A stretch of DNA of 64,000 bases from Enterovibrio norvegicus DSM 15893 (lineage in GTDB: Bacteria; Pseudomonadota; Gammaproteobacteria; Enterobacterales; Vibrionaceae), in NCBI RefSeq assembly GCF_900115495.1, contig NZ_FOWR01000014.1:62001-126000 (forward strand), read 5' to 3'. Within the stretch, counting starts at the first letter, position 1, and the number at the start of each line of letters is the position of its first letter. Below the pieces are notes generated by a model that saw only the letters and a program-made list of their open reading frames with translations, was not told the origin of the DNA and searched no databases. Positions 1 through 64,000 of the stretch are shown piece by piece. Made by a program: the position numbers and the translations under genes.

Positions 1-25
1 AACGATAAGAAAAATTGGAGACTCA

Positions 26-1828
26 GTGAGTAAAGGTGTTTTAACCGAGCTATCAACAGGATGGCTTATTCAACAGGCGAAAAAGCAAAAGAAACGCCTG
101 ATTATCGCTAACATCATTGCCGTATTCGCCACCTTAATCAGTGTGCCAATTCCTTTGCTTATGCCGCTGATGGTTGATGAAGTGTTATTGAATCAACCAG
201 ACAAAGGCATCGAATTATTTAACCATCTTTTGCCAGAATCTCTCCAACAGCCAGCCAGTTACATTGTGTTGGTGCTACTGATGGTGATCGTCATGCGTGT
301 GGCGAGCCAGGCATTAAACATTTGGCAGAGCCGACAGTTCACGCTGGTATCCAAAAACATCACCTGTTTCATCCGTCAGCAGCTTCTCGATAAGCTCGGA
401 CGCGTGAGCATGAAAGAGTTCGAGCAGCGCGGCAGCGGCGGTGTGAGCTCGCACCTTGTGACAGACATTGAAACCCTCGACAACTTCATTGGTAACAGTC
501 TGAGCCGGTTTGTGGTGGGTGTGCTGACCGTCTTTGGTACCGCGATCATTCTTTTGTGGCTGGATTGGATGCTCGGTTTGTTCATCTTGTTGGTGAACCC
601 ATTGGTGATTTTCCTTTCCCGTAAAATGGGTCAGCGTGTTAAGCACCTCAAGAAAGCAGAGAACCAATCCTTTGAGCGCTTCCAACAGCGTTTGGTGGAA
701 ACCCTTGATGGTATTTATCAACTGCGTGCAGCAAACCGCGAGAAAGCCTACCTCGATGTATTGAAGCAAGATGCTGATGCTATCCGTCATGATGCAGACA
801 AATACGCGTGGCAATCAGAAGCAGCAGGGCGCATTTCCTTCCTCATGTTCCTCATTGGCTTTGAGCTGTTCCGTGGTGCAGCCATGTTGATGGTGTTGTT
901 CAGTGATTTAAGTATCGGTCAGATCTTTGCTGTGTTTGGTTACTTGTGGTTCATGCTGAGCCCGATCCAAGAGCTGCTTGGCATTCAGTATGCGTGGTTC
1001 AGTGCATCTGCTGCCATGAAACGCTTGAATGGCCTGCTTGCGCTAGAAGAAGAACACGTTATCGACACCAAAAGCGAAGACCCTCTGGCGAAGTGCGATA
1101 CCTTTGGCGTTGAAGTAAAAGATGTCACGTTCGCTTACGACGACGAGAGAACCGTACTTAATGGCTTGTCACTGTCATTGCCAGCAGGGAAGCGCGTTGC
1201 CTTGGTGGGTGCATCAGGTGGCGGTAAATCGACGCTAATCCAACTTCTACTTGGCCTTTACCGTAAATCTGATGGCGACATTCTGATTGATGGTGAATCC
1301 GTTGATACGCTGGGTTATGAGACCCTTCGCCAGCATACTGCCGTGGTGTTGCAGCAACCGGTTATTTTTAACGACACGCTTCGTGCAAACCTCACGCTCG
1401 GCCGAACCGACTTTACCGATGAGCAATTATGGCAATCGCTTGAAATTGCACAATTGGGCGAAGTGGTAGAGAAGCTTGAAAGCGGATTGGAATCGCAGCT
1501 GGGTCGTCAAGGCTTGAAGCTGTCGGGTGGTCAGCGTCAACGTCTTGCCATTGCTCGCATGATCCTCACCAATCCTAAACTGGTGATTCTGGATGAAGCC
1601 ACATCAGCACTGGACACAGCAACAGAAGCGGCACTGCACGAAGCGCTAAATAACTTCCTGCAAGGGCGCACCACATTGATCGTGGCGCACCGTTTGTCTG
1701 CGGTAAAACAAGCCGACCTGATTTACGTGCTAGAAGATGGCAAAGTGGCGCAATGCGGAAGTCACCAAGACCTGGTGAATGCAGATGGCCTTTACCAAAC
1801 CTTGTACGGCAACCTTCAAGCGGGTTAA
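26..1828 (+). CDS. ABC exporter, fused permease and ATPase
   Basis: This 600-residue protein is a half-transporter of the MsbA/LmrA type. It has an N-terminal six-helix membrane domain (about residues 25-330) and a C-terminal ATPase. The ATPase shows Walker A at G395-T403 (GASGGGKST), the LSGGQ signature at L499-Q503, Walker B ending in D523-E524 and the H-loop histidine H555, so it should hydrolyse ATP. Such proteins usually act as homodimers exporting lipids, peptides or drugs; the substrate here is unknown. The start is GTG, 5 bases after TTGGAG. The upstream neighbour lies outside the window. A strong terminator follows at 1855, so it ends a transcription unit. Confidence 0.93.
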   Translation: MSKGVLTELSTGWLIQQAKKQKKRLIIANIIAVFATLISVPIPLLMPLMVDEVLLNQPDKGIELFNHLLPESLQQPASYIVLVLLMVIVMRVASQALNIWQSRQFTLVSKNITCFIRQQLLDKLGRVSMKEFEQRGSGGVSSHLVTDIETLDNFIGNSLSRFVVGVLTVFGTAIILLWLDWMLGLFILLVNPLVIFLSRKMGQRVKHLKKAENQSFERFQQRLVETLDGIYQLRAANREKAYLDVLKQDADAIRHDADKYAWQSEAAGRISFLMFLIGFELFRGAAMLMVLFSDLSIGQIFAVFGYLWFMLSPIQELLGIQYAWFSASAAMKRLNGLLALEEEHVIDTKSEDPLAKCDTFGVEVKDVTFAYDDERTVLNGLSLSLPAGKRVALVGASGGGKSTLIQLLLGLYRKSDGDILIDGESVDTLGYETLRQHTAVVLQQPVIFNDTLRANLTLGRTDFTDEQLWQSLEIAQLGEVVEKLESGLESQLGRQGLKLSGGQRQRLAIARMILTNPKLVILDEATSALDTATEAALHEALNNFLQGRTTLIVAHRLSAVKQADLIYVLEDGKVAQCGSHQDLVNADGLYQTLYGNLQAG

Positions 1829-1854
1829 CGCCTCGTTTGAACCATTGATTGAAC

Positions 1855-1878
1855 GCCTCGCAAATGCGAGGCTTTTTT
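1855..1878 (+). terminator. Rho-independent terminator of the ABC exporter
   Basis: A perfect 7-bp stem (GCCTCGC/GCGAGGC) with an AAAT loop is followed by six T, 27 bases after the exporter stop codon. Confidence 0.9.
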
Positions 1879-1943
1879 GTATTGGTTGTCCCGTCCTAAA
1901 TAAGGTTGGCATGATAGATACGCAATTTGTTCCATGTACATAA

Positions 1944-2069
1944 GTGAGAACAAGGAATAAAAACGCATCAAAACGTAAGGGTAAATTGTCAGGTCGTGAT
2001 GTAAAGCCGAGGTTCTTAAATCCAAATTGGAAAGTGCGTGAAGTCTGTTCCACCATTAACAGACTCTAA
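1944..2069 (+). CDS. possible small basic protein (41 aa)
   Basis: A GTG-initiated frame of 41 codons encodes a lysine/arginine-rich peptide (ASKRKGKLSGRDVKPRF and so on) that reads more like real protein than noise. It lies 43 bases before the GDCCVxC-type gene. No Shine-Dalgarno sequence is visible and a stop codon directly precedes the GTG. It could be a short ribosome- or nucleic-acid-binding protein, a gene remnant or chance. I do not recognise it. Confidence 0.25.
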   Translation: MRTRNKNASKRKGKLSGRDVKPRFLNPNWKVREVCSTINRL

Positions 2070-2111
2070 TGAGTCACCAGTAATTTACTTTTCTAGATGC
2101 AGTGAGAGCCA

Positions 2112-2330
2112 ATGAAAGTCATTTTGAAGTCGGACGTAACGTGTCCCAATTGCGGACACACGAAAACAGAGCTCATGCCCATCGGGGAGTCGCAGCAGCA
2201 TTACGAATGCGAAAACTGCCATGAGGTATTGTTAGTTACCGAAGGCGGGTGCTGTGTCTTTTGTTCTTATGGCAGTGTGTGCTGTCCACCTGTTCAAGTG
2301 AATGGCACCTGTACGAAAAAACTGCACTAA
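2112..2330 (+). CDS. GDCCVxC-domain-like small cysteine-rich protein
   Basis: This 72-residue protein has an N-terminal CPNC...CENC zinc-ribbon-like half and a C-terminal GGCCVFCSYGSVCCPPVQ segment. The latter matches the GDCCVxC (seleno)protein family, often found beside mercury-resistance genes, except that the Asp of GDCC is Gly here. Family function is not established; metal or redox chemistry is an inference from ten cysteines in 72 residues. No mer genes are nearby. The ribosome-binding site is weak (GTGAGAG). Confidence 0.75.
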   Translation: MKVILKSDVTCPNCGHTKTELMPIGESQQHYECENCHEVLLVTEGGCCVFCSYGSVCCPPVQVNGTCTKKLH

Positions 2331-2384
2331 ACGCGTCTATCAAACAGTGTTACTGACTCACTGCTATCTCTTTGCTGACACCAT

Positions 2385-2717
2385 TCATTCTTTATCGCGA
2401 TAAAACACCGCTAACCAGACGGTTTCTTGGTCTGGATCTGTCCAGCTAACACGGTGTTTTGTATGGGCAGGTAGCGTTACCTGATCGCCTTTGCGCATTG
2501 TTAGCCGCGAACCATCCTCGAAGGCCAACTCCGCGTGTCCTTCCAAAACCATCACCCACTCGTGCTCATCTTGGTCATACCAATCTGTATCAGGGGTTGT
2601 TTGTCCCCGCGACACTATTCTCTCAATTCGGACAAACGGGTGTTTAACTATTTCATCAAAAACCTCGGCATTTCGGGCGTTTGGAAGGTTTTCTAATAGG
2701 TTGTTTTGTTTAAACAT
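2385..2717 (-). CDS. cupin-domain protein
   Basis: This is a small single-domain cupin of about 110 residues. The core shows DEHEWVMVLEGHAEL (cupin motif 1 region), G-D-Q-V-T-L-P, then HTKHRVSW (motif 2 histidine region), which could bind one metal ion. The internal ATG at 2717 is preferred because the upstream extension is hydrophobic and cysteine-rich with no cupin similarity; a weak GAGTG lies ahead of it. Cupins of this size are often small-molecule-binding or metal-dependent enzymes of unknown substrate. It stands alone, convergent with the preceding gene. Confidence 0.8.
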   Translation of the reverse strand: MFKQNNLLENLPNARNAEVFDEIVKHPFVRIERIVSRGQTTPDTDWYDQDEHEWVMVLEGHAELAFEDGSRLTMRKGDQVTLPAHTKHRVSWTDPDQETVWLAVFYRDKE

Positions 2718-2951
2718 GCTTTCACACTCACTGCTACGCAACTCATTGATTAAAAGTAATAAACATCTTAGCTGTATGTCGTCAAAGGTTAGAAAGAAGA
2801 GGGGGCATAAGGGAAATTTATGCTCATAACACACGGCATAATTACAAAAACACAACAATTTCGCTTTCGTCTCATAAATGCATCACAAATCGAAAGTGAT
2901 ATGAAATTACACTCAGCGCGTTAGAGGTCAATTTATACCAAGGAGATAACG

Positions 2952-3170
2952 ATGAGTGTACATATGTGGTATTGCGATAGCTGTAAAGCTGAAACTGGTC
3001 ACGAAGTGCGTGAGCAAGGCCATCACGATCCCGCCGTTCGTGCGAAGGCAACTCCGCCTGCAGGCACACATTCAGATTCAACAGAGTGTACTTGTACGGC
3101 ATGTGCCAATGTCCAATGGGTAGATCCTGTCGATATCTTCCACCTCGACGTGCATGACTTTGGTGATTAA
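2952..3170 (+). CDS. small zinc-ribbon-like hypothetical protein
   Basis: The 72-residue protein has two cysteine pairs (YCDSC near the N-terminus; CTCTAC in the C-terminal half) enclosing a histidine-rich linker, consistent with one zinc ribbon. A good Shine-Dalgarno (AAGGAG) lies 6 bases before the ATG, and a terminator follows at 3254. It is not recognised beyond the zinc-ribbon pattern. Confidence 0.7.
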   Translation: MSVHMWYCDSCKAETGHEVREQGHHDPAVRAKATPPAGTHSDSTECTCTACANVQWVDPVDIFHLDVHDFGD

Positions 3171-3253
3171 CACCACTTACAGTATCTTCCACGAATAGAA
3201 GTTCACAGAAAGTGCGCCAACTTGGTCGGCAGAGGATGCTGTAGACATGAATG

Positions 3254-3279
3254 AGAGCAGAGTTTTTCTGCTCTTTTTG
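3254..3279 (+). terminator. Rho-independent terminator
   Basis: Stem AGAGCAG/CTGCTCT with an AGTTTTT loop, followed by a T-run. It ends the transcript of the zinc-ribbon gene at 2952-3170. Confidence 0.85.
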
Positions 3280-3533
3280 TTTTATCGCTTTCCATACATC
3301 ACCTTACGTACTCCTATACTATTTCAGGTAGTAGATAATGCACACTGTAACGCACTATAACTTATTATATGTGACTTATATAACAATGCATCGTAACCGG
3401 TTTAAATTATTTATCGCTCACCTATCTAACTGATAATAAGTAAATAATCTAAAGATGTGCCTATCAGGAATTGGGAGGGATTCGCTGTGGGGGCTACGCA
3501 GTAACACAAAGAGTGATGGGTTAATTAAACGAA
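3280..3533. other. intergenic stretch without visible gene
   Basis: AT-rich DNA between the 3254 and 3534 terminators. No open frame with a ribosome-binding site and no clear repeat was seen. Confidence 0.5.
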
Positions 3534-3566
3534 AAACGCCCTCCAATCTCGGAGGGCGTTTCTTGT
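3534..3566. terminator. bidirectional terminator
   Basis: An 11-bp stem (AAACGCCCTCC/GGAGGGCGTTT) with a 6-base loop has T-rich flanks on both sides. It mainly serves the minus-strand RNase T2 gene ending at 3598. Confidence 0.85.
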
Positions 3567-3597
3567 TTTTCTGTCTCGGTTTCGGAGAAATCGACGC

Positions 3598-4479
3598 TTA
3601 AAGCTCTCTCACTTTTACGTTTTTACCACATGAGCGTTCCATCTCTGTACAGGCTTCAGCGATGCCTTCTTTAGAGAAACAGATACGGATTTCATCGAGC
3701 GTGTTTTTTGGGCCAGAACCTTCATCACATGCCAATTCGATCATGTTTGCTTTCAGACGAGGGTTCTTGTCGATAACCGCTTGTCGAATCTCGCCTTGAG
3801 AGAACGTTCCTGAAGACAGATCGGGAAGAGAAAGAGAATTCCACAGTTGGCCTGTAAAGTCATAGTACTCCGAGCGAGAAAGGCCGGAGCAGGTACCGTG
3901 TTTCTTCCATTCGTGGCTAATCAGGTAATCTGATGGCATAAACGCGAAGATCTCCTTCTTGTTAATCTTGTCCACCATGTTTGCTGGCACGTCGCAGTTA
4001 CCTGGGTAGCCTTTGTTGTATTGCGGCCACAAGCCGTGAACAATCCATTCGCGCGAGCACTGTGGCTGGTTCTTGCCTTTCACAAGACAGAATTCCGGCG
4101 AATAGCTCAGTGCTAACTTGTAGTAATCAAATTGTCCTGCCACATGCTTGTTATCACTGCGCGAGTATTTCTTTGATTTCGTTTTAGCACCGTCGCCATT
4201 CGCTTTGACAGTGCCGTTTTCTTTCACCGTGCCACAATCCGTTTTCGTCCATTTGTCGCCGCTGCCATCGATACGAATACGCACAAAGTCTTTGGCTGCG
4301 TTGTTGTAAGTCAACGTTTGATACGTTGTACCGACATCTAACGTAGGTAAGCCTTTGGCTGATAACTGTTTAATACGCTGCGCATAAGGACATTCTTGCG
4401 TGGCAGTAAAGGTGTCGGCGAGAGAATGCGAAGAAAAAAGCACCGCCGCGAAGATAAAAGAGACGTTAAGGCGTTTCAT
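3598..4479 (-). CDS. periplasmic ribonuclease T2 family (RNase I-like)
   Basis: The 293-residue protein has a signal peptide (MKRLNVSFIFAAVLFSSHSLA) and both catalytic signatures of the T2 family: HGLWP with H148 and HEWKKHGTC with E190 and H194. These residues catalyse base-nonspecific RNA cleavage through a 2',3'-cyclic phosphate. About 100 residues between the signal and the first motif form an extra domain absent from minimal T2 enzymes. The ATG at 4479 is chosen because it opens the signal peptide; the frame extends 18 codons further upstream. Probable role: scavenging extracellular or periplasmic RNA. It is a single-gene unit ended by the 3534 terminator. Confidence 0.93.
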   Translation of the reverse strand: MKRLNVSFIFAAVLFSSHSLADTFTATQECPYAQRIKQLSAKGLPTLDVGTTYQTLTYNNAAKDFVRIRIDGSGDKWTKTDCGTVKENGTVKANGDGAKTKSKKYSRSDNKHVAGQFDYYKLALSYSPEFCLVKGKNQPQCSREWIVHGLWPQYNKGYPGNCDVPANMVDKINKKEIFAFMPSDYLISHEWKKHGTCSGLSRSEYYDFTGQLWNSLSLPDLSSGTFSQGEIRQAVIDKNPRLKANMIELACDEGSGPKNTLDEIRICFSKEGIAEACTEMERSCGKNVKVREL

Positions 4480-4817
4480 GTCTAAACCTGAATAGGGAAA
4501 GGAGAGATAAGCATACTGATAACCACTGCCCATCTTGTCTAATTAGCGATACTTATGCCGCTGTTAGCACCGCATTTCAAGTGCCTGCTGGTGGATTTAT
4601 CAATAAAAAACAAAAAAAACATGAAAAAGAGATTGTTTCTTATCACAACCATGTGATTGAATAAAACGCTGTACAATAAATTATGGCACATTGACTTTCG
4701 CCTGACATTTCAAGCTTTTCGAGCTCGTAATATCCGTCGAAACAAGCTTATTATCAGTCAGAATGCGCAAACATGCTCGGGATAGAGCATGCACAATAAC
4801 AGTGGAGATCTCTCACT
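4480..4817. other. divergent intergenic region
   Basis: The promoter region between the divergent RNase T2 and OmpA-lipoprotein genes. It is AT-rich and shows no gene or clear operator. Confidence 0.4.
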
Positions 4818-5444
4818 ATGCGTAAATCGATCCCAGTCATCACATTGGTGGCAGCGTCAATTATTTTAGGTGGATGTGCGACAAACACAGGCAGCGGTGC
4901 TGCAATTGGTGCAGCGACAGGTGCCATCTTGGGTAAAGCGACGGGCAACCACAAAGACAAACGTATTTTCATCGGCGCAGCGATTGGTGCATTGGCTGGC
5001 GCAGCTGTGGGTCAGTACATGGACCAACAAGAAGCCGCATTCCGAGAAGAGCTTGCAGGTTCAGGCATTGAAGTGGTACGTGAAGGAGACAACATTCGCC
5101 TTGTCATGCCTTCAAACATTACGTTTTCGAGCAACCAAAGTAATATTTCACCAAGCTTTGATCAGTCGTTGGATGCTGTCGCCAACGTCATGAATAAGTA
5201 CGACAAAACGTTCTTGAGCATCGAAGGGCACACAGACAGTACAGGCGATGCGGCTTACAACATGACACTGTCAGAAAAGCGCGCGGAAAGCGTGAAACGC
5301 TACCTGAAAATGCAGGCCGTGAATGCAGACCGTTTGTATGTGACGGGATACGGTGAAACGCAGCCATTGGTGTCGAATGATTCCGCGGCAAATCGCGCTA
5401 AGAACCGTCGCGTAGAAGTTCAGATTGTGCCTAACACCGCGTGA
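4818..5444 (+). CDS. OmpA-family lipoprotein (YiaD-like)
   Basis: The lipobox LGGC places the lipid-modified cysteine at C20. A glycine-zipper stretch (GAAIGAATGAILG and GAAIGALAGAAVG) follows at about residues 27-65, then a C-terminal OmpA/Pal peptidoglycan-binding domain (about 95-205) with the hallmark GHTDSTG and NRRVE segments. It should tether the outer membrane to the cell wall. At 208 residues it matches the YiaD group. It is monocistronic, with a terminator 31 bases downstream. Confidence 0.92.
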   Translation: MRKSIPVITLVAASIILGGCATNTGSGAAIGAATGAILGKATGNHKDKRIFIGAAIGALAGAAVGQYMDQQEAAFREELAGSGIEVVREGDNIRLVMPSNITFSSNQSNISPSFDQSLDAVANVMNKYDKTFLSIEGHTDSTGDAAYNMTLSEKRAESVKRYLKMQAVNADRLYVTGYGETQPLVSNDSAANRAKNRRVEVQIVPNTA

Positions 5445-5475
5445 TGATATGAAATAACATACTGTAAAGATTGAG

Positions 5476-5500
5476 AAAGGAGCTTAACGGCTCCTTTTTC
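5476..5500 (+). terminator. Rho-independent terminator of the OmpA lipoprotein gene
   Basis: Stem AAAGGAGC/GCTCCTTT with a TTAACG loop and a T-run. Confidence 0.88.
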
Positions 5501-5654
5501 TTACTCCAGATTCAGACAAGAGTATGAAAACGGTATGAAATTAACGCGAGTATCTCACTTGGGGCAGAAAAAAACGGAATTAGGCTAGAGCACTTCGCAA
5601 GTAAGTAATACCATACGTGGAAATTACAAACCTAATCGTGAAAGGAATTTATTG

Positions 5655-5861
5655 ATGGCATTAGTCGCTTGCCCAACCTGTGAAAAACAAGTTTCTAAAC
5701 GTGCGCTTGCATGTCCTGGTTGCGGAGAACCTGATCCAGCGCGCTATCATTCTCGCAATACTTGGCTTGGCCGTCTTTTTTGGCTAGCTGTTTGGGCTGC
5801 AATTGGTGCGCTAGTTTGGATTAAAGTGGTTCCGCTTGTCATGGATGTATTCAAACAGTAA
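5655..5861 (+). CDS. zinc-ribbon membrane protein, small
   Basis: The 68-residue protein carries an N-terminal zinc ribbon (CPTC...CPGCG, residues about 7-26) and one C-terminal transmembrane helix (about 42-60). The ATG at 5655 is preferred over the in-frame TTG before it, because AAAGGA lies 8 bases upstream of the ATG. Proteins of this plan are common in Proteobacteria and have no settled function. Confidence 0.8.
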   Translation: MALVACPTCEKQVSKRALACPGCGEPDPARYHSRNTWLGRLFWLAVWAAIGALVWIKVVPLVMDVFKQ

Positions 5862-5887
5862 TTCATTCCAACAAACACTGTACGGAG

Positions 5888-5940
5888 GAGAAGAAACGGA
5901 GTCATTTTGCGCTTTCGCTTCTCCGTTTTCTCTTCTTCTT
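5888..5940 (+). terminator. probable terminator
   Basis: An interrupted inverted repeat (AACGGAG...CTCCGTT) is followed by a TC-rich, T-rich tract downstream of the zinc-ribbon membrane protein. It is less regular than the other terminators. Confidence 0.45.
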
Positions 5941-5995
5941 CATTTTTCTTCGTTAATCAGAATGCCATCTTCAACGCCAAAGACATGACTCCCTG

Positions 5996-6271
5996 TTACT
6001 GCAGGTTATCGTATCGTCTTGGTTGTTGATAAACGTCGTTATCTTGCCAATCTGTAATGCTAAGGTGAGTGAGCAACACACCAGGCGAACAATCTCCAAC
6101 CGCAATTTTATAGAAAATCAGTGCCGTTTCTTGATCACCGCCGAAACATTTTTGAATAGAACAGATCGCATTGTCTTTTTCTGTCCCTTCGTTCACTAGC
6201 TGGCGAACCCAGTCATACTCCATAGCGCCTTCGTTGATGATGGTTTTTCTTCCCAATGTGAATGCAGTCAT
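5996..6271 (-). CDS. hypothetical protein (91 aa)
   Basis: A 91-residue soluble acidic protein with no recognised domain. It has scattered cysteines (CSIQKCFGG; GDCSPG) and no signal or membrane segment. AAGGAA lies about 10 bases before the ATG, supporting translation. It stands alone on the minus strand, convergent with the gene to its left. Confidence 0.65.
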   Translation of the reverse strand: MTAFTLGRKTIINEGAMEYDWVRQLVNEGTEKDNAICSIQKCFGGDQETALIFYKIAVGDCSPGVLLTHLSITDWQDNDVYQQPRRYDNLQ

Positions 6272-6573
6272 CTTTCAGCTTCCTTATGAATATTAAAGAG
6301 TTGTCACAAAAACATTGATACGTTGATTAAAACGTAAAAGACCATGTATTAACTCGATTCACGTCGCAAAAGTATGCATATATTAGAGTATGGTATTCGC
6401 TAAAAAGTCATGAAAACGACGGTAAGTGCAGCGAAAAATGCATCGCATTGAACAAACACTGCAAATTGAGTCAAATTTTATAACTCATAACACAATTTTT
6501 TTAGTCCATTGGAGGATCAGCAATAAATCGGTGTTAGCCTGACCCGGTTCATTAGCCACATATCTCAAACACT
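6272..6573. other. divergent intergenic region
   Basis: AT-rich promoter region between two divergent hypothetical genes. No gene or strong palindrome was seen. Confidence 0.4.
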
Positions 6574-7062
6574 ATGAAATGGATTTTGTCGAACTGGCTT
6601 CGAAAGAAGAAATACGAAAAGTTCTTTGGTCGTGTGGAAGAGGATTTCTTCAAAAACGACAAGTACAGACCTTATATCGAAGAGAAGATCCTCGAATCAC
6701 TGCGAGATAGTCAAAACACCAAGCCCAAAAGGGCAGTGAAAATTGTGCTTGCGTGTATTCGTCAGTCGTTACTTGATAAGTATCTAAGCGAAAACCGCTA
6801 CATCCGCTTCTTAGAAGACAACAAGCAAGAATTCTTTGCAGCCAGCGAAGAAGGCACAGACGTTGCTCAAGGCTACGAGAAACTCATTCAAAACTTCATC
6901 CACAACAAGCAGATAGAATCTTCAGATTACATCGCTTCCCACCTCCCTAAATTCTACAGAAAGCTCGCCAAAGAGTTAGATGTCGATATCAATTACCCGA
7001 TGGGCGAGAAAGGCGAACAAGACATGCTGGACGACATCATCATGATCCTTAACAACAAATAG
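6574..7062 (+). CDS. hypothetical protein (162 aa), helical
   Basis: A charged protein (rich in K, E and D) that appears mostly alpha-helical, with no signal peptide, membrane helix or recognised motif. It has a basic N-terminus (KKKYEKFF) and an acidic C-terminus. The length and codon use look like a real gene, but no clear ribosome-binding site precedes the ATG. Function unknown. Confidence 0.65.
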   Translation: MKWILSNWLRKKKYEKFFGRVEEDFFKNDKYRPYIEEKILESLRDSQNTKPKRAVKIVLACIRQSLLDKYLSENRYIRFLEDNKQEFFAASEEGTDVAQGYEKLIQNFIHNKQIESSDYIASHLPKFYRKLAKELDVDINYPMGEKGEQDMLDDIIMILNNK

Positions 7063-7262
7063 TCACCAGCAGGGCACGGCTCGTGCCCAACTTCACAGTC
7101 TCTTTCAAGAGTTTATATCTCAATATTCTGTATAACGTTATGTTGTTAAACAATAAAGTGAAGATATCGCGTGACCTAGCAGAACAATGATGAGTCTTAG
7201 GGTGACTGTTTTAGCAATGGCTAAAATGCACCCTTGCCGAATTTTCAAATTGGATTAATATA

Positions 7263-7282
7263 TACTGTATATATAAACAGTA
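7263..7282 (+). promoter_or_regulatory. LexA (SOS) box, near-perfect
   Basis: TACTGTATATATAAACAGTA differs at one position from the E. coli LexA consensus (TACTGTATATATATACAGTA) and keeps the invariant CTGT-N8-ACAG. It ends 9 bases before the ATG of the 103-residue gene at 7292, so bound LexA would block its transcription start region. Confidence 0.88.
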
Positions 7283-7291
7283 TTAACGTGT

Positions 7292-7603
7292 ATGCCAGCA
7301 ATTAGATACCAGCACAATTACAAATCAGTGGTGCTTTCTGATAAGAATTTGCACCTCAAACATCCATTGCTACCGGCTTTCCTGAAAGACGGCAGCCTTG
7401 TTTACTATCCGTTTGGTGGGTTTGTGCGCCGTGAAGTGTTGACGTATGAACAGTACGTAAAGCTCATGTTCATTAGCGCTTTCTCCCACACGGAAGAAGG
7501 CAGTGCATGGGAAGACATCGCCAGCCACAAGGTGCTCGGTGTGTTCATCAAGGGGGAATACTTTGTCGTGCTTTCTGAAGGAAAGCCCATCATGGTGCAG
7601 TAA
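7292..7603 (+). CDS. putative SOS-regulated protein (103 aa), unknown function
   Basis: A 103-residue soluble protein with no recognised family, lacking a signal peptide, membrane helix or cysteines. The sequence looks like a compact alpha/beta fold (GGFVRREVLTYEQYVKLMF; KVLGVFIKGEYFVVL). It lies directly behind a near-consensus LexA box, so induction by DNA damage is expected. No Shine-Dalgarno sequence fits between the box and the ATG, which suggests a very short leader or a later start. It has no neighbours in the same operon. DNA repair, mutagenesis or division control are all possible; none is shown by the sequence. Confidence 0.75.
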   Translation: MPAIRYQHNYKSVVLSDKNLHLKHPLLPAFLKDGSLVYYPFGGFVRREVLTYEQYVKLMFISAFSHTEEGSAWEDIASHKVLGVFIKGEYFVVLSEGKPIMVQ

Positions 7604-7656
7604 ACACTCGGCTTAAAAACAAACAGGCTGCATCAGGCAAACCGACTCATTACTCG

Positions 7657-8031
7657 CTACTCGTTAGGGTAACGCGCCAGTCGTTCTCGTCTACGGTGGT
7701 TTTCTGCTTCTAGAATTGTTGTTGCATCTAACGCTTGGAGCGAATCATCATTTCTGAGTAATGCGCCGTCTGCAATCAACGACAAATAGCGGCTACAGCA
7801 CACCCGCAGAAATGACGTGAAGTTGCTGATATCGTGATTTGATTCCAACGATTCAAAATACAGGCTGGTGATCATTTTGTTTAGTGGAAGTGCATCCCTA
7901 TGTGCGATTTCAGCAAGGGTATTCCAATAGAATAACTCGAGCCGAACAGAGGTAACTACGCCATCAATTCTTATTGAGCGCGTTTGGCTTTCCCACAACG
8001 ATTCATCCGCACCGATAAACAACTGACACAT
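7657..8031 (-). CDS. ribbon-helix-helix (RHH_4-like) protein
   Basis: The N-terminal part (about residues 18-70) fits the ribbon-helix-helix family RHH_4: a beta strand with VVTSVRLE, an aromatic helix (FYWNTLAEIA) and a later FTSFLRVCCSRY helix. Such proteins bind DNA as dimers. A very strong Shine-Dalgarno (AAGGAGGT) precedes the ATG. The gene lies 16 bases after the DJ-1-like gene, so the two form an operon; it may regulate that unit or a distant target. Confidence 0.75.
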   Translation of the reverse strand: MCQLFIGADESLWESQTRSIRIDGVVTSVRLELFYWNTLAEIAHRDALPLNKMITSLYFESLESNHDISNFTSFLRVCCSRYLSLIADGALLRNDDSLQALDATTILEAENHRRRERLARYPNE

Positions 8032-8047
8032 AGTTACCTCCTTGTTT

Positions 8048-8605
8048 CTATAGCAAACGCGTAAACTGCGAGAGCATAGCAGGATGGGCTGGCCAAGCGG
8101 GTGCTGTTACCAATTGCCCATCTGTGATTGCTTGATCAAGCGGCACATCCACATAGATTCCGCCAGCCATTTCAACTTCAGGCTTACACGCAGGGTAGGC
8201 CGTGAGTTTTCGTCCTTCAACAACGTGAGATGCCGTTAAAAGTTGAATACCGTGACAAATAGAAGCGACAGGCTTGTTGGCAGCAAAAAAATCACGGATG
8301 AGTGCTGTAACACGTTGATCTAGTCGCAAATACTCAGGAGAGCGTCCCCCCGGAAGGTATAGGCCGTCAAACTGGTCTGCGTTAACTGTGTTGAAGTCTG
8401 CGTTTAACTGAAAGTTATGCCCACGCTTTTCGGTATAGGTTTGATCCCCTTCAAAATCATGAATCGATGTTGAGATGAAATCCCCCGCGTTTTTCCCTGG
8501 GCAGACTGCATGCACTTCATGGCCCATAGCAATAAGTGCTTGAAAGGGCACCATGTTCTCGTAGTCTTCAACAAAGTCACCAGTAATCATCAGAATGTTA
8601 GCCAT
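8048..8605 (-). CDS. DJ-1/PfpI family protein
   Basis: A 185-residue class I amidotransferase-like fold. The nucleophile-elbow cysteine C117 lies in the ASICHGIQ motif, next to H118, and a YLPGGRSPE loop comes earlier. Members include glyoxalase/deglycase-like enzymes, chaperones and proteases, so exact chemistry cannot be assigned. It is first in a two-gene operon with the RHH protein. Confidence 0.9.
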   Translation of the reverse strand: MANILMITGDFVEDYENMVPFQALIAMGHEVHAVCPGKNAGDFISTSIHDFEGDQTYTEKRGHNFQLNADFNTVNADQFDGLYLPGGRSPEYLRLDQRVTALIRDFFAANKPVASICHGIQLLTASHVVEGRKLTAYPACKPEVEMAGGIYVDVPLDQAITDGQLVTAPAWPAHPAMLSQFTRLL

Positions 8606-8820
8606 GGTTAATACCTTATCCGTTTAATAAATGTCGTCACGTTGAGAAGCCATTAAACGGCCTTACGTTAACAAGGTGGTAACATGTGGTTATTACATCT
8701 GGCACAGTGGGATCAAAAGGGCGAAATTGGCGGGAGATGTACGGAGGAAGTGTTACATCTACGAACAGGATAGGATTGAGCCACATGTTTTTAAACAGGT
8801 TGGTCGGGCGTTTTTGTGTG

Positions 8821-9312
8821 TCAGTCACGCACGACGCGAATGTTTAACATTTCCGCGTCAGAAGGCACGTCAAAATACGCGGAGACATGGTAAAACATCT
8901 CTTCTGTATCAAAGGCTTGGCGTTCTGGTTGCGCCTGCCTACGTTGCGCAATTTGCTGTAGGCATCGCGCATCATTCCTATCCAAAAAGATAAGTTCATG
9001 AGAGGCAGAGATAGCATTCGCCAATTCTAAGAACCCTTTTCGTTGACTTTTCGTGTTCGCAGGAAAATCCATCACCACACTTGTCCCCGTTTTCAGGATG
9101 CGCTGAACATGGTCATGAACGAGGGGTTTCATGCGGCGAGAGAAGATCAAATAGTCGTCAAAACTATTAATCTGATTCGGGTACAGCGCTGACAGCCAAT
9201 CGTCTTCAGAGAGTAAAACAGCATTCTTTTCTTGGGCTAACGTGAGGGAATACGTTGATTTCCCTGCGCCCATTTTGCCGCAGAAAAAGTAGAGGGTGCC
9301 AACAGACTGCAT
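8821..9312 (-). CDS. AAA_33-type P-loop kinase-like protein
   Basis: A 163-residue protein with a Walker A motif at G12-T20 (GKMGAGKST) and the compact layout of zeta-toxin/nucleoside-kinase-like AAA_33 proteins, including an SEDDW segment after the first beta-alpha unit and a VVMDFPANT strand. It probably phosphorylates a small molecule or nucleotide; the substrate is unknown. It is separated from the ACT-domain gene behind it by 39 bases and may be co-transcribed with it. Confidence 0.82.
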   Translation of the reverse strand: MQSVGTLYFFCGKMGAGKSTYSLTLAQEKNAVLLSEDDWLSALYPNQINSFDDYLIFSRRMKPLVHDHVQRILKTGTSVVMDFPANTKSQRKGFLELANAISASHELIFLDRNDARCLQQIAQRRQAQPERQAFDTEEMFYHVSAYFDVPSDAEMLNIRVVRD

Positions 9313-9351
9313 GTAACGCTCCGAATCATATGAACGAGATAGGTTTACCCA

Positions 9352-9750
9352 TCAGCCTTGCACAAATTCCTGCAACGCCGCCAATGCAGGTTCTGCTTTT
9401 TCGGCCTGAACGAAAATATGATCGTGATAATACGCAGCAATGACATTGGCACTGATGCCATTATCCGCCAGCTTGTTCGCCACAGCCGCCGTCAAGCCAA
9501 CCGCATCAAGGCTCGAATGCACGGTTAGCGTGATTTGCTTATATACGCCTTCATAGTTAAGCCCCGCTTGATCTGCCGCGGATTTGCTCACGAGCAAGGT
9601 CATGCCTTCTTCCTCTTGGAACGTCGCACGAGGGTTAAGCGCAATATACTCACTCAAGGCGCCCGATACTGTACAAAACACCCAGTCGCCGTCAATGAGC
9701 GCAGGGTGCATTGACGCTAACAACTGATCGAGTTCTTTAATGCCTGCCAT
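9352..9750 (-). CDS. tandem ACT-domain protein
   Basis: The 132-residue protein has the plan of ACT-domain proteins of the CASTOR-like (ACT_7) group: an N-terminal half with TVSGALSEYIAL and a C-terminal ACT domain (LDAVGLTAAVANKLADNGIS, then YYHDHIFV). These bind amino acids, but the ligand is unknown. The ATG at 9750 follows AAGGAC; the frame continues 14 codons upstream without a better ribosome-binding site. Confidence 0.82.
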   Translation of the reverse strand: MAGIKELDQLLASMHPALIDGDWVFCTVSGALSEYIALNPRATFQEEEGMTLLVSKSAADQAGLNYEGVYKQITLTVHSSLDAVGLTAAVANKLADNGISANVIAAYYHDHIFVQAEKAEPALAALQEFVQG

Positions 9751-9926
9751 GATGATGTCCTTATGGTGAGTACCGATGTGTACCGACGACATTGATTCCG
9801 CTTTCCATGTTTCGCCATCATCTTCGATTCAGCATGGGCAACACAATGCCAAACGCCATGAAAACAACCTGATCGAAGAATAAATGCCAACACCGTCAAA
9901 CTCCCGAAAGTGCCACTTTTACGTAG

Positions 9927-9946
9927 GACTGTTTAAATATACAGTA
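9927..9946 (+). promoter_or_regulatory. LexA (SOS) box
   Basis: The site reads GACTGTTTAAATATACAGTA: CTGT-N8-ACAG with a perfect right half (ATATACAGTA). It lies 47 bases before the ATG at 9994, the usual distance for a promoter-overlapping LexA box. Confidence 0.8.
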
Positions 9947-9993
9947 GTGATGATATTTGCATCATAAAACCACGAAATAAGGAGCAAAGCGCA

Positions 9994-10236
9994 ATGCATC
10001 CCATGCTTCGCGAGAAAATGTTGAAGGTGTGCCAACAGAAAATAGAGAAAAAAGGCGAGGGCGTGAATGTGTCCTTCTATGCTTTTTTTGCCAACAAGAA
10101 TGACAACCCTGAACGCCTCATGGAAGCTGCGACATGGTGGATACAAACGCACAAGCTCGACCACTTTGAAAAAGCCACCAAGATCTTGACCTTAGTAAGC
10201 GAAGACGTTTTCGTCCCCCTTTGCATAGATACGTGA
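9994..10236 (+). CDS. putative SOS-regulated protein (80 aa), unknown function
   Basis: An 80-residue soluble protein with a basic helical N-terminus (MLREKMLKVCQQKIEKKGEG) and a tryptophan pair (ATWWIQTHK). No family is recognised. AAGGAG lies 11 bases before the ATG, so translation is well supported. A LexA box 47 bases upstream predicts induction by DNA damage. A hairpin overlaps its stop codon (10235-10261). The gene is alone and ends 50 bases before the convergent cytochrome gene. It is a second unknown small gene with an SOS box in this window. Confidence 0.78.
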   Translation: MHPMLREKMLKVCQQKIEKKGEGVNVSFYAFFANKNDNPERLMEAATWWIQTHKLDHFEKATKILTLVSEDVFVPLCIDT

Positions 10237-10261
10237 AGCACGTCGCCCAGCAACGTGCTTC
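10235..10261. terminator. hairpin between convergent genes
   Basis: A 9-bp inverted repeat (GAAGCACGT/ACGTGCTTC) with a 9-base loop overlaps the stop of the 9994 gene. It lacks a T-run, so termination would be weak or dependent on other factors. Confidence 0.45.
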
Positions 10262-10286
10262 AGCAATCATGATTGCACAGGCATCA

Positions 10287-10799
10287 CTATTGAACCGGCA
10301 TCATGGGATATTGCGGGTCGACCACTTTCACAAAGCCGACCTTTTCCGCCACGTGACAAGCATTACACACCGCTTTTGTGGTTTCGAATGTTTCCCAAAT
10401 CTTCGCATCGTCTTTTGAATCAATGGCAGCCTGCATCACCTTCCACTGAGAATCGATAAACATGGCATCGGCATTCGCTTTGCGCGCAGGGCGACGCTCA
10501 GTGCCATTCACAATGGTTTTTTTGATCTTCTTCCATTGGTAGGTCGCCATGTCATAGTTCTGGTTTTTAAGCGCAAAGTAAAACGTGTTAAAGCGAGCGC
10601 CGGTTTCGAACATGGTCATGTCAAAGCCACGCATTTGTTTCTGCAGCACTTTAAAGCGTTCATCATTGGTTTCTTTATTCATCACCCAGTCATTTTGACC
10701 TTTGAATTGGGTCACGGTCGCAATGGCAGTAGCAGATGAGAGCAGAGCAGGGGTTAGCACTAAACTGACGCACAGGGCGCGTTTTAATATTGGCGACAT
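10287..10799 (-). CDS. periplasmic c-type cytochrome, single heme
   Basis: The 170-residue protein has a signal peptide (about residues 1-26) and one heme-attachment motif CNACH at C145-H149, near the C-terminus. A helical body before a C-terminal CXXCH resembles the class II/cytochrome c' layout, though assignment to c' is tentative. It should carry electrons in the periplasm. No partner enzyme is adjacent. Confidence 0.85.
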   Translation of the reverse strand: MSPILKRALCVSLVLTPALLSSATAIATVTQFKGQNDWVMNKETNDERFKVLQKQMRGFDMTMFETGARFNTFYFALKNQNYDMATYQWKKIKKTIVNGTERRPARKANADAMFIDSQWKVMQAAIDSKDDAKIWETFETTKAVCNACHVAEKVGFVKVVDPQYPMMPVQ

Positions 10800-11011
10800 T
10801 GTTCACCGTCCTTTTTATTGTGGTTGATTGAGCGCTGACAGGCTAACGCAACCAAGAAGACGAGGGATACAGTGAAAACAGGGGATTAGAACGGGAAAGC
10901 ACGAATAGAACATCATTCAATGTATCAATACCTACTGCGTCATAATGAGAAAGCGACATGACAGCGACAAATTATTGATACATAAGCCTTTAATTTTCAC
11001 AACTTTTGACA

Positions 11012-11043
11012 AGTGCGCATTAAATAAGGGTGTTATGGTAAAT
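11012..11043 (+). other. degenerate dif-like Xer site
   Basis: A perfect XerC arm (AGTGCGCATTA, 11012-11022) is followed by a 10-base spacer and an XerD-like arm TTATGGTAAAT (11033-11043, one mismatch to the TTATGTTAAAT arm of the canonical site at 12590). Normal dif sites have a 6-base centre, so this copy is probably a hybrid or mutated junction. It is in direct orientation with the dif at 12590. Confidence 0.6.
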
Positions 11044-11136
11044 ATGTAGGGAGCAAAAAGCAGTAATGTGTACCACAAAGAAAAGGGCGCACTGACACGG
11101 CTTAAAGCACGTGCTGCGCACCCAAATCGTTAAAGA

Positions 11137-11994
11137 TTACTTCTCGATGTCAGAAAGCAGATCTTTGTTAACCACAAGGTTTCTTACGCCGTGCGCGTGG
11201 TCTTCATCAAAATCATTGCCTTCACACCACTCACCAACGGTCGCGATGTTAACTTTGGCAATTTTAGGACGCACACTCCATGTCACCTGGAACGGCGAAC
11301 CTTCTTCGTTGTAACCCGGGCCCGTTGTTGAACCTGCATACTGAATAGGCTTACCTGTGTTGTTAGGAATGTTGATCGCCTGATGCACACCGTCTTTTTT
11401 CTCGTGCTCATTCAGTTCTTCAAAATCCAGCGCATCGGCATCATTCACTACCACGTAAACTTGGGTTTCTACGCGCAGTTGTGGGTTTTTGTTCGCATCG
11501 TTAAAGCATGAACCCAAAGTCGCGCCTGGTTCAACCTGTGCAGTGGTATGTACGTAGTGCACTTCAATGGTGTCACCCGGCTTTACGTCGCCATGTTTAC
11601 TTGGGCACATTTCGCCTTTCACCGGTGCCAGTTCAGCCGCCGTCAGTTGGCCTGAATACTTGAAGCCGCTTTGGTAACCATGACCATCGCCATTGCCCGC
11701 ATACTTGGTGAATTCACCGCCTTTGTGCTCAGCATTCTTGTGGAAGTGGATATTACACAAGTTCATCTCAGTGTATTTTGGCGCAGCATTAAACGTCAGC
11801 GTGTTGTTACCCGCCGCCGAATCAATGTCACGCGGAGATTGAGGACCAAAGCCTTCGCCTTCAGTGTTTTCTGCCAGCTCTTGACGCTGCTCCGCGATGA
11901 CTTTATCAGATACGGTCTCATGGCCGCTTTTTGCCATCGCACCAAAAGACGCGGAGACGGTGAATGCGATGATGCACAATTTGGTAGTTTTCAC
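11137..11994 (-). CDS. delta-class carbonic anhydrase, secreted
   Basis: The 285-residue protein has a signal peptide (about residues 1-22), the GFGPQSPRDI segment typical of delta-class carbonic anhydrases, and a CNIHFHKNAEHKG segment with C80, H83, H85 and H90, likely including the zinc ligands. It should interconvert CO2 and bicarbonate in the periplasm. Delta-class enzymes were first described in marine diatoms and dinoflagellates and are less common in bacteria. The gene lies alone between two dif-like sites, suggesting acquisition by Xer recombination. The class is recognised from memory of the family motifs. Confidence 0.82.
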   Translation of the reverse strand: MKTTKLCIIAFTVSASFGAMAKSGHETVSDKVIAEQRQELAENTEGEGFGPQSPRDIDSAAGNNTLTFNAAPKYTEMNLCNIHFHKNAEHKGGEFTKYAGNGDGHGYQSGFKYSGQLTAAELAPVKGEMCPSKHGDVKPGDTIEVHYVHTTAQVEPGATLGSCFNDANKNPQLRVETQVYVVVNDADALDFEELNEHEKKDGVHQAINIPNNTGKPIQYAGSTTGPGYNEEGSPFQVTWSVRPKIAKVNIATVGEWCEGNDFDEDHAHGVRNLVVNKDLLSDIEK

Positions 11995-12250
11995 TGGTTC
12001 ATTCCCTTATTCGTTGAAATCAGAGGGTCGGCACATAGAAATACGCAATGCTTTACGCGCCGATCGGCATTCACTAAGACTGCGAATACCCTTGAAGAGT
12101 AACGAATATTGGGCATTTTTTTCACCTCACTGTTAACAAAGTGCCACGTTTTCGAGGCCGAATCTCTCAATTGAATCACAACAACTCACACACACATTAT
12201 GCAACTGTGATGGGGCTTGAAGTTAATGTGGTGTTGATGCAACCCGATGA

Positions 12251-12433
12251 AGAAAGAGGGTGAGGGTATTGGATAGCTCGGGGCAGATCATCGCAGGAAA
12301 CATGACGGTTGGTGACAACGAAACACGTTGGCAGTTTACACCTGATGCGGTTCGGCGGCGCAATTGCCACGCTCGGCATGTTAGCGCTAGGTGCCTGGGA
12401 AACCATCCGCAACGAGAAAAAAGCCCGCAATAG
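12251..12433 (+). pseudogene. remnant of an Ig-like-domain protein (C-terminal fragment)
   Basis: An open stretch without a credible start encodes VLDSSGQIIAGNMTVGDN, then ETRWQFTPD and, degraded, CLGNHPQR. This matches the end of a bacterial Ig-like (SbsA/Big_5) domain pattern (VLD..G..I.G, W.F.P, LEDLAGN..R). The conserved central part is replaced by arginine-rich sequence, consistent with a decayed copy. The stop lies inside the terminator at 12418. It sits between the two dif-like sites. Confidence 0.45.
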
Positions 12434-12443
12434 CGGGCTTTTT
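12418..12443. terminator. bidirectional terminator between two gene remnants
   Basis: A perfect 11-bp stem (AAAAAGCCCGC/GCGGGCTTTTT) with an AATA loop and T-runs on both sides. Both flanking coding remnants end at it from opposite directions, as if an intact convergent gene pair once lay here. Confidence 0.88.
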
Positions 12444-12445
12444 AA

Positions 12446-12541
12446 TTACTTCAACTTATCCCGAATCGGTATCCACGGCGCAGGCTGTTGGCGCATGCCG
12501 CCACGGTAAACGGTGACAGGTTGAGCGTGAAAATAGGACAT
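12446..12541 (-). pseudogene. C-terminal remnant of an unknown minus-strand gene
   Basis: A 31-codon frame ends in VTVYRGGMRQQPAPWIPIRDK and stops just before the shared terminator. It reads like the tail of a protein and seems interrupted upstream by the AGGACATTTC repeats at 12535-12569. The parent protein is not recognised. Confidence 0.35.
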
Positions 12542-12582
12542 TTCTACTTTGCAGGAAACAGGACATTTCAAAATTGGACAGA
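12535..12582. repeat. direct repeats resembling an insertion-sequence end
   Basis: AGGACATTTC occurs at 12535-12544 and 12560-12569 (25 bases apart) and a partial copy (GGACA) at 12576. Multiple terminal direct repeats of this look are typical of IS21-type elements. No transposase remains, so this would be a relic end. It lies 8 bases from dif. Confidence 0.35.
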
Positions 12583-12589
12583 CTCCACA

Positions 12590-12617
12590 AGTGCGCATTA
12601 TCTATCTTATGTTAAAT
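12590..12617 (+). other. dif: dif site (XerC/XerD chromosome dimer resolution site)
   Basis: An 11-bp XerC arm (AGTGCGCATTA, 12590-12600), a 6-base centre (TCTATC, 12601-12606) and an 11-bp XerD arm (TTATGTTAAAT, 12607-12617). Both arms are identical to those I recall for Vibrio cholerae chromosome-1 dif; only the centre differs. XerCD would resolve chromosome dimers here under FtsK control. It marks the replication terminus, supported by the five matS sites to its right. Confidence 0.92.
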
Positions 12618-12707
12618 AAGATACGCAGGAGAATGAAATCTGCTTCCCTCGTGTTCGTAATCACCTTCTTTTGGTACACTTTTCTCTTGTTCTTCAATCT
12701 ATTGAAC

Positions 12708-12741
12708 GTAATTATCTATTTACCATAAAGTAGATAATTAC
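12708..12741. repeat. inverted repeat beside dif
   Basis: GTAATTATCTA (12708-12718) and TAGATAATTAC (12731-12741) form a perfect stem with a 12-base loop. No T-run follows, so it is not a standard terminator. Confidence 0.6.
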
Positions 12742-12915
12742 CATTCTACTAAGACGCCTGCCATGAAACGTGGTTTCCTGGGGCTTCTTCTTACTCTGGG
12801 AATTATTTAAGAGCGCGCGGATTTGAATCCTTTTAGGTAACGACATTGTTTTACGTTTTGTTGTTGCGTTTGATTCTGCACGAAGCACGACAATGCAATG
12901 CGGTTTGTCGTTGGT

Positions 12916-12988
12916 GTTGTTGAGCGCGAATGGCAGACTTCACATGAACCTTTGTCAGGTTATCCGTTAGGTTGTTGAGCGCGAATGG
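12916..12988 (+). repeat. 18-bp direct repeat
   Basis: GTTGTTGAGCGCGAATGG occurs at 12916-12933 and 12971-12988, 55 bases apart, in the non-coding DNA right of dif. Confidence 0.7.
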
Positions 12989-13211
12989 ATGATGGCCATA
13001 CCCGGATGGTGAGAACGAAAACCTTATCGGTTTTCACAGCGATACCATTTACGGTTTGTTGACTAAAACACAATGACAACCTGTGGAATCGTGACCTTTT
13101 ATCCAGATCCTAAACTTTTCAACTGCTCGCGCTTGTGGCACGTAATCATGGCGCTATATTCCACAATGGTCTAAATAATAACATATAGACATTAAGGGAA
13201 TAATAACGCGT

Positions 13212-13796
13212 ATGGATATCACTAAACCCTCGTCGCTGCCGCTTGTGCCGTTGTTTGATGCAGATTATCAGTTCACCTTTGATGAGCTTCTGGAGCAATT
13301 GGCACAGACGAAAAAGCCATTGTCATTGCCTAGCATTCGGTTTGTGCTTGAAAATCTCGCACTCGGTGACGAGCAGATCAGCACCCTGTCGAGTTTTACA
13401 TCCGATACTTACTGTCGTAAGCGATTGTTTAAAAACGAATGCTGCGAAATTTTGATTCTGAGTTGGCTTAATGGTCAACGCAGTAAAATTCATGATCACA
13501 AACATACGTCATGTGGCGTGCGTGTGCTAAATGGTGAAGCAACCGAAACCACCTTTGATACGGCTGCAAATGGCCATATCTACGCGACACAATCATCGTT
13601 ATTTGCAGAAGGTAGCGTTACGGCGAGTAAAGATAACGACATTCACCAAATATCCAACCTTCAATGTGACGACAAACCTTTGGTGACGCTGCACATCTAT
13701 TCACCACCATTGCATCAGTTCAATATCTACAGCCTAGAAGACGGCAAAGTGACACTGCTAGATATGCTCGAAGATTCATGGATTTACGAGATTTAA
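13212..13796 (+). CDS. cysteine dioxygenase type I family
   Basis: The 194-residue cupin-fold enzyme should oxidise L-cysteine (or a related thiol) to the sulfinate with non-heme iron. The three-histidine site is visible as H94 and H96 (IHDH) and H145 (IHQI). C101 and Y163 (LHIYSPP) align with Cys93 and Tyr157 of mammalian CDO, which form the thioether cofactor; many bacterial enzymes have glycine at the cysteine position. A substrate arginine is likely in the YCRKRL segment. AAGGGA lies 13 bases before the ATG. It is a single gene following the dif region. Confidence 0.88.
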   Translation: MDITKPSSLPLVPLFDADYQFTFDELLEQLAQTKKPLSLPSIRFVLENLALGDEQISTLSSFTSDTYCRKRLFKNECCEILILSWLNGQRSKIHDHKHTSCGVRVLNGEATETTFDTAANGHIYATQSSLFAEGSVTASKDNDIHQISNLQCDDKPLVTLHIYSPPLHQFNIYSLEDGKVTLLDMLEDSWIYEI

Positions 13797-13893
13797 GCAG
13801 CGTGTTTTCACATAACATTGATTTGAAATCTGGTAACTCTCTGCCTGTTTGATATATTGAGCACATACCAATAACGGAAAGCAAGATACCAGC

Positions 13894-14238
13894 ATGTCAT
13901 CAGATTATTACGGCACCAGTGCCAGTTACGCGCGTCAAGAAAGCGGATACCGTGAAAAAGCGTTGAAGCTCTATCCTTGGGTTTGTGGCCGTTGTGCGCG
14001 TGAATTTGTGTATTCGAACCTGCGTGAACTGACGGTTCACCACATCGATCATGATCATACCAACAACCCGCCAGACGGCAGTAATTGGGAATTGTTGTGC
14101 CTTTTCTGTCACGATCATGAGCATTCAAAGTACACCGATCACGACCAATATGGCTCTGAAATCAAAGCTGGAGACGATGATCACGTAGCAGCTACGCACA
14201 ATCCTTTCGCCAATTTGAAAGACTTAATGAAGAAATAG
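13894..14238 (+). CDS. yajD: HNH nuclease family protein YajD
   Basis: The 114-residue protein matches E. coli YajD nearly throughout. It has a zinc-binding CGRC (C31/C34) and CLFC (C69/C72) around the HNH core LTVHHIDHDHTNNP (H49/H50). HNH proteins cleave DNA with a beta-beta-alpha-metal site, but the physiological role of YajD is unknown. It is monocistronic, with a terminator at 14297. Confidence 0.93.
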   Translation: MSSDYYGTSASYARQESGYREKALKLYPWVCGRCAREFVYSNLRELTVHHIDHDHTNNPPDGSNWELLCLFCHDHEHSKYTDHDQYGSEIKAGDDDHVAATHNPFANLKDLMKK

Positions 14239-14296
14239 CATCGGTTTTTATTGCCATTAAACGTCAGCGTTTGAGGCCTAATTATCGACGACAGAA

Positions 14297-14337
14297 GCCA
14301 GAATGAGCGCGTTCAGACACGCCATTCTGGCTTTTTT
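14297..14337 (+). terminator. Rho-independent terminator of yajD
   Basis: Stem GCCAGAATG/CATTCTGGC enclosing a 17-base partly paired loop, followed by six T. Confidence 0.88.
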
Positions 14338-14500
14338 ACGTCTGCTTTTCCAATAAATACACCAGATTCTCAAACCTCAATCACCACGCAACCCTTGATT
14401 AGCCCTATGGTAAACAAGCAATTGTTAGAAATCAGTGGGTCGACAAATGCAAAGACATGATGTCTGTAAGGTCGGTTCACTCTACGCAGGAGTTGTAAAG

Positions 14501-15250
14501 TTGAAACCGGCAAGGATTGTCATCGTAGACGACGAAGCGTCTATCAGGGACGTTTTATCTGATGCGCTGTCCCAACAAGGGCATGATGTAGTGTGTGCTG
14601 CCAATGGCCAAGAAATGGCGGCAGTGGGTGCCGTTGATTTAGCTGTCATTGATCTCAGGTTAGACAATGAAGATGGACTGCAATTGGCACGAGAAGTGAG
14701 GGAAACCAGCAACATTCCCATCATGATGCTCACGGGGAAAGGCGATGAAACCGATAAAATTGTCGGGCTGGAAGTCGCGGCTGATGACTATATGTTGAAG
14801 CCATTTAACCTCCGCGAGTTTACGGCACGCATCACCGCCCTACTTCGTCGAAGCTTCGCTCCGCGAGCCTTGTCTGCGGGGACAGAGCCAGTCACCACAG
14901 AAGAAACCGTCTACCGTTTTTCATCCTGGACATTGAATGCAACGCGCAGGCAATTGACGCATGAAGACGGCCACCAACCCGTGTTAACCCATGGCGAGTT
15001 TACTTTGCTTGAAGCCTTGGTCAGCGCGCCTCATCGCGTGTTATCCCGCGAACAGTTGATCGTACAAACGCATGGATACAACTGCGATTCATTAGACCGA
15101 ACTATCGATGTGTTAATACTGCGCTTACGGCGGAAAATTGAACCCAACCCTCGCGTACCTTCGCTGATCAAAACCGAACGTGGCATTGGCTATGTCTTTG
15201 CGCACGATGTACTGCGTTCCTCTGGTGTGAATCAGGATGCGTTCGCATGA
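14501..15250 (+). CDS. OmpR-family response regulator
   Basis: The protein has an N-terminal receiver domain (VIVDDE acid pocket; phosphoacceptor D51; MLTGKGD and LKPFN switch residues) and a C-terminal winged-helix DNA-binding domain (about residues 140-245). A TTG start at 14501 is chosen because AGGAG sits 8 bases upstream and the receiver domain begins directly after it; the frame extends 22 codons further without domain similarity. Its stop overlaps the kinase start (ATGATGA), so the two are translationally coupled. It probably controls the sugar importer downstream. Confidence 0.9.
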   Translation: MKPARIVIVDDEASIRDVLSDALSQQGHDVVCAANGQEMAAVGAVDLAVIDLRLDNEDGLQLAREVRETSNIPIMMLTGKGDETDKIVGLEVAADDYMLKPFNLREFTARITALLRRSFAPRALSAGTEPVTTEETVYRFSSWTLNATRRQLTHEDGHQPVLTHGEFTLLEALVSAPHRVLSREQLIVQTHGYNCDSLDRTIDVLILRLRRKIEPNPRVPSLIKTERGIGYVFAHDVLRSSGVNQDAFA

Positions 15251-17829
15251 TGAAAACAACCAGCATCCGATTTCAGTTGATGTTAGCGTTGTTTGTTTTG
15301 CTCGCGCTCACCACCGGCATGGCGGCGGTGTCCATGTCGACGCTGTGGAAAAACCAAACCATTCTGGATACCGTTTCCAGCACCACACTCACAGACACCA
15401 ACACGGCGCTCAATTTGTCAGAGGGCGTGGCACAAATCGCCGCGATTGCGCCGTATGCCGCCAATTCTGTTCGGCCCATTTTGGTGCAGATCGAACGAAA
15501 GCACCTCGAAACACGGATTGACGAACTCAAGCGCCAAGCCTTGAGCCTGCATCAGAAAGAGTTTTCGGATGAGCTGTTGTCGCGGGTTTCGCAAGTCGAA
15601 ACCTTGATCTATCAACTGCTGGCAAATATCGAGAACGAGCTGTTTATTCGCGAAGATTTGCTGGCGAGCCAGTTTTCACTCGATCCCTATTTATCTTCCC
15701 AAACCGAATTGAACTTCATCGACGCCTTGTCTCAAGATCCGTCGTCCATCCCTGATGGGTGGATAACGTTCATCGAAGACGAACTCACTCAAACCTACCG
15801 TGCGGATTCTGTTGTGTTGCAACAACTGCTGCCAGTGCTTTCGTCACTGCGCCGCAGCAAGGTACAAATCCAAGCCCTTAAAGCAGAAAATGCCTTTTTA
15901 CTGTCGTCCATTCGCGCCCAATCAGACCGAATGGCAGCGTATGTACTTAACCTGGTGAAAACGCATCAGGCTGACGTTAAGCAGCAGCAAAAAGAGAGCC
16001 GTGAAGCCATTAACAGTGCCTCAGGAATAATGGTATTTATCTTGGTGATCTTTCTTGGCGGGGTGTATTACCTTTACCGATTCAACAGCAAGATGACCAA
16101 AGATTTATCTGCCGTCACCGATGAAATGTTAAGCCTTGCCATGGGTGAAACTAACATGACTGCGGCGCATATTCCTCGGCAAGATGAGATTGGGCAATTA
16201 GCGAAAGCCTTTCGTGCATTTCATCGCAATGCGTTGGATAAACAGCGCGTCACGGCGGATCTCAATAGACAAAACATCATGCTCGAAACCATTTTCAACC
16301 AGATGCAAGATGGCCTGAGCGCGTTTGATGGGAACAATCGCTTGCTGGTGTGGAATCAACGATACCCAATTTTGATGAAGCTCAACCCCGCCTTGTTAAC
16401 CCCAGGCATGCACCTGAACGACATTAAAGCACTGATAGCAAACACAGGACATGAAAACCGGTTGCCCGACCGATCTGTTGCGGAATACGACGACATGGCG
16501 GCAAATCGACACATCAAGCCCGTGGTGTTTGAACGTCATTTTGAAAACGGCACCATCATTGAGTTCAGCAGCCGCCCTATTCCGTCCGGCGGCTTTGTCA
16601 CGCTTTATCGAGACTTAACAGAACGCCGCAAGATAGAACAGCAACTCGTCCAATCGCAGAAAATGGAAACGTTAGGTCAATTAACGGGCGGGATTGCCCA
16701 CGATTTTAATAATCTACTCGCCGCACAAAAAGGCAATTTAGAGCTCATGGACATGACGGCCAGCCTTGATGATACCAATCGGCGTTATTTGAATCGCGCA
16801 CTGACGGTGACGGAAAAAGGCATTCAAATGGTGGAACGCTTGCTGGCCTTTAGCAGCAAACAAGCTTTGAACCCAAGTGCGGTCGTGATTGATGAATTGA
16901 TTGAAGAGATCCTCGATTTATTGGATTACACCGTGTCATCAGGTGAAGAGCTTCGTATCGAGCTTTCTACTGCGCCGTCGGCGGTGTACATAGACATAGG
17001 CGGCCTTGAAAATGCGCTATTGAATCTGGCACTTAACGCCAATGCGGCCATGGAAGGAAAAGGCACGTTAACCTTGAGTACAGGGCATTGCTGCTTGGTC
17101 GCGTCAAAACAAATGGCCGTTGCCATTGAGGTGCGAGACACAGGTAAAGGCATGGATAACGAGGTGTTGAATCGCGCCGTTGAGCCTTTCTTTACGACCA
17201 AAGAAAAAGGACAAGGCAGCGGCTTGGGTTTGAGCATGGTGTTTGGGTTTGTGCAGCAATCCGGCGGGGAATTATGCCTTTCATCCAGCCCTGAACAGGG
17301 TTCCTCAGTGGCTATTCTGTTGCCTCTTCATGAACGAGAGCACCCTTTGAGTCATGAAGAAACACATGGCGATGATGAGCGGAATAAAGCACACGACAAA
17401 GACGCGGTATTGTTGGCCAATGATCAGGCAGCCTTCATCGGAAAACGGGTGTTATTGGTGGAAGATGATGCGGATGTCGCTTCGCCACTCATTGAAATCC
17501 TCACACATTATGATCTGGATGTGTGCCCTGTTCGCAGTGCGGAAGAGGCACTCAATGTAATGCAAGATACACGCGATGAAAACAGTATCGATCTGGTTCT
17601 GAGCGACATTAACCTCGGTAGCACCCGCACTGGTGTTTGGTTGTATGAAGAGGTTTCAACACAATATCCACACGTGCCAGTGGTGCTCATGTCGGGGCTG
17701 CCCGCGCATGAACTCGAAATGCACTATATGCTCAAGCCACATTGGCCACTGCTTGCGAAACCTGTTTCCCGCCAACAATTGCTTCGCGCCCTCAGTATGC
17801 AAATAAAAAAGCACGTTGAATCGAATTAA
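15247..17829 (+). CDS. hybrid sensor histidine kinase with TorS-like sensor region
   Basis: The 860-residue kinase has two membrane helices (about residues 9-28 and 256-275) bracketing a long helical periplasmic domain, as in TorS-like kinases. HAMP-like and PAS segments (about 275-470) follow, then the dimerisation/phosphorylation helix with H485 in GGIAHDFNN, a HATPase domain (DTGKGM; GSGLGLSM) and a C-terminal receiver with D787. It has no Hpt domain of its own, so the receiver may feed back on H485 or need a separate Hpt protein. Co-operonic with the response regulator and followed by the FrcBCA-like importer and a second binding protein that could present the ligand. Confidence 0.9.
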   Translation: MMKTTSIRFQLMLALFVLLALTTGMAAVSMSTLWKNQTILDTVSSTTLTDTNTALNLSEGVAQIAAIAPYAANSVRPILVQIERKHLETRIDELKRQALSLHQKEFSDELLSRVSQVETLIYQLLANIENELFIREDLLASQFSLDPYLSSQTELNFIDALSQDPSSIPDGWITFIEDELTQTYRADSVVLQQLLPVLSSLRRSKVQIQALKAENAFLLSSIRAQSDRMAAYVLNLVKTHQADVKQQQKESREAINSASGIMVFILVIFLGGVYYLYRFNSKMTKDLSAVTDEMLSLAMGETNMTAAHIPRQDEIGQLAKAFRAFHRNALDKQRVTADLNRQNIMLETIFNQMQDGLSAFDGNNRLLVWNQRYPILMKLNPALLTPGMHLNDIKALIANTGHENRLPDRSVAEYDDMAANRHIKPVVFERHFENGTIIEFSSRPIPSGGFVTLYRDLTERRKIEQQLVQSQKMETLGQLTGGIAHDFNNLLAAQKGNLELMDMTASLDDTNRRYLNRALTVTEKGIQMVERLLAFSSKQALNPSAVVIDELIEEILDLLDYTVSSGEELRIELSTAPSAVYIDIGGLENALLNLALNANAAMEGKGTLTLSTGHCCLVASKQMAVAIEVRDTGKGMDNEVLNRAVEPFFTTKEKGQGSGLGLSMVFGFVQQSGGELCLSSSPEQGSSVAILLPLHEREHPLSHEETHGDDERNKAHDKDAVLLANDQAAFIGKRVLLVEDDADVASPLIEILTHYDLDVCPVRSAEEALNVMQDTRDENSIDLVLSDINLGSTRTGVWLYEEVSTQYPHVPVVLMSGLPAHELEMHYMLKPHWPLLAKPVSRQQLLRALSMQIKKHVESN

Positions 17830-18013
17830 CGTGCGCCTTTCTTAATGTAAACCCTATAAATATCATAACTTTATTCGCTTTATTTCAATTGTTAATGGTA
17901 ATTCTTCAACACTGAAACCGTTCATTCGTATTGCACTGTCATTCTCTCTATTACGGCATGGAGGATGCGACTTTCCTTCGAATTTAGCGTGTTACCGTAA
18001 TTGGAGAATAGAC

Positions 18014-19036
18014 ATGAAGTCTTTGTTTAAAACTACCCTTCTCGCAGCCATGATGGCGTCAGTCCCTTTCGCAAATGCACAAGCAGAAGACGTGCTTATC
18101 GGTCTTATCACGAAAACCAACACCAATCCCTTCTTCGTCAAAATGAAAGAAGGGGCGAATGCCAAAGCTGAAGCACTGGGGGCGAAAGTCAGTTCCTTTG
18201 CAGGACGCTACGACGGCGACACGGATTCACAAGTGCAAGCGATTGAAAACCTGATCGCGGCGGGCGCAAGCGGCATCCTGATTACGCCAAGCGACCCTGA
18301 TGCACTTGCCCCCGCAGTTAAACGTGCGCGAGATGCAGGCGTACTGGTCATCGCTTTGGATACCCCTTTTACGCCAGCAAGCATGGCAGACGCGACATTT
18401 GCCACAGATAACTTCCTAGCAGGCAAGCTGATCGGCGAATGGGCAAAAGCCAAAATGGGCGACAAAGCGGCAGACGCGAAAATCGCGCTCTTGGATTTGA
18501 GCACATCAAACATTTCTGTCGATGTGGAGCGTAACCAGGGCTTTTTGACGGGGTTCGGCATCGATGTGAAAAAGCCGAACATCATGCGTGATGAAAACGA
18601 CCCGCGTATTGTCGGCAATGACGTGACGCAAGGCTCGGAAGAAGGCGGACGCCGCGCCATGGAAAACCTGCTGCAAAAAGACCCAAGCATCAACCTTGTT
18701 TACACCATCAATGAGCCTGCCGCTGCGGGTGCGTATGAAGCGTTGAAAGCCGTTGGTAAAGAGAAAGAGGTGCTGATCGTGTCTGTAGATGGCGGTTGCC
18801 CTGGCGTTGCCAATGTGGGCGACGGCGTGATTGGTGCGACCTCTATGCAGTTCCCGCTTCAAATGGCAGCATTGGGCGTAGAAGCCGTGGTCGAGTTTTC
18901 TAAATCTGGCGTGAAACCTGGCGCGACACCCGGTAAAGCCTTCTTCGACACCGGTGTAGAACTCATTACTGATCAACCTGCTGATGGTGTTCCTTCTTCG
19001 ACATCAAACGAAGGCAAGTTGAAGTGCTGGGGCTAA
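18014..19036 (+). CDS. frcB: sugar ABC importer, substrate-binding protein (FrcB-like)
   Basis: The 340-residue periplasmic protein (signal peptide about residues 1-24) closely resembles FrcB, the fructose-binding protein described in rhizobia, including [53 protein letters not shown] and the terminal LKCWG. Ribose/fructose-type sugars are therefore the likely ligands. A hairpin at 19049 separates it from the permease gene and may hold back downstream expression. No fructokinase gene is next to the importer. Confidence 0.88.
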
Positions 19037-19048
19037 GGTAACCCGCCA

Positions 19049-19102
19049 GCCCCCAAGCGCAGTTCTTGCACTCTGATGCCTTGGGGGCAATGCCTCCTTT
19101 TT
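19049..19102 (+). promoter_or_regulatory. intercistronic hairpin/attenuator in the sugar importer operon
   Basis: A perfect 9-bp stem (GCCCCCAAG/CTTGGGGGC) with a 22-base loop, then a short T-run, lies between the binding-protein and permease genes. Such structures usually keep binding protein more abundant than the membrane subunits. Confidence 0.7.
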
Positions 19103-19139
19103 ACATCTTTGTTTTTGGCCACTCTCTACAGGATTATTC

Positions 19140-20198
19140 ATGGGAACTTCACAAGGAAATGAAGACCAAGGTCAGCACCGTACCGCCGGTGAATCGCTAG
19201 GCGATCAATCTTTACCGCTCGGGCTTCGCATCCAACGTTATCTGCATAACCACCCTACTGCCGCCCCCATTTTGGTGCTATTGCTCGCCGTGACCGTGTT
19301 TTCTGCGTTGATCGGCGATCGCTTTTTCCACCCCTTTAACCTCTCTTTGGTTGTGCAGCAAGTCACCATCATTGGCATTATCGGCATCGCTCAAACCTTG
19401 ATCATCCTAACAGCAGGTATCGACTTGTCTGTCGGTGCCATCATGGTGCTGTCATCTGTGGTCATGGGACGCATGGCCATTGATTTTGGCCTGCCGCCTT
19501 CGGTGTCATTGTTGATTGGTATTGCAGTTGGTGCTGCCGCGGGTGCAGTGAACGGCTTTTTGGTGTCTCGGATCAAGCTGCCGCCTTTCATTGCCACACT
19601 GGGTACGTGGAATATCTTCTTTGCCCTCAACCTGTGGTATTCGAACAGCCAAACCATTCGCTCTCAAATCATCGCCAGCCAAGCACCGCTGTTGCAGTGG
19701 CTCGGCACCACCATCGACGTGTTCGGCGCACGGGTGACGTACAGTTCCCTTTTAATGTTGGCGCTCTTTGGCTTCGTTTGGTATTTGCTCAACTGGACAG
19801 CATGGGGCCGCCATGTGTATGCCGTGGGTGATGATGCGGATGCTGCCCGTTTAGCGGGTATTCGCGTGCGTCGCATCCAGCTCTCTGTTTACGTGCTCGC
19901 CGGTGTGATTTGTGCGATTGCTGCGTGGGCACTCATTGGGCGTATCGGCTCTATTAGCCCGCAATCCGGTTATACCGCCAACCTTGATTCCATTACGGCG
20001 GTGGTGATTGGTGGCACCAGTTTATTTGGCGGCCGCGGCTCGGTGCTGGGTACCTTAATCGGAGCATTGGTTGTAGGTGTGTTCAGAAATGGCTTGGCGC
20101 TGTTAAGCGTTGATGTGCTGTGGCAAGAATTCACTGTGGGGTTATTGATCATCATTGCGGTCAGCATTGACCAGTGGCTAAGGAAGGCGTCGTCATGA
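19140..20198 (+). CDS. frcC: sugar ABC importer, permease (FrcC-like)
   Basis: A 352-residue inner-membrane permease of the branched/ribose type, with about ten hydrophobic helices starting near residue 40. It includes the conserved LTAGIDLSVGAIM and VVIGGTSLFGGRGSVLGTLIGAL segments of the RbsC/FrcC family. The first 35 residues are hydrophilic and cytoplasmic. Its stop overlaps the ATPase start by ATGA. Confidence 0.92.
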   Translation: MGTSQGNEDQGQHRTAGESLGDQSLPLGLRIQRYLHNHPTAAPILVLLLAVTVFSALIGDRFFHPFNLSLVVQQVTIIGIIGIAQTLIILTAGIDLSVGAIMVLSSVVMGRMAIDFGLPPSVSLLIGIAVGAAAGAVNGFLVSRIKLPPFIATLGTWNIFFALNLWYSNSQTIRSQIIASQAPLLQWLGTTIDVFGARVTYSSLLMLALFGFVWYLLNWTAWGRHVYAVGDDADAARLAGIRVRRIQLSVYVLAGVICAIAAWALIGRIGSISPQSGYTANLDSITAVVIGGTSLFGGRGSVLGTLIGALVVGVFRNGLALLSVDVLWQEFTVGLLIIIAVSIDQWLRKASS

Positions 20199-20989
20199 CT
20201 GTAAATCAAGAGACAAATGTGACCCCCGTACTGCAAGCTCGAGGGTTAGTTAAGCGTTATGGCAGAGTAACGGCGCTAAATGGGTCTGATTTTGACCTGA
20301 TGCCGGGTGAGATCTTGGCGGTTATCGGCGACAACGGCGCAGGAAAATCCAGCTTGATAAAAGCGCTCTCCGGCGCAATCACACCGGACTCAGGCGAGAT
20401 CATGCTTGAGGGTAAACCGCTACGCTTCAGCAATCCGATGGAAGCGCGAGAGATCGGCATTGAAACCGTTTACCAAAACCTCGCTGTCGCACCCTCACTG
20501 AACATTGCGGATAACCTGTTTTTGGGGCGCGAACTCTTGTGCTCGGGCTTTCGCGGCAAATGGCTGCGCATGCTTGATAAGAAAGCCATGCGTGAAAAGG
20601 CCAAGAAACAGCTGACAGAGTTGGGCCTTTTGACGATTCAAGATATTACTCAGGCGGTGGAATCCTTGTCTGGCGGTCAGCGACAAGGCGTAGCAGTGGC
20701 GCGTTCGGCGTTGTTTGGCAGCAAAGTGGTGATCATGGACGAACCTACCGCTGCCCTTGGTGTGAATGAATCTCGCCGGGTTCTGAACCTGATCCAAGAA
20801 GTGCGTGCGAGAGGTTTGCCCGTGATCCTTATCAGCCATAACATGCCCCATGTGTTTGAAGTCGCGGATAGGATCCACGTTCATCGCTTGGGCAAGCGCA
20901 TCGACATTATTTCACCGCAAACGCATACTATGTCTGATGCCGTTGCCATCATGACAGGCGCAATGGCACCCAGCAGCGTGACGGCGTAA
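20195..20989 (+). CDS. frcA: sugar ABC importer, ATPase (FrcA-like)
   Basis: A 264-residue single-domain ATPase like FrcA, not the usual double-domain RbsA type. Walker A is at G45-S53 (GDNGAGKSS), followed by the LSGGQRQG signature and a VVIMDEPTAALG Walker B. The ATG at 20195 is preferred because AAGGAAGG precedes it and it overlaps the permease stop. Two copies would power the FrcC dimer. Confidence 0.92.
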   Translation: MTVNQETNVTPVLQARGLVKRYGRVTALNGSDFDLMPGEILAVIGDNGAGKSSLIKALSGAITPDSGEIMLEGKPLRFSNPMEAREIGIETVYQNLAVAPSLNIADNLFLGRELLCSGFRGKWLRMLDKKAMREKAKKQLTELGLLTIQDITQAVESLSGGQRQGVAVARSALFGSKVVIMDEPTAALGVNESRRVLNLIQEVRARGLPVILISHNMPHVFEVADRIHVHRLGKRIDIISPQTHTMSDAVAIMTGAMAPSSVTA

Positions 20990-21075
20990 CTTAATGGGCG
21001 AATGGATGTCGCCCTTGTCACTCGCTGGAAAAGACATGACTCGCGCATAAATATCAAAGAGATAAGGAAGCCAAC

Positions 21076-22035
21076 ATGAAGCACTTTTTAAACCGATTTG
21101 GCGTTTTCATTGCTTTCCTGTTGGCTTTCATGTCCCCTGCCCAAGCAACGTCGGAATCCATCACTACAGGGTTTTCTTTCAAAGAAAAAGTGACGGTCGG
21201 CATCAGCGTGTTTGACCTGAGTAACCCTTTTTTCGTCACCATGGTGCGAAGTATTCGCGATGAATTAACGGTGATTTATGGTGAGCCACCGCATTTGTTG
21301 GTGCGTTCAAGCGGCCATATGTTTGAGCGCCAAGAACGCCAATTGGCGGAGTTCATTGCGGAAGGTGCTGACATGATTTTCTTGGTGGCATCCGATGAGC
21401 ACCGACTGAAACCGACCATTCAACGCGCGATCAGCCAGAACATTCCCGTGATTGCCGTTGATGCACATGCCATGGGCTCGTCAGCCAGCATCACAACAGA
21501 CAATGTACAAGCGGGGGAAATTGCTTGCCAACGCTTAGCGGAACATCTTGATAATCAGGGCGACATCGTCATCTTGAATGGCCCTGCGGTTTCTTCCGTG
21601 ATTGAACGTGTTGAAGGCTGCAAACGCGCACTGTCAGGCACGGAAGTAAACATTCTTTCAGACGAATTAAACGCGACAGGCAGTTACGAAGGTGGGCTTG
21701 AAACCATGGCTTATGCGCTTCAAGCCTTTGAACGCATCGACGGTGTGTTCGCGATCAATGACCCTTCTGCACTGGGCGCGGAACAAGCGTTAAAACAAGC
21801 CGGGGCAGACGCGGTGTTGGTGTCCGTTGATGGCAGTCCAAAGGTGCGCGAAGCCCTTCAACAAAAACGCCAATGGTGGCTAGCAACCGCCACGCAATTT
21901 CCCGATAGAATGAGCCGTGAAGCGGTAAGAATTGGGCATCAAATTCGTAAGAATGGGGTGTTATCCAACACACATAAACTGATCCCCACCGAACTCATCG
22001 ACAATCAAAACGTTCATCAATTTGTGAGGTGGTAA
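21076..22035 (+). CDS. second periplasmic sugar-binding protein, possible sensor partner (TorT-like)
   Basis: The 319-residue protein has a signal peptide (about residues 1-24) and a type I periplasmic-binding fold (VTVGISVFDLSNPFFVTMV; IPVIAVDAHA; VDGSPKVREALQQ). It is clearly diverged from the FrcB-like protein. Its position in a cluster that also encodes a TorS-like hybrid kinase suggests a TorT-type role, binding ligand and signalling to the kinase, rather than transport. A second importer receptor is the alternative. AAGGAAG precedes the ATG. Confidence 0.8.
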   Translation: MKHFLNRFGVFIAFLLAFMSPAQATSESITTGFSFKEKVTVGISVFDLSNPFFVTMVRSIRDELTVIYGEPPHLLVRSSGHMFERQERQLAEFIAEGADMIFLVASDEHRLKPTIQRAISQNIPVIAVDAHAMGSSASITTDNVQAGEIACQRLAEHLDNQGDIVILNGPAVSSVIERVEGCKRALSGTEVNILSDELNATGSYEGGLETMAYALQAFERIDGVFAINDPSALGAEQALKQAGADAVLVSVDGSPKVREALQQKRQWWLATATQFPDRMSREAVRIGHQIRKNGVLSNTHKLIPTELIDNQNVHQFVRW

Positions 22036-22128
22036 AGGGTGAAGAATTGCTTGGGATGAAAAGACGCTGCCCAAGTGTGGGGGAATGGAATAGAGCAGAA
22101 AAATTGGAATACAGCGCGTGTACTTCCC

Positions 22129-22590
22129 CTAACGCATCATGCGTTTTAAGCGACTATCGTAATAGAAATCACGCTCATCGATGATTTTAATGGCGCGGCT
22201 TTCTGGGTGCATAGGGTTAATCAGGAAGTTGTATTCGCTAGCAATAATGGCGGAAGGAAGCTGGATCACGGGCGTGCTCATGCTTTGTAGCCAGTCTGTA
22301 CCATAACGTCGCGATACATCCGCATCCGGCACGGCATCCCACCCTTCAGGCAGTTCTTTTTCGCTCACGCGAATCATGGCAATGTCATCAGGAATATAGA
22401 TGGTCATCATCACCAACTGCGGCATTTGCACTGGGCTTTCATGCACGAAACGTTCGAGCGCTGACAATGAACGCGAGCCTGCAGTATACAGAATCGGCTG
22501 GCCTTTCTGGTGCCAACGCCCTGAACCAAACATGCCGCCTGTTCCCGTTAAATCGGCGTAGCGTTTTACGGAAAGGCGGAATACTTCCAT
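22129..22590 (-). CDS. RES-domain toxin of a ParS/RES toxin-antitoxin pair
   Basis: The 153-residue protein has RES-family landmarks: FRLSVKRYADLTGTGG, GSGRWHQKGQPILYTA and SALERFVH. These supply the arginine, tyrosine and glutamate of the NAD-binding pocket. RES toxins degrade NAD+ or ADP-ribosylate a target. The ATG at 22590 overlaps the antitoxin stop (TAATG), giving translational coupling. The frame extends 41 codons upstream inside the antitoxin gene, which is not the likely start. Confidence 0.88.
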   Translation of the reverse strand: MEVFRLSVKRYADLTGTGGMFGSGRWHQKGQPILYTAGSRSLSALERFVHESPVQMPQLVMMTIYIPDDIAMIRVSEKELPEGWDAVPDADVSRRYGTDWLQSMSTPVIQLPSAIIASEYNFLINPMHPESRAIKIIDERDFYYDSRLKRMMR

Positions 22591-23012
22591 TATGCGGTCA
22601 TGCCATGCATGAGGCGGTTCAGGATGGTTTCGACATATTGAATGCCGGTGTTGGTATCCAAGTAATCCACGGCGGCTTTCCCACCGAACGCCACTTGCGG
22701 CGTTTTCAACCAATCCAACGCAACAGGACGGCTCCCGTAGTAATCGACTGCTAAATCAACGACTCGGCGGATTGCTAAGGTTTTTTCGGATTGAGAAGGC
22801 GTGAGTAAGTCAGTATCACTTTTACGCTGTAAACTGCGCGGGCTTAAACCAATCAGGCCTACCCATTCGCCGCTGCTCATGGCCATGTCTTTCATGACTT
22901 TGCGTGCGTGCTTCACTGACAAACCGTGTCGGATGATATCTAACTCGGTGTCTTGGTTGATCACTTGCCCTTTTTTTACTAGGCCAAGCGAAACTAGCTG
23001 TTCTGCATACAT
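22590..23012 (-). CDS. Xre/MbcA/ParS-type antitoxin (DUF2384)
   Basis: The 140-residue protein has an N-terminal helix-turn-helix-like region (LSVKHARKVMKDMAMSSGE) and a C-terminal DUF2384 toxin-binding domain (RRVVDLAVDYYGSRPVALDWLKTPQVAFGG in part). The ATG at 23012 is chosen because GGAGGT lies 6 bases upstream. It should neutralise the RES toxin and repress the pair through the direct repeats upstream. Confidence 0.88.
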   Translation of the reverse strand: MYAEQLVSLGLVKKGQVINQDTELDIIRHGLSVKHARKVMKDMAMSSGEWVGLIGLSPRSLQRKSDTDLLTPSQSEKTLAIRRVVDLAVDYYGSRPVALDWLKTPQVAFGGKAAVDYLDTNTGIQYVETILNRLMHGMTA

Positions 23013-23045
23013 ACACACCTCCACATACCAATGGTTAAATTATGG

Positions 23046-23080
23046 GCGCCATTTGTCGCATTGTAAAGCGTCATTTGTCG
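23046..23080 (-). promoter_or_regulatory. direct-repeat operator of the toxin-antitoxin pair
   Basis: GCGCCATTTGTCG (23046-23058) and GCGTCATTTGTCG (23068-23080) match at 12 of 13 positions and are 22 bases apart, about two helical turns. They lie just upstream of the antitoxin start, as expected for autoregulation. Confidence 0.6.
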
Positions 23081-23221
23081 TACACCTACTTTCAAGGGCC
23101 TACCGTATTTCAAGAACACGCCTTACTCCAAGAGCACAACCTATCTCAGTTGCGCTGCCTTTTCGTACCCGACGTTTTCTTCAGAACAACAACGATGCCA
23201 TAGCGATGCGGGTGACAGAAC

Positions 23222-23695
23222 TTACAATGGAAGACGAGAACGTTTCTTTACTTGCCCAAACGCGAAGCTGGATTCAATGGCTGCGATGTTTGACAGCGGC
23301 GTGAGCTCTCGTCGTATAAAGCGTTCATAGGTTTTGAGTGACTCACTCACCACATGCAGCAAGTAATCATGCGTGCCTGTCATGAGGTAACACTCGAGCA
23401 CTTCATCCATGTGATTGATCAGGGATTCAAACTTGCGCATGTTCCCTTCTGTCGGCTTTTCGAGCTTTACTGACACAAACACGTTGATAGCCAAACCACA
23501 CATGTCTTGGTCTACGTGCGCGTGATACCCAGTGATGATGCCTTTCTTTTCTAATGCGCGAACGCGCCGCAAGCAGGGTGACGGCGAGAGTGAGATGCGA
23601 TCAGAGAGTTCTTGATTGGTTAAGCGCCCTTCGATCTGAAGCTCATCAAGGATTTTCTTGTCGATACCGTCTAACCCATTAAGAGGATGCGTCAT
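23222..23695 (-). CDS. Lrp/AsnC family transcriptional regulator
   Basis: The 157-residue protein has an N-terminal winged helix (LDGIDKKILDELQIEGRLTN; LSPSPCLRRVRALEKKGII) and a C-terminal RAM ligand-binding domain (about 70-145). It is divergent from the PLP enzyme at 23921 and probably controls it in response to an amino acid. GGGAG precedes the ATG. Confidence 0.92.
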   Translation of the reverse strand: MTHPLNGLDGIDKKILDELQIEGRLTNQELSDRISLSPSPCLRRVRALEKKGIITGYHAHVDQDMCGLAINVFVSVKLEKPTEGNMRKFESLINHMDEVLECYLMTGTHDYLLHVVSESLKTYERFIRRELTPLSNIAAIESSFAFGQVKKRSRLPL

Positions 23696-23803
23696 ATATT
23701 CATTCTCCCTTGTCTTAACCTGTCCCTTTCAATGCCTCAATCGCCTGATGCATTAAGGGGGATACACCTAACGGTAGTAGATATAGCGCAATGTGTTTAG
23801 AAA

Positions 23804-23820
23804 TTGGCAGAAAGTGCCAA
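23804..23820. promoter_or_regulatory. palindromic operator candidate
   Basis: A perfect inverted repeat, TTGGCA-GAAAG-TGCCAA, lies between the divergent lrp-like and PLP-enzyme genes, about 100 bases before the latter. It may be the regulator's site. Confidence 0.45.
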
Positions 23821-23920
23821 CTGGTCAGGAAAATCAAGCAGAATTAGCAATGATTCACCCTCCACCCTTAACTAACTTGAAGGTATGCCTGTCGATTTTT
23901 CAACGTTAAGGGATCTAGCC

Positions 23921-25768
23921 ATGAATAAAGCCACGCAATTAAGCCCACTACGCAAAAGTACACGTCACGAAGATGCGAGCGCGCTCGCGACCGAGCAAGC
24001 TGAACATTTTGGGATTGATACGCAGTCCGAGTTTGGCCAAACGTTGATTGAGCTTGCAACCACACTCTACACCGCGAACCATCACACCCATGATTTATGG
24101 GCCATCACCCTAGATGGATTGTCAGAATTAGACAAAAACGACCGCATTGCCTGGTTCAATGCAAAACGGTTCTTGTCTTTTCAGTTAGCGAAGATCCTCG
24201 ACAACCTCCAAAACCCGATGCGTGCGACCTATAAAACGATCGCCACAAAGAACGGGCACTTTGCTTCAAAAGGGGCTTACCCTATTTTCGATAATGTCGC
24301 GGCCATTTTCTCTGCCAGCCCCGTGATAACGAGAACCGCAACTTACCTCTTCGCGTGTACGGAGTGGGTGGAAGATGCATTCAATGGTCGTGAACCTTTA
24401 CACGACATATACTCACGCCTGCTCAACCCCACCTCAATCAGCCTCGCGAACCACATTGTGGACATTGAAGCGGGTGACATGGCTGATCAGTATTTAGCAT
24501 GGAACTTTAATTCGGGAATGGCGGCCATTGACGGCCTACTTAGCCATTTACTGGGTCGTGAAGATATCGTGCTTGCCTCACGCAATATCTATGGTGGGTC
24601 GTATCAACTGTTACAGGATTGGTATCGTAAATCGTCAAACCTCGATGTCGCTGTTGAATGGGTTGATGGTTATGACGAGGCAGCTTTTGCAAACGCAATG
24701 GATGCAGCAGCGGCGAAATATGCAGATCGTATCAAGGCAGGAAGAAAGATCTATGTGTACCTAGAAAGCCCATGTAACCCGCACGGCTTTGTGCTCGACG
24801 TTGCGGGGATCAGTCGCGTCACTCACGAGCGTGGGTGGCGAATCATGGCTGACACCACTGTGGGCACGCCATTTTTACACCCTGTTTTAAAACGCACTGA
24901 TCCGATGGAACGCCCAGACTTTGTGATCCACTCTTACACCAAAGAGTTAGCGGGTTCAGGCACTACCACCGCAGGCGTGGTGATTGGGCGAAATGAAGAC
25001 ATGTTCATTCCAAAGGGTGACACTGTCACGACAAAAACACCCAATGGCGAGCCCAGGGACGTCAGTTGGGACGACACCTTGTTCTGGAATGTCTACTACA
25101 TCAAAGGGGCATTTCTGGATGCAGATAAAGCATTTGAAGTGTTGAATGGCATGAAAACCTACGAGCTCAGGGTGATGCAAAAAACCATTAATACCTTAAC
25201 GCTTGCAAGAGTATTCAGTCAGCACCCCGACATTAATGTGTCTTGTCCTGCCCTTCCTGACAGCCCAAACTATGTCTTGATGCAAGAAAATATGCGGCTT
25301 GGGCTTCCTGCTGCTCTCTTTACCATTGATATGGAAGGAGCACCTGATGTGGAAAGTGCATCTGATGTGAAAGGTGCATCTGGGCGACCGCCCATCCATC
25401 CCGATGCCTTCAAACAGTTCTTTGACATGCTAGAGCCTGCCGTTGGCATGCAGGTCAGCTTAGGGCAAACCAATACGGTTGCGCTTTGTCCCGCCATGAC
25501 AACACATTCAGAGCTCTCTGCCGATGCATTAGATCGTGCGGGCATTAAGCCAACCACCTTACGTATTGCTGTTGGGTTGGAAGATCCGCGCCAGTTCATT
25601 GCCCATATTCAACGCGCAGCTGAAATGTCGATAGACAATAAGCACCCTGAGTTTTCTTCCTCATTTCCTTCGCCAGACCGCATTGATGCGCTGTATAAAC
25701 AAACGTATATGGATGTGCAAAAGCGCTTTTTAGAAGACCTACCAAGCTATGACACTTTGCTGAAATAG
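23921..25768 (+). CDS. long PLP-dependent Cys/Met-metabolism family enzyme
   Basis: A fold-type I PLP enzyme of the cystathionine gamma-synthase superfamily; the PLP-binding lysine is in HSYTKELAGSGTT. At 615 residues it is much longer than the usual ~400: about 130 extra residues precede the core. Near residues 470-490 an acidic insert (GAPDVESASDVKGAS) is encoded by three 18-bp tandem repeats. The ATG at 23921 follows AAGGG at good distance; an ATG 12 codons upstream is less well placed. Substrate is unknown; gamma-elimination or gamma-replacement on a sulfur amino acid is likely. A matS site lies inside at 25017. Confidence 0.82.
   Translation: MNKATQLSPLRKSTRHEDASALATEQAEHFGIDTQSEFGQTLIELATTLYTANHHTHDLWAITLDGLSELDKNDRIAWFNAKRFLSFQLAKILDNLQNPMRATYKTIATKNGHFASKGAYPIFDNVAAIFSASPVITRTATYLFACTEWVEDAFNGREPLHDIYSRLLNPTSISLANHIVDIEAGDMADQYLAWNFNSGMAAIDGLLSHLLGREDIVLASRNIYGGSYQLLQDWYRKSSNLDVAVEWVDGYDEAAFANAMDAAAAKYADRIKAGRKIYVYLESPCNPHGFVLDVAGISRVTHERGWRIMADTTVGTPFLHPVLKRTDPMERPDFVIHSYTKELAGSGTTTAGVVIGRNEDMFIPKGDTVTTKTPNGEPRDVSWDDTLFWNVYYIKGAFLDADKAFEVLNGMKTYELRVMQKTINTLTLARVFSQHPDINVSCPALPDSPNYVLMQENMRLGLPAALFTIDMEGAPDVESASDVKGASGRPPIHPDAFKQFFDMLEPAVGMQVSLGQTNTVALCPAMTTHSELSADALDRAGIKPTTLRIAVGLEDPRQFIAHIQRAAEMSIDNKHPEFSSSFPSPDRIDALYKQTYMDVQKRFLEDLPSYDTLLK
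25017..25029. other. matS: matS (MatP binding site)
   Basis: GTGACACTGTCAC matches the consensus GTGACRNYGTCAC exactly. It lies inside the PLP-enzyme gene, 12.4 kb from dif. Confidence 0.85.
25334..25387 (+). repeat. three 18-bp tandem repeats inside the PLP-enzyme gene
   Basis: The units GAAGGAGCACCTGATGTG, GAAAGTGCATCTGATGTG and AAAGGTGCATCTGGGCGA are in frame (6 codons each) and encode a variable acidic loop. Confidence 0.75.
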
Positions 25769-25818
25769 GTGTGACTAAACGGCGCTTTATGAAATGGCTA
25801 TTGATCAAATGACTTGTA

Positions 25819-25855
25819 GTGAAATAGCTTGGGGTGAAATAGCTAGGGGTGAAAA
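25819..25855 (+). repeat. 15-bp tandem repeat behind the PLP-enzyme gene
   Basis: GTGAAATAGCT occurs at 25819 and 25834, with a partial copy (GTGAAAA) at 25849; the period is 15. It lies just after the PLP-enzyme stop codon. Confidence 0.6.
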
Positions 25856-25954
25856 CGGGCACTTTGCTCAATGTAGCGAGGAATTGTCAAAATAAGGGCT
25901 GTAGCGAGAAAGCCAAAGTAGAAATGCGTTGGTGTGAGTGCTGTGGTTTACTGC

Positions 25955-26506
25955 CTACTGTTTCTGGAACACAGGCAGTGATGACGCGCTCACGCGAATG
26001 TGTTGATCAAGCATATCGACATAGCACAGCGTTACTTGGTATTGACTCGTCATGTCTGAATGATGCCTCAATTCTGTATGCATCAGTTGAATCCTATCTA
26101 TCAACTGATGGTGAGGCTCACAACCATTATCGCCAAATCGATAAAGTTCGCTATGGGGCTGGTGATTTATGTTTTCCCTCACAATCTCGATTTTCATCGC
26201 CAGTTGTTCGCGTTCAAACAACGACGATTGCTTCTTTAGATCCCTCGCTAAACTTTCCTCTAAGCTTAAGAACTGAGTTGGAGTTAAAACCTGTGAACCA
26301 CTATCTATCAGAGAACTTTGTACTTTTACCATCTCTAAAGCGATGGGTGTCAGCATGTGAAGATAGTCGATGAGGATTCGCTCTTCTGTGCATTGGCGAT
26401 TCTTGAGCCAGATAAAGCCTACGGAGATAGTCAGGACAAGGCAGGAAGCGACAAATAGATATCGCAGAGTGAATCCTTTTAGTGAGGTTTTTTTTATATT
26501 CGCCAT
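25955..26506 (-). CDS. hypothetical single-pass membrane protein (183 aa)
   Basis: The protein has one N-terminal transmembrane helix (about residues 14-34) after a basic cytoplasmic tail, then a charged helical domain of about 145 residues, predicted outside the cytoplasm. This resembles the input part of a sensor without an output domain, but no family is recognised. A long frame overlaps on the other strand; the minus frame is preferred for its membrane-protein plan. No good Shine-Dalgarno is visible. Confidence 0.55.
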   Translation of the reverse strand: MANIKKTSLKGFTLRYLFVASCLVLTISVGFIWLKNRQCTEERILIDYLHMLTPIALEMVKVQSSLIDSGSQVLTPTQFLSLEESLARDLKKQSSLFEREQLAMKIEIVRENINHQPHSELYRFGDNGCEPHHQLIDRIQLMHTELRHHSDMTSQYQVTLCYVDMLDQHIRVSASSLPVFQKQ

Positions 26507-27156
26507 AACTGAAAATCACATTATGAATACCTATTCTAATGTCTCGAATTTCTATTCAAGTCACTGCGAAATGTATACAAAATCCATCATATAAATAAAA
26601 GATATATCTTATACCTCGTAGTTTAAATATGGGTCATGTTGCATGATTCATTTATGAGAAATACGTTATTTATACGCCACTAATACTTTTCTAGTTATAG
26701 TGCTAATTTCTTATTAATTCACATCTGACTCATATTTAAGACAGGACTCAGCTAAGAGAAAAATCATTAAACCCCGAAATAATAGGGTTTTTATTAGTGC
26801 AACAATGAAAAATTTTACACTCCCCACCAACCCCCCTAAAGCATTATGAATAAAGGCTCTCAGGCACTATGAGCAAGTGCCATTATTTCGTTGCACTATT
26901 TATTGTGCAATGCATGCACACATATAAAGCCATACCCAACATTTACTGACATATATATTAATGGCGTATCAGTCGAGAAAAGTGTGAGCCTTATATCTAC
27001 TTATAAAAAATGAAGAATTAGCGCATCGAAAAATATTGCAAATATGTTTATAAATGGAATAATCCGCAACGTAACAATTGTTAACATTCCTGTTACATGG
27101 TTACGGTTCGGTAGGAAATACATATAAAGCAATAAAAACTGAAAAGGACTCGGTAA
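26507..27156. other. long AT-rich leader region of the symporter gene
   Basis: About 650 bases without a credible gene. It contains hairpins AAACCC/GGGTTT (26769-26790) and GGCACT/AGTGCC (26863-26881) and a perfect TTGCAC-N8-GTGCAA palindrome (26891-26910). The conserved parts of a glycine riboswitch, found ahead of a related symporter gene in V. cholerae, were looked for and not seen. Confidence 0.5.
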
Positions 27157-28665
27157 ATGAAGCGTTTAATGACGATGCTTGGCCTTTCGTTATTTGCGAG
27201 CTCTGCAACAGCAGGGATCGATGAGCAAATTAATGAAATTGTTGCCCCAATAGTAAACCCATTCGTGGGTATGATTTTCTCAACCATTCCCCTCCCCTTC
27301 ACAGACACGCAAGCACCATGGATTGTGCTTTGGCTTGTAGTCGCAGCTGTTATCTTCACCCTCTACCTCGGCTTCATCAACGTTCGTGGTTTCACTCACG
27401 CTATCAGCCTTGTTAAAGGCGACTACACAGATCCTAAAGAGCCTGGCGAAGTATCACACTTCCAAGCACTGACTACGGCACTGTCTGGTACGGTTGGTCT
27501 TGGTAACATCGCAGGTGTTGCAGTCGCAATCTCTATCGGTGGCGCTGGTGCAACGTTCTGGATGATCCTTGCAGGTCTTCTTGGTATGTCTACGAAATTC
27601 GTAGAGTGTGCCCTTGGTGTTAAATACCGTAACACGAACCCAGACGGTTCAGTGTCAGGTGGTCCAATGTACTACCTGAGCAAAGGTCTGGCTAACCGTG
27701 GTAACCCAGCACTCGGCCGTACTCTAGCCGTTTTGTTCTCAGTTTGTGCAGTTGGTGGTGCACTGGGTGGCGGTAACATGTTCCAAGCAAACCAAGCATT
27801 CAAACAAGTGGTTGGTGTAACTGGCGGCGACATGTCTTTCTTCGCAGATAAAGGCTGGTTGTTCGGTCTTATCATGGCTGTCATCGTAGGTGTAGTAATC
27901 ATCGGCGGTATCAAGTCAATCGCGAAAGTAACCGAGAAAGTTGTACCACTAATGGCTGTTGTCTACGTTGGTGCTGCTTTGATCATCATCCTTCTGAACC
28001 TAGGTTCTGTTGGTGATGCGTTTGCAGCTATCTTCAATGGTGCATTTACTGGCGAAGGTGTTGCCGGTGGTATCATTGGTGCGATGATTCAAGGTTTCAA
28101 ACGTGCAGCGTTCTCGAACGAAGCGGGTGTTGGTTCGGCGGCAATTGCTCACGCAGCAGTAAAAACCAAAGAACACATGTCAGAAGGTTTCGTATCTCTG
28201 CTTGAACCGTTCATCGATACCGTTGTTATCTGTACGATGACTGCACTGGTAATCATCATCACTGGCCAACTTCACGATGGTCAAACACTGACAGGTGTTG
28301 AACTGACGTCTGCTGCTTTCGGTAGCACGATTTCTTGGTTCCCACTGATTCTTGCAATCGCTGTTGTTCTGTTTGCTTTCTCAACCATGATTTCTTGGTC
28401 TTACTACGGCCTAAAAGCATGGACTTACCTATTCGGTGAGAGCAAGCGCGCTGAGATGATTTTCAAAATCATGTTCTGCTGCTTCGTAGTGATCGGTGCA
28501 TCTATGAACCTTGGTCCAGTTATCGACTTCTCTGATGCAATGATCTTCGCAATGGCATTGGTGAACATCATCGGTCTATACCGTCTTGTTCCTGAAATCA
28601 AAGTCGACATGCATGACTACCTTGCACGTTTAGACAGCGGTGCAATCGCACGCTTCAAAGGTTAA
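27157..28665 (+). CDS. alanine/glycine:cation symporter family protein (AGCS)
   Basis: A 502-residue inner-membrane transporter with about 11 helices. It carries the AGCS hallmarks [32 protein letters not shown] and [20 protein letters not shown]. The protein starts with a signal-like segment (about 1-19) and a periplasmic stretch before the first helix. It should import alanine, glycine or D-alanine with sodium ions. Codon use looks strongly biased to preferred codons, suggesting high expression. A strong terminator follows. Confidence 0.93.
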
Positions 28666-28698
28666 TTGCAACCCCTCTTGCAATGCATAACCTAAAAC

Positions 28699-28730
28699 AA
28701 AAAGAGATGCCAAATGGCATCTCTTTTTTT
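28699..28730 (+). terminator. Rho-independent terminator of the AGCS symporter
   Basis: A 13-bp stem (AAAAAGAGATGCC/GGCATCTCTTTTT) with an AAAT loop and a continuing T-run. Confidence 0.92.
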
Positions 28731-28789
28731 ATGTCTGTTTGTATGCGTTAAACGCGTAAGCAGCAAACAGAAATCGGCAGTCTGAGCGT

Positions 28790-29116
28790 TTAACCGCCAG
28801 CAAGCTTTACGGTATGGCCTTTCTTCTCTAGGTACGCTTTGATTTGATCGCGCTTGTCACCTTGAATCTCGATAACACCGTCTTTCACTGCGCCACCACA
28901 GCCACACACTTTCTTCAATTCAGCCGCGACCAACTTAAGTTGCGTGTCGTCCACGTCTAGCCCTGTTACCAAACACACACCTTTACCTTTACGGCCTTTC
29001 GTTTGGCGTTGAATGCGAACAATGCCATCGCCTGCATCACGTTGAGGTGCTTGCTTCTCTTCCTTAATGCGCCCGGTTTCCGTAGAAAAGACCAAGCGGC
29101 TGTTATCGTCGTTCAT
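28790..29116 (-). CDS. yciH: SUI1/eIF1-like translation factor YciH
   Basis: At 108 residues it is the same length as E. coli YciH and shares its core (RIQRQTKGRKGKGVCLVTG; KKVCGCGGAVKDGVIEIQGD; C-terminal VKLAGG). YciH is related to eukaryotic initiation factor 1 and is thought to affect start-site selection under stress. Monocistronic. Confidence 0.94.
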   Translation of the reverse strand: MNDDNSRLVFSTETGRIKEEKQAPQRDAGDGIVRIQRQTKGRKGKGVCLVTGLDVDDTQLKLVAAELKKVCGCGGAVKDGVIEIQGDKRDQIKAYLEKKGHTVKLAGG

Positions 29117-29257
29117 AATCCACTCTATGACGTGTCAATTTAGCAATATGGTATCAAATGTTTCCTGCCTGTATATACAGAAAACAAAAGGCATTCGCCT
29201 TTCGGGAATGCCTTTAAATACAGTAATGTTATCTCCAAGCGCTCTAAAGGCTCGTGT

Positions 29258-29596
29258 TTAGCGAGATAGTGAGTTTTGGTCGATAAACTGCTTTAGCTTC
29301 GACAGTGACCCTTTTAGCAGTTGACCACGGACAAGCATGTACCAAAGCCCAGGTTGCTTCTCGTCGACCATGATTTGAAAACCTTTATAGCTTTCAGAAG
29401 AACGCGATTGCGACGTTTTGAAACCTTGACGTTCGAATTCAGCAGGACGACGGAAAATACGCGTGTCGCACCACCAATCAATGCATTGTTTAACGCCTAG
29501 CAGACTGCCAGATACATTTTTTCCACCCACATTTGATGAATAAACCTCATCACGGCTTTCGATGGTATGCCCACGATGCGTGTACCGCTTCTTCAT
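29258..29596 (-). CDS. DUF3319-like protein, copy 1
   Basis: A 112-residue soluble protein of two similar halves, each with a short strand pattern and an LKGSL/SGSLLGVKQ-F/CID repeat ending. It looks like a Vibrionaceae DUF3319-type protein, recognised from memory with limited certainty. It shares the order KKR-RGH-GGK-GSLLGVKQ-IDWWCDT with the gene at 29737, so the two are tandem paralogues. Function unknown. AAAGGT precedes the ATG. Confidence 0.72.
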   Translation of the reverse strand: MKKRYTHRGHTIESRDEVYSSNVGGKNVSGSLLGVKQCIDWWCDTRIFRRPAEFERQGFKTSQSRSSESYKGFQIMVDEKQPGLWYMLVRGQLLKGSLSKLKQFIDQNSLSR

Positions 29597-29736
29597 GCTG
29601 ACCTTTGTTAGATGTGTAATATTTTACTTATGGTGGGATTTTAATGAATTGCAGATGTATTGACGATATTTATTGATGCATATGACGCAAATATTCTGTC
29701 TATCTGCTTCACAATTAAACAAATATTTGCGAGCGG

Positions 29737-30090
29737 TTAAGTCTTTGTAACGACATTTTTATCAATAAATTGCTTTAGTGCAGGAAGTGAACCTTTAAGA
29801 AGGTTGCCTTTGATGATCATGTACCATGCTTTGTCATTGTCTTCGGCGTCATTCATGATCTGAACGCCTTTATACTCTTCTTGTTTCTTGGTTTTCGCAT
29901 CGTCGAAATCTTGCTTATCAAAATTATTCGGCTCACGAAGGATATTGGTGTCACACCACCAATCTATGGACTGCTTTACGCCAAGCAGCGAGCCTAAGAC
30001 GCGCTTTCCCCCAATGCGGGCACTGTATTCTTCCGTTTTTTCATCAGCAAGTTCTACATTGTAACCGCGATGGTAGAGACGTTTTTTCAA
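29737..30090 (-). CDS. DUF3319-like protein, copy 2
   Basis: A 117-residue paralogue of the gene at 29258-29596. SLLGVKQSIDWWCDTNI, KGVQIM, WYMI-KGNLLKGSL and LKQFID are conserved; an acidic linker (NDAEDNDKA) is specific to this copy. The 140 bases between the genes contain no terminator, so they may be co-transcribed. Function unknown. Confidence 0.72.
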   Translation of the reverse strand: MKKRLYHRGYNVELADEKTEEYSARIGGKRVLGSLLGVKQSIDWWCDTNILREPNNFDKQDFDDAKTKKQEEYKGVQIMNDAEDNDKAWYMIIKGNLLKGSLPALKQFIDKNVVTKT

Positions 30091-30308
30091 AAGACTCCCC
30101 CTAACTCGTTATTAATGATAAACATACGACATTCATACTGCGTTAATCACAAATTAGACCAGTTTTTATTGCAACGCCAAATTTCATCATTAATTGACGA
30201 TTCTATGGTATTTAGTCCATCCACGGCTCAATAACCATGAATACTGTTTAAATCCACATAATTTATGCTAATGTTGTAGATGACATTTAAGTTATAGTGC
30301 GCTATATC

Positions 30309-31271
30309 ATGAAAAAGATACAAGCTCTTACTGACCCTGAAGAAATCAAAGCAAGCGTGACGACGTTTCGTAAAGGTGATGTATCACTTGAGACGTGGAA
30401 ATCGCTGACACATGGCGCGTACAGTCACAATTCTCTATTGAGCTTTCAAAATGACTGGGAAACGTTTTTGGGCTTTTGCCGTGAGCACAAGGTGTCACCT
30501 CTTCCTGCAGCCGTGACCGCCGTCAGACGTTTCGTCGAACAAACCGCGAAGACACGCAAAGCAGCGAGCATAAAGCGCTATATCATTACCATTTCAATGA
30601 TTCACCGCGTTCATGCTCACCCGGATCCCACCAAACACCGTGAAGTACGGTTTACGTTGAATAAACTCTATCGTGAAAAAGCAGATGACGCAGGCCAAGC
30701 GACGGCGTTTCATCTTGAACACCTGAATGCCCTTCATGAAAAACTGAGCGACAGTGATCGTTTGAAAGACATCCGTGACTTGTTAATTTGGACGCTGTGT
30801 TTCGAAGGTATGCTTAAACGCAGTGAGCTTTCCGCGTTGTCTTATGATGCACCACAGAAAACAGACAACGGTTTCGAACTGCATGTCGGCGAACACGTCA
30901 TTTCACTCAGCGAGCAGGCTGGCGATTTAATTGAGCGCTGGTTGTTGGTTTCAGGGGTTTCTGATGGCCCACTCTTGCGCGGTATCAATAAGCACGAACA
31001 ACTCGGTGATACGCCCATGGATCACTCTTCTATTTATCGTGTGTTTCGAAGAGCTGCCAGTGAATTGGGTGAAGAAAATGCATTTACGTTTTCAGGCCAA
31101 TCACCGCGCGTTGGGGCGAGCCAAGATCTGTCACAAGCTGGGTTGTCGATAAAGGAAATTCAGCAACAAGGAAGATGGAAAAGCCCCGCGATGCCTGCTC
31201 AGTACGTGGGTAATAAGCAAGCAAGGGACGAGGCTATGGATAAGCTAAAACGCAAAATCGAACTGGATTAG
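30309..31271 (+). CDS. tyrosine-recombinase-like protein with altered active site
   Basis: The 320-residue protein has an N-terminal SAM-like core-binding domain (about 45-120) and a C-terminal catalytic domain. Aligned catalytic positions are R171 (KRSEL), Q264 where HxxR normally has His, R267, W290 (GRWKSP) and nucleophile Y299 (QYVGN). Most residues needed for strand transfer remain, but His-to-Gln may lower activity. No att repeats or phage genes were seen beside it. A weak LexA-like match lies upstream (30242-30261). The ATG is preferred to an in-frame GTG 4 codons earlier; neither has a clear ribosome-binding site. Its stop overlaps the convergent ddl stop. Confidence 0.8.
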   Translation: MKKIQALTDPEEIKASVTTFRKGDVSLETWKSLTHGAYSHNSLLSFQNDWETFLGFCREHKVSPLPAAVTAVRRFVEQTAKTRKAASIKRYIITISMIHRVHAHPDPTKHREVRFTLNKLYREKADDAGQATAFHLEHLNALHEKLSDSDRLKDIRDLLIWTLCFEGMLKRSELSALSYDAPQKTDNGFELHVGEHVISLSEQAGDLIERWLLVSGVSDGPLLRGINKHEQLGDTPMDHSSIYRVFRRAASELGEENAFTFSGQSPRVGASQDLSQAGLSIKEIQQQGRWKSPAMPAQYVGNKQARDEAMDKLKRKIELD

Positions 31272-32269
31272 TTCGCAGCAATTCCGCTTTTAATGCAGCT
31301 TTCTAAATAGTCGGCAAAGACGTGGCCGTTATGTTCTACCAGTTTGGGGAACATAGAAATCGGCGTCATTCCAGGGAAGGTATTGATTTCATTCAATAGC
31401 ACTTCACCTTCGTCCGTTAGGAAGAAGTCGATACGCGACAAATCTTTTAGCTTCAAATGCACAAAGGCTTTTTCCGCATACTCACGCATTTTCGCGATGT
31501 TTTCTTCCGTTAAGTTATCAGGCGTTACCGTCGTCAAACTGTGGCTTGTTGTGCTGTATTTCTCTTCGTAGGTGTAGAACGTATCTTCAGGCGCACAGAT
31601 CTCACCTGGGTTAGTCACAATCACCTCGCCATTAAAGTGGTAGGCCGCAATTTCAAGCTCGCGCGGGCGTACTGCTTTTTCAACAAGCACTTGATGAGAA
31701 AAAGTAAACGCGTCTTCAATGGCCTGCTTCACTGCCGCTTTGTCTGTGACTTTGTAACAACCAACAGATGAACCCTGACACGCTGCTTTCACGAAAATAG
31801 CGCCCCAAAGGTCAAACGCTTCTTCTGCCTGTGCAATGCTTTCGGCGTTATTGTCTGTTAAGAAAACATACGGCGTGTTTGGAATACCAATCGCATCAAA
31901 CCAAAGCTTTGATGTGATTTTATTGAAGCAGACGATACTCGCTGACGCATCACAGCCCATAAACGGCAAACCCGATAACGCTAACAGTGATTGAATGTCA
32001 CCGGTTTCGCCCGGAAAGCCGTGAATACAGGGAACAACATAATCAATGGCGACTGTTGTACTGCCTACATTGAGGGTTTTATCGAGGTTTAGACGGCAAG
32101 GTTGTCCATTTGCATCTTTCCAGCCTTCGTCTTTCGTGATTTCAACGCGAATGACAGAGACGGGAGACATTTTCGAAAGCTCTGATTCGAGATAATTCGC
32201 GGATACCATGGAAACTTCATGCTCTGCGCTGCCACCGCCGCACAGGAGTAAAACTTGAGTTGGGTTCAT
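31268..32269 (-). CDS. ddl: D-alanine--D-alanine ligase
   Basis: A 333-residue ATP-grasp enzyme joining two D-alanines for peptidoglycan. Visible landmarks are the N-terminal GGGSAEHEVSMVSA, HGFPGETGDIQ, KAACQGSSVGCYKV in the ATP lid, and the metal-binding LLNEINTFPGMTPISMFPKL. The gene stands outside the dcw cluster, so it is of the DdlA-like, separately placed type. It ends 4 bases inside the convergent recombinase-like gene. Confidence 0.94.
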   Translation of the reverse strand: MNPTQVLLLCGGGSAEHEVSMVSANYLESELSKMSPVSVIRVEITKDEGWKDANGQPCRLNLDKTLNVGSTTVAIDYVVPCIHGFPGETGDIQSLLALSGLPFMGCDASASIVCFNKITSKLWFDAIGIPNTPYVFLTDNNAESIAQAEEAFDLWGAIFVKAACQGSSVGCYKVTDKAAVKQAIEDAFTFSHQVLVEKAVRPRELEIAAYHFNGEVIVTNPGEICAPEDTFYTYEEKYSTTSHSLTTVTPDNLTEENIAKMREYAEKAFVHLKLKDLSRIDFFLTDEGEVLLNEINTFPGMTPISMFPKLVEHNGHVFADYLESCIKSGIAAN

Positions 32270-32481
32270 GACCTTACATACTCCGCCCTAAAACAGTTTA
32301 GGGATAACAAAAATTCTGCTGCACAATCCGGTGCATAACATGGAAGGTGAGCCGCCTATAGTAGACAAACCCCTGCCACCTTTCATCCAATCGAGATCAA
32401 TTAACTCGCAAAATTTGTCCAATCGCTCAAAAACGCGCCGTATTACAAGGTTCCAGTCGTTACACGACTGAATAAATATAG

Positions 32482-32507
32482 AAAAAGAGAGCAAGTGCTC
32501 TCTTTTT
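32482..32507. terminator. bidirectional terminator
   Basis: An 11-bp stem (AAAAAGAGAGC/GCTCTCTTTTT) with an AAGT loop. It ends the SPOR-lipoprotein transcript on the minus strand. Confidence 0.88.
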
Positions 32508-32557
32508 CAGCGTTCTTTTTGCCCCAGACTCACCCAGGTATTAGCGAGTTAGACGCG

Positions 32558-33157
32558 TTAATTCAGTCGTGTCATGTCTGGCGTTGACGAGCCTTTAATC
32601 GAAGAGAAGGAACGAATAAAAGGACCGTACTCTTTGATGGTTTTCGGCAGCGCATTCAATGCAGATTTCGCGGCTTCTTTTGATGGGAATTCGCCATACA
32701 GCAACGTATACCAAGGCAAACCTTCAACCATTTTCTTGTTTGACCACACAGGCTTGTCGGACGGCAACTTGTCCATGTATTCGGTGAAACCTTTATTGTG
32801 GCTGAGTGCAATAACCTGAATGGTGTATTTTTTCGATGATGTGGTTACTGGCATTTTCATCATCGGTTTTTCAGCTTTCGTGCTTGCTACCATGGGTTTT
32901 TCTTTCATGGGCACAGGCATTGGCTTAGGTGTTGCCGTCGCTGCAGCCTTGGGCGCAGGTTTTGGCATTGGCTCAACGTTTGCCGGCATCTTAGGTGCCG
33001 GTTTTACAGTATCAGGAGTAACATTCGACGGCTCAGTAGAAGACAAAGGCATAACCTCAGCCCCAGAGCTTTGCGTCAGTAGCAATTGCGTTGTATTCGA
33101 TCCACCAGCACAGCCGGCAAGCGCTAATGTCAGCGCGACAGAAAAGATTTTCTTCAT
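32558..33157 (-). CDS. SPOR-domain lipoprotein
   Basis: The protein (199 residues from the ATG at 33157) has a lipobox LAGC near residue 15, a Pro/Met/Lys/Ala-rich linker (about 60-115) and a C-terminal SPOR domain (YTIQVIALSHNKGF...WYTLLYGEFPSKEAAKSAL) that binds denuded septal peptidoglycan. It probably works at the division site or in the envelope, like DamX or RlpA. The start is set by the signal peptide; the frame extends 34 codons upstream. Confidence 0.88.
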   Translation of the reverse strand: MKKIFSVALTLALAGCAGGSNTTQLLLTQSSGAEVMPLSSTEPSNVTPDTVKPAPKMPANVEPMPKPAPKAAATATPKPMPVPMKEKPMVASTKAEKPMMKMPVTTSSKKYTIQVIALSHNKGFTEYMDKLPSDKPVWSNKKMVEGLPWYTLLYGEFPSKEAAKSALNALPKTIKEYGPFIRSFSSIKGSSTPDMTRLN

Positions 33158-33415
33158 GAATATTCTACTTTTAGGACTCACTTTCTTTATTCTGACCCCA
33201 GCATAGGATTCATTCAACCTTAACGACAGCAACTCTCCCAAGTATCTGCCACGTATCACACATCCCTACAATTCGCGTGCGACAGATGATCCACTTTCTT
33301 GGTCAACCCTCCCTTATTTCGCTGTGGCTCACAGGCAAGTCAATGGAGACATGCAGCATTGAATAAACACGGTAATATATACCTAAATAACTTGAAGATT
33401 CTTCAGGAGAGGGAA

Positions 33416-36100
33416 ATGACCAACCTCGATGCGCTATTCAAACCAAAATCGATTGCTGTAATCGGCGCGTCTAACACACCAGGACGCGCAGGGAATATCA
33501 TCATTAGAAATCTGCAGTCTGGTGGCTTTCAAGGCCCCATCATGCCTGTGACGCCCAAATATCAGGCCGTGGCTGGGATTCTCGCGTATTCCACGATTGA
33601 AGAACTCCCCCTTGTCCCTGACATGGCAGTACTTTGTACCCATGCGAGCAGAAACAGTGAACTGATTCGCCAGCTTGGCGAAAAAGGCGTTAAAGTCGCG
33701 ATCATCCTTGCGGCAGGCATGAAGAATACACTGAACGAAGACGGTCAAGCTGAATTTGATGTGATGCGCAACATCGCCTCACAATACGCCATGCGGGTGA
33801 TTGGTCCTAACAGCTTGGGGATGATCCAGCCTTGGATTAACCTCAATGCGTCGTTCTCACCGATTCCCGCTAACCGCGGCAACATTGCCTTTGTTTCTCA
33901 ATCCGCCGCGGTGTGTACCACGATCCTCGATTGGGCGAAAAACCGCCGGGTTGGATTTTCAACCTTCATTTCTCTTGGCGAAGCCAGCGACATCGATTTC
34001 CCTGAGTTGCTCGATTACCTTAGCCGAGAAAGCAAAACCGATGCGATTCTGCTTTATATCGATAACATCCAAGATGCGAGGCGTTTTATTTCCGCAGCCC
34101 GTGCCGCATCACGTAACCGTCGTGTGTTGGTGTTGAAAAGCGGACGCACACCAGAAGGTGCAGGCGCACTTCCCCACCTTTCTGAGCTCTCTCATGGCCT
34201 TGATGGTGCCTATGATGCAGCTATCCGCCGTTCAGGGATGCTGCGCGTACGCACGACGCATGAACTGTTTGCAGCAGTAGAAACCCTCTCCCATTCTGTG
34301 CCCCTGCGAGGCGAACGCTTGGCCATCATTTCAAACGGGGGTGGCCCTGCTGTTATGGCGGTGGATACCTTGGTGGAAATGGGTGGAAAGCTTGCCGTAC
34401 TCAGTGAAGAAACCATTGCGAAGCTCAACGAGGTACTGCCTGTGAGTTGGTCGCATGGTAATCCCATCGACATCGTCGGCGATGCAGACACCACGCGTTA
34501 CCAAAAGGCCACCGAGATTCTATTGGAAAGCGATGAAGCGGATGCGTTGTTGATACTGCATTCCCCTTCAGTGACGGCGCCTGGGTTAAGCACGGCGAAA
34601 GCCTTGATTCAAACTTTAAAGAACAACCCAAGGGCGAAGCGCTTTAACATTTTGACCAACTGGCAAGGTGAAAGTGACGATGCCACCGTAGCGAGGCTTG
34701 CCTTTGCCCATGGCGGTTTTCCTGCCTACCGTACACCGGAAAGTGCGGTTACCGCATTCATGCACTTGGTCGAATACCGCCGAAATCAAAAACAACTGAT
34801 GGAAACACCGGCGTCAATGGGTCAAATTGATTACGACGTCGAAGGCGGAAATGCGCTGATTCAGCAAGCATTGGAAAACCACCAAACCACATTAACAACC
34901 CATGAAGCTCGCCCTTTCTTGGAGAAATACGGCATCAATGTGATGGCGACATGGCTAGCCGCAGACCCATCAGAAGCCGCGCAAATTACCGAGCAAGTGG
35001 GCTATCCCGTTGCCGTAAAATTGCGCTCACCCGACATTCCACACAAATCAGACGTCAACGGCGTCATGCTAGATTTGAACAACGCAACAGAAGTGGCTAA
35101 TGCAGCGCAACTGATGTTAAACCGTGTGTCCTTGGCGTATCCAACCGCACGTATTCAAGGCTTACAGATTCAGAGCATGGCAAGCCGCGCTGGCGCGCAA
35201 GAATTACGGGTTTGCGTTCGCCATGATCCTGTTTTCGGGCCCATTATTTTGGTGGGTGAAGGCGGTTCAGAATGGGATGTAAACCGAGACGCCGCGGTTG
35301 CAATCCCTCCATTAAACATGACACTCGCTCGCTACTTGGTCATCGGCGCGGTTAAATCAGGCAAGTTAAGGCAGCGTAGCCATCCTTATCGCCTTAACGT
35401 GAATGCACTTTGCCACTTCTTAGTGACGCTGTCACAAATAATCATCGATTACCCTCAAATTGCAGGACTCGACATTCATCCGCTGCTCGCTTCGGGCGAT
35501 GAGCTGCGCGTATTGGATGCCTCTATCAAGCTATCTCCCTACGATGACGACATACATTCTCGCCTTGCCATTCGCCCATACCCGAAAGAGTTAGAACAAC
35601 GCGTTATGCTGAGAGATGGCAGACCCGTGTTGCTTCGCCCCATTCTCCCTGAAGATGAACCTAACCATAAAACCTTCATCGAACATGTGTCCGTTGAAGA
35701 TCTATACAAACGCTTTTTCTCCGATGTGGGCGAGCTAAATCATGAGGCGTTAGCGAACCTAACCCAAATTGACTACGACCGCGAAATGGCGTTCGTCGCC
35801 GTTTACAGCAACGATGAAACGCAGGAAGACGACATCCTTGGCGTAGTCCGTGCGTTATCAAACCCTGAACACACTGATGCCGAATTTGCCGTGCTGGTTC
35901 GCTCTGATTTAAAAGGTGTTGGCCTAGGACGCATTTTGATGGAGAAAGTGATCGACTATGGCCGCGTAAGCGGATTAAAGCGTTTTAATGGCATGACGAT
36001 GCCATCAAACTCCGGCATGATCGCCCTCGCACAGAAAGTCGGATTTAGTATCGATGTGCAGTTGCAAGATGGCATCGTTGAAATGGAAATGATGTTATAG
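33416..36100 (+). CDS. pat: GNAT-fused NDP-forming acyl-CoA synthetase, protein lysine acetyltransferase Pat
   Basis: The 894-residue protein has the layout of Pat/PatZ (YfiQ): a CoA-binding domain (about 5-130; IAVIGASNTPGRAG), succinyl-CoA-ligase-like domains (to about 480), an ATP-grasp domain (about 500-720) and a C-terminal GNAT domain (about 735-890; VLVRSDLKGVGLGRILMEKVI). It acetylates protein lysines, for example acetyl-CoA synthetase, to restrain acetate use. The ATG at 33416 follows GGAGAGGG; the frame runs 39 codons further upstream. A matS site lies at 35423 and a terminator at 36134. Confidence 0.92.
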   Translation: MTNLDALFKPKSIAVIGASNTPGRAGNIIIRNLQSGGFQGPIMPVTPKYQAVAGILAYSTIEELPLVPDMAVLCTHASRNSELIRQLGEKGVKVAIILAAGMKNTLNEDGQAEFDVMRNIASQYAMRVIGPNSLGMIQPWINLNASFSPIPANRGNIAFVSQSAAVCTTILDWAKNRRVGFSTFISLGEASDIDFPELLDYLSRESKTDAILLYIDNIQDARRFISAARAASRNRRVLVLKSGRTPEGAGALPHLSELSHGLDGAYDAAIRRSGMLRVRTTHELFAAVETLSHSVPLRGERLAIISNGGGPAVMAVDTLVEMGGKLAVLSEETIAKLNEVLPVSWSHGNPIDIVGDADTTRYQKATEILLESDEADALLILHSPSVTAPGLSTAKALIQTLKNNPRAKRFNILTNWQGESDDATVARLAFAHGGFPAYRTPESAVTAFMHLVEYRRNQKQLMETPASMGQIDYDVEGGNALIQQALENHQTTLTTHEARPFLEKYGINVMATWLAADPSEAAQITEQVGYPVAVKLRSPDIPHKSDVNGVMLDLNNATEVANAAQLMLNRVSLAYPTARIQGLQIQSMASRAGAQELRVCVRHDPVFGPIILVGEGGSEWDVNRDAAVAIPPLNMTLARYLVIGAVKSGKLRQRSHPYRLNVNALCHFLVTLSQIIIDYPQIAGLDIHPLLASGDELRVLDASIKLSPYDDDIHSRLAIRPYPKELEQRVMLRDGRPVLLRPILPEDEPNHKTFIEHVSVEDLYKRFFSDVGELNHEALANLTQIDYDREMAFVAVYSNDETQEDDILGVVRALSNPEHTDAEFAVLVRSDLKGVGLGRILMEKVIDYGRVSGLKRFNGMTMPSNSGMIALAQKVGFSIDVQLQDGIVEMEMML
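35423..35435. other. matS: matS (MatP binding site)
   Basis: GTGACGCTGTCAC matches GTGACRNYGTCAC exactly; it is inside the pat gene. Confidence 0.85.
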
Positions 36101-36133
36101 CGCGGCAGTTAAAGCGGCAGTTCAAAATAGATA

Positions 36134-36158
36134 AAAAAGGCTGCATAGCAGCCTTTTT
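36134..36158 (+). terminator. Rho-independent terminator of pat
   Basis: An 11-bp stem (AAAAAGGCTGC/GCAGCCTTTTT) with an ATA loop. Confidence 0.9.
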
Positions 36159-36213
36159 CGATCGCACACCGACCAAGTTAAGTTACGGCGTAACTTTACT
36201 TAATCCTATGATT

Positions 36214-36510
36214 TTAAAGCGTATAATCAACCACGATCAAATCTTCGATGTGAGGACCAAACACCACTTTGAGTGCGTCGTGTTCTGGGTCAACAAGGTA
36301 ACGCTGACGCGCATCTTCATCATTAAACGTCATGAAAATAATATGGGTATACCCTTTGTTTTTACCTTCAGGGCTGTCGTTTTCACCCCACTCTACGGAC
36401 ACAACCCCTTCCACACGCTCTGTCATTGATTCAAACTCTTCACGAATCTCTCCAAGATCAGCCTCGTTCGTGGTTGGTTTGAAGGTTACCAGTAATATGT
36501 GTCGGATCAT
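36214..36510 (-). CDS. Dabb-domain (stress-responsive alpha/beta barrel) protein
   Basis: A 98-residue single Dabb domain: MIRHILLVTFKPTT, WGENDSPEGKNKGYTHIIFMTF, then HxALKVVFGPHIEDLIVVDY. Such proteins form dimeric ferredoxin-like barrels, and some are enzymes. Function is unknown. The ATG at 36510 follows GGAG; 14 upstream codons lack similarity. Confidence 0.88.
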   Translation of the reverse strand: MIRHILLVTFKPTTNEADLGEIREEFESMTERVEGVVSVEWGENDSPEGKNKGYTHIIFMTFNDEDARQRYLVDPEHDALKVVFGPHIEDLIVVDYTL

Positions 36511-36598
36511 CTTGTTGCTCCATAAAGGTTTTAACGAAACAACCAAACACAATGCTTAGCACGTGTTCGGCTGATTTATGATGGTGTTTCCAGACTAC

Positions 36599-37495
36599 TC
36601 ATTCTTTCGGTAGAGGTTGAATCACTTTTAGTACTTTCGGCAATTCACGGATCATCCAGCTTTTCGCGTTCCCCATACGGTTCCGCTTCCACGCCATCAC
36701 CCACTCCAATTGGTACACCTCGCTCCCTTTGATGATTTTCAGGTCACCGTTATCCAGTTCCTTTTGTATCCACCAATCCGGCATGGTACCTATGCCCAGC
36801 CCCTTCTTAATGGCGTGGTATTTTTCCGCCATAGAAGACACGGTGAGTCGTGGCTGTTCATCCAGAATATTAAAGGTATACGTTTTGGCATTGCGCGCGG
36901 TATCTGCGACCGAAATACTTCGGTACTTACGCCGTGTATCCGCATCATAAGGATTGGCTTCATTATGAATGGGATGATCAGCATGTGCCACCCAATACCC
37001 TTCGGAGAAACCCAAAGGTTGCACTTTCAAGCTCTGAGGGTAACTTGGTGCTGTTGGGCAAATCAGTATATCTGCGCGATCTTCTTCCAACGCTTCCCAT
37101 GACCCCGCAAGAATCTCTTCCTGCAAGCGAACGCGGGTTGTCGCCTCATTGCTTAACTTATCAATAAGTGGAAAAAATTGGCGAGCTGATAGCAAGCCAT
37201 CATAGGCGATAGTGATATCTAATTCCCACCCATGCGCTAACGATTTCGCATCCGCAACGAGCTCGTCCGCCGCATTGCTAAGAATGCGCCCTCTATCTAG
37301 TAGCAATCTTCCTGCATCAGTAAACGAAGCCTTATGGCCAGAACGGTCAAAAATAACCAAATCTAAATCTTGTTCGAGCTTTTGCACCTGATAACTCAGG
37401 GATGAAGGCGCACGGCTTAAGGAATCTGCGGCAGCGGCAAAACTTCCCTTTCGATCAATCGCGTCCAATACTTGCAGCGCTTCGAAAGATATCAT
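36599..37495 (-). CDS. yhaJ: LysR-family regulator, YhaJ-like
   Basis: The 298-residue protein resembles E. coli YhaJ along its length: ALQVLDAIDRKGSFAAAADSL...PSSLSYQVQKLEQDLDLVIFDRSGHKA in the winged helix, and PRLTVSS, VMAWKRNRMGNAKSWMIRELPKV in the effector domain. YhaJ in E. coli responds to aromatic compounds and controls quinone/oxidative-stress genes. No yhaK-like neighbour is seen on the other side of the promoter. Confidence 0.85.
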   Translation of the reverse strand: MISFEALQVLDAIDRKGSFAAAADSLSRAPSSLSYQVQKLEQDLDLVIFDRSGHKASFTDAGRLLLDRGRILSNAADELVADAKSLAHGWELDITIAYDGLLSARQFFPLIDKLSNEATTRVRLQEEILAGSWEALEEDRADILICPTAPSYPQSLKVQPLGFSEGYWVAHADHPIHNEANPYDADTRRKYRSISVADTARNAKTYTFNILDEQPRLTVSSMAEKYHAIKKGLGIGTMPDWWIQKELDNGDLKIIKGSEVYQLEWVMAWKRNRMGNAKSWMIRELPKVLKVIQPLPKE

Positions 37496-37818
37496 TGTTG
37501 TGTCTCCCTTTTCGTGTACTCGCTTTTACTCAAAACCTTCTGAAACAGTGTGGCTTCTTGATGAGCCTATCCCCCCTCAATGTTGCATTGTTCAGGGTTG
37601 TGTCAAAACTGTTCGGTTTTTTATCATATGTACCATGACGAGTTGACCTGTCTTTCAACTATTTCTATTCATAGCAATGCATAATTGTAAAAAAACCTCA
37701 TTTTAATCTGTCACAATTCACTGAATAAAAACAACTTTCAGGCACCCAATCGCTAATTTCGTGATGTACACATCGCCATAAGCCCCTTAACTGTCTTACT
37801 CTTACTTAAGAGGTGCCT
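37496..37818. other. divergent intergenic region
   Basis: AT-rich promoter region between yhaJ and the OLD-family nuclease. No gene or clear operator was found. Confidence 0.4.
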
Positions 37819-39447
37819 ATGAAGTTAGATCGCATTGAAATAGCAGGGTTTCGCGGCATTCGTCGACTATCGCTAAGTCTCGATGAACTCACCGTGCTTA
37901 TAGGAGAGAATGCTTGGGGCAAAAGTTCACTCTTAGACGCACTGACACTCTGCCTACCTTCCACTGGGGAGGCATACCCTTTCCAACGTTCCGATTTTCA
38001 TATCGACCATACCCTTGGAAATGCCCAAACCAACCAAATCCTCATCGTCTTTCGATGGCTAGAGAGCTTTTCAGGTGAGCACCGAGCAAGGCGATATCGG
38101 AAATTCTCCCAAGTGTGGAACGGAAATACTGAGGGGGTACGCCGAATCGATTTTCGTATCAATGCAGAATTTGATGATGGAAAGATCACTGTAAGTCGTG
38201 ATTTTCTGACGGAGCAAGGCGATGTTATTGAGATCGACAACAATGAAGAACTCGCTCATCAGCTCGTCGCACTTCACCCTATCATACGTATGCAAGATGC
38301 ACGGCGCTTGCGGGACGCAGAGCTTCTGCAAAATGGCAACAAAACACGCTTAGAGAAGCGGCTAGAAAACACCGTACGTCGCTTACAGCAAAAACCCGGA
38401 CATGTGAATAAGGGAGAGGTACGAAGCGGCCTGAAAGCCATGCGTACTTTGCTCGACCATTATTTTGCGTTCGATTCCCATAATCGCTCCCCCAGCGATG
38501 TTGAGCCTGCACGCCACCTCAACATGAGAGCTAACTACATTCACCCGCTAGAACACGTAGCAAAAAACACATCAAACCAAAGTCGATTGCTGTTGATGGG
38601 GTTGCTCAGCGCCTTTGTGCGAGCCCGGGGCCCCAAACAATTAAAGGCCAATGCGCGTCCTATCGTTATATTTGAAGATCCCGAAAGCCGCTTACATCCG
38701 ACGTTACTGAATCAAGCATGGCGCTTGATTCGACTGATGCCGATGCAAAAGATCTTAACCACCAACAGCGGCGATCTTCTCTCTGCTGCGCCTTTGGCAA
38801 GCATACGACGATTAGAGCGCGGTTCAACACACACAGTGTCGCATCAGGTGTCACCCGATGCGCTGTCGAAAGATCAAGAAAGGCGCGTGTCATTCCACGT
38901 TCGTATTCATCGCCCGAGCGCACTCTTTGCGCGATGCTGGCTACTGGTGGAAGGCGAAACGGAAGTCTGGTTGTTCAACGAATTAGCGCGATTACAAGGC
39001 TATGACCTTGCCGCGGAAGGCGTGCAACTGATCGAGTTTGCACAAAGTGGCCTTAAACCGCTGATTAAGCTGGCCATCGAACTCGGTATTGAATGGCATT
39101 TGATTGCTGATGGCGACATGGCGGGACAGAAATACGCATACTCAGCACGCAATATGCTCAATGGCGATCAAGAAAATCATCGATTGACGCTCTTACCCGA
39201 TCGAGATATTGAGCATTACCTTTTTCACAATGGCTACGAGCCACTGTTCCGACAAATGGCCCATATGGAAGGACAAACTAAACTGTCGACGAAGAAGATC
39301 ATTGATAAAGCGCTGAAGAAATATGCCAAGCCAGACGCGGCGTTAGCCATTATCGAATACACAGAGCAACATCAAGATGAAAACATTCCTCTCTTGCTTC
39401 GCTGGACGCTTCAGCGCGTTATTGGCATGGCAAGAGGCGCAGGGTGA
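37819..39447 (+). CDS. OLD-family ATP-dependent endonuclease (YbjD/DUF2813-like)
   Basis: The 542-residue protein has an N-terminal SMC/RecF-like ATPase (Walker A G29-S37, GENAWGKSS; IVIFEDPESRLHP as Walker B/D-loop) and a C-terminal TOPRIM domain (WLLVEGETEVW; HLIADGDMAGQ) that should cleave DNA with metal ions. This is the architecture of class-1-like OLD nucleases such as E. coli YbjD. No partner helicase (as in Gabija) is adjacent, so a defence role is not supported by context. The ATG at 37819 follows AAGAGG. Confidence 0.88.
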   Translation: MKLDRIEIAGFRGIRRLSLSLDELTVLIGENAWGKSSLLDALTLCLPSTGEAYPFQRSDFHIDHTLGNAQTNQILIVFRWLESFSGEHRARRYRKFSQVWNGNTEGVRRIDFRINAEFDDGKITVSRDFLTEQGDVIEIDNNEELAHQLVALHPIIRMQDARRLRDAELLQNGNKTRLEKRLENTVRRLQQKPGHVNKGEVRSGLKAMRTLLDHYFAFDSHNRSPSDVEPARHLNMRANYIHPLEHVAKNTSNQSRLLLMGLLSAFVRARGPKQLKANARPIVIFEDPESRLHPTLLNQAWRLIRLMPMQKILTTNSGDLLSAAPLASIRRLERGSTHTVSHQVSPDALSKDQERRVSFHVRIHRPSALFARCWLLVEGETEVWLFNELARLQGYDLAAEGVQLIEFAQSGLKPLIKLAIELGIEWHLIADGDMAGQKYAYSARNMLNGDQENHRLTLLPDRDIEHYLFHNGYEPLFRQMAHMEGQTKLSTKKIIDKALKKYAKPDAALAIIEYTEQHQDENIPLLLRWTLQRVIGMARGAG

Positions 39448-39451
39448 TTGT

Positions 39452-39465
39452 CGGGCTTCAGCCCG
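39452..39465. terminator. short hairpin between convergent genes
   Basis: CGGGCT-TC-AGCCCG fills the 18-base gap between the nuclease and DUF3833 genes. It has only weak T-richness. Confidence 0.4.
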
Positions 39466-39987
39466 CTACTGCTTTTCAAAGAAAATGGTGATGCGGCCTA
39501 CTTCAATGCCAAACTTTTTCATGGAGGTAAGGTTGAACACGCGCTTATCGTCTTGTCGGTACAGCCAATCATCCAGCGTCAGCACGTAGTTGCTTTCTCC
39601 GACATCAACGCTCAAGTCATACGCCCAGTTTAGAGCATTACCTTCTTCACGCCCCGTCGCAATACCCACAACATCACCCGCTGTGCCTTGATATGAACCG
39701 TCCGCATTTTGAGTGATCGTCCACACTCGATTCTGATTTTCACCGTCCGCGAAATCGAAGTCTTCATCCAAGATGAGTTGATTGCCCTCAACAGTGCCTT
39801 TAATCATCACCTCAAAGCGACGTGTTTCCATTCCTGTATAGTCTTGAACCATTCCCCAAGCTTTCACATCGCCATCGAAATACTCAAACAAATTGAACGC
39901 AGGTGTCATGGCTTTGTAGTCATCGATAGAACTAGAGCATCCCACCAATCCAAAAAAGATGGCGCTGAAAAGGGCGAATATTTTCAT
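39466..39987 (-). CDS. DUF3833 family lipoprotein
   Basis: The 173-residue protein has a lipobox (LVGC, C17) and a lipocalin-like beta-rich body (FDGDVKAWGMVQDYTG; GIATGREEGNALNWAYDLSVDVG; LDDWLYRQDD) typical of DUF3833. It is the last gene of the light/singlet-oxygen operon. Role unknown; an envelope or lipid-carrier function is an inference from gene company. Confidence 0.85.
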   Translation of the reverse strand: MKIFALFSAIFFGLVGCSSSIDDYKAMTPAFNLFEYFDGDVKAWGMVQDYTGMETRRFEVMIKGTVEGNQLILDEDFDFADGENQNRVWTITQNADGSYQGTAGDVVGIATGREEGNALNWAYDLSVDVGESNYVLTLDDWLYRQDDKRVFNLTSMKKFGIEVGRITIFFEKQ

Positions 39988-39989
39988 AT

Positions 39990-40664
39990 TTATTTCCTGT
40001 TTGAAGCCTCTCCGCCAATCAGCGCGAGCCTAAGTGTTGGGTAAGCGGTATCTGGGGAAAGCCAAATGTTGGCAAAAGCATCAGCAAGTACCGCTTCGTT
40101 CAACGAACCTGTCGGTTTTGCCGTGTCGTTCAATGCTTGGTAATAGAATTGACCTGTTTGATTTGAAAGCACATAAATCAAACGGTCGCCCTCTTTCACG
40201 TTTGGCCAAACGCCCTCCATGTTCGGTAACCAAGCGTCAATCTGGCTTTTGGTGTATCCGAGGTGTTCCCATTGTTCAACGGTCGCATCCAGTAAATCTT
40301 CAGCATCAATATCTCGGCTATAGGTAATCACCAATGCCAAAGGCTCGTTGCTTTCAGCGACGTATGTGCCGTTTTGAGTGCGCAGCTCACTGTCATAGAT
40401 TTTCCAAAAGCCCCAAGTAAGCGACGCATTGCCGACAGGTTTCCACCACATCCATTGATCGCTATTGACGTTTGCATTTAGAGCGTGTTGAGCGTCCACC
40501 ACAGAACCGGATGTCGTTTCTGTCGCCATCGCATCTGCAAACGACGTCGATGACGCTGTTAACACCGCCATGAACAAGCACAGAACCCAAGGCGTTGTCT
40601 GTCGCGAACAGACTTGGCTTGATGTTGAGCGCTGGTTTTTCGCAATTGCAGAAAATGGCTTCAT
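39990..40664 (-). CDS. secreted chalcone-isomerase-like protein
   Basis: The 224-residue protein has a long basic N-region (about 25 residues) before a hydrophobic export segment (about 26-44). The mature part has the bacterial chalcone-isomerase-like pattern (GFWKIYDSELRT; VITYSRDIDAEDLLDATVEQWEHLG; ANIWLSPDT). Bacterial members probably bind fatty acids rather than flavonoids. It lies 2 bases ahead of the DUF3833 gene. AAGGA precedes the ATG. Confidence 0.82.
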   Translation of the reverse strand: MKPFSAIAKNQRSTSSQVCSRQTTPWVLCLFMAVLTASSTSFADAMATETTSGSVVDAQHALNANVNSDQWMWWKPVGNASLTWGFWKIYDSELRTQNGTYVAESNEPLALVITYSRDIDAEDLLDATVEQWEHLGYTKSQIDAWLPNMEGVWPNVKEGDRLIYVLSNQTGQFYYQALNDTAKPTGSLNEAVLADAFANIWLSPDTAYPTLRLALIGGEASNRK

Positions 40665-40711
40665 CGGTATGCAGTCCTTATGTATTTCCAGACACTGTTT
40701 CTTTGCAGGTT

Positions 40712-41233
40712 CTATTTTTTAACAGGCATTGCAGAATGACTGTCGGGACCAGAATTTGCTTTTCTGGTTAACACGTTCAGCATGGACAGGAACACCACGC
40801 TATACATCAGCCACATGCCAAACAAAATCAGCGCTGTTTTACCAATGGGCTCTCCAAACGTAACAGCGCCCAAGCGTTCACCACCAAGGTAACTAAGCAT
40901 TCCCCCTACACTGCCTGCGATGAGCAATATCCACGTCTTTTGAGACATCATCCAATCGCGTAACAACCAAAGGTACGATGCAAACCCCGTCCACATCAGG
41001 CACAACCAAAGTGGCAGATGCGGATGGGGAAATTGAAGAATACCCAAATGGGAGAGAACACTGTCACCGACGATGCCAACAACAGCAAACAAAGGCATCG
41101 CCCAATACAAGGAACGATCAATCAACAACGCCCCAATGAGCAGCACCACCAGCATTGGGATCCAATCACTACGACCAACAACAGCGGCGAACCAAAACAC
41201 ATTGAACGTTAATGAAAGTAAAATGACGCGCAT
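40712..41233 (-). CDS. DUF2878 membrane protein
   Basis: A 173-residue inner-membrane protein with about five or six hydrophobic segments, matching the DUF2878 family usually found in this lipid/photolyase gene set. The function is unknown. Gaps of 71 and 47 bases to its neighbours suggest it belongs to the operon. Confidence 0.82.
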   Translation of the reverse strand: MRVILLSLTFNVFWFAAVVGRSDWIPMLVVLLIGALLIDRSLYWAMPLFAVVGIVGDSVLSHLGILQFPHPHLPLWLCLMWTGFASYLWLLRDWMMSQKTWILLIAGSVGGMLSYLGGERLGAVTFGEPIGKTALILFGMWLMYSVVFLSMLNVLTRKANSGPDSHSAMPVKK

Positions 41234-41304
41234 ACGTTCCCCTTTATCGACCTTGCCGTTGTTAACAAACTAATACTCCGCAAAAAATGTTGAATAACCT
41301 GTCG

Positions 41305-42543
41305 TTACTCTCTCCAACCTGGACGGCTCATGACCAATTGCACCGTGCTGATGGTGCGCTCGCGGAAGCCGCCTTCGCAGTAGCAAAAGTAATAACGCCA
41401 CAAGCGGATAAAGCGCTCGTCATATCCCAGCGCCATCAGCTCTGATTGGCGTTCGTTAAAGCGTTCATGCCAGTCTTCGAGGGTTTTCGCATAATCTAAC
41501 CCGATGTCTTTCAAGTCGCGCACCACTAAGTCGCTGTGGCGCGTGAAGTGAGAAAGCAACACGTTAACAGATGGCAGGAAGCCCCCAGGGAAGATGTGCT
41601 TCTGAATGAAGTCCACGTTATTGCTGTAGTAGTCATAACGTTGGTCAGCGATGGTAATGGCTTGGATTGCCATCAGGCCGTCATGCTTAAGCAGTGATTG
41701 GCATTTCTTGATATAGGTTGTGAGGTATTGTTTGCCCACTGCCTCGATCATTTCAATGGATACAAGCTTGTCGTACTCACCGGTCAAATCGCGATAGTCC
41801 TCTTTGAGCAGGGTAATCTTGTCTTCCAACCCTTCTTGCTCGACTCTGCTTTTTGCCCATTCAAATTGCTCGCTGGAAATCGTGGTGGTGGTCACGCGGC
41901 ATCCGTAGTGCTTTGCCGCGTGTATCGCCATCGCGCCCCAACCTGTACCAATTTCGATCAGGTGGTCTGTGGGTTTCAATTCAAGCTGGCGGCACAAACG
42001 ATCCATCTTTTGAAATTGGGCTTGTTCTAGCGAATCAGACTCTATCTCGTAGATACCGCTCGAATACAGCATCTCTTGGTCAAGGAATTGTTCATACAGC
42101 GCATTGCCCAAATCGTAATGCGCAGAGATGTTGTTTCTGGAGTTCTCTTTCGTATTGCGGTTTTTCCAATGCGCAATTTTAGTCACGATGTCTGCAAGCC
42201 AGCCCACTTTGCTTTCTAAGCGGTCAAGCGCGGGCATGTTTCGACAACACACGCGAATAACATTGGTTAAGTCTGGGGAATCCCACCAGCCATCAACGTA
42301 GGCTTCTGCTGCACCAATACTGCCGCCTGTCAGCAGCCTTTGATAAAAGCCAGGGTGTTTAATAATAATTTCCGCATGCAGTTCGGCAGACGTATCGCCG
42401 AGCTGATGCGTTTGTCCATCATGATCAACAAGCGTAAGACCTGCATCTTCGATGTATCCGAACGTTTTCAACAGCACATTTCTTGCGAAAGTGTCTTTCT
42501 TGGTCACCGCGCAGGATGTGGTTTCGATTTGGCTTGAATACAT
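41305..42543 (-). CDS. cfa: cyclopropane-fatty-acyl-phospholipid synthase family methyltransferase
   Basis: The 412-residue protein has an N-terminal lipid-binding domain (about 1-120) and a SAM-dependent methyltransferase domain (IEIGTGWGAMAIHAAKHYGCRVTTTTIS; SIEMIEAVG). It transfers a methyl/methylene group to unsaturated phospholipid chains. In this operon context it could make cyclopropane fatty acids or the methylated intermediates of furan fatty acids known from alphaproteobacterial singlet-oxygen responses. It lies 2 bases after DUF1365. Confidence 0.92.
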   Translation of the reverse strand: MYSSQIETTSCAVTKKDTFARNVLLKTFGYIEDAGLTLVDHDGQTHQLGDTSAELHAEIIIKHPGFYQRLLTGGSIGAAEAYVDGWWDSPDLTNVIRVCCRNMPALDRLESKVGWLADIVTKIAHWKNRNTKENSRNNISAHYDLGNALYEQFLDQEMLYSSGIYEIESDSLEQAQFQKMDRLCRQLELKPTDHLIEIGTGWGAMAIHAAKHYGCRVTTTTISSEQFEWAKSRVEQEGLEDKITLLKEDYRDLTGEYDKLVSIEMIEAVGKQYLTTYIKKCQSLLKHDGLMAIQAITIADQRYDYYSNNVDFIQKHIFPGGFLPSVNVLLSHFTRHSDLVVRDLKDIGLDYAKTLEDWHERFNERQSELMALGYDERFIRLWRYYFCYCEGGFRERTISTVQLVMSRPGWRE

Positions 42544-42545
42544 AG

Positions 42546-43283
42546 TTACTCCTTAACCTGAGCCGGATGAGAATAAAACGGTGCGCCTTTAATCCAGAGC
42601 TTCAATGCTTGCCAATAAATGGAAGCCACCACTTTTACTGTCATCACCGGTGTCTTAACGATGAGTTTGCTGAGTTCTTTTGATGTGAAAGGCGTCTTTG
42701 TTAGCGCAAGCGTTGCATCAAATTCCTTCTCGCCGCGGTGTGTTTCTAAGTGTACAAACGCGGTTTTGTCCAAGGGACGAAGCTTCCACACATATTTTTG
42801 ATCGACCGGGTTAAACGGAGAAACGTGAAACGCTTTGTCGTTCTCCCAACGTTTACCCGCTGGAATCGCATAGTAATGACGCTGATTCCAAGGTGTATTA
42901 CTCACTTCGGCAAGAATGTATTGCCATTGGTCGTTCTCGTCATACAGGTAGTAAAAATTCACTGGGCTAAAATAGAGCCCGAAATACCGCAAGTGACAAA
43001 GCGCGAGTACTTTCCCCTCAACACGCTTGCCGGTTAACGCATGGATCTTGTCTTTTACTGCTTGTTTGGTGTCTAAACGCCCTTCCATGTAATCAGGACG
43101 GTGAAAGGTTGCCACCCCCCACTTTCTTAACGAAAAGCCACGCACGTTCTGTTCCAATGCCTCTAACTCGTCAAGATCAATCAACGGCATGAACATTGGA
43201 TAGGTGAATCCGTGCTCCACCGGCGTAAAGCGCCGATGGCGAACACTGCCGACAAACAGACCGCTATTAGCGTCTGAGTTCAT
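42546..43283 (-). CDS. DUF1365 family protein
   Basis: The 245-residue protein has the DUF1365 hallmarks: VGSVRHRRFTPVEHGFTYPMFM, FSPVNFYYLYD, EVSNTPWNQRHYY and KAFHVSPFNPVDQKYVW. It is regularly found between an FAD oxidoreductase and a Cfa enzyme and is presumed to act on the same lipids. Its ATG overlaps the FAD-oxidoreductase stop by 4 bases. Confidence 0.92.
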   Translation of the reverse strand: MNSDANSGLFVGSVRHRRFTPVEHGFTYPMFMPLIDLDELEALEQNVRGFSLRKWGVATFHRPDYMEGRLDTKQAVKDKIHALTGKRVEGKVLALCHLRYFGLYFSPVNFYYLYDENDQWQYILAEVSNTPWNQRHYYAIPAGKRWENDKAFHVSPFNPVDQKYVWKLRPLDKTAFVHLETHRGEKEFDATLALTKTPFTSKELSKLIVKTPVMTVKVVASIYWQALKLWIKGAPFYSHPAQVKE

Positions 43284-44566
43284 GACGCGCTCCTTAATGG
43301 AACGGATAATTCATTAATGCCACTCACCACGTCTAGCGCGCTTCTTACACCGTCTTCATGGAATCCGTTGTACCAATACGCACCACAGAACCAAGTGCGA
43401 TCAATTCCGTTTACCAAATGACGTTCTTTTTGTGCGTCGATGCACTTTTGGTCGAAAACAGGGTGCGCATAAACAAACTCACGAAGCACTTTTTCGGGCG
43501 CGATGTGGTCAGTTTGGTTGAGCGTGACACAGAAAGTCTCTGGCGCTTCAATCCCTTGCAGGATGTTCATGTCATACGTCAGTGCCGTGGGTCTTTCTTC
43601 GCGTCCATCACTCGCGCCCAAGTGATAGTTCCAGCTTGCCCATGCCGCTTTTCGGCGTGGAAGCAGTGATTCGTCGGTATGGAGAACCACGTCGTTATTC
43701 TGATAATCAATGGCGCCAAGAATGGTTGATTCATCGTTGGATGGGTCTGCCATCATTTTGAGTGCTTGATCGCTGTGACAAGCGAAAATCACGTGATCAA
43801 ACCGCTCAACGACTCGAGACGTTTCAATGATCACGTCATGTGATGTACGTTCAACGCGGTGTACTGGCGTGTTAAGGCGGATTGAGGATTCAAACGCTGG
43901 CACCATTTTCCTCACGTATTCACGAGACCCACCAGGGATCACGTACCACTGCGGACGGTTGGTCACATCCAGCAAACCGTGGTTTTGGAAGAAACGCAGA
44001 AAGAACTTGAGCGGGAAAGCACGCATATCTGACAAGGTAGAAGACCAAATGGCCGCCCCCATTGGCAGAATGTAGTTCTGACAGAAGTACTCGCTGAATT
44101 TGCGCTGCTCGAGAAAATCACCCAGTGTTTGTTCAATCAATGGGTCGCCGTGGGTCGCGATGGCGTGTGATTCTCTGGCCTCTTTGTTAAAGCGCAGGAT
44201 CTCACGAATGAATTGGTAGAATTTCGGATTAAACAAATTACGCTTTTGAGCAAACAAAGAAGAAACGCTGTGGCCGTTATATTCAAGACCGTTATCTTCG
44301 TTACGAACGCTAAAGCTCATCTCCGACTCTTGCCCTGTGATGCCAATGTCTGCCATCAATTTCTGAAAGTTTGGATACGTGCGATCGTTAAACACGATAA
44401 ATCCGGTGTCGATGGCGTATTTGCCGCTATCGACTTCAACGTCGACCGTCGCCGTGTGGCCACCAATGTAATCGTTGGCTTCAAACAACGTGATGTCATG
44501 ATCTTTATGTAGATAATGCGCACAGGTAAGGCCAGAGATACCTGAGCCGATGATTGCAATTTTCAT
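43280..44566 (-). CDS. FAD-dependent amine-oxidase-like oxidoreductase
   Basis: The 428-residue protein has an N-terminal dinucleotide fold (MKIAIIGSGISGLTCAHYL; ANDYIGGHTATVDVE) and a C-terminal flavin-contact segment (RTWFCGAYWYNGFHEDGVRSALDV). It belongs to the group paired with DUF1365 and Cfa, thought to oxidise lipid-linked substrates in furan or unusual fatty-acid synthesis. Start and stop overlap neighbours by 4 bases on both sides. Confidence 0.92.
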   Translation of the reverse strand: MKIAIIGSGISGLTCAHYLHKDHDITLFEANDYIGGHTATVDVEVDSGKYAIDTGFIVFNDRTYPNFQKLMADIGITGQESEMSFSVRNEDNGLEYNGHSVSSLFAQKRNLFNPKFYQFIREILRFNKEARESHAIATHGDPLIEQTLGDFLEQRKFSEYFCQNYILPMGAAIWSSTLSDMRAFPLKFFLRFFQNHGLLDVTNRPQWYVIPGGSREYVRKMVPAFESSIRLNTPVHRVERTSHDVIIETSRVVERFDHVIFACHSDQALKMMADPSNDESTILGAIDYQNNDVVLHTDESLLPRRKAAWASWNYHLGASDGREERPTALTYDMNILQGIEAPETFCVTLNQTDHIAPEKVLREFVYAHPVFDQKCIDAQKERHLVNGIDRTWFCGAYWYNGFHEDGVRSALDVVSGINELSVPLRSAS

Positions 44567-45294
44567 TGGGCATTCCTTGTTATTTTTTTAACGAGCGCAA
44601 ACTGACATGCCATTGGCAACGTGGCTAAAAATTTGAGGATATAGCTGAATTTTTTCGGGAAATGCACTTCGGCTTTTTTCTTCTCTAAGCCTTGGCGTAT
44701 TGCTAACGATGCTTCTTCAGGAGAAACCATCAGGGGCATCGCAAAATCGTTTTTATCCGTGAGAGGTGTTTTGACAAACCCCGGCGAAACAAGTGACACC
44801 GTCACCCCTTTAGCGTCTAAGTCCACGGAAAGCGAGCGAGAAAGATAAGACACCGCGGCCTTCGACGCTCCATAAGCTTCTGCGCGAGGCAAACCCAAAT
44901 AAGCGGCGGTAGACCCCATCAGTGCAAGGTGCGTCCCTGGAGTAAACGTGTCTTGCAAGGCTTCAATGCAATTCAAAATACCAAACACATTGATGTCGAA
45001 GACACGTCGAAACAAGGTCACGTCAATGCGTCCGTCTTCGATGTATTCGCACGTGCCAGCATTCAAGATGATTAAGTCGAAACGCACGTCTTGAGATGCC
45101 AAAGCACGCTTAGTGTCATCCAAATCCGTGGCATCAAAGCGAAATGAAGTGACATTGTCACGCTCTTGGGCGAGCGCATCGATGTGCTGTGTATTGCGGC
45201 CACAGCCCACAACGTTCCAGCCATTATCTGCATAGTCTTTTGCCAATTGAAGGCCGATGCCCGATGATGCGCCAGTGATTAATACACGTTTCAT
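44563..45294 (-). CDS. short-chain dehydrogenase/reductase
   Basis: The 243-residue classical SDR has the NAD(P) motif TGASSGIGLQLAKDYA, the NAG motif (LILNAGTCEY) and the catalytic YGASKAAV (YxxxK). It probably acts on a keto or hydroxy group in the lipid pathway of this operon. Two exact matS sites (44793 and 45149) lie within the gene. It overlaps both neighbours by 4 bases. Confidence 0.92.
   Translation of the reverse strand: MKRVLITGASSGIGLQLAKDYADNGWNVVGCGRNTQHIDALAQERDNVTSFRFDATDLDDTKRALASQDVRFDLIILNAGTCEYIEDGRIDVTLFRRVFDINVFGILNCIEALQDTFTPGTHLALMGSTAAYLGLPRAEAYGASKAAVSYLSRSLSVDLDAKGVTVSLVSPGFVKTPLTDKNDFAMPLMVSPEEASLAIRQGLEKKKAEVHFPKKFSYILKFLATLPMACQFALVKKITRNAQ
44793..44805. other. 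matS: matS (MatP binding site)
   Basis: GTGACACCGTCAC matches GTGACRNYGTCAC exactly; it is inside the SDR gene. Confidence 0.85.
45149..45161. other. matS: matS (MatP binding site)
   Basis: GTGACATTGTCAC matches GTGACRNYGTCAC exactly; it is inside the SDR gene, 356 bases from the previous site. Confidence 0.85.
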
Positions 45295-45758
45295 TGGCCC
45301 AACCTTTTTTTGATCATTTTGACCGCAGACCCTAACACTGGCAGCGCTTCATACAGCATTTCACCTAAGTCAAAAAAGTCGCGGTGCATCACCACGCGCC
45401 CTTCTTTTAATCCCAACTTGGTACACCCTTTAACGGCACGCTCTGCACCGCCTTCAAGCTTGGGGTGCGACAACGTCATGGTCCAACTGATAAAGGCAAT
45501 GTCGCCGTTGACAGCGTGATCATGAATCTCAAAGCGGCAATCCGTCACGTTGGTGTACATGGTGTCAAAGTACCTCGCGAGATTGTCATACCCTTCAATG
45601 CGGTGCGCAGGGTCTTCGAACACGACATCATGGCTGTAAATGGTGTCTAGCGTATCTAGGTTGTCTTTTCGAAGCGCCTGGTAAACGTGAATAAACCGTT
45701 CAAGCGTTGCCGCTTCTGATGAAGAAATATGGTCTGACGTTGCGGTGCTTTGCATCAT
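45291..45758 (-). CDS. NTF2-like (SnoaL-type) protein
   Basis: A 155-residue single NTF2-fold domain (RFIHVYQALRKDNLDTLDTIYSHDVVFEDPAHRIEGYDNLARYF in pattern; HRDFFDLGEMLYE). The cone-shaped fold binds hydrophobic ligands or catalyses isomerisation. It sits between photolyase and SDR with 4-base overlaps, so it is co-expressed with them. The specific role is unknown. Confidence 0.88.
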   Translation of the reverse strand: MMQSTATSDHISSSEAATLERFIHVYQALRKDNLDTLDTIYSHDVVFEDPAHRIEGYDNLARYFDTMYTNVTDCRFEIHDHAVNGDIAFISWTMTLSHPKLEGGAERAVKGCTKLGLKEGRVVMHRDFFDLGEMLYEALPVLGSAVKMIKKRLGQ

Positions 45759-47206
45759 GATTCAACCCTTTGTTTGGACTGTCCCGATTTCGCCGTTTCG
45801 AACATTTCTATCGCTTTCAGACGCGCAAGCTTATGGTCAACAATGGGTTTCACATATGACAACTCTATGCCATTTTTTTCAGCCCATTTATGCGGTTCAT
45901 GTATCGACTTATCAGGAACAGTTTCTAATTCTTTCAACCATCTACGGATGAATCTCGCATTAGGATCAAATTTCTTTCCCTGCGTGGTTGGGTTAAACAC
46001 TCTGAAATAAGGTTGGGCATCGGTGCCCACTGATGCAGACCACTGCCAGCCGCCATTATTGGCAGCAAAATCGCCATCAATGAGTTTCCAATTGAAGTAA
46101 CGTTCTCCCCATCGCCAATCGATGTGTAAGTCTTTCACTAGGAAACTTGCAACAATCATTCGCAGGCGGTTGTGCATCCAGCCTGTTTCATTCAACTGGC
46201 GCATGGCCGCATCAACGATGGGGTAACCCGTTTTCCCCTGCTTCCAACGTTCAAACAGCAGTTCGTCTTGGTTCCACTCAATGTTATCTGTCCATTCGAG
46301 GAAGGCTTTTCCTCGACTGATTGAAGGATACGTTGCCGTGATGTGTTGATAGAATTCACGCCATACGATTTCAGACAACCAAACGTTCGCACCACTCGTG
46401 CCCTTTTCTAAGCAATCTTTCGCTTCCAGCATCAAACGCGCGATGCATTGTCTCGGTGACACCGCTCCAATCGCGAGGTAAGGCGACAATTGGCTGGTGG
46501 CAGGAATGGCGGGGAAATCGCGTAAGTTTTCATACTGCTCAACACGATAACGGCAAAAATCACGCATACGTTGAATAATGGCACTGTCATCAACAGGCCA
46601 ACTCACAGAGTCATCTTGGCGATAGTGCAGTTCTATGTCGCCTTGTCCTCTAAGCATGCCTGAGGTAATGGAAGACGCTTGCACAGGTTCAGGTGATGGC
46701 AAAGGCGACACGCCATGTAAGGCAAGTTTCGCTAACCACGTTTTCTTAAACGGCGTGAATACGCGATACATTGATCCTGAGCCGTTCATTATTGAGCCTG
46801 GCGCAAACACACATTTGTAATCAAATGCATGGAAGCATGTCCCTGTAAGGCTTAACAATCCTGCAATGGCGTTGTCGCGACTAATTTCATCGATCTCATG
46901 GTCGCGTGTACAAAATACGTCCGAGACTTGATATTGCTGACAGAGCTGTGCAATCAAAGGATTGATATCGCTATAGTAATCCGCACAACGCACCATCAAT
47001 GGAATGTTCAATGCCTCAAGCTCCGTGCGTAACACTTGCAGACGGCGACGAATCAAATCAGCCTGAATGGGAGCGCTGCAGTACTTCTCCCACTGCAAAG
47101 GCGTTTCGTAGTACACCGCAATAACAGGCTCTCCTGACTTACAAGCTTCCGTAAGTGCAAGATTGTCCTTTACGCGTAGATCTCGCCTAAACCAAACCAA
47201 TTTCAT
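45755..47206 (-). CDS. phrB: deoxyribodipyrimidine photolyase (class I CPD photolyase)
   Basis: The 483-residue flavoprotein has an N-terminal antenna domain (LVWFRRDLRVKDNLAL) and a C-terminal FAD domain with WLSEIVWREFYQHI, GYPIVDAAMRQLNETGWMHNR and WQWSASVGTDAQPYFRVFNP. These carry the FAD contacts and the electron-transfer tryptophans. It repairs UV-induced pyrimidine dimers using blue light. It is coupled by 4-base overlaps to the MerR regulator before it and the NTF2-like gene after it. Confidence 0.95.
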   Translation of the reverse strand: MKLVWFRRDLRVKDNLALTEACKSGEPVIAVYYETPLQWEKYCSAPIQADLIRRRLQVLRTELEALNIPLMVRCADYYSDINPLIAQLCQQYQVSDVFCTRDHEIDEISRDNAIAGLLSLTGTCFHAFDYKCVFAPGSIMNGSGSMYRVFTPFKKTWLAKLALHGVSPLPSPEPVQASSITSGMLRGQGDIELHYRQDDSVSWPVDDSAIIQRMRDFCRYRVEQYENLRDFPAIPATSQLSPYLAIGAVSPRQCIARLMLEAKDCLEKGTSGANVWLSEIVWREFYQHITATYPSISRGKAFLEWTDNIEWNQDELLFERWKQGKTGYPIVDAAMRQLNETGWMHNRLRMIVASFLVKDLHIDWRWGERYFNWKLIDGDFAANNGGWQWSASVGTDAQPYFRVFNPTTQGKKFDPNARFIRRWLKELETVPDKSIHEPHKWAEKNGIELSYVKPIVDHKLARLKAIEMFETAKSGQSKQRVES

Positions 47207-48147
47207 TGAAATTGCTCCCTCTCGCTTTTCTCTTTCGTGGATGCTGATGAGTCTGACGTGACGTCTTTGCGCACAGCCTTATCGACATGTTGAGTGTTTA
47301 GATTAGTGAATAAGTCGGAATGAATGACACGGCATTTCCCCAACAAGGAAACAGACACTGCACCCGTATCAACAATGATGACTATATCCCGTTTCATGGA
47401 AGCAGAAAGCGCGTCCTCAGAAAAAATGAACAACTCCGTCACATTGCTAGACTTTATAGTTTTTACTAAGGAAAAAAGATTGGAATCAAGCCCCTCAATA
47501 ATAGTTACAGCGTAACCTTTTGCTTGATAATTGAGTGCCTGACCGTAGAACAGGTGCAGATCATTAAGAGATGTTGAAACAAGAACGCAACGTCTTTTAC
47601 TCGATGATTTTTGACCTAATTGAAAACAGCGCAACAGCTCATGACGCAACATGGTCAACCAAGTGCTCAAACAAAGGCCTATCACGTCAGATTTCTGTTC
47701 GGAAAAAAAATCCGTCAAAGGCCCGAATAAGTTTTTTTCCAACACCGAAATAGGATAATGCCGTGTCAGCTCAGACAACTGACGATTCACGCTCAGCACG
47801 TCAAAATCCATCACGGCTTTCTTAAGCTTGTCTGCTTCCCTCGCGATTTCAGCATTAGGCGACGTTTTCGGCGTGAATGTTTCATCATTCAATAGCGCTT
47901 TTACTTGCCCCACCGGAACACCACGATCGAGCCATTTAAGAATGTTCTCAATGACTGCCACATCTTGCCTCGTGTACATGCGATGACCCTTGGGCGTCCT
48001 CTGAGGCTTTAGTAAACCATAGCGACGCTGCCAAGCTCTTAGCGTGACGGTATTAACGCCCGTTAGCTCAGAGACTTCTCCGATTGAGAGCAGCGCCTTT
48101 TCATCCGAAAGGGTATTCTCTGTTGAATGGTCATTTTTCGCTATCAT
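47203..48147 (-). CDS. MerR-family regulator, LitR/CarH/PplR-like
   Basis: The 314-residue protein has an N-terminal MerR winged helix (SIGEVSELTGVNTVTLRAWQRRYGLLKPQRT, split about residues 21-50) and a C-terminal region with the layout of B12-dependent light sensors: a helical bundle with W163 and H169, then a Rossmann-like half. The usual cobalamin motif (E/DxHxxG) is altered to D196-L-H198-L-F-Y-G202, with one extra residue, so B12 binding is uncertain. It lies within the photolyase operon and probably represses it through the TGTACA sites upstream. Confidence 0.85.
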   Translation of the reverse strand: MIAKNDHSTENTLSDEKALLSIGEVSELTGVNTVTLRAWQRRYGLLKPQRTPKGHRMYTRQDVAVIENILKWLDRGVPVGQVKALLNDETFTPKTSPNAEIAREADKLKKAVMDFDVLSVNRQLSELTRHYPISVLEKNLFGPLTDFFSEQKSDVIGLCLSTWLTMLRHELLRCFQLGQKSSSKRRCVLVSTSLNDLHLFYGQALNYQAKGYAVTIIEGLDSNLFSLVKTIKSSNVTELFIFSEDALSASMKRDIVIIVDTGAVSVSLLGKCRVIHSDLFTNLNTQHVDKAVRKDVTSDSSASTKEKSEREQFQ

Positions 48148-48157
48148 TACGCTACCC

Positions 48158-49114
48158 TCAAAGTCCGTAGCGTAGTCGTAAACTGTTTGGATACGGGTTG
48201 AGATAGCTTTGCTGCGACAAATACGCGTCTGGGTGCATTTGTAAGTGGTGATTGATCAGCGTGAGTGGCGCGAGTAACGGCATTTCGCCCTTACGATAAG
48301 CAAGGATCAGGTTAGAAAGCTCTGCTTTGGCCGTTTTGTCCAAATCACGCTTGAAATAGCCTTGAAGGTGCATCAACACATTGGTGTTGTTCTTTTTACT
48401 GGCACAGTGGGCAATGGCTTTCATGAAGCGCGTGCGGTATTCGGTGAAGAACTCATCAATGTCGTAGTCAGCAATGTTGGCAACATACTTGCCGAGGGAT
48501 TTGTATTCTACTGGGCGATGCGCCATCAACACCAATTTATAGCGTGAGTGAAACTCTACAATCGCGCGGCGTGTAACGCCCTCTGCCATTGAATCGTGTA
48601 AATCTTTCAGCGCAAAAACGCGGAACACAAAATTTTCTCGTAGCACGGGGTCATTCAAACGACCATCTTCTTCTACAGGCAACCAAGGCATACGTTCCAT
48701 CAATTGCTTGGTATACAGCCCTACACCGCTTTTCTCAGACGCTGCATTGCCGCTTTCTTTGTATACCTTTACGCGTTCCATGCCGCATGTCGGCGATTTT
48801 GCGCACACGACATAGCCACATAAATCCATACCTGCCAGCTGCTCCGTCTTTTTGCGACTGAACGCTTCCATCTTTTCAGTGTGGTCAGCAGTGCTGTCTT
48901 TGGTTTCTACCAAGCGAATGCCAATTTCATCTTTGTCCAACAAACGAATGGTTGGGCGTGGAATTGACATGCCAATAGCAACTTCAGGGCAGACGGGCAC
49001 GAACTCAACATACGGCAACAATTCTTTCGCCACAAAGTGGCTGCGCTTATGGCCACTATCAAATCGGACGTTCTCTCCGATAACACACGCGCTTACCCCT
49101 AACTTAATGCTCAT
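48158..49114 (-). CDS. DUF523/DUF1722 (YbgA-like) protein
   Basis: The 318-residue protein has an N-terminal DUF523 domain (LGVSACVIGENVRFDSGHKRS; VCPEVAIGM; AKSPTCG) with conserved cysteines and a C-terminal DUF1722/YbgA domain (about 195-310; FHSRYKLVLMAHRPVEYKSLGKYVA). The fusion is widespread next to photolyase genes; a role in photolyase cofactor or DNA repair has been suggested but is not settled. The ATG at 49114 follows AGGAGAT. It is the first gene of the operon, directly behind two TGTACA-N12-TGTACA operators. Confidence 0.92.
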   Translation of the reverse strand: MSIKLGVSACVIGENVRFDSGHKRSHFVAKELLPYVEFVPVCPEVAIGMSIPRPTIRLLDKDEIGIRLVETKDSTADHTEKMEAFSRKKTEQLAGMDLCGYVVCAKSPTCGMERVKVYKESGNAASEKSGVGLYTKQLMERMPWLPVEEDGRLNDPVLRENFVFRVFALKDLHDSMAEGVTRRAIVEFHSRYKLVLMAHRPVEYKSLGKYVANIADYDIDEFFTEYRTRFMKAIAHCASKKNNTNVLMHLQGYFKRDLDKTAKAELSNLILAYRKGEMPLLAPLTLINHHLQMHPDAYLSQQSYLNPYPNSLRLRYGL

Positions 49115-49128
49115 CACACATCTCCTAT

Positions 49129-49152
49129 TGTACATGCTTTTATATTTGTACA
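49129..49152 (-). promoter_or_regulatory. LitR/PplR-type operator, proximal
   Basis: TGTACA at 49129-49134 and 49147-49152, separated by exactly 12 bases. This equals the T(G/A)TACA-N12-TGTACA consensus I recall for the PplR/LitR light-responsive MerR regulators of pseudomonads. It ends 14 bases upstream of the DUF523 start codon. Confidence 0.8.
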
Positions 49153-49178
49153 ACTTCGATAAGAAAAAAGATCACTCT

Positions 49179-49202
49179 TGTACAAAGTTTTTTATCTGTA
49201 CA
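49179..49202 (-). promoter_or_regulatory. LitR/PplR-type operator, distal
   Basis: A second perfect TGTACA-N12-TGTACA (49179-49184 and 49197-49202), 50 bases from the first. Two copies ahead of one operon suggest cooperative binding. Confidence 0.8.
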
Positions 49203-49218
49203 GTTTAGTAATAGCAAA

Positions 49219-49246
49219 ACGCCCCGACATTTTCATGTCGAGGCGT
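49219..49246 (-). terminator. terminator of the SbmA-like gene
   Basis: A long stem (ACGCCCCGACAT/ATGTCGAGGCGT, one mismatch) with a TTTC loop. On the minus strand it is followed by TTTTGC, 32 bases after the SbmA-like stop. Confidence 0.75.
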
Positions 49247-49277
49247 AACAGTTTTCTTACTAATTTTTAATGTGTTA

Positions 49278-50282
49278 CTAGTCAGTAGTGGCGGATTTCT
49301 CGGCTTCTATAGCAAGATCAATTTCTTGCTCAAAAGCTTTCAAGCGTTTGTGAATAGACATTAACTCAACAATTGTTTTCCAAGAGTTCACCAAGAATTG
49401 GAACGATTCTTCGACTTTGCCAAAGGCGCGAACGATTTGCTGAAGCACACCCAGCGTAATCACACCCGAAATGATGGTCGGGCCGAGTGCAATATAAGGA
49501 ACGATCACGGTGCCCTGTAGATAGGACCATTTTGCGATGTCGAAGTATAAATAGTGCTTATACAGGTTGAAGTAGTTTTTACGGACATTCGCAAACAGCT
49601 CTTTCAGTGTTTCAGGCTGAGCGCGACTTTCATAATCTTCTCCGTAAACCAACTCTTTGCGATAAGCCGCTTCGACTTTTTGATTTTTAAACTCAAGCCC
49701 TGGCAATTTAATACCGACAATGGCAAGTAACACGGTCCCGAACAGCGCCGAGATGATCGCAATGTAGACAAGAGAGTGCTCTACCGGTCCAATCCAAGGT
49801 AATTCAGTCACATTCTTACTGAGTTCCCAAAGTATTGGTAAGAAGGCCACCAGCGTCATCAATGAGCGCATAAAGGCCACACCCAAGGTTTCGACAATGC
49901 CAGCGAAACGCATCGTGTCTTCTTGAACACGCTGAGACGCACCTTCTATGTGACGAATTTTGCTCCAATGAGAGGTGTAGTAATCATTCATCGCGGTACG
50001 CCAGCGAAAGACATAGTGACGAATGAAAAAGTCGAGAACGACAGCAACGGTGATATAAATTGTCGCTATTTTCAGAAAGGTCAAACACGACGCGAGGTAT
50101 TCTTCGAATGTGACTGAGTTTGGCGTCGCAAGCGCCTGTTGAATCAAGTTATAAAAAGAACCAAACCATTCATTAATTTCTACATCCAGTTCTACTTTGT
50201 ACCAAGTCACGTACAAGATAAGCGCACTACCGAGGATGGACCAAAGAAACCATCGCTTATCCAGAAAGAAAGACTTAAACAT
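49278..50282 (-). CDS. SbmA/BacA-like peptide transporter, N-terminally shortened
   Basis: The 334-residue membrane protein is strongly similar to E. coli SbmA (406 aa) from the WSILGTALI segment on: [72 protein letters not shown]. It keeps the first six residues (MFKSFF) but lacks the following ~70 residues that hold SbmA's first two helices. SbmA/BacA takes up peptides such as microcins using the proton gradient; whether this short form transports is unknown. Monocistronic. Confidence 0.85.
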   Translation of the reverse strand: [334 protein letters not shown]

Positions 50283-50520
50283 TCACACATCCTTAATATT
50301 TTGTGTCATTCGCTCTTTGAGTCGTAAAACCACAAAGAGTTTATTCGCGCATTCCTAGTTGAACGATTTTCGACCGAACATATTTCAATTCTAGACGTAA
50401 TATTCGGGAATAACATCCAGTTAACAAATTGATCTTATTGATAAATGTATCAAATTAGAGGGTCATTGACGACTGTGTTTTCGAGGAAGAGTACGGCATA
50501 CGCGGAAATCAGAACGTAAA

Positions 50521-50554
50521 TATACCCAAACGACAGCAACGGCGTTTGGGTATA
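50521..50554 (-). terminator. terminator-like hairpin behind the EAL gene
   Basis: A perfect 12-bp stem (TATACCCAAACG/CGTTTGGGTATA) with a 10-base loop, 14 bases past the stop codon. The T-run is short. Confidence 0.7.
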
Positions 50555-50567
50555 GATCGAGTATTTG

Positions 50568-52088
50568 CTAAATGGCGATCTCGTTGTTCTCAGAAATATC
50601 TTGGCTCAGCACGAATTGCTTGAACGCATCGAACGGGATGGGATCAGCAAAGTAAGAGCCTTGAAGCATTTCAACACCGTTATTTATCAGGTGTACCGCC
50701 TGCGCTTTGGTCTCTATCCCTTCCGCAACGACATGCAGATTAGACTCTCTCGCAAACGCTAAGATTGATCCTAGAATGTTATTCTTAAACTCTGTCAGGC
50801 CAATGCCCGTGACAAACATGCGGTCGATCTTAATCGTATCAATGTTTAACGTATGGAGATATGAGAACGCCCCATAACCCGTGCCGCAATCATCCAGCTT
50901 GATCGAAATACCCTTGGCCGTTAACGCCTCGATGCAAATGGCTGCCTTTTTCAAATCACTGAACTTGGTGCGTTCCGTAATTTCTAGAGACAACACATGA
51001 GGATCAAGCCCCGCACATTCGATTTTGTTCAACAGTTTTTCTGCGGTATCCCACTTTTCTAGGTAGCTTGGCGATACATTGACACTGACAAAGAAGTCTT
51101 TTGGCAAGGACACCGTCATTATATCTGCCAGCACATTATCAATAAGCTGATCAGTGATTTTATCTATCGCACCGTTTTGCTCTGCAATAGGAATAAACGA
51201 ATCCGGTGGAATAAACTCACCACTGTCCGCAAGCCAACGCACCAACACCTCTGCGCCAACGACTTTATATTTGGCGCCTTCAGGCATCACTATGGGCTGA
51301 TAAAAAGGAACAAGCGCGTTTGACTCAATGGCCTCATTCAGCAGACCGCTCAACCCTTTACGATCCGACGTGTTTAATTCCACACCGACAGCGAGAAGTA
51401 CACCGAACAAAACCACGAGAATAGAAAAAAGATCAACCAAATCCCCCACTAAGAACTCGACACCACGCTGGTTGATGTAAAGCTTCACGCCCATGCCATT
51501 ATCAAGCGTGCCATTGAAGGCTTCTTTATAGGGCTCTTCAGTGCGCTCATACAGTTGTACGTCGCGCCCACTGACGTCTACCGTCATGAACAAGCAATTA
51601 TTGCAGTTAGTGAGGAAATTCCTAGGTTGTTGAAATGCAAAACGCAGCATGCCATCTTGGCTGCTGAATCGCATTTCTTCAAATTGATTGCCACTCAGAA
51701 TGAGCGAGACATTACCGAATTTGAGTTGATCGTGATCTGCGAACACCATTAACGGTCTGCCAGCATGGTCATTGTTATAAATTGAGCATGACTTTCCGTT
51801 TTTAAGGTGCAAATCGACATATTCAACGAAGATATTGCGCGCTTTTGCCTGACTCATAAGCTCGATGTCGCCATCATCACAGACAAACGACAATTGCTCT
51901 GACAGGCCCCTCATTTGTTCAAACCCTTGTCGATATAAGCCGGTATATAATTGAGAAAGGACAGCGACGTCTTCTCTAATTTTTTTCTTTACCAACCAAT
52001 CAGACACAGGTACTTGAGAAAAATAAGCAACTACTACAGCAACAACAAGAATAATTAGTGCTTTAAGGTGTTTCTTGAGCCAATCCAC
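50568..52088 (-). CDS. CSS-motif EAL-domain cyclic-di-GMP phosphodiesterase
   Basis: The 506-residue protein has two membrane helices (about 10-27 and 218-238) around a periplasmic CSS-like sensor domain with cysteines (FVCDDGD; KSCSIYN; NCNNC) that may sense redox state. The EAL domain (about 250-495) has E280-V-L in place of EAL, VNVSPSY, LEITERT, LDDCGTGYG, KIDRMF and VAEGIET. The metal-binding and catalytic acids are all present, so it is probably active. It hydrolyses c-di-GMP, favouring motility over biofilm. Confidence 0.9.
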   Translation of the reverse strand: MDWLKKHLKALIILVVAVVVAYFSQVPVSDWLVKKKIREDVAVLSQLYTGLYRQGFEQMRGLSEQLSFVCDDGDIELMSQAKARNIFVEYVDLHLKNGKSCSIYNNDHAGRPLMVFADHDQLKFGNVSLILSGNQFEEMRFSSQDGMLRFAFQQPRNFLTNCNNCLFMTVDVSGRDVQLYERTEEPYKEAFNGTLDNGMGVKLYINQRGVEFLVGDLVDLFSILVVLFGVLLAVGVELNTSDRKGLSGLLNEAIESNALVPFYQPIVMPEGAKYKVVGAEVLVRWLADSGEFIPPDSFIPIAEQNGAIDKITDQLIDNVLADIMTVSLPKDFFVSVNVSPSYLEKWDTAEKLLNKIECAGLDPHVLSLEITERTKFSDLKKAAICIEALTAKGISIKLDDCGTGYGAFSYLHTLNIDTIKIDRMFVTGIGLTEFKNNILGSILAFARESNLHVVAEGIETKAQAVHLINNGVEMLQGSYFADPIPFDAFKQFVLSQDISENNEIAI

Positions 52089-52491
52089 TTAGGCTCCCAC
52101 AGTTTTCCCAACAGATAGCTATAAGGATAGGACAAGTGCAAGCCTAAGCTTTGAAAAAAAACGAGACTTAAGTGAATTTTTTTTCAATCTGATGATTACC
52201 AACCTATCTATATATCAATAACATGCCTCGTAGGTGATACAATCACCCATTCGGTATGCCAATTTCCATGCATTTACTCACGTTCCCTAAAAATCTCGCC
52301 TCTCTCTTTAACCCAGAAAATGACGTGCTTGAGCACTATGCAACTGATTTTCCACGTGGACATATCAATCGCTCTACGCATTATCGATGTATATAAATTC
52401 ATTTTCATTGCCTTACGGTCATTTTACTGTCAAAAGAGATTAAAGAAAGAAATCCAACATTTACACGGGAATTTCGACCCACAGATCCTCA
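52089..52491. other. divergent intergenic region
   Basis: A 400-base AT-rich region between two divergent c-di-GMP genes. A short plus-strand frame (from 52320) overlaps the next gene and lacks support. No clear operator was seen. Confidence 0.4.
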
Positions 52492-54861
52492 ATGCGTTCT
52501 CCTCCCAATCGTCCCACTTTTAAGACTTTTTTGGTTACACCTCACATTGCGCTTTACCATATTTGTCATAGACTTGTTGTAGAGACAAGTGACTCACAAT
52601 CAAGGCTATCCTCTTTGTTAAGCACACCAAAAGAAGACACACCCGACTTTCAGAATCCTAACGGTCCTCGGTTTACCTCGATGGTCGCAATTTCTGTCAT
52701 TTGTATGCTCATCCTGATCTCAACCTTCACGTTGTATAAAAGCGCGCAATCTCGTCAGGTAGATTTACAGGGGAAAATGCTCAACGTAGAAGTAAACCGC
52801 GTCCAGCGTGCTATTGAAGTCAACCTTCAGAAAGAAGCCTACTTTCTTGTGTGGCTTGCCAGCAGTTTCGAAGCGGAAGGCGTGATAGACGGGAAATCTT
52901 GGCGCGTCGCGACACAAGATGTCACCCGTACTTTCCCTTTTTTCTCGGGGCTGTATTGGCTAAACCTAGAGCATAAACTGCAGTGGACAACACCAGGGAC
53001 ATTCAGCCCAAATCATTTGAAAGCAGATTGGAAAACTTCACCCCCCGTCGGTCTTAACAACATGCCAGTTTTGTCAAAGCTGTCCACATCGGATGTGCTC
53101 AGGCACAGCAACGGCGATCTATCAATTGAAATGCTCCACCCCGTGATCATTGAAGGAAGGGTTGTGGGGTATTTGGGGGCAAGCTATGACATCAAAAAAA
53201 TGGTAGAAGCCATCGCAACCCAATTTCTCACTGGCAACCAAACCTTAGTGTTAAGCGCTGGCACAGTGCCCTTCTTCGGTGAACTACCCGACGCTTTTGT
53301 TGCACTGTCCACCACGGTCGATGTCATTGCGCTGGGTGATGTCTGGCAAATGACGGTATGGCAACAATCCAATTTCGATATGTCTTATTTCTCATTGCCT
53401 ATGCTGATTTTCATCGCGGGCATTGTGGTGACCGTTCTGGTGGGTATTTCTTTATACCTATTGGAAGTGAATATCATTGGTCGACGAGCAGAATCTGACA
53501 CCGTATCCATGCTGAAGGAAGAGATCTTGCAACGCAGGGAAATGGAATCGCAATTGCAGTTCACCGCAAATCATGACCCACAAACCCATTTGCCCAACCG
53601 TTTTGCAATGGAAACCTACTTAGAGCGATCTATCCGTTCGGACCAAGACATTGTTCTACTGTGTGTAGCGCTTGATAAACTACAAGAAATTAACGATATG
53701 TACGGTCACATCGTGGCAGATCAACTCTTAATGGAAGCAGCAAAACGCTTTAAAACCGTTCTACCTCCCCATGCAATTCTGGCACGTGTAAGCAATGACC
53801 AATTCATGGTGGCCTGTGCAGGTATGTCACAGCTTGAAGCAGAAATGCAGGCAAATAACATCAAGATTTGCCTCGAAGAAGAATTCTACATTGAAGATAA
53901 TGACATTCTAACGACCTGTGCGATTGGCATCGCTTACCGTTACAACAACGACTTACAAGCAGAAGAACTGCTGCGACACGCAGACACGGCAGCGCATAAG
54001 GCCAAAGCACTTGGCAGTCGAAAAGTGGTTGCCTACAACCAGACCATGCAAGAACAACTAACGCGCAAAAAAGAACTCGAGCGCGCCATTCGAAATGCCA
54101 TTAACAACGATGAACTCAAATTGCATTTTCAACCGCAAGTTGACCTGCGAACTCGCCAAATTGTTGGTGTGGAAGCACTGGTGCGCTGGGAGTCTGACAA
54201 TGGCACGATGATCAGCCCTGACATCATCATACAAACCGCGGAAGAAACCGGGCTGATGCAGCGTTTAGGCCACTGGGTTGTCGACTCGGCACTCAAGCAA
54301 TTTTCGCATATGCTGGATGAACGCTGCGCCCCAAAATGCATTGCTATCAATGTATCAGGTCATGAATTTCAAGATGGGTATTTGGCAGACTATGTGATTC
54401 GCTCCGTCACTCGCTACGATATTCCCCCTTCTCGCGTTCAGATAGAACTGACAGAGCAGGTCTTTATCGAAAACCTGGAGCGCAACCAACACATTCTTAA
54501 TCGCTTAACAACGTCTGGTATTAGCTTGGCAATTGATGACTTCGGTACTGGGTATTCATCCCTCGCCTATCTCAAGCACTTCCCTGTAAACACAGTGAAA
54601 ATTGACCGAGGCTTCATTAAGGATTTACCGCAATCAAAAGATGACTTAGTGATTTGTCAGGCGGTCGTCAGCATGGCGAACTTGCTGCAATTGAAAGTGG
54701 TTGCGGAAGGCGTGGAAACGTTGGATCAGCAAGAACTGCTCAGAAATATCGGCTGTAACTTTGCACAGGGTCATTACTACTACACCCCAATGCCTGCGGA
54801 AGAACTGATGGTGCTACTCAAAAAACAAAGAGCCGGGCGTCTATTCCCGGCATCTAGTTAA
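52492..54861 (+). CDS. GGDEF-EAL protein with degenerate GGDEF, probable phosphodiesterase
   Basis: The 789-residue protein has an N-terminal helix (about 64-83), a periplasmic CHASE-like sensor domain (about 84-300), a second helix (about 302-323), a degenerate GGDEF domain with S434-N-D-Q-F438 in place of GGDEF, and an intact EAL domain (E561-A-L; AINVSGHEF; IELTEQV; IDDFGTGYSS; VAEGVET). It should hydrolyse, not make, c-di-GMP; the GGDEF part may bind GTP as an activator. The start is uncertain: an ATG at 52681 would give a shorter tail before the first helix. Confidence 0.88.
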   Translation: MRSPPNRPTFKTFLVTPHIALYHICHRLVVETSDSQSRLSSLLSTPKEDTPDFQNPNGPRFTSMVAISVICMLILISTFTLYKSAQSRQVDLQGKMLNVEVNRVQRAIEVNLQKEAYFLVWLASSFEAEGVIDGKSWRVATQDVTRTFPFFSGLYWLNLEHKLQWTTPGTFSPNHLKADWKTSPPVGLNNMPVLSKLSTSDVLRHSNGDLSIEMLHPVIIEGRVVGYLGASYDIKKMVEAIATQFLTGNQTLVLSAGTVPFFGELPDAFVALSTTVDVIALGDVWQMTVWQQSNFDMSYFSLPMLIFIAGIVVTVLVGISLYLLEVNIIGRRAESDTVSMLKEEILQRREMESQLQFTANHDPQTHLPNRFAMETYLERSIRSDQDIVLLCVALDKLQEINDMYGHIVADQLLMEAAKRFKTVLPPHAILARVSNDQFMVACAGMSQLEAEMQANNIKICLEEEFYIEDNDILTTCAIGIAYRYNNDLQAEELLRHADTAAHKAKALGSRKVVAYNQTMQEQLTRKKELERAIRNAINNDELKLHFQPQVDLRTRQIVGVEALVRWESDNGTMISPDIIIQTAEETGLMQRLGHWVVDSALKQFSHMLDERCAPKCIAINVSGHEFQDGYLADYVIRSVTRYDIPPSRVQIELTEQVFIENLERNQHILNRLTTSGISLAIDDFGTGYSSLAYLKHFPVNTVKIDRGFIKDLPQSKDDLVICQAVVSMANLLQLKVVAEGVETLDQQELLRNIGCNFAQGHYYYTPMPAEELMVLLKKQRAGRLFPASS

Positions 54862-54942
54862 TCGCATATTGGTTCACGAGTAGCAAACTGCAATATGCAA
54901 TGCGATTCGCTATTTATCTATTTGGCTACTTTAACTACTTAG

Positions 54943-55494
54943 CTACTTAGCTTCGCCGGTTTTCCACATATCAGGCTGGATAGAAATCACCATTTCCCCG
55001 ATAGAGAACCAAACTTGTCCGTCTTCGATCGTTGCTTGAATGCTCATGTTACGGCTAGATGCTGCCGCCGCTGCATCAAGTACTTCGTCCATCACGTTAA
55101 TCACGGTTAGGTTCTTGTAAGGATGGAGTTTGTTGAGCAACGAGGCTTTCCATGCCGCTGCGGCATTATCGCCATAGGTGAAAAGAACAACGTGTTTTGA
55201 CTGTGTGCAGGCTTTCTTGATGCGCTTGTCATCCGGCAAACCTAGTTCAACCCAAAGTTCAATTTCATCACTGTAGTTTTTGATCCACAACTCCGGCTCA
55301 GACTCGTCACAAAGGCCCTTGGTAAACTGCAAACGTTCATCAGCATACAGGGTCCATGCGAGTAATCTCAGCATAAGACGTTGTTCTGTTTCAGATGGGT
55401 GCTGTGCAAGCGTCACCGTGTGATCGATATAAACCTGACGGGTCATATCGGCCACATTGATGGATGCTTTATACACCGTTGCTTTAAGTGCCAT
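54943..55494 (-). CDS. yaeQ: YaeQ family protein
   Basis: The 183-residue protein matches E. coli YaeQ closely: MALKATVYKASINVADM, HPSETEQRLMLRLLAWTLYADERLQFTKGLC (in part), GLPDDKRIKKACTQS and a C-terminal MSIQATIEDGQVWFS. It has a PD-(D/E)XK-nuclease-like fold; its role is unclear (YaeQ was once linked to RfaH function). It lies 12 bases after the GIY-YIG gene. Confidence 0.93.
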   Translation of the reverse strand: MALKATVYKASINVADMTRQVYIDHTVTLAQHPSETEQRLMLRLLAWTLYADERLQFTKGLCDESEPELWIKNYSDEIELWVELGLPDDKRIKKACTQSKHVVLFTYGDNAAAAWKASLLNKLHPYKNLTVINVMDEVLDAAAAASSRNMSIQATIEDGQVWFSIGEMVISIQPDMWKTGEAK

Positions 55495-55506
55495 GGTATT
55501 TCCTAA

Positions 55507-55839
55507 TTAAATGCTGTCGTTTATTAAGACCTGAATCAGGCCATTTTCAGTACAAAGACGTTCTTTCTCTCGCTTACTCAAGCGTTTAATTTTCCACTCA
55601 AGTGACATTGCAAGCCGCTTATCCCCTACTTCGTAGGACCAAGCCAACGTCAATGGCTGTTTTCCTCGTAAATACTTTGCAGTTTTTGTGCCGTTTTTCT
55701 GGTGCTCATCAAAACGCCGCGCAACATCTGTCGTTACACCACAGTACAGGGCGTTGTTTTTGGTTCTGATGAGATACACATGCCAAAGAGGCGCAGAAAG
55801 CGCCTCTTTATGTTCGTCGGATTGGGGCTGAGTTGTCAT
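55507..55839 (-). CDS. GIY-YIG nuclease-superfamily protein (YhbQ-like)
   Basis: The 110-residue single-domain protein has the GIY-YIG core WHVYLIRTKNNALYCGVTTDVARRFDEHQ, with the tyrosines and catalytic arginine, followed by KTAKYLRGKQPL. UvrC-like chemistry is possible; YhbQ homologues have been reported to act on DNA. It is upstream of yaeQ in the same direction. Confidence 0.92.
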   Translation of the reverse strand: MTTQPQSDEHKEALSAPLWHVYLIRTKNNALYCGVTTDVARRFDEHQKNGTKTAKYLRGKQPLTLAWSYEVGDKRLAMSLEWKIKRLSKREKERLCTENGLIQVLINDSI

Positions 55840-55912
55840 TGTCTGCCTGTCGTCGGCTCGTTATGGTCGGCTTCAGGCTTATACGTTCAGCCTATCTGAA
55901 TTGAGCAATACG

Positions 55913-56554
55913 TTAAGAAAGGAGCGAGTTCACTAACTCTTTCAATTCTTCCACTTCACGTTCTAGCGACTCTACACGCGCAGCTAGATCAGAAGATGGC
56001 GCTGAAGCAGGTGTACTTTCAACGAACGCCACAGGGCTTTCTGTTTCAGGCGTTTCCGTCCCAAATAGATGGGTATAGCGACTTTCACGTTTACCAGGCT
56101 CTCGCGGCAATGCGGCAACATACGCTTTTTCTTGCATTACAGCCAGCACACTTTCCACTTCTTTCACGTCTGTGAATTCACACAAGCGGTTTGTGCGTGT
56201 TCTTAATTCACCCGGTGTTTGTGGGCCGCGCAGCAACAACACGCAAACCATGCCGCGTTGTTGGTCGGAAAACTGGAGAGAACCAAACTCTGTATTACAA
56301 AAACGGTGCTGATATTTCGTCACACGACTACCGAACCCTTCAAGATCGCTAATCAATCGTTTTGCTTTGAGCAGCTCAACGGTATCGAGTACTTCTGCTT
56401 CCGTCAGTGAGTAAACCGGATCGCGGTTACTCTTCTGATTCACTGCAGTGGTTAGGCCATTCAGGGTCAAAGGATATTGTTCAGGGGTCGTCACTTCTTT
56501 CTCAAGCAGACAACCAATAACGCGTGCTTCGTACGGAGTAAGTTCAATCGCCAT
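55913..56554 (-). CDS. yceH: YceH family (DUF480) protein
   Basis: The 213-residue protein has two winged-helix-like modules ([31 protein letters not shown] in pattern; [23 protein letters not shown]) and a C-terminal coiled coil (about 190-210; [19 protein letters not shown]). Family role unknown; DNA or protein binding is likely. Confidence 0.93.
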
Positions 56555-56856
56555 GATATCGCCCTATTCAGGAGTTTCCTTATAACTCGCGGTTATAGCA
56601 ATCAAAACCCATGACAGCAATATGAAGCCTCGCATATTCGTAAAAAGTAAGACACGACTGACGGAATTATCGCCATGTTTAGAGGAATTTAAGACATCAA
56701 GCAGCAGAAGTGTCGCACTGTTGTGAATTCACTGGATGCATAAAAAATAAAGTCACGCCTCTTTTGCAATTTCAGATAAAATGCCCCGTATTCTGATTTT
56801 TGTATGAAATAACCATCTCCAATCACGCGTTTAGGGTTGGAAGAAAGGAGAGAGAA
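56555..56856. other. divergent intergenic region
   Basis: The promoter region between yceH and the bactofilin gene. No other gene or repeat was seen. Confidence 0.4.
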
Positions 56857-57279
56857 ATGGGACTGTTTGGTAAAAACACTGCGTCAAAACCATCAATGTC
56901 ACTGATTGCAAAACAATGCCGCGTTGTCGGTGAGTTCGATTTGGACGGTGATATTCAGTTCGATGGAAAAGGCGAAGGTGCAATTCTCAATGCCCGCAAT
57001 GTTGTCATCTCTTCAACTGGCCACTTCAAAGGTGATATTCACGCTGAACACGTTACCATCAACGGTCTGGTTGAAGGCAGCATCGTTGCACGCGAAGTGA
57101 ATATCCTGAGCGAAGGTAAAATGAAAGGCCAAATCCAAAGTGAACAGCTCACCATTGCGAAAGGTGGCTGCCTATTGGGTGAAAACACACAAAAAGACGA
57201 GCCTTCGCTGTCTGTGGTGAACGAAGACGCGCCAAAAGCAACATCGCCTTCGTCAGATTCTAAGCAAGCGTCTGCTTAA
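56857..57279 (+). CDS. bactofilin (polymer-forming cytoskeletal protein)
   Basis: The 140-residue protein has a bactofilin beta-helix core (about 18-110) with repeated V-G-F/D-G/I-G-H/V-G steps such as GEFDLDGDIQFDGKGEG, GHFKGDIHAEHVTINGLVEG and GKMKGQIQSEQLTIAKGG. The C-terminus is disordered and acidic. Bactofilins self-assemble into filaments that position envelope enzymes. The ATG at 56857 follows AAGGAG; 19 upstream codons have no similarity. Confidence 0.93.
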   Translation: MGLFGKNTASKPSMSLIAKQCRVVGEFDLDGDIQFDGKGEGAILNARNVVISSTGHFKGDIHAEHVTINGLVEGSIVAREVNILSEGKMKGQIQSEQLTIAKGGCLLGENTQKDEPSLSVVNEDAPKATSPSSDSKQASA

Positions 57280-57410
57280 GCCTTTTCCACAAAATTTACT
57301 CACAACCGCTTTAATTATCATCAGTTAATCGGGATGAAACGGCTCAATGCTTGACTTCATCCAAGTGCAATATACGATGCTTGCTGATGAGCGTTATCAG
57401 GAATAAAGAA

Positions 57411-57845
57411 ATGTCTGAACAAGCAAACGAAGCCGTAGAGACAGTAAAACTGGAAAACCTTTCAGCTGAACTGCAACAAGTGATCAAATACGAACAAGTA
57501 CCAGCAGAGCTATACACTATGCTGGCGTCAGTGCATGAAGCGGCTGAAGACGTTGTTCGTGAAGCATGGGATGCACTTCCAGCAAGCGCACAGAACATTC
57601 TGGACAACTTTGAACAATTCCACGCGCTAGTGAGCCTAAGCCAAAGCTACGCGGGCATTGATTTCCTGCAAGAATGTCAAGATCTTAAGTTCGACGACAT
57701 GACGCAAGAACAAGCAGACGACTACAAAGCAACCTTGCTTGATAAGCTTCTGTTCAACTGCGTAAAAGACCTTGCTAAGCAATTAAAGCAAGCGCGCATG
57801 AAGCCAGCAATGAAGCGTGAATTCCGTGAAATCTTCCAAAAGTAA
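57411..57845 (+). CDS. DUF3069-like hypothetical protein
   Basis: The 144-residue acidic helical protein (MSEQANEAVETVKLENLSAELQ at the start) resembles the DUF3069 family of vibrios and relatives, assigned from memory with moderate certainty. A basic C-terminal helix (KQARMKPAMKREFREIFQK) follows. No motif suggests an activity. The ATG at 57411 has AGGA upstream; the terminator at 57866 contains a matS site. Confidence 0.72.
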   Translation: MSEQANEAVETVKLENLSAELQQVIKYEQVPAELYTMLASVHEAAEDVVREAWDALPASAQNILDNFEQFHALVSLSQSYAGIDFLQECQDLKFDDMTQEQADDYKATLLDKLLFNCVKDLAKQLKQARMKPAMKREFREIFQK

Positions 57846-57865
57846 GGCTTTGCGAAAAGAATAAA

Positions 57866-57895
57866 AAAAGAGGTGACGTTGTCACCTCTTTTTTT
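57866..57895 (+). terminator. terminator containing a matS site
   Basis: A 12-bp A/T-flanked stem built around AGAGGTGAC/GTCACCTCT with a GTT loop and a long T-run; the A-run on the left makes it bidirectional. Confidence 0.9.
57873..57885. other. matS: matS (MatP binding site) inside a terminator stem
   Basis: GTGACGTTGTCAC matches GTGACRNYGTCAC exactly and is the core of the terminator hairpin. Confidence 0.8.
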
Positions 57896-57927
57896 ATGTC
57901 TGATGTAAATCAGCGGCTTATTTATCA

Positions 57928-58206
57928 CTAGGTGCGATAAAGCACTTTCACCACGTGCCAACCAAACTTGGTTTTCACCAGGTGAGGTGTTAATACTTCG
58001 CCCGAAAAACACACTTTATCGAACTGTGGCACCATTTGGCCTTTACGGAACTCGCCCAAATCCCCGCCCTTTTTACCTGATGGGCACGTAGAGTGTTTAC
58101 GCGCAAGATCTGCGAACTTCGCACCTTTGTTAAGTTGCTTGATAATGTCTTGCGCTTGCTCTTGATGCTTCACCAAAATGTGAAGCGCATGTGCTGTGCT
58201 CGCCAT
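57928..58206 (-). CDS. ppiC: parvulin-type peptidyl-prolyl isomerase
   Basis: The 92-residue single parvulin domain ([52 protein letters not shown] in part; [14 protein letters not shown]) equals E. coli PpiC in length and motif order. It is cytoplasmic, with no signal peptide. Confidence 0.94.
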
Positions 58207-58289
58207 GCTATTTACCTTTTACTGACCGTTTTGGTTGGTGCGCGATTATAAGGAATCGCTCTAAAAAAGCGATACCGTTCGACACCGCG

Positions 58290-58742
58290 TTAGTCTTTTG
58301 TTGGCAATTCCGACAACGGTAGCCACGTGACGTTCACGCCTGATTGCTCAAACATATCCGCACTGATCTTAATTTTTTCTCCCCAACGCGATAAGAAATC
58401 TTCGCTTTGTTCTGGGCAGTAAACATGGGTAATACCCGTTTGAATGATTTTTGCTGCACAGTTAGGGCAAGGGAAATGGGTTACCCAGATGTCGCAATCA
58501 CTCAGGTCACGCTTAGCGAACAAGATGGCATTTTCTTCGGCGTGTAGGGTTTTAAGCAGCTTCATTTCGCGATCATCGGTCGCGGCGCTGTCAGAAATAC
58601 CATGCGGGTAGCCGTTGAAACCAACGGAAACGATGCGGTTTCCTTTGGTAATCACTGCGCCGACTTGCGTTGAAGGGTCTTTGCTCCAAGAGCCGACAAG
58701 CTCTGCCATTTGAAAAAATCGAACAGCCCACTTAGAGATCAT
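58290..58742 (-). CDS. deoxycytidylate deaminase family
   Basis: The 150-residue zinc enzyme of the cytidine/dCMP deaminase fold has the proton-shuttle motif H67-A-E69 and zinc cysteines C92 and C95 (PCPNC). It probably converts dCMP to dUMP for dTTP synthesis. ComEB-like members are similar; the allosteric zinc site of phage enzymes is not obvious. Confidence 0.9.
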   Translation of the reverse strand: MISKWAVRFFQMAELVGSWSKDPSTQVGAVITKGNRIVSVGFNGYPHGISDSAATDDREMKLLKTLHAEENAILFAKRDLSDCDIWVTHFPCPNCAAKIIQTGITHVYCPEQSEDFLSRWGEKIKISADMFEQSGVNVTWLPLSELPTKD

Positions 58743-58830
58743 TGCGTTTCCAATACGTTAACTGAATCAAGAATGCGGCTATTGTGCAAAACTGTAGCCA
58801 ATTGCTCAACGAAATTTAAACAGAATACGA

Positions 58831-58860
58831 AAATGGCACCTCGTAAGGTGCCATTTATCA
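58831..58860 (-). terminator. terminator of nhaD
   Basis: A 10-bp stem (AAATGGCACC/GGTGCCATTT) with a TCGTAA loop, 34 bases past the nhaD stop on the minus strand. Confidence 0.82.
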
Positions 58861-58889
58861 GATATGAACGGTGTTATCTGGCATTTGGT

Positions 58890-60317
58890 CTAAAACGCGC
58901 CTCCGTTTAGCCACAAATGACACAAAATAGAGGCTGCGTATCCGAGCAAGATAACCGGCGCCCATTTAAGGTGCCCGAAGAAGGTATACATACCACGCGC
59001 TTGACCCATCAAGGCCACACCCGCTGCAGAACCCAATGACAACAAGCTACCACCTACCCCTGCGGTGAGTGTGACAAGCAACCAGTTACCCAATGACATG
59101 TCAGGGCTCATGGTAAGTACGGCAAACATAACAGGAATGTTATCAACCACCGCCGATAGCAAGCCAACAATGACATTCGCCCAAATCGGGTTCCACTCTA
59201 GATACATGACGTTCGATATCATTGAGAGATATCCTATCAGGCTTAAACCACCCACACACATCACGACGCCGTAGAAAAACAGAAGTGTGTCCCACTCTGC
59301 ATGAGAGACACGGCGAAACACATCAAATGGCACAACAGAACCAAGGCGTTTCAGCGCTGCTTCATCTTTCTCGGCCATGGCAATAGCACGTTTACGCGCT
59401 AACGAGTTGGGTAGCGTTTTGCGCAAGAAGAAACCAAAGAATTGCAGGTAGGCCAAGCCCATCATCATGCCAATAACCGGTGGGAAGTGAACCAGACCGT
59501 GGAAACCCACCGCGGTGAGAATCGTCAGCAAGAACAACACGACAATACGCCTTGCCCCGCGTTTCATTTCAACAAACTCTTGGACCACGTTCGGTTGTTC
59601 TTTAGGAATGAACAGCGACATGATAAACGCAGGTATGACGTAGTTGACCACTGAAGGGATAAACAAGGCACCAAACTGCCCAAATTCAACAATCCCAGCC
59701 TGCCACACCATCAGCGTTGTGATATCACCAAATGGACTGAATGCCCCACCCGCATTAGCAGCGACAACGATGTTTACACAAGCGATATTAATGAACCTGG
59801 CATTGTCACCGCCAATTTTCATGACAACCGTGCACATCAGTAGCGCGGTGGTTAAGTTATCAGCAACAGGTGAAATAAAGAAAGACAGTATGCCGGTGAT
59901 CCAGAAAAGCTGGCGAAGATCGTAGCCTTTACTGACGATCCAGGCTTTTAGCGCATCAAAAAGCCTGCGCTCTTCCATTGCAGCGATATACGTCATCGCC
60001 ACAAGTAGAAACAACATCAGTTCCGCATACTCGAGCAAGTTATGCTCAATGGCAGATTTGGCAACATCTATTTGCCCTGCCCCCGAATAAGCAAAGCCCA
60101 ACAGCAGCCAAATTAGGCCTGCCGCTAAGAGTACCGGTTTTGATTTTCGAAGATGCAATTGCTCTTCGAGCATGACGAGGGTGTAGGCTAAAACGAATAT
60201 AAAAAGGGCGATATAGCCGACAGCAGAACTGGTTAAATCGAGATGGGTGCTGGCATCACTACCAGACGCACCAACACTGCAAGAAAATAGCAGTATTAGC
60301 GCAGTAAAAAGCTTCAT
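58890..60317 (-). CDS. nhaD: NhaD-type sodium:proton antiporter
   Basis: A 475-residue inner-membrane protein with about 12 helices of the ion-transporter superfamily. It has a cleavable-looking N-terminal segment (MKLFTALILLFSCSVGASG) and conserved NhaD segments: FFISPVADNLTTALLMCTVVMKIGG, ANAGGAFSPFGDITTLMVW and LSAVVDNIPVMFAVLTMSPDM. It exports Na+ (or Li+) at alkaline pH, typical of marine and haloalkaliphilic bacteria. The ATG at 60317 follows GGAGG; 30 upstream codons are excluded. Confidence 0.94.
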   Translation of the reverse strand: MKLFTALILLFSCSVGASGSDASTHLDLTSSAVGYIALFIFVLAYTLVMLEEQLHLRKSKPVLLAAGLIWLLLGFAYSGAGQIDVAKSAIEHNLLEYAELMLFLLVAMTYIAAMEERRLFDALKAWIVSKGYDLRQLFWITGILSFFISPVADNLTTALLMCTVVMKIGGDNARFINIACVNIVVAANAGGAFSPFGDITTLMVWQAGIVEFGQFGALFIPSVVNYVIPAFIMSLFIPKEQPNVVQEFVEMKRGARRIVVLFLLTILTAVGFHGLVHFPPVIGMMMGLAYLQFFGFFLRKTLPNSLARKRAIAMAEKDEAALKRLGSVVPFDVFRRVSHAEWDTLLFFYGVVMCVGGLSLIGYLSMISNVMYLEWNPIWANVIVGLLSAVVDNIPVMFAVLTMSPDMSLGNWLLVTLTAGVGGSLLSLGSAAGVALMGQARGMYTFFGHLKWAPVILLGYAASILCHLWLNGGAF

Positions 60318-61127
60318 CCTTGTGCCTCCAAAGCAAACAATTTTGGGAAAATTAGTGACTAGGATGCCTTGCGCACTCATGAAGAGTTTGGTGGTGAGTA
60401 TTCCCAAAAAAGCGCAATCAGCATCGTTTCATTCCTTATTAGTATTTGAATTATATCGCGAGTCTTTGACAGCAACGGAGCTCGCGCTTAAGGAATGAGT
60501 AGATAGAACGGCGTTATAATAGATGCATGGAGAGATGATTGCAGAGTGATTAATGTCACTTTTCAGCCCCCAGCCACAAACATCATCATCCGTCGCAAAT
60601 TATTCCTAAACATCTCTGTAAATGAGAGAACGATCGTCCAAATTATTATCGAAAAATGATACGCGGCGCGGATTGTTCAACCGCCACCTAAAAATTGTGA
60701 GTAGCGGACCAAAGGATGTTCGTTCTATCCCACTCTCTATTTACAGTGTAAAAATTGGTCATGCACTTAAACGCACTTCAAATTTTCTCATAAAAAGAAT
60801 GGTTATCTCACAACTTCAACATTAACAATATATCAACCTAATTATGTAACTTATATTAGAGACATATACTCGTATGTAAGAATGCACTAGAGGTTACGGT
60901 GGATCTTCATGCATATGGATGAGAAAGCTAGACATCAGATTTAGCCTATAAATACAATGAGTTATTGAGCATGGCGAGAAATCAGGTTGGTTCGCGCTCA
61001 GATAAGTAGTTTTAATCTGCAACATTACCTCCTGATTTCCCGTCAATTTTTGGATATAACAATGGATTAACACGTGACAACGCCATGTGGCGAACTTGTT
61101 ATATGTCACTCATCAGGGAGATATAAG
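60318..61127. other. long intergenic region before the ABC importer
   Basis: About 800 bases without a convincing gene. It contains a TATAAT-like box (near 60515), AT-rich DNA and a 9-bp inverted repeat GAAATCAGG/CCTGATTTC (60978-60986 and 61031-61039). Two short frames lack good start signals. A leader RNA cannot be excluded. Confidence 0.45.
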
Positions 61128-62096
61128 ATGAAACTATCAAAATTCTTGGTATCAGCGTGCTGTGCCGCAACACTGTTTACCACCCCTTTTACCGTTTCTG
61201 CAAAAACAGCCACGGTTGCCGTTTCTCAAATTGTTGAGCACCCTGCCCTCGATGCTACCCGCCAAGGCCTGTTAGATGGGCTCGCAAAGCTTGGGTATGT
61301 TGATGGGGAAAACTTGGCGTTTTCTTACCAAACTGCGCAAGGTAACCCTGCAATTGCCGTGCAAATCGCACGTCAATACGTTGGCGAACAACCTGATGTG
61401 TTAGTAGGTATTGCAACGCCTTCTGCACAAGCTTTGGTTGCTGCGACCAAATCTATCCCTGTTATTTTCACCGCAGTGACCGATCCGGTTGGTGCAAAAC
61501 TCATTAAGGATATGGCTAAGCCAAGTGCAAACGTGACTGGCCTTTCCGATCTTTCACCAGTGGCTCAACACGTTGCGCTGGCGAAAGAGCTGGTTCCTGG
61601 CATGAAAACGATTGGCGTGGTTTACAACCCAGGCGAGTCAAACGCAGTCACTTTGGTCGAGCTGCTGCGTGAAGCGGCCGAGAAAGAAGGTTTGAAAGTG
61701 ATTGAAGGTACGGCATTGAGAAGTGCTGATGTTCAATCAGCAGCACAAATTGTGGCATCACAATCTGATGTGATTTATGCACCAACGGATAACACCGTCG
61801 CAAGCGCCATTGATGGACTTGTAGGCGCAGCCAACCAAGCGAAGAAACCAGTAATCGGTGGTGCAACGTCTTATATTCCGAACGGCGCTGTTGCGGCACT
61901 TGGTTTCGATTACTACCAAATTGGCGTTCAAACGGCTGACTACGTCGCTGCCCTTATTGAAGGTAAAGCGGTTGCAGATCTCCCTGCGAAAGTTGCTGTT
62001 GGTTCAGACCTTGCAATTAACTTGAAAGCCGCACAAAAACTTGGTCTCGACGTTCCAGCTTCTCTGCTAGACCGTGCAACGACTGTAGAAAAGTAA
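61128..62096 (+). CDS. ABC importer substrate-binding protein (TrpX/YcjN-type, PF04392-like)
   Basis: The 322-residue periplasmic protein has a signal peptide (about 1-24) and the ABC_sub_bind pattern: VAVSQIVEHPALDATRQGLLDGL, VGIATPSAQALVAATKSIPVIFTAVTDPVGA, YAPTDNTVASAID and GFDYYQIGVQTADYVAALIEGK (each in part). Relatives bind tryptophan or other aromatic amino acids in some bacteria; the ligand here is unproven. The ATG at 61128 follows GGGAGAT. It is first of a three-gene operon. Confidence 0.88.
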   Translation: MKLSKFLVSACCAATLFTTPFTVSAKTATVAVSQIVEHPALDATRQGLLDGLAKLGYVDGENLAFSYQTAQGNPAIAVQIARQYVGEQPDVLVGIATPSAQALVAATKSIPVIFTAVTDPVGAKLIKDMAKPSANVTGLSDLSPVAQHVALAKELVPGMKTIGVVYNPGESNAVTLVELLREAAEKEGLKVIEGTALRSADVQSAAQIVASQSDVIYAPTDNTVASAIDGLVGAANQAKKPVIGGATSYIPNGAVAALGFDYYQIGVQTADYVAALIEGKAVADLPAKVAVGSDLAINLKAAQKLGLDVPASLLDRATTVEK

Positions 62097-62110
62097 GTCA
62101 GGAGCAGTAA

Positions 62111-63022
62111 ATGACCTCAATTGCCTTCTTTGGCACTCTGGAAGTAGGTCTGGTTTATGGCCTAGTCGCACTGGGCGTATATCTGACTTTCCGGGTTCTC
62201 GATTTTCCGGATCTCACCGTAGACGGCAGCTTCCCAATGGGCGCTGCTGTCGCCGCCACTCTTATTGTCATGGGCGTTGACCCTTGGATCTCAACCTTTG
62301 CTGCGATCCTTGCAGGTGCCTGTACTGGCCTTATCACCGCGTTTTTAACCGTGAAATGCGGCATTTTGAATTTGCTCGCCAGTATTCTGACCATGATTGC
62401 GGCGTTCTCTATCAATATTCGCATCATGGGCCGTCCTAATGTTGCACTGCTGGGCGTAGACACCATTCTCACGCCTTTCGAAAACATGGGCATCGACCCT
62501 GTTTATGCGCGCCCACTGGTTGTGTTTATTCTGGTCGTGCTCAGTGCTTGGTTCATCATCCGCCTTTTGAGCAGCGATTTTGGCCTCGGTCTTCGTGCTA
62601 CGGGCGTCAATGGACGCATGGTACGCGCGCAAGGCGCAAGCACGGCATTTTACACCTATGTTGGTCTCGCCCTCTCTAATGGCTTTGTTGGCTTTTCTGG
62701 TGCGCTGTTTGCACAGACAAACAGTTTCGCCGATGTCACTTCTGGTGTGGGGACAATTGTTGTTGGTCTTGCGGCTGTCATACTGGGTCAAACCCTGTTG
62801 CCAGGACGCAAAGTCTGGGTTGCTGTGGTCGCAGTAATACTTGGCTCAGTGCTTTATAGGTTGGCAGTCGCATTCGCACTAAGTTCAGGCATGTTTGGCT
62901 TGAAAGCGTCTGACTTGAACCTTGTCACGGCCGTATTGGTTGCACTCGCGTTGATTGCACCAAAAGCCCGTGAGCACTACCAAAAAAACAAGAAAATGAA
63001 AGAAGCGGGGGTAGCAAAGTGA
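62111..63022 (+). CDS. ABC importer permease (TrpY-type)
   Basis: A 303-residue inner-membrane permease of the branched-chain (BPD_transp_2) type with about nine helices, including VYGLVALGVYLTFRVLDFPDLTVDGSF, which is typical of this importer group. It starts 14 bases after the binding-protein stop and overlaps the ATPase start by 4 bases. Confidence 0.92.
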   Translation: MTSIAFFGTLEVGLVYGLVALGVYLTFRVLDFPDLTVDGSFPMGAAVAATLIVMGVDPWISTFAAILAGACTGLITAFLTVKCGILNLLASILTMIAAFSINIRIMGRPNVALLGVDTILTPFENMGIDPVYARPLVVFILVVLSAWFIIRLLSSDFGLGLRATGVNGRMVRAQGASTAFYTYVGLALSNGFVGFSGALFAQTNSFADVTSGVGTIVVGLAAVILGQTLLPGRKVWVAVVAVILGSVLYRLAVAFALSSGMFGLKASDLNLVTAVLVALALIAPKAREHYQKNKKMKEAGVAK

Positions 63023-63813
63023 TTGAATTAAAAGACATCCAAGTTACCTTCAATCCAGGCACCATTCTCGAAAATCGCGCACTTCGCAGTGTGTCACTCA
63101 CCGTTCCTAAGAACGAGTTTCTCACCATTATTGGCTCCAACGGTGCGGGTAAATCAACCCTGCTTGGCGCAGTAAGTGGCGAAACACCGATGGTGGGTGG
63201 AAGTGTCGTGATTGACGGTATCGATGTGACACATCAACAAGTCCACCAGCGTGCTGCACTTGCGGCGAGGGTATTTCAAGACCCACTGGCAGGCACCTGT
63301 GCATCGCTAACCATTGAAGAAAACATGGCGTTGGCATTTAGCCGTGGCTCTCGCCGAGGATGGAGTTTGGCGCTGTCGAGCAAACGAAGAGACATTTTTA
63401 AAGAGCGTATTTCCATTCTTGGTTTAGGCCTAGAAGATCGTCTTAGTGACAGCATTGGCCTTCTCTCAGGTGGTCAACGCCAAGCGGTAAGTTTGATCAT
63501 GGCAACGCTCTCAGACAGTAAATTGCTGCTTCTTGATGAGCATACTGCCGCCCTCGATCCTCGTATGGCTGCATTTGTTATCGACCTGACAAAGAAAGTC
63601 ATCACGGAGTTTGGCTTAACCGCATTGATGGTGACGCATTCAATGAAAGATGCCCTCGCCTGCGGTGATCGCACCGTCATGTTGCATCAAGGCAAGATTG
63701 TATTGGATGTAAAAGGTGAAGAACGCGCCGGAATGGGCGTGCCTGATTTACTTGAAATGTTCAGTAGAGTGCGTGGTGAAGAATTGGCAGACGACAGTTT
63801 GCTGCTGAACTAG
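63019..63813 (+). CDS. ABC importer ATPase (TrpZ-type)
   Basis: The 264-residue ATPase has Walker A at G39-T47 (GSNGAGKST), a LLSGGQRQAVSL signature, a LLLLDEHTAALDP Walker B and MVTHSMKDAL H-loop. The histidine following the catalytic Glu (DEHTAALD) is typical of this importer group. A terminator follows at 63837. Confidence 0.93.
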   Translation: MIELKDIQVTFNPGTILENRALRSVSLTVPKNEFLTIIGSNGAGKSTLLGAVSGETPMVGGSVVIDGIDVTHQQVHQRAALAARVFQDPLAGTCASLTIEENMALAFSRGSRRGWSLALSSKRRDIFKERISILGLGLEDRLSDSIGLLSGGQRQAVSLIMATLSDSKLLLLDEHTAALDPRMAAFVIDLTKKVITEFGLTALMVTHSMKDALACGDRTVMLHQGKIVLDVKGEERAGMGVPDLLEMFSRVRGEELADDSLLLN

Positions 63814-63836
63814 CCGCTAACCGAAGATTGTTGATA

Positions 63837-63866
63837 GAAAAAAAGACGGCATAGGCCGTCTTTTTT
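63837..63866 (+). terminator. terminator of the TrpXYZ-type importer operon
   Basis: A stem of at least 12 bp (AAAAGACGGC/GCCGTCTTTT plus flanking A/T pairs) with an ATAG loop and a long T-run. Confidence 0.92.
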
Positions 63867-63906
63867 ATTGCTTACTCATGGCGCGTTTACTGTCGAATGA
63901 AAGATT

Positions 63907-64000
63907 TAGAAACGCTTCAACAATCGTCCCATGAGTGATGGATGATAATCCCACACATGGTCGAACATGCTCATCACCGCCGGGTTGCCGTATTTAGACA
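63907..64000 (-). CDS. 3' end of an unknown gene, cut by the window edge
   Basis: The last 30 codons of a minus-strand gene are visible, ending in SMFDHVWDYHPSLMGRLLKRF. The protein continues beyond the window. The fragment is too short to assign. Confidence 0.6.

What the first reader, a model, noticed from the sequence alone, without database searches (positions are those of the whole stretch)
11012..12617. Possible Xer-integrated block carrying a carbonic anhydrase between two dif sites
A canonical dif (12590-12617) and a second site with the same 11-bp XerC arm and a one-mismatch XerD arm (11012-11043) lie in direct orientation 1.55 kb apart. Between them are a secreted delta-class carbonic anhydrase gene and scraps of at least two broken genes plus IS-like repeats. 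Elements that integrate through XerCD (CTX-type phages, the gonococcal island) leave exactly such a pair: one intact dif and one altered copy. No phage genes remain, so this would be an old, shrunken element that left an enzyme gene as cargo. The 10-base spacer of the left site would block normal XerCD resolution and so stabilise it.
Basis: partly seen in the sequence, partly recalled or inferred. Interest (0 to 1): 0.75.

Follow-up and report, generated by a model that had tools for sequence, protein, structure and literature searches.

The report
Conserved inverted partner beside dif
The carbonic anhydrase gene looks like an old neighbour of the chromosome-dimer resolution site dif rather than cargo of an integrated element, but beside dif lies a mirror-image second recombinase-like site that most relatives share, many on both chromosomes, at spacings that favour whole turns of the DNA helix.

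Summary
Both sites exist and are not chance. The window's dif (12590-12617) is dif2 of an Enterovibrio near E. baiacu. The carbonic anhydrase is not Xer cargo between the two sites: 9 of the 11 relatives with the gene carry it on the XerC side of a dif site, and of these only the nearest also has the left site. The left site (11012-11043) lies near the right edge of an ~0.8-kb cytochrome-like-gene insertion seen only in G000 and G002. Remnants of a gene for an Ig-like protein, of a phage DUF3653 gene and probably of a dif-targeting IS lie beside dif.

The surprise is just outside the coordinates. At 12718-12745, inverted, 100 bp past dif, is a second dif-like site (XerC-like arm, 6-bp centre, XerD arm TTATGGTAAAT). 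The dif XerD arm plus this inverted arm occurs in 257 of 329 Vibrionaceae genomes, many twice, and in 7 of 11 genomes of another family. Gap lengths cluster about one helical turn apart. A filamentous prophage at dif leaves it outside the phage. I read it as an Xer accessory site for dif; binding and function are untested.

The parts
12590..12617 (+). dif2: XerC arm 12590-12600, centre TCTATC 12601-12606, XerD arm 12607-12617
12718..12745 (-). companion: inverted dif-like site 100 bp beyond dif on its XerD side; XerD arm TTATGGTAAAT (12718-12728), 6-bp centre TCTACT, degenerate XerC arm AATGGTAATTA (12735-12745)
12701..12711 (-). second XerD-like arm (TTACGTTCAAT) next to the companion; weaker conservation, variable spacing
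   Evidence: that it is an Xer arm is inference
12618..12717 (.). 100-bp gap of the module; drifts between species, often alike between dif1 and dif2 of one genome (here 0.67)
12746..12805 (.). about 60-bp tail, in part shared between the dif1 and dif2 modules (here 0.80)
10240..11090 (.). approximate extent of the insertion (cytochrome-like gene plus left site) found in G000 and G002 only; edges uncertain by tens of bases
10287..10799 (-). 170-aa protein with a C-x-x-C-H motif (cytochrome c-like by motif only; no Pfam hit); relatives lie left of dif1 in G009 and G010
11137..11994 (-). delta carbonic anhydrase, old neighbour of dif2
9994..10236 (+). DUF6500 gene, usual neighbour of the carbonic anhydrase
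12266..12356 (+). remnant of an Ig-like (Big_5) protein gene intact in G002; a like gene is intact in G003
12416..12507 (-). remnant of a gene whose relatives code for a DUF3653 phage protein
12525..12584 (.). probable end of a dif-targeting (IS1202-like) insertion sequence
   Evidence: weak resemblance, inference

Best explanation
The window holds dif2 with a widespread accessory module on its XerD side: dif, a gap of mostly 77-123 bp that favours whole helical turns, then an inverted, degenerate dif-like companion with the XerD arm TTATGGTAAAT and often another XerD-like arm. Shown: the arrangement, its one-sidedness, its spread, the spacing pattern, and frequent (not universal) near identity of the module between a genome's two chromosomes. 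Inferred: XerD (with or without XerC) binds the companion, folds back on XerCD at dif in a small phased loop, and this cis complex gates or assists dif recombination, for example holding dif until FtsK arrives from that side. The carbonic anhydrase block is a separate matter: an old neighbour of dif2 on the XerC side, among genes eroded by IS and phage insertions near dif.
For: TTATGTTAAAT-N74-104-ATTTACCATAA in 224 of 329 Vibrionaceae genomes, 0 reversed-pattern matches; N104-134 in 65 of the same 329, 33 of them new, union 257 of 329 (union counted by hand). In fetched loci 97 of 104 dif sites have it; 0 of 104 has the arm in direct orientation, or in either orientation on the XerC side (loci partly fetched because they matched). 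Among 40 loci picked mainly by the dif match, 34 have the exact arm and the other 6 nothing within 2 mismatches. Positions not used for selection are conserved: ATTA of the XerC-like arm, TA and last T of the centre. Gap lengths of 243 listed sites in 148 genomes: best period 10.6 bp, R 0.52, null maximum 0.26. Second family: 7 of 11 genomes, gaps 80 or 100. One viral contig (L105) is a filamentous prophage ending at dif; from dif rightward, companion included, it is 298 of 300 identical to G108, whose left side is unrelated (82 of 300).
Against: No binding or recombination data. 72 of 329 genomes lack the exact pattern, and six dif sites have none even with 2 mismatches. V. cholerae dif1 and dif2 are reported as FtsK-activated in an E. 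coli reconstitution, and the authors saw no conserved flanking motif in different Vibrio species (PMC2533119, passages). Genus g10 gaps (mostly 81-88) are off phase; collapsed to 89 genus-by-gap values the periodicity is weak (best period 10.1, R 0.24, p 0.016). The companion XerD arm is invariant in my counts because it was searched for exactly. Module identity between chromosomes is low in 8 of 30 pairs, the own genome included.
Confidence: 0.5

Rival explanations
1. The companion is the scar of CTX-type filamentous phages: their attP is two inverted dif-like sites about 90 bp apart, so a prophage end would leave dif, ~90 bp, then the second site.
For: Same geometry, one site with a 5-7 bp centre (PMC4246890, passages). 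DUF3653 phage-protein genes or remnants lie left of dif in the genus, and a filamentous prophage abuts dif in L105.
Against: No phage record among 50,697 matches more than the dif core at E<=1; end pieces of two Vibrio filamentous phages hold no such arm. In L105 the module lies outside the phage genes and is the same in a genome with another left side. Sites stay while the gap drifts, in a second family too. The reverse, that phage attP copied the host module, stays possible. My odds fell from 0.2 to 0.15.
Confidence: 0.15
2. The companion binds another protein, and its likeness to a dif site is a by-product of an AT-rich palindrome.
For: In much of the genus the site lies in an 11-bp inverted repeat (GTAATTATCTA...TAGATAATTAC in the window) and its XerC-like arm is degenerate.
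Against: The palindrome is not family-wide, whereas the 11-6-11 dif-like layout is seen in all genera fetched except the f12 locus.
Confidence: 0.15
3. The companion is a landing or decoy site for XerD unrelated to recombination, e.g. for SMC/MukBEF unloading at the terminus.
For: XerD-mediated SMC unloading at dif is reported for B. subtilis (cited in PMC13342612, passage).
Against: Does not by itself explain inversion or helical spacing; untested in Vibrionaceae.
Confidence: 0.1
4. One reading: an old Xer-integrated element between the two sites left the carbonic anhydrase as cargo.
For: Two directly repeated dif-like sites, the left one with an over-long centre as in CTXphi attP1.
Against: The gene lies beside dif in nine relatives, eight of which lack the left site.
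Confidence: 0.05

Closest known systems
Chromosomal dif1 and dif2 of Vibrio
   Same: Same 28-bp core, distinct 6-bp centres
   Different: The published account reports no conserved flanking motif (PMC2533119, passages seen); here an inverted companion is found beside dif in most of the family
CTXphi attP (attP1 and attP2)
   Same: Two inverted dif-like sites about 90 bp apart, one with a 5-7 bp centre (PMC4246890, passages seen)
   Different: Here chromosomal, both centres 6 bp, one site a canonical dif; outside the phage in the one prophage locus seen (L105)
Plasmid sites cer and psi with accessory sequences
   Same: Xer core plus about 180-200 bp of accessory DNA (PMC5357621 and PMC2533119, passages seen); the arm TTATGGTAAAT is also that of cer (recalled)
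   Different: Accessory DNA of cer binds ArgR and PepA; here it looks like a second Xer site
IS1202-family, dif-targeting insertion sequences
   Same: In L048 an IS with a 447-aa transposase sits 5 bp from the XerC arm with a 5-bp duplication, as described in PMC10132070 (abstract and passages seen)
   Different: In the window only a probable end; transposase kinship to the family was judged by length and Pfam domains only

Membership tests
Element integrated through XerCD (IMEX) between the two sites | Relatives with one dif and without the block (empty site) | tested here: not met
   Nine relatives keep the carbonic anhydrase beside dif, eight of them without the left site. Relatives without the gene beside dif exist (G008, G013, G014) but none has the left site
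Element integrated through XerCD (IMEX) between the two sites | Two direct dif-like sites flanking the block | tested here: met
Element integrated through XerCD (IMEX) between the two sites | Replication or phage genes inside | tested here: not met
   Only remnants, incl. a DUF3653 scrap
Xer site with accessory sequence | Conserved one-sided DNA next to the core | tested here: met
Xer site with accessory sequence | Helically phased spacing | tested here: met
   weak after collapsing by genus, not corrected with a tree
Xer site with accessory sequence | Accessory protein binding and effect on recombination | not testable with these tools
   needs bench work
CTX-type phage attP | Two inverted dif-like sites about 90 bp apart | tested here: met
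   gap 100 bp here; 77-123 bp in 236 of 243 listed sites
CTX-type phage attP | Part of a filamentous phage genome | tested here: not met
   no phage record matches beyond the dif core; in L105 the module lies beyond the phage genes
CTX-type phage attP | Long (12 bp) centre in one site | tested here: not met
   both module sites have 6-bp centres; the separate left site has 10 nt
IS1202 family (the IS next to dif) | Insertion 5 bp from the XerC arm, 5-bp duplication, terminal repeats | tested here: met
   in L048; in L059 no matching left end was found; in the window only a probable remnant

The most novel reading that the evidence does not exclude
Chromosomal dif of most Vibrionaceae is not a bare 28-bp site but one half of a two-site switch: XerCD bound at dif and at an inverted, helically phased companion form a cis loop that gates dimer resolution and shields dif1 and dif2 from each other and from dif-using phages; CTX-type phage attP is a stolen copy of this host module; and the module is exchanged between the two chromosomes while the dif centres are kept apart.
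Probability: 0.25. Interest if true: 0.9.

Novelty: new variant of a known kind. Interest (0 to 1): 0.72.

Why it matters
In the best-studied cases chromosomal dif is described as needing FtsK but no flanking accessory DNA. A conserved, one-sided, phased second Xer-like site beside dif on both chromosomes of many Vibrionaceae would mean that a layer of control has been overlooked. It offers a direct test, a possible origin for the inverted attP pair of CTX-type phages, and a case of frequent sequence exchange between two chromosomes that stops at dif.

Tried and rejected
Rejected: Xer block with carbonic anhydrase cargo. Known RNA family: nothing in 10900-13250 reached a gathering score; sub-threshold hits lie at 12343-12509, around a terminator. 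Phage origin by sequence: only dif cores matched in phage records. Inversion of the gap by recombination: not seen in the modules aligned. Plasmid collection: one 36-bp hit, 603 records, those listed being dif cores, of which I opened two Vibrionaceae chromids; both carry the companion. Viral contigs: two matches to the companion core: L104 has no dif, L105 is the prophage locus. Named genomes: 37 stretches match the companion core; the three from outside Vibrionales (L068, L071, L096) have no dif XerD arm within the 170 bases before the match, so are probably chance.

Led nowhere: a recalled V. cholerae dif2 string gave 0 of 329 genomes, so V. cholerae is unsettled. One search used wrong coordinates and its hit means nothing; one search failed for wrong coordinates and was redone. 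Paper searches: 6 papers, 1 opened; 14, 3 opened; 3, 2 of them opened; 6, 2 opened; 0; 20 of 47 shown, none on topic by title; 0. No passage seen describes such a site; the library lacks most subscription papers and preprints.

Weak points. The loci behind the 104 dif sites were partly fetched because they matched dif, flank or companion pattern. Not counted there: L044 (dif without companion; interrupted), L184 (XerC arm too diverged), L203 (cut at contig end) and L215 (same site as L133). The 257 of 329 is less biased but needs exact arms, and I did not check that each match lies at a dif. One search used only the matches printed (one search's list was cut), with lengths typed by hand; the two f12 matches and one contig-end duplicate (G060) were left out. 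One f12 locus, L185, has no XerC-like arm in its companion; 30 pairs. The 11 of the own genus were fetched before I noticed the likeness (8 of 11 at 0.85 or more); 13 others (G021, G023, G065, G069, G073, G075, G078, G125, G137, G143, G191, G252, G255) were picked after seeing gap strings, many of them alike (12 of 13); the remaining six gave 2 of 6. The within-genome value exceeded the best other genome in 20 of 30 pairs, 5 of 11 in the own genus; the own genome is an exception (0.67 against 0.84). In six pairs (G063, G066, G075, G125, G137, G143) the XerC side is also alike (0.84-1.0), not followed up.

Full report
What is there. The window is G000:C28:62001-126000 of a 5.45-Mb, 99-contig genome. 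The dif at 12590-12617 has centre TCTATC; the other dif, on C37, has TGTATA. In most two-dif genomes of the genus one site has TGTATA and the other TCTATC, which I read as dif1 and dif2. The left site 11012-11043 is real and, with dif2, the only match to its pattern in the genome.

The carbonic anhydrase block. The gene is found in 11 of 17 relatives. In nine it lies on the XerC side of a dif site (in G005 and G015 that dif does not have the TCTATC centre), usually after an ACT-domain gene and DUF6500. In G013 it lies about 307 kb from dif2; in G012 the contig is too short. A left site with a long centre occurs only in G000 (10 nt) and G002 (11 nt) among loci L035-L066. In six relatives nothing between glyoxalase or DUF6500 and the carbonic anhydrase matches the window's cytochrome-like gene or left site; matching DNA resumes at the end of the carbonic anhydrase gene, 11137 or just inside it. 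The left site thus lies within about 95 bp of the right edge of an ~0.8-kb insertion. Relatives of the cytochrome-like gene lie left of dif1 in G009 and G010, so DNA of the dif1 side has a copy at dif2; the route is unknown. Between the carbonic anhydrase and dif2, G002 and G003 keep two intact genes (412 and 364-372 aa); the window keeps scraps. Just left of dif is what may be the end of a dif-targeting IS; in L048 such an IS is complete, 5 bp from the XerC arm, with a 5-bp duplication CCTTA (family description PMC10132070, abstract and passages).

The companion. Aligning the fetched dif sites of the genus showed conservation mainly on the XerD side, with a core TATTTACCATAAA-TA-ATAATT. On the other strand it is a dif-like site: XerC-like arm, 6-bp centre, XerD arm TTATGGTAAAT. 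Across the fetched family members T-G and ATTA in the XerC-like arm, and TA and a final T in the centre, recur; none of these was used to select sites. The XerD arm itself was searched for exactly, so its invariance is built in; but in 40 loci picked mainly by their dif match, 34 have it exactly and six have nothing within two mismatches, with no intermediates. Behind it often lies a looser second XerD-like arm. In fetched loci 97 of 104 dif sites have the companion; the three other arrangements were found 0 of 104 times.

Spread. The exact two-arm pattern with gaps of 74-104 occurs in 224 of 329 Vibrionaceae genomes, with gaps of 104-134 in 65 of the same 329; together 257 of 329, with no reversed-pattern match. 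Many genomes have two. In 295 genomes of the order 28 have it (gaps 74-104): 19 of 23 of the own family, 7 of 11 of family f2 (one each), 2 of 22 of f12, 0 of the other 239 (per-family counts by hand). The f2 sites lie at dif, with gaps 80 or 100. Named carriers include V. metschnikovii, V. injensis, V. fujianensis, V. cincinnatiensis, Photobacterium aquae, lutimaris and pectinilyticum, Veronia nyctiphanis and pacifica, and Salinivibrio proteolyticus.

Spacing. Gap lengths of 243 listed sites in 148 genomes peak near 79, 89-90, 100 and 111-112, with a weaker rise at 118-122. The strongest period between 6 and 25 bp is 10.6 bp (R 0.52; a jittered null reached 0.26 at most in 5000 draws). Collapsed to 89 genus-by-gap values it is weak (best period 10.1, R 0.24, p 0.016). 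Genus g10 sits mostly at 81-88, off phase; without it R at 10.5 bp was 0.75 in the first list (132 sites). Within genomes with two listed sites the gaps differ by 0-1 bp in 33 of 89, by 10-11 bp in 18 of 89, otherwise by other amounts. No correction with a tree was made.

Likeness between chromosomes. In 30 genomes with both modules the gap is a median 0.91 identical between chromosomes, against 0.51 for the XerC-side flank (shuffled 0.50), 0.76 for the 60 bp beyond the companion and 0.52 further out; the dif centres differ in all 30. It is 0.85 or more in 22 of 30: 8 of 11 in the own genus, 12 of 13 that I picked after seeing their gap strings, 2 of 6 others. The own genome has only 0.67. The XerC side is unlike in 24 of 30. 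So the module is often, not always, shared by the two chromosomes, probably through gene conversion, with dif centres held apart; that last step is inference.

A prophage test. The viral contig L105 holds genes like M13 proteins I and IV, a rolling-circle replication gene and a regulator whose reading frame ends inside dif. From dif rightward, companion included, 298 of 300 bases equal those of G108, while the 300 bases to the left are unrelated (82 of 300). The companion is thus there with or without this phage. The phage's far end is not in the DNA held.

What it most likely does. The features fit an accessory Xer site: XerD bound there would face XerCD at dif across a short phased loop. Whether it restrains, primes or protects dif is not shown. 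The nearest known geometry is the inverted pair attP1/attP2 of CTXphi (PMC4246890, passages), hence the rival that the companion is a phage scar; speak against a dead scar. [quoted passage not shown] in the searches I found no report of the companion.

A mobile example. In G007 a 6.87-kb stretch coding for a Lamassu-type (ABC-3C) defence set sits in the module, between two copies of a ~106-bp repeat that runs from inside dif's XerD arm to inside the companion's XerD arm. The module can thus serve as a place of integration; the mechanism (Xer or homologous) is undetermined.

Noticed in passing
L037 (G007:C95, about 147.0-154.1 kb): A 6.87-kb Lamassu (LmuA, LmuB, LmuC) defence island lies in the dif2 module, flanked by ~106-bp direct repeats whose ends fall inside the XerD arms of dif and companion.
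   Followed up: partly
L105 (IMG/VR contig, 2044-9842): Filamentous prophage abutting dif on its XerC side, host module intact on the other side.
   Followed up: partly
L049 and L051 (G013:C38, 1.51 Mb and 98.6 kb): One 3.23-Mb contig of Enterovibrio norvegicus FF-33 carries both dif sites, one with a hybrid centre TGTATC: a fused chromosome or a misassembly.
   Followed up: no
L048, L059, L044, L045 (G015, G005): Genes normally beside the TCTATC dif lie beside a TGTATA or TTTATA dif, and in G015 genes normally beside dif1 lie beside a TCTATC dif, as if arms or centres had been swapped between chromosomes.
   Followed up: no
L048 5539-6882: IS with a 447-aa transposase 5 bp from the XerC arm of dif, with a 5-bp target duplication.
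   Followed up: yes
L159, L167 (G164, G206): dif itself carries the companion-type XerD arm TTATGGTAAAT, as if converted by the companion.
   Followed up: no
window 10287-10799: A cytochrome-like gene lies beside dif2 here and in G002 but beside dif1 in G009 and G010.
   Followed up: partly
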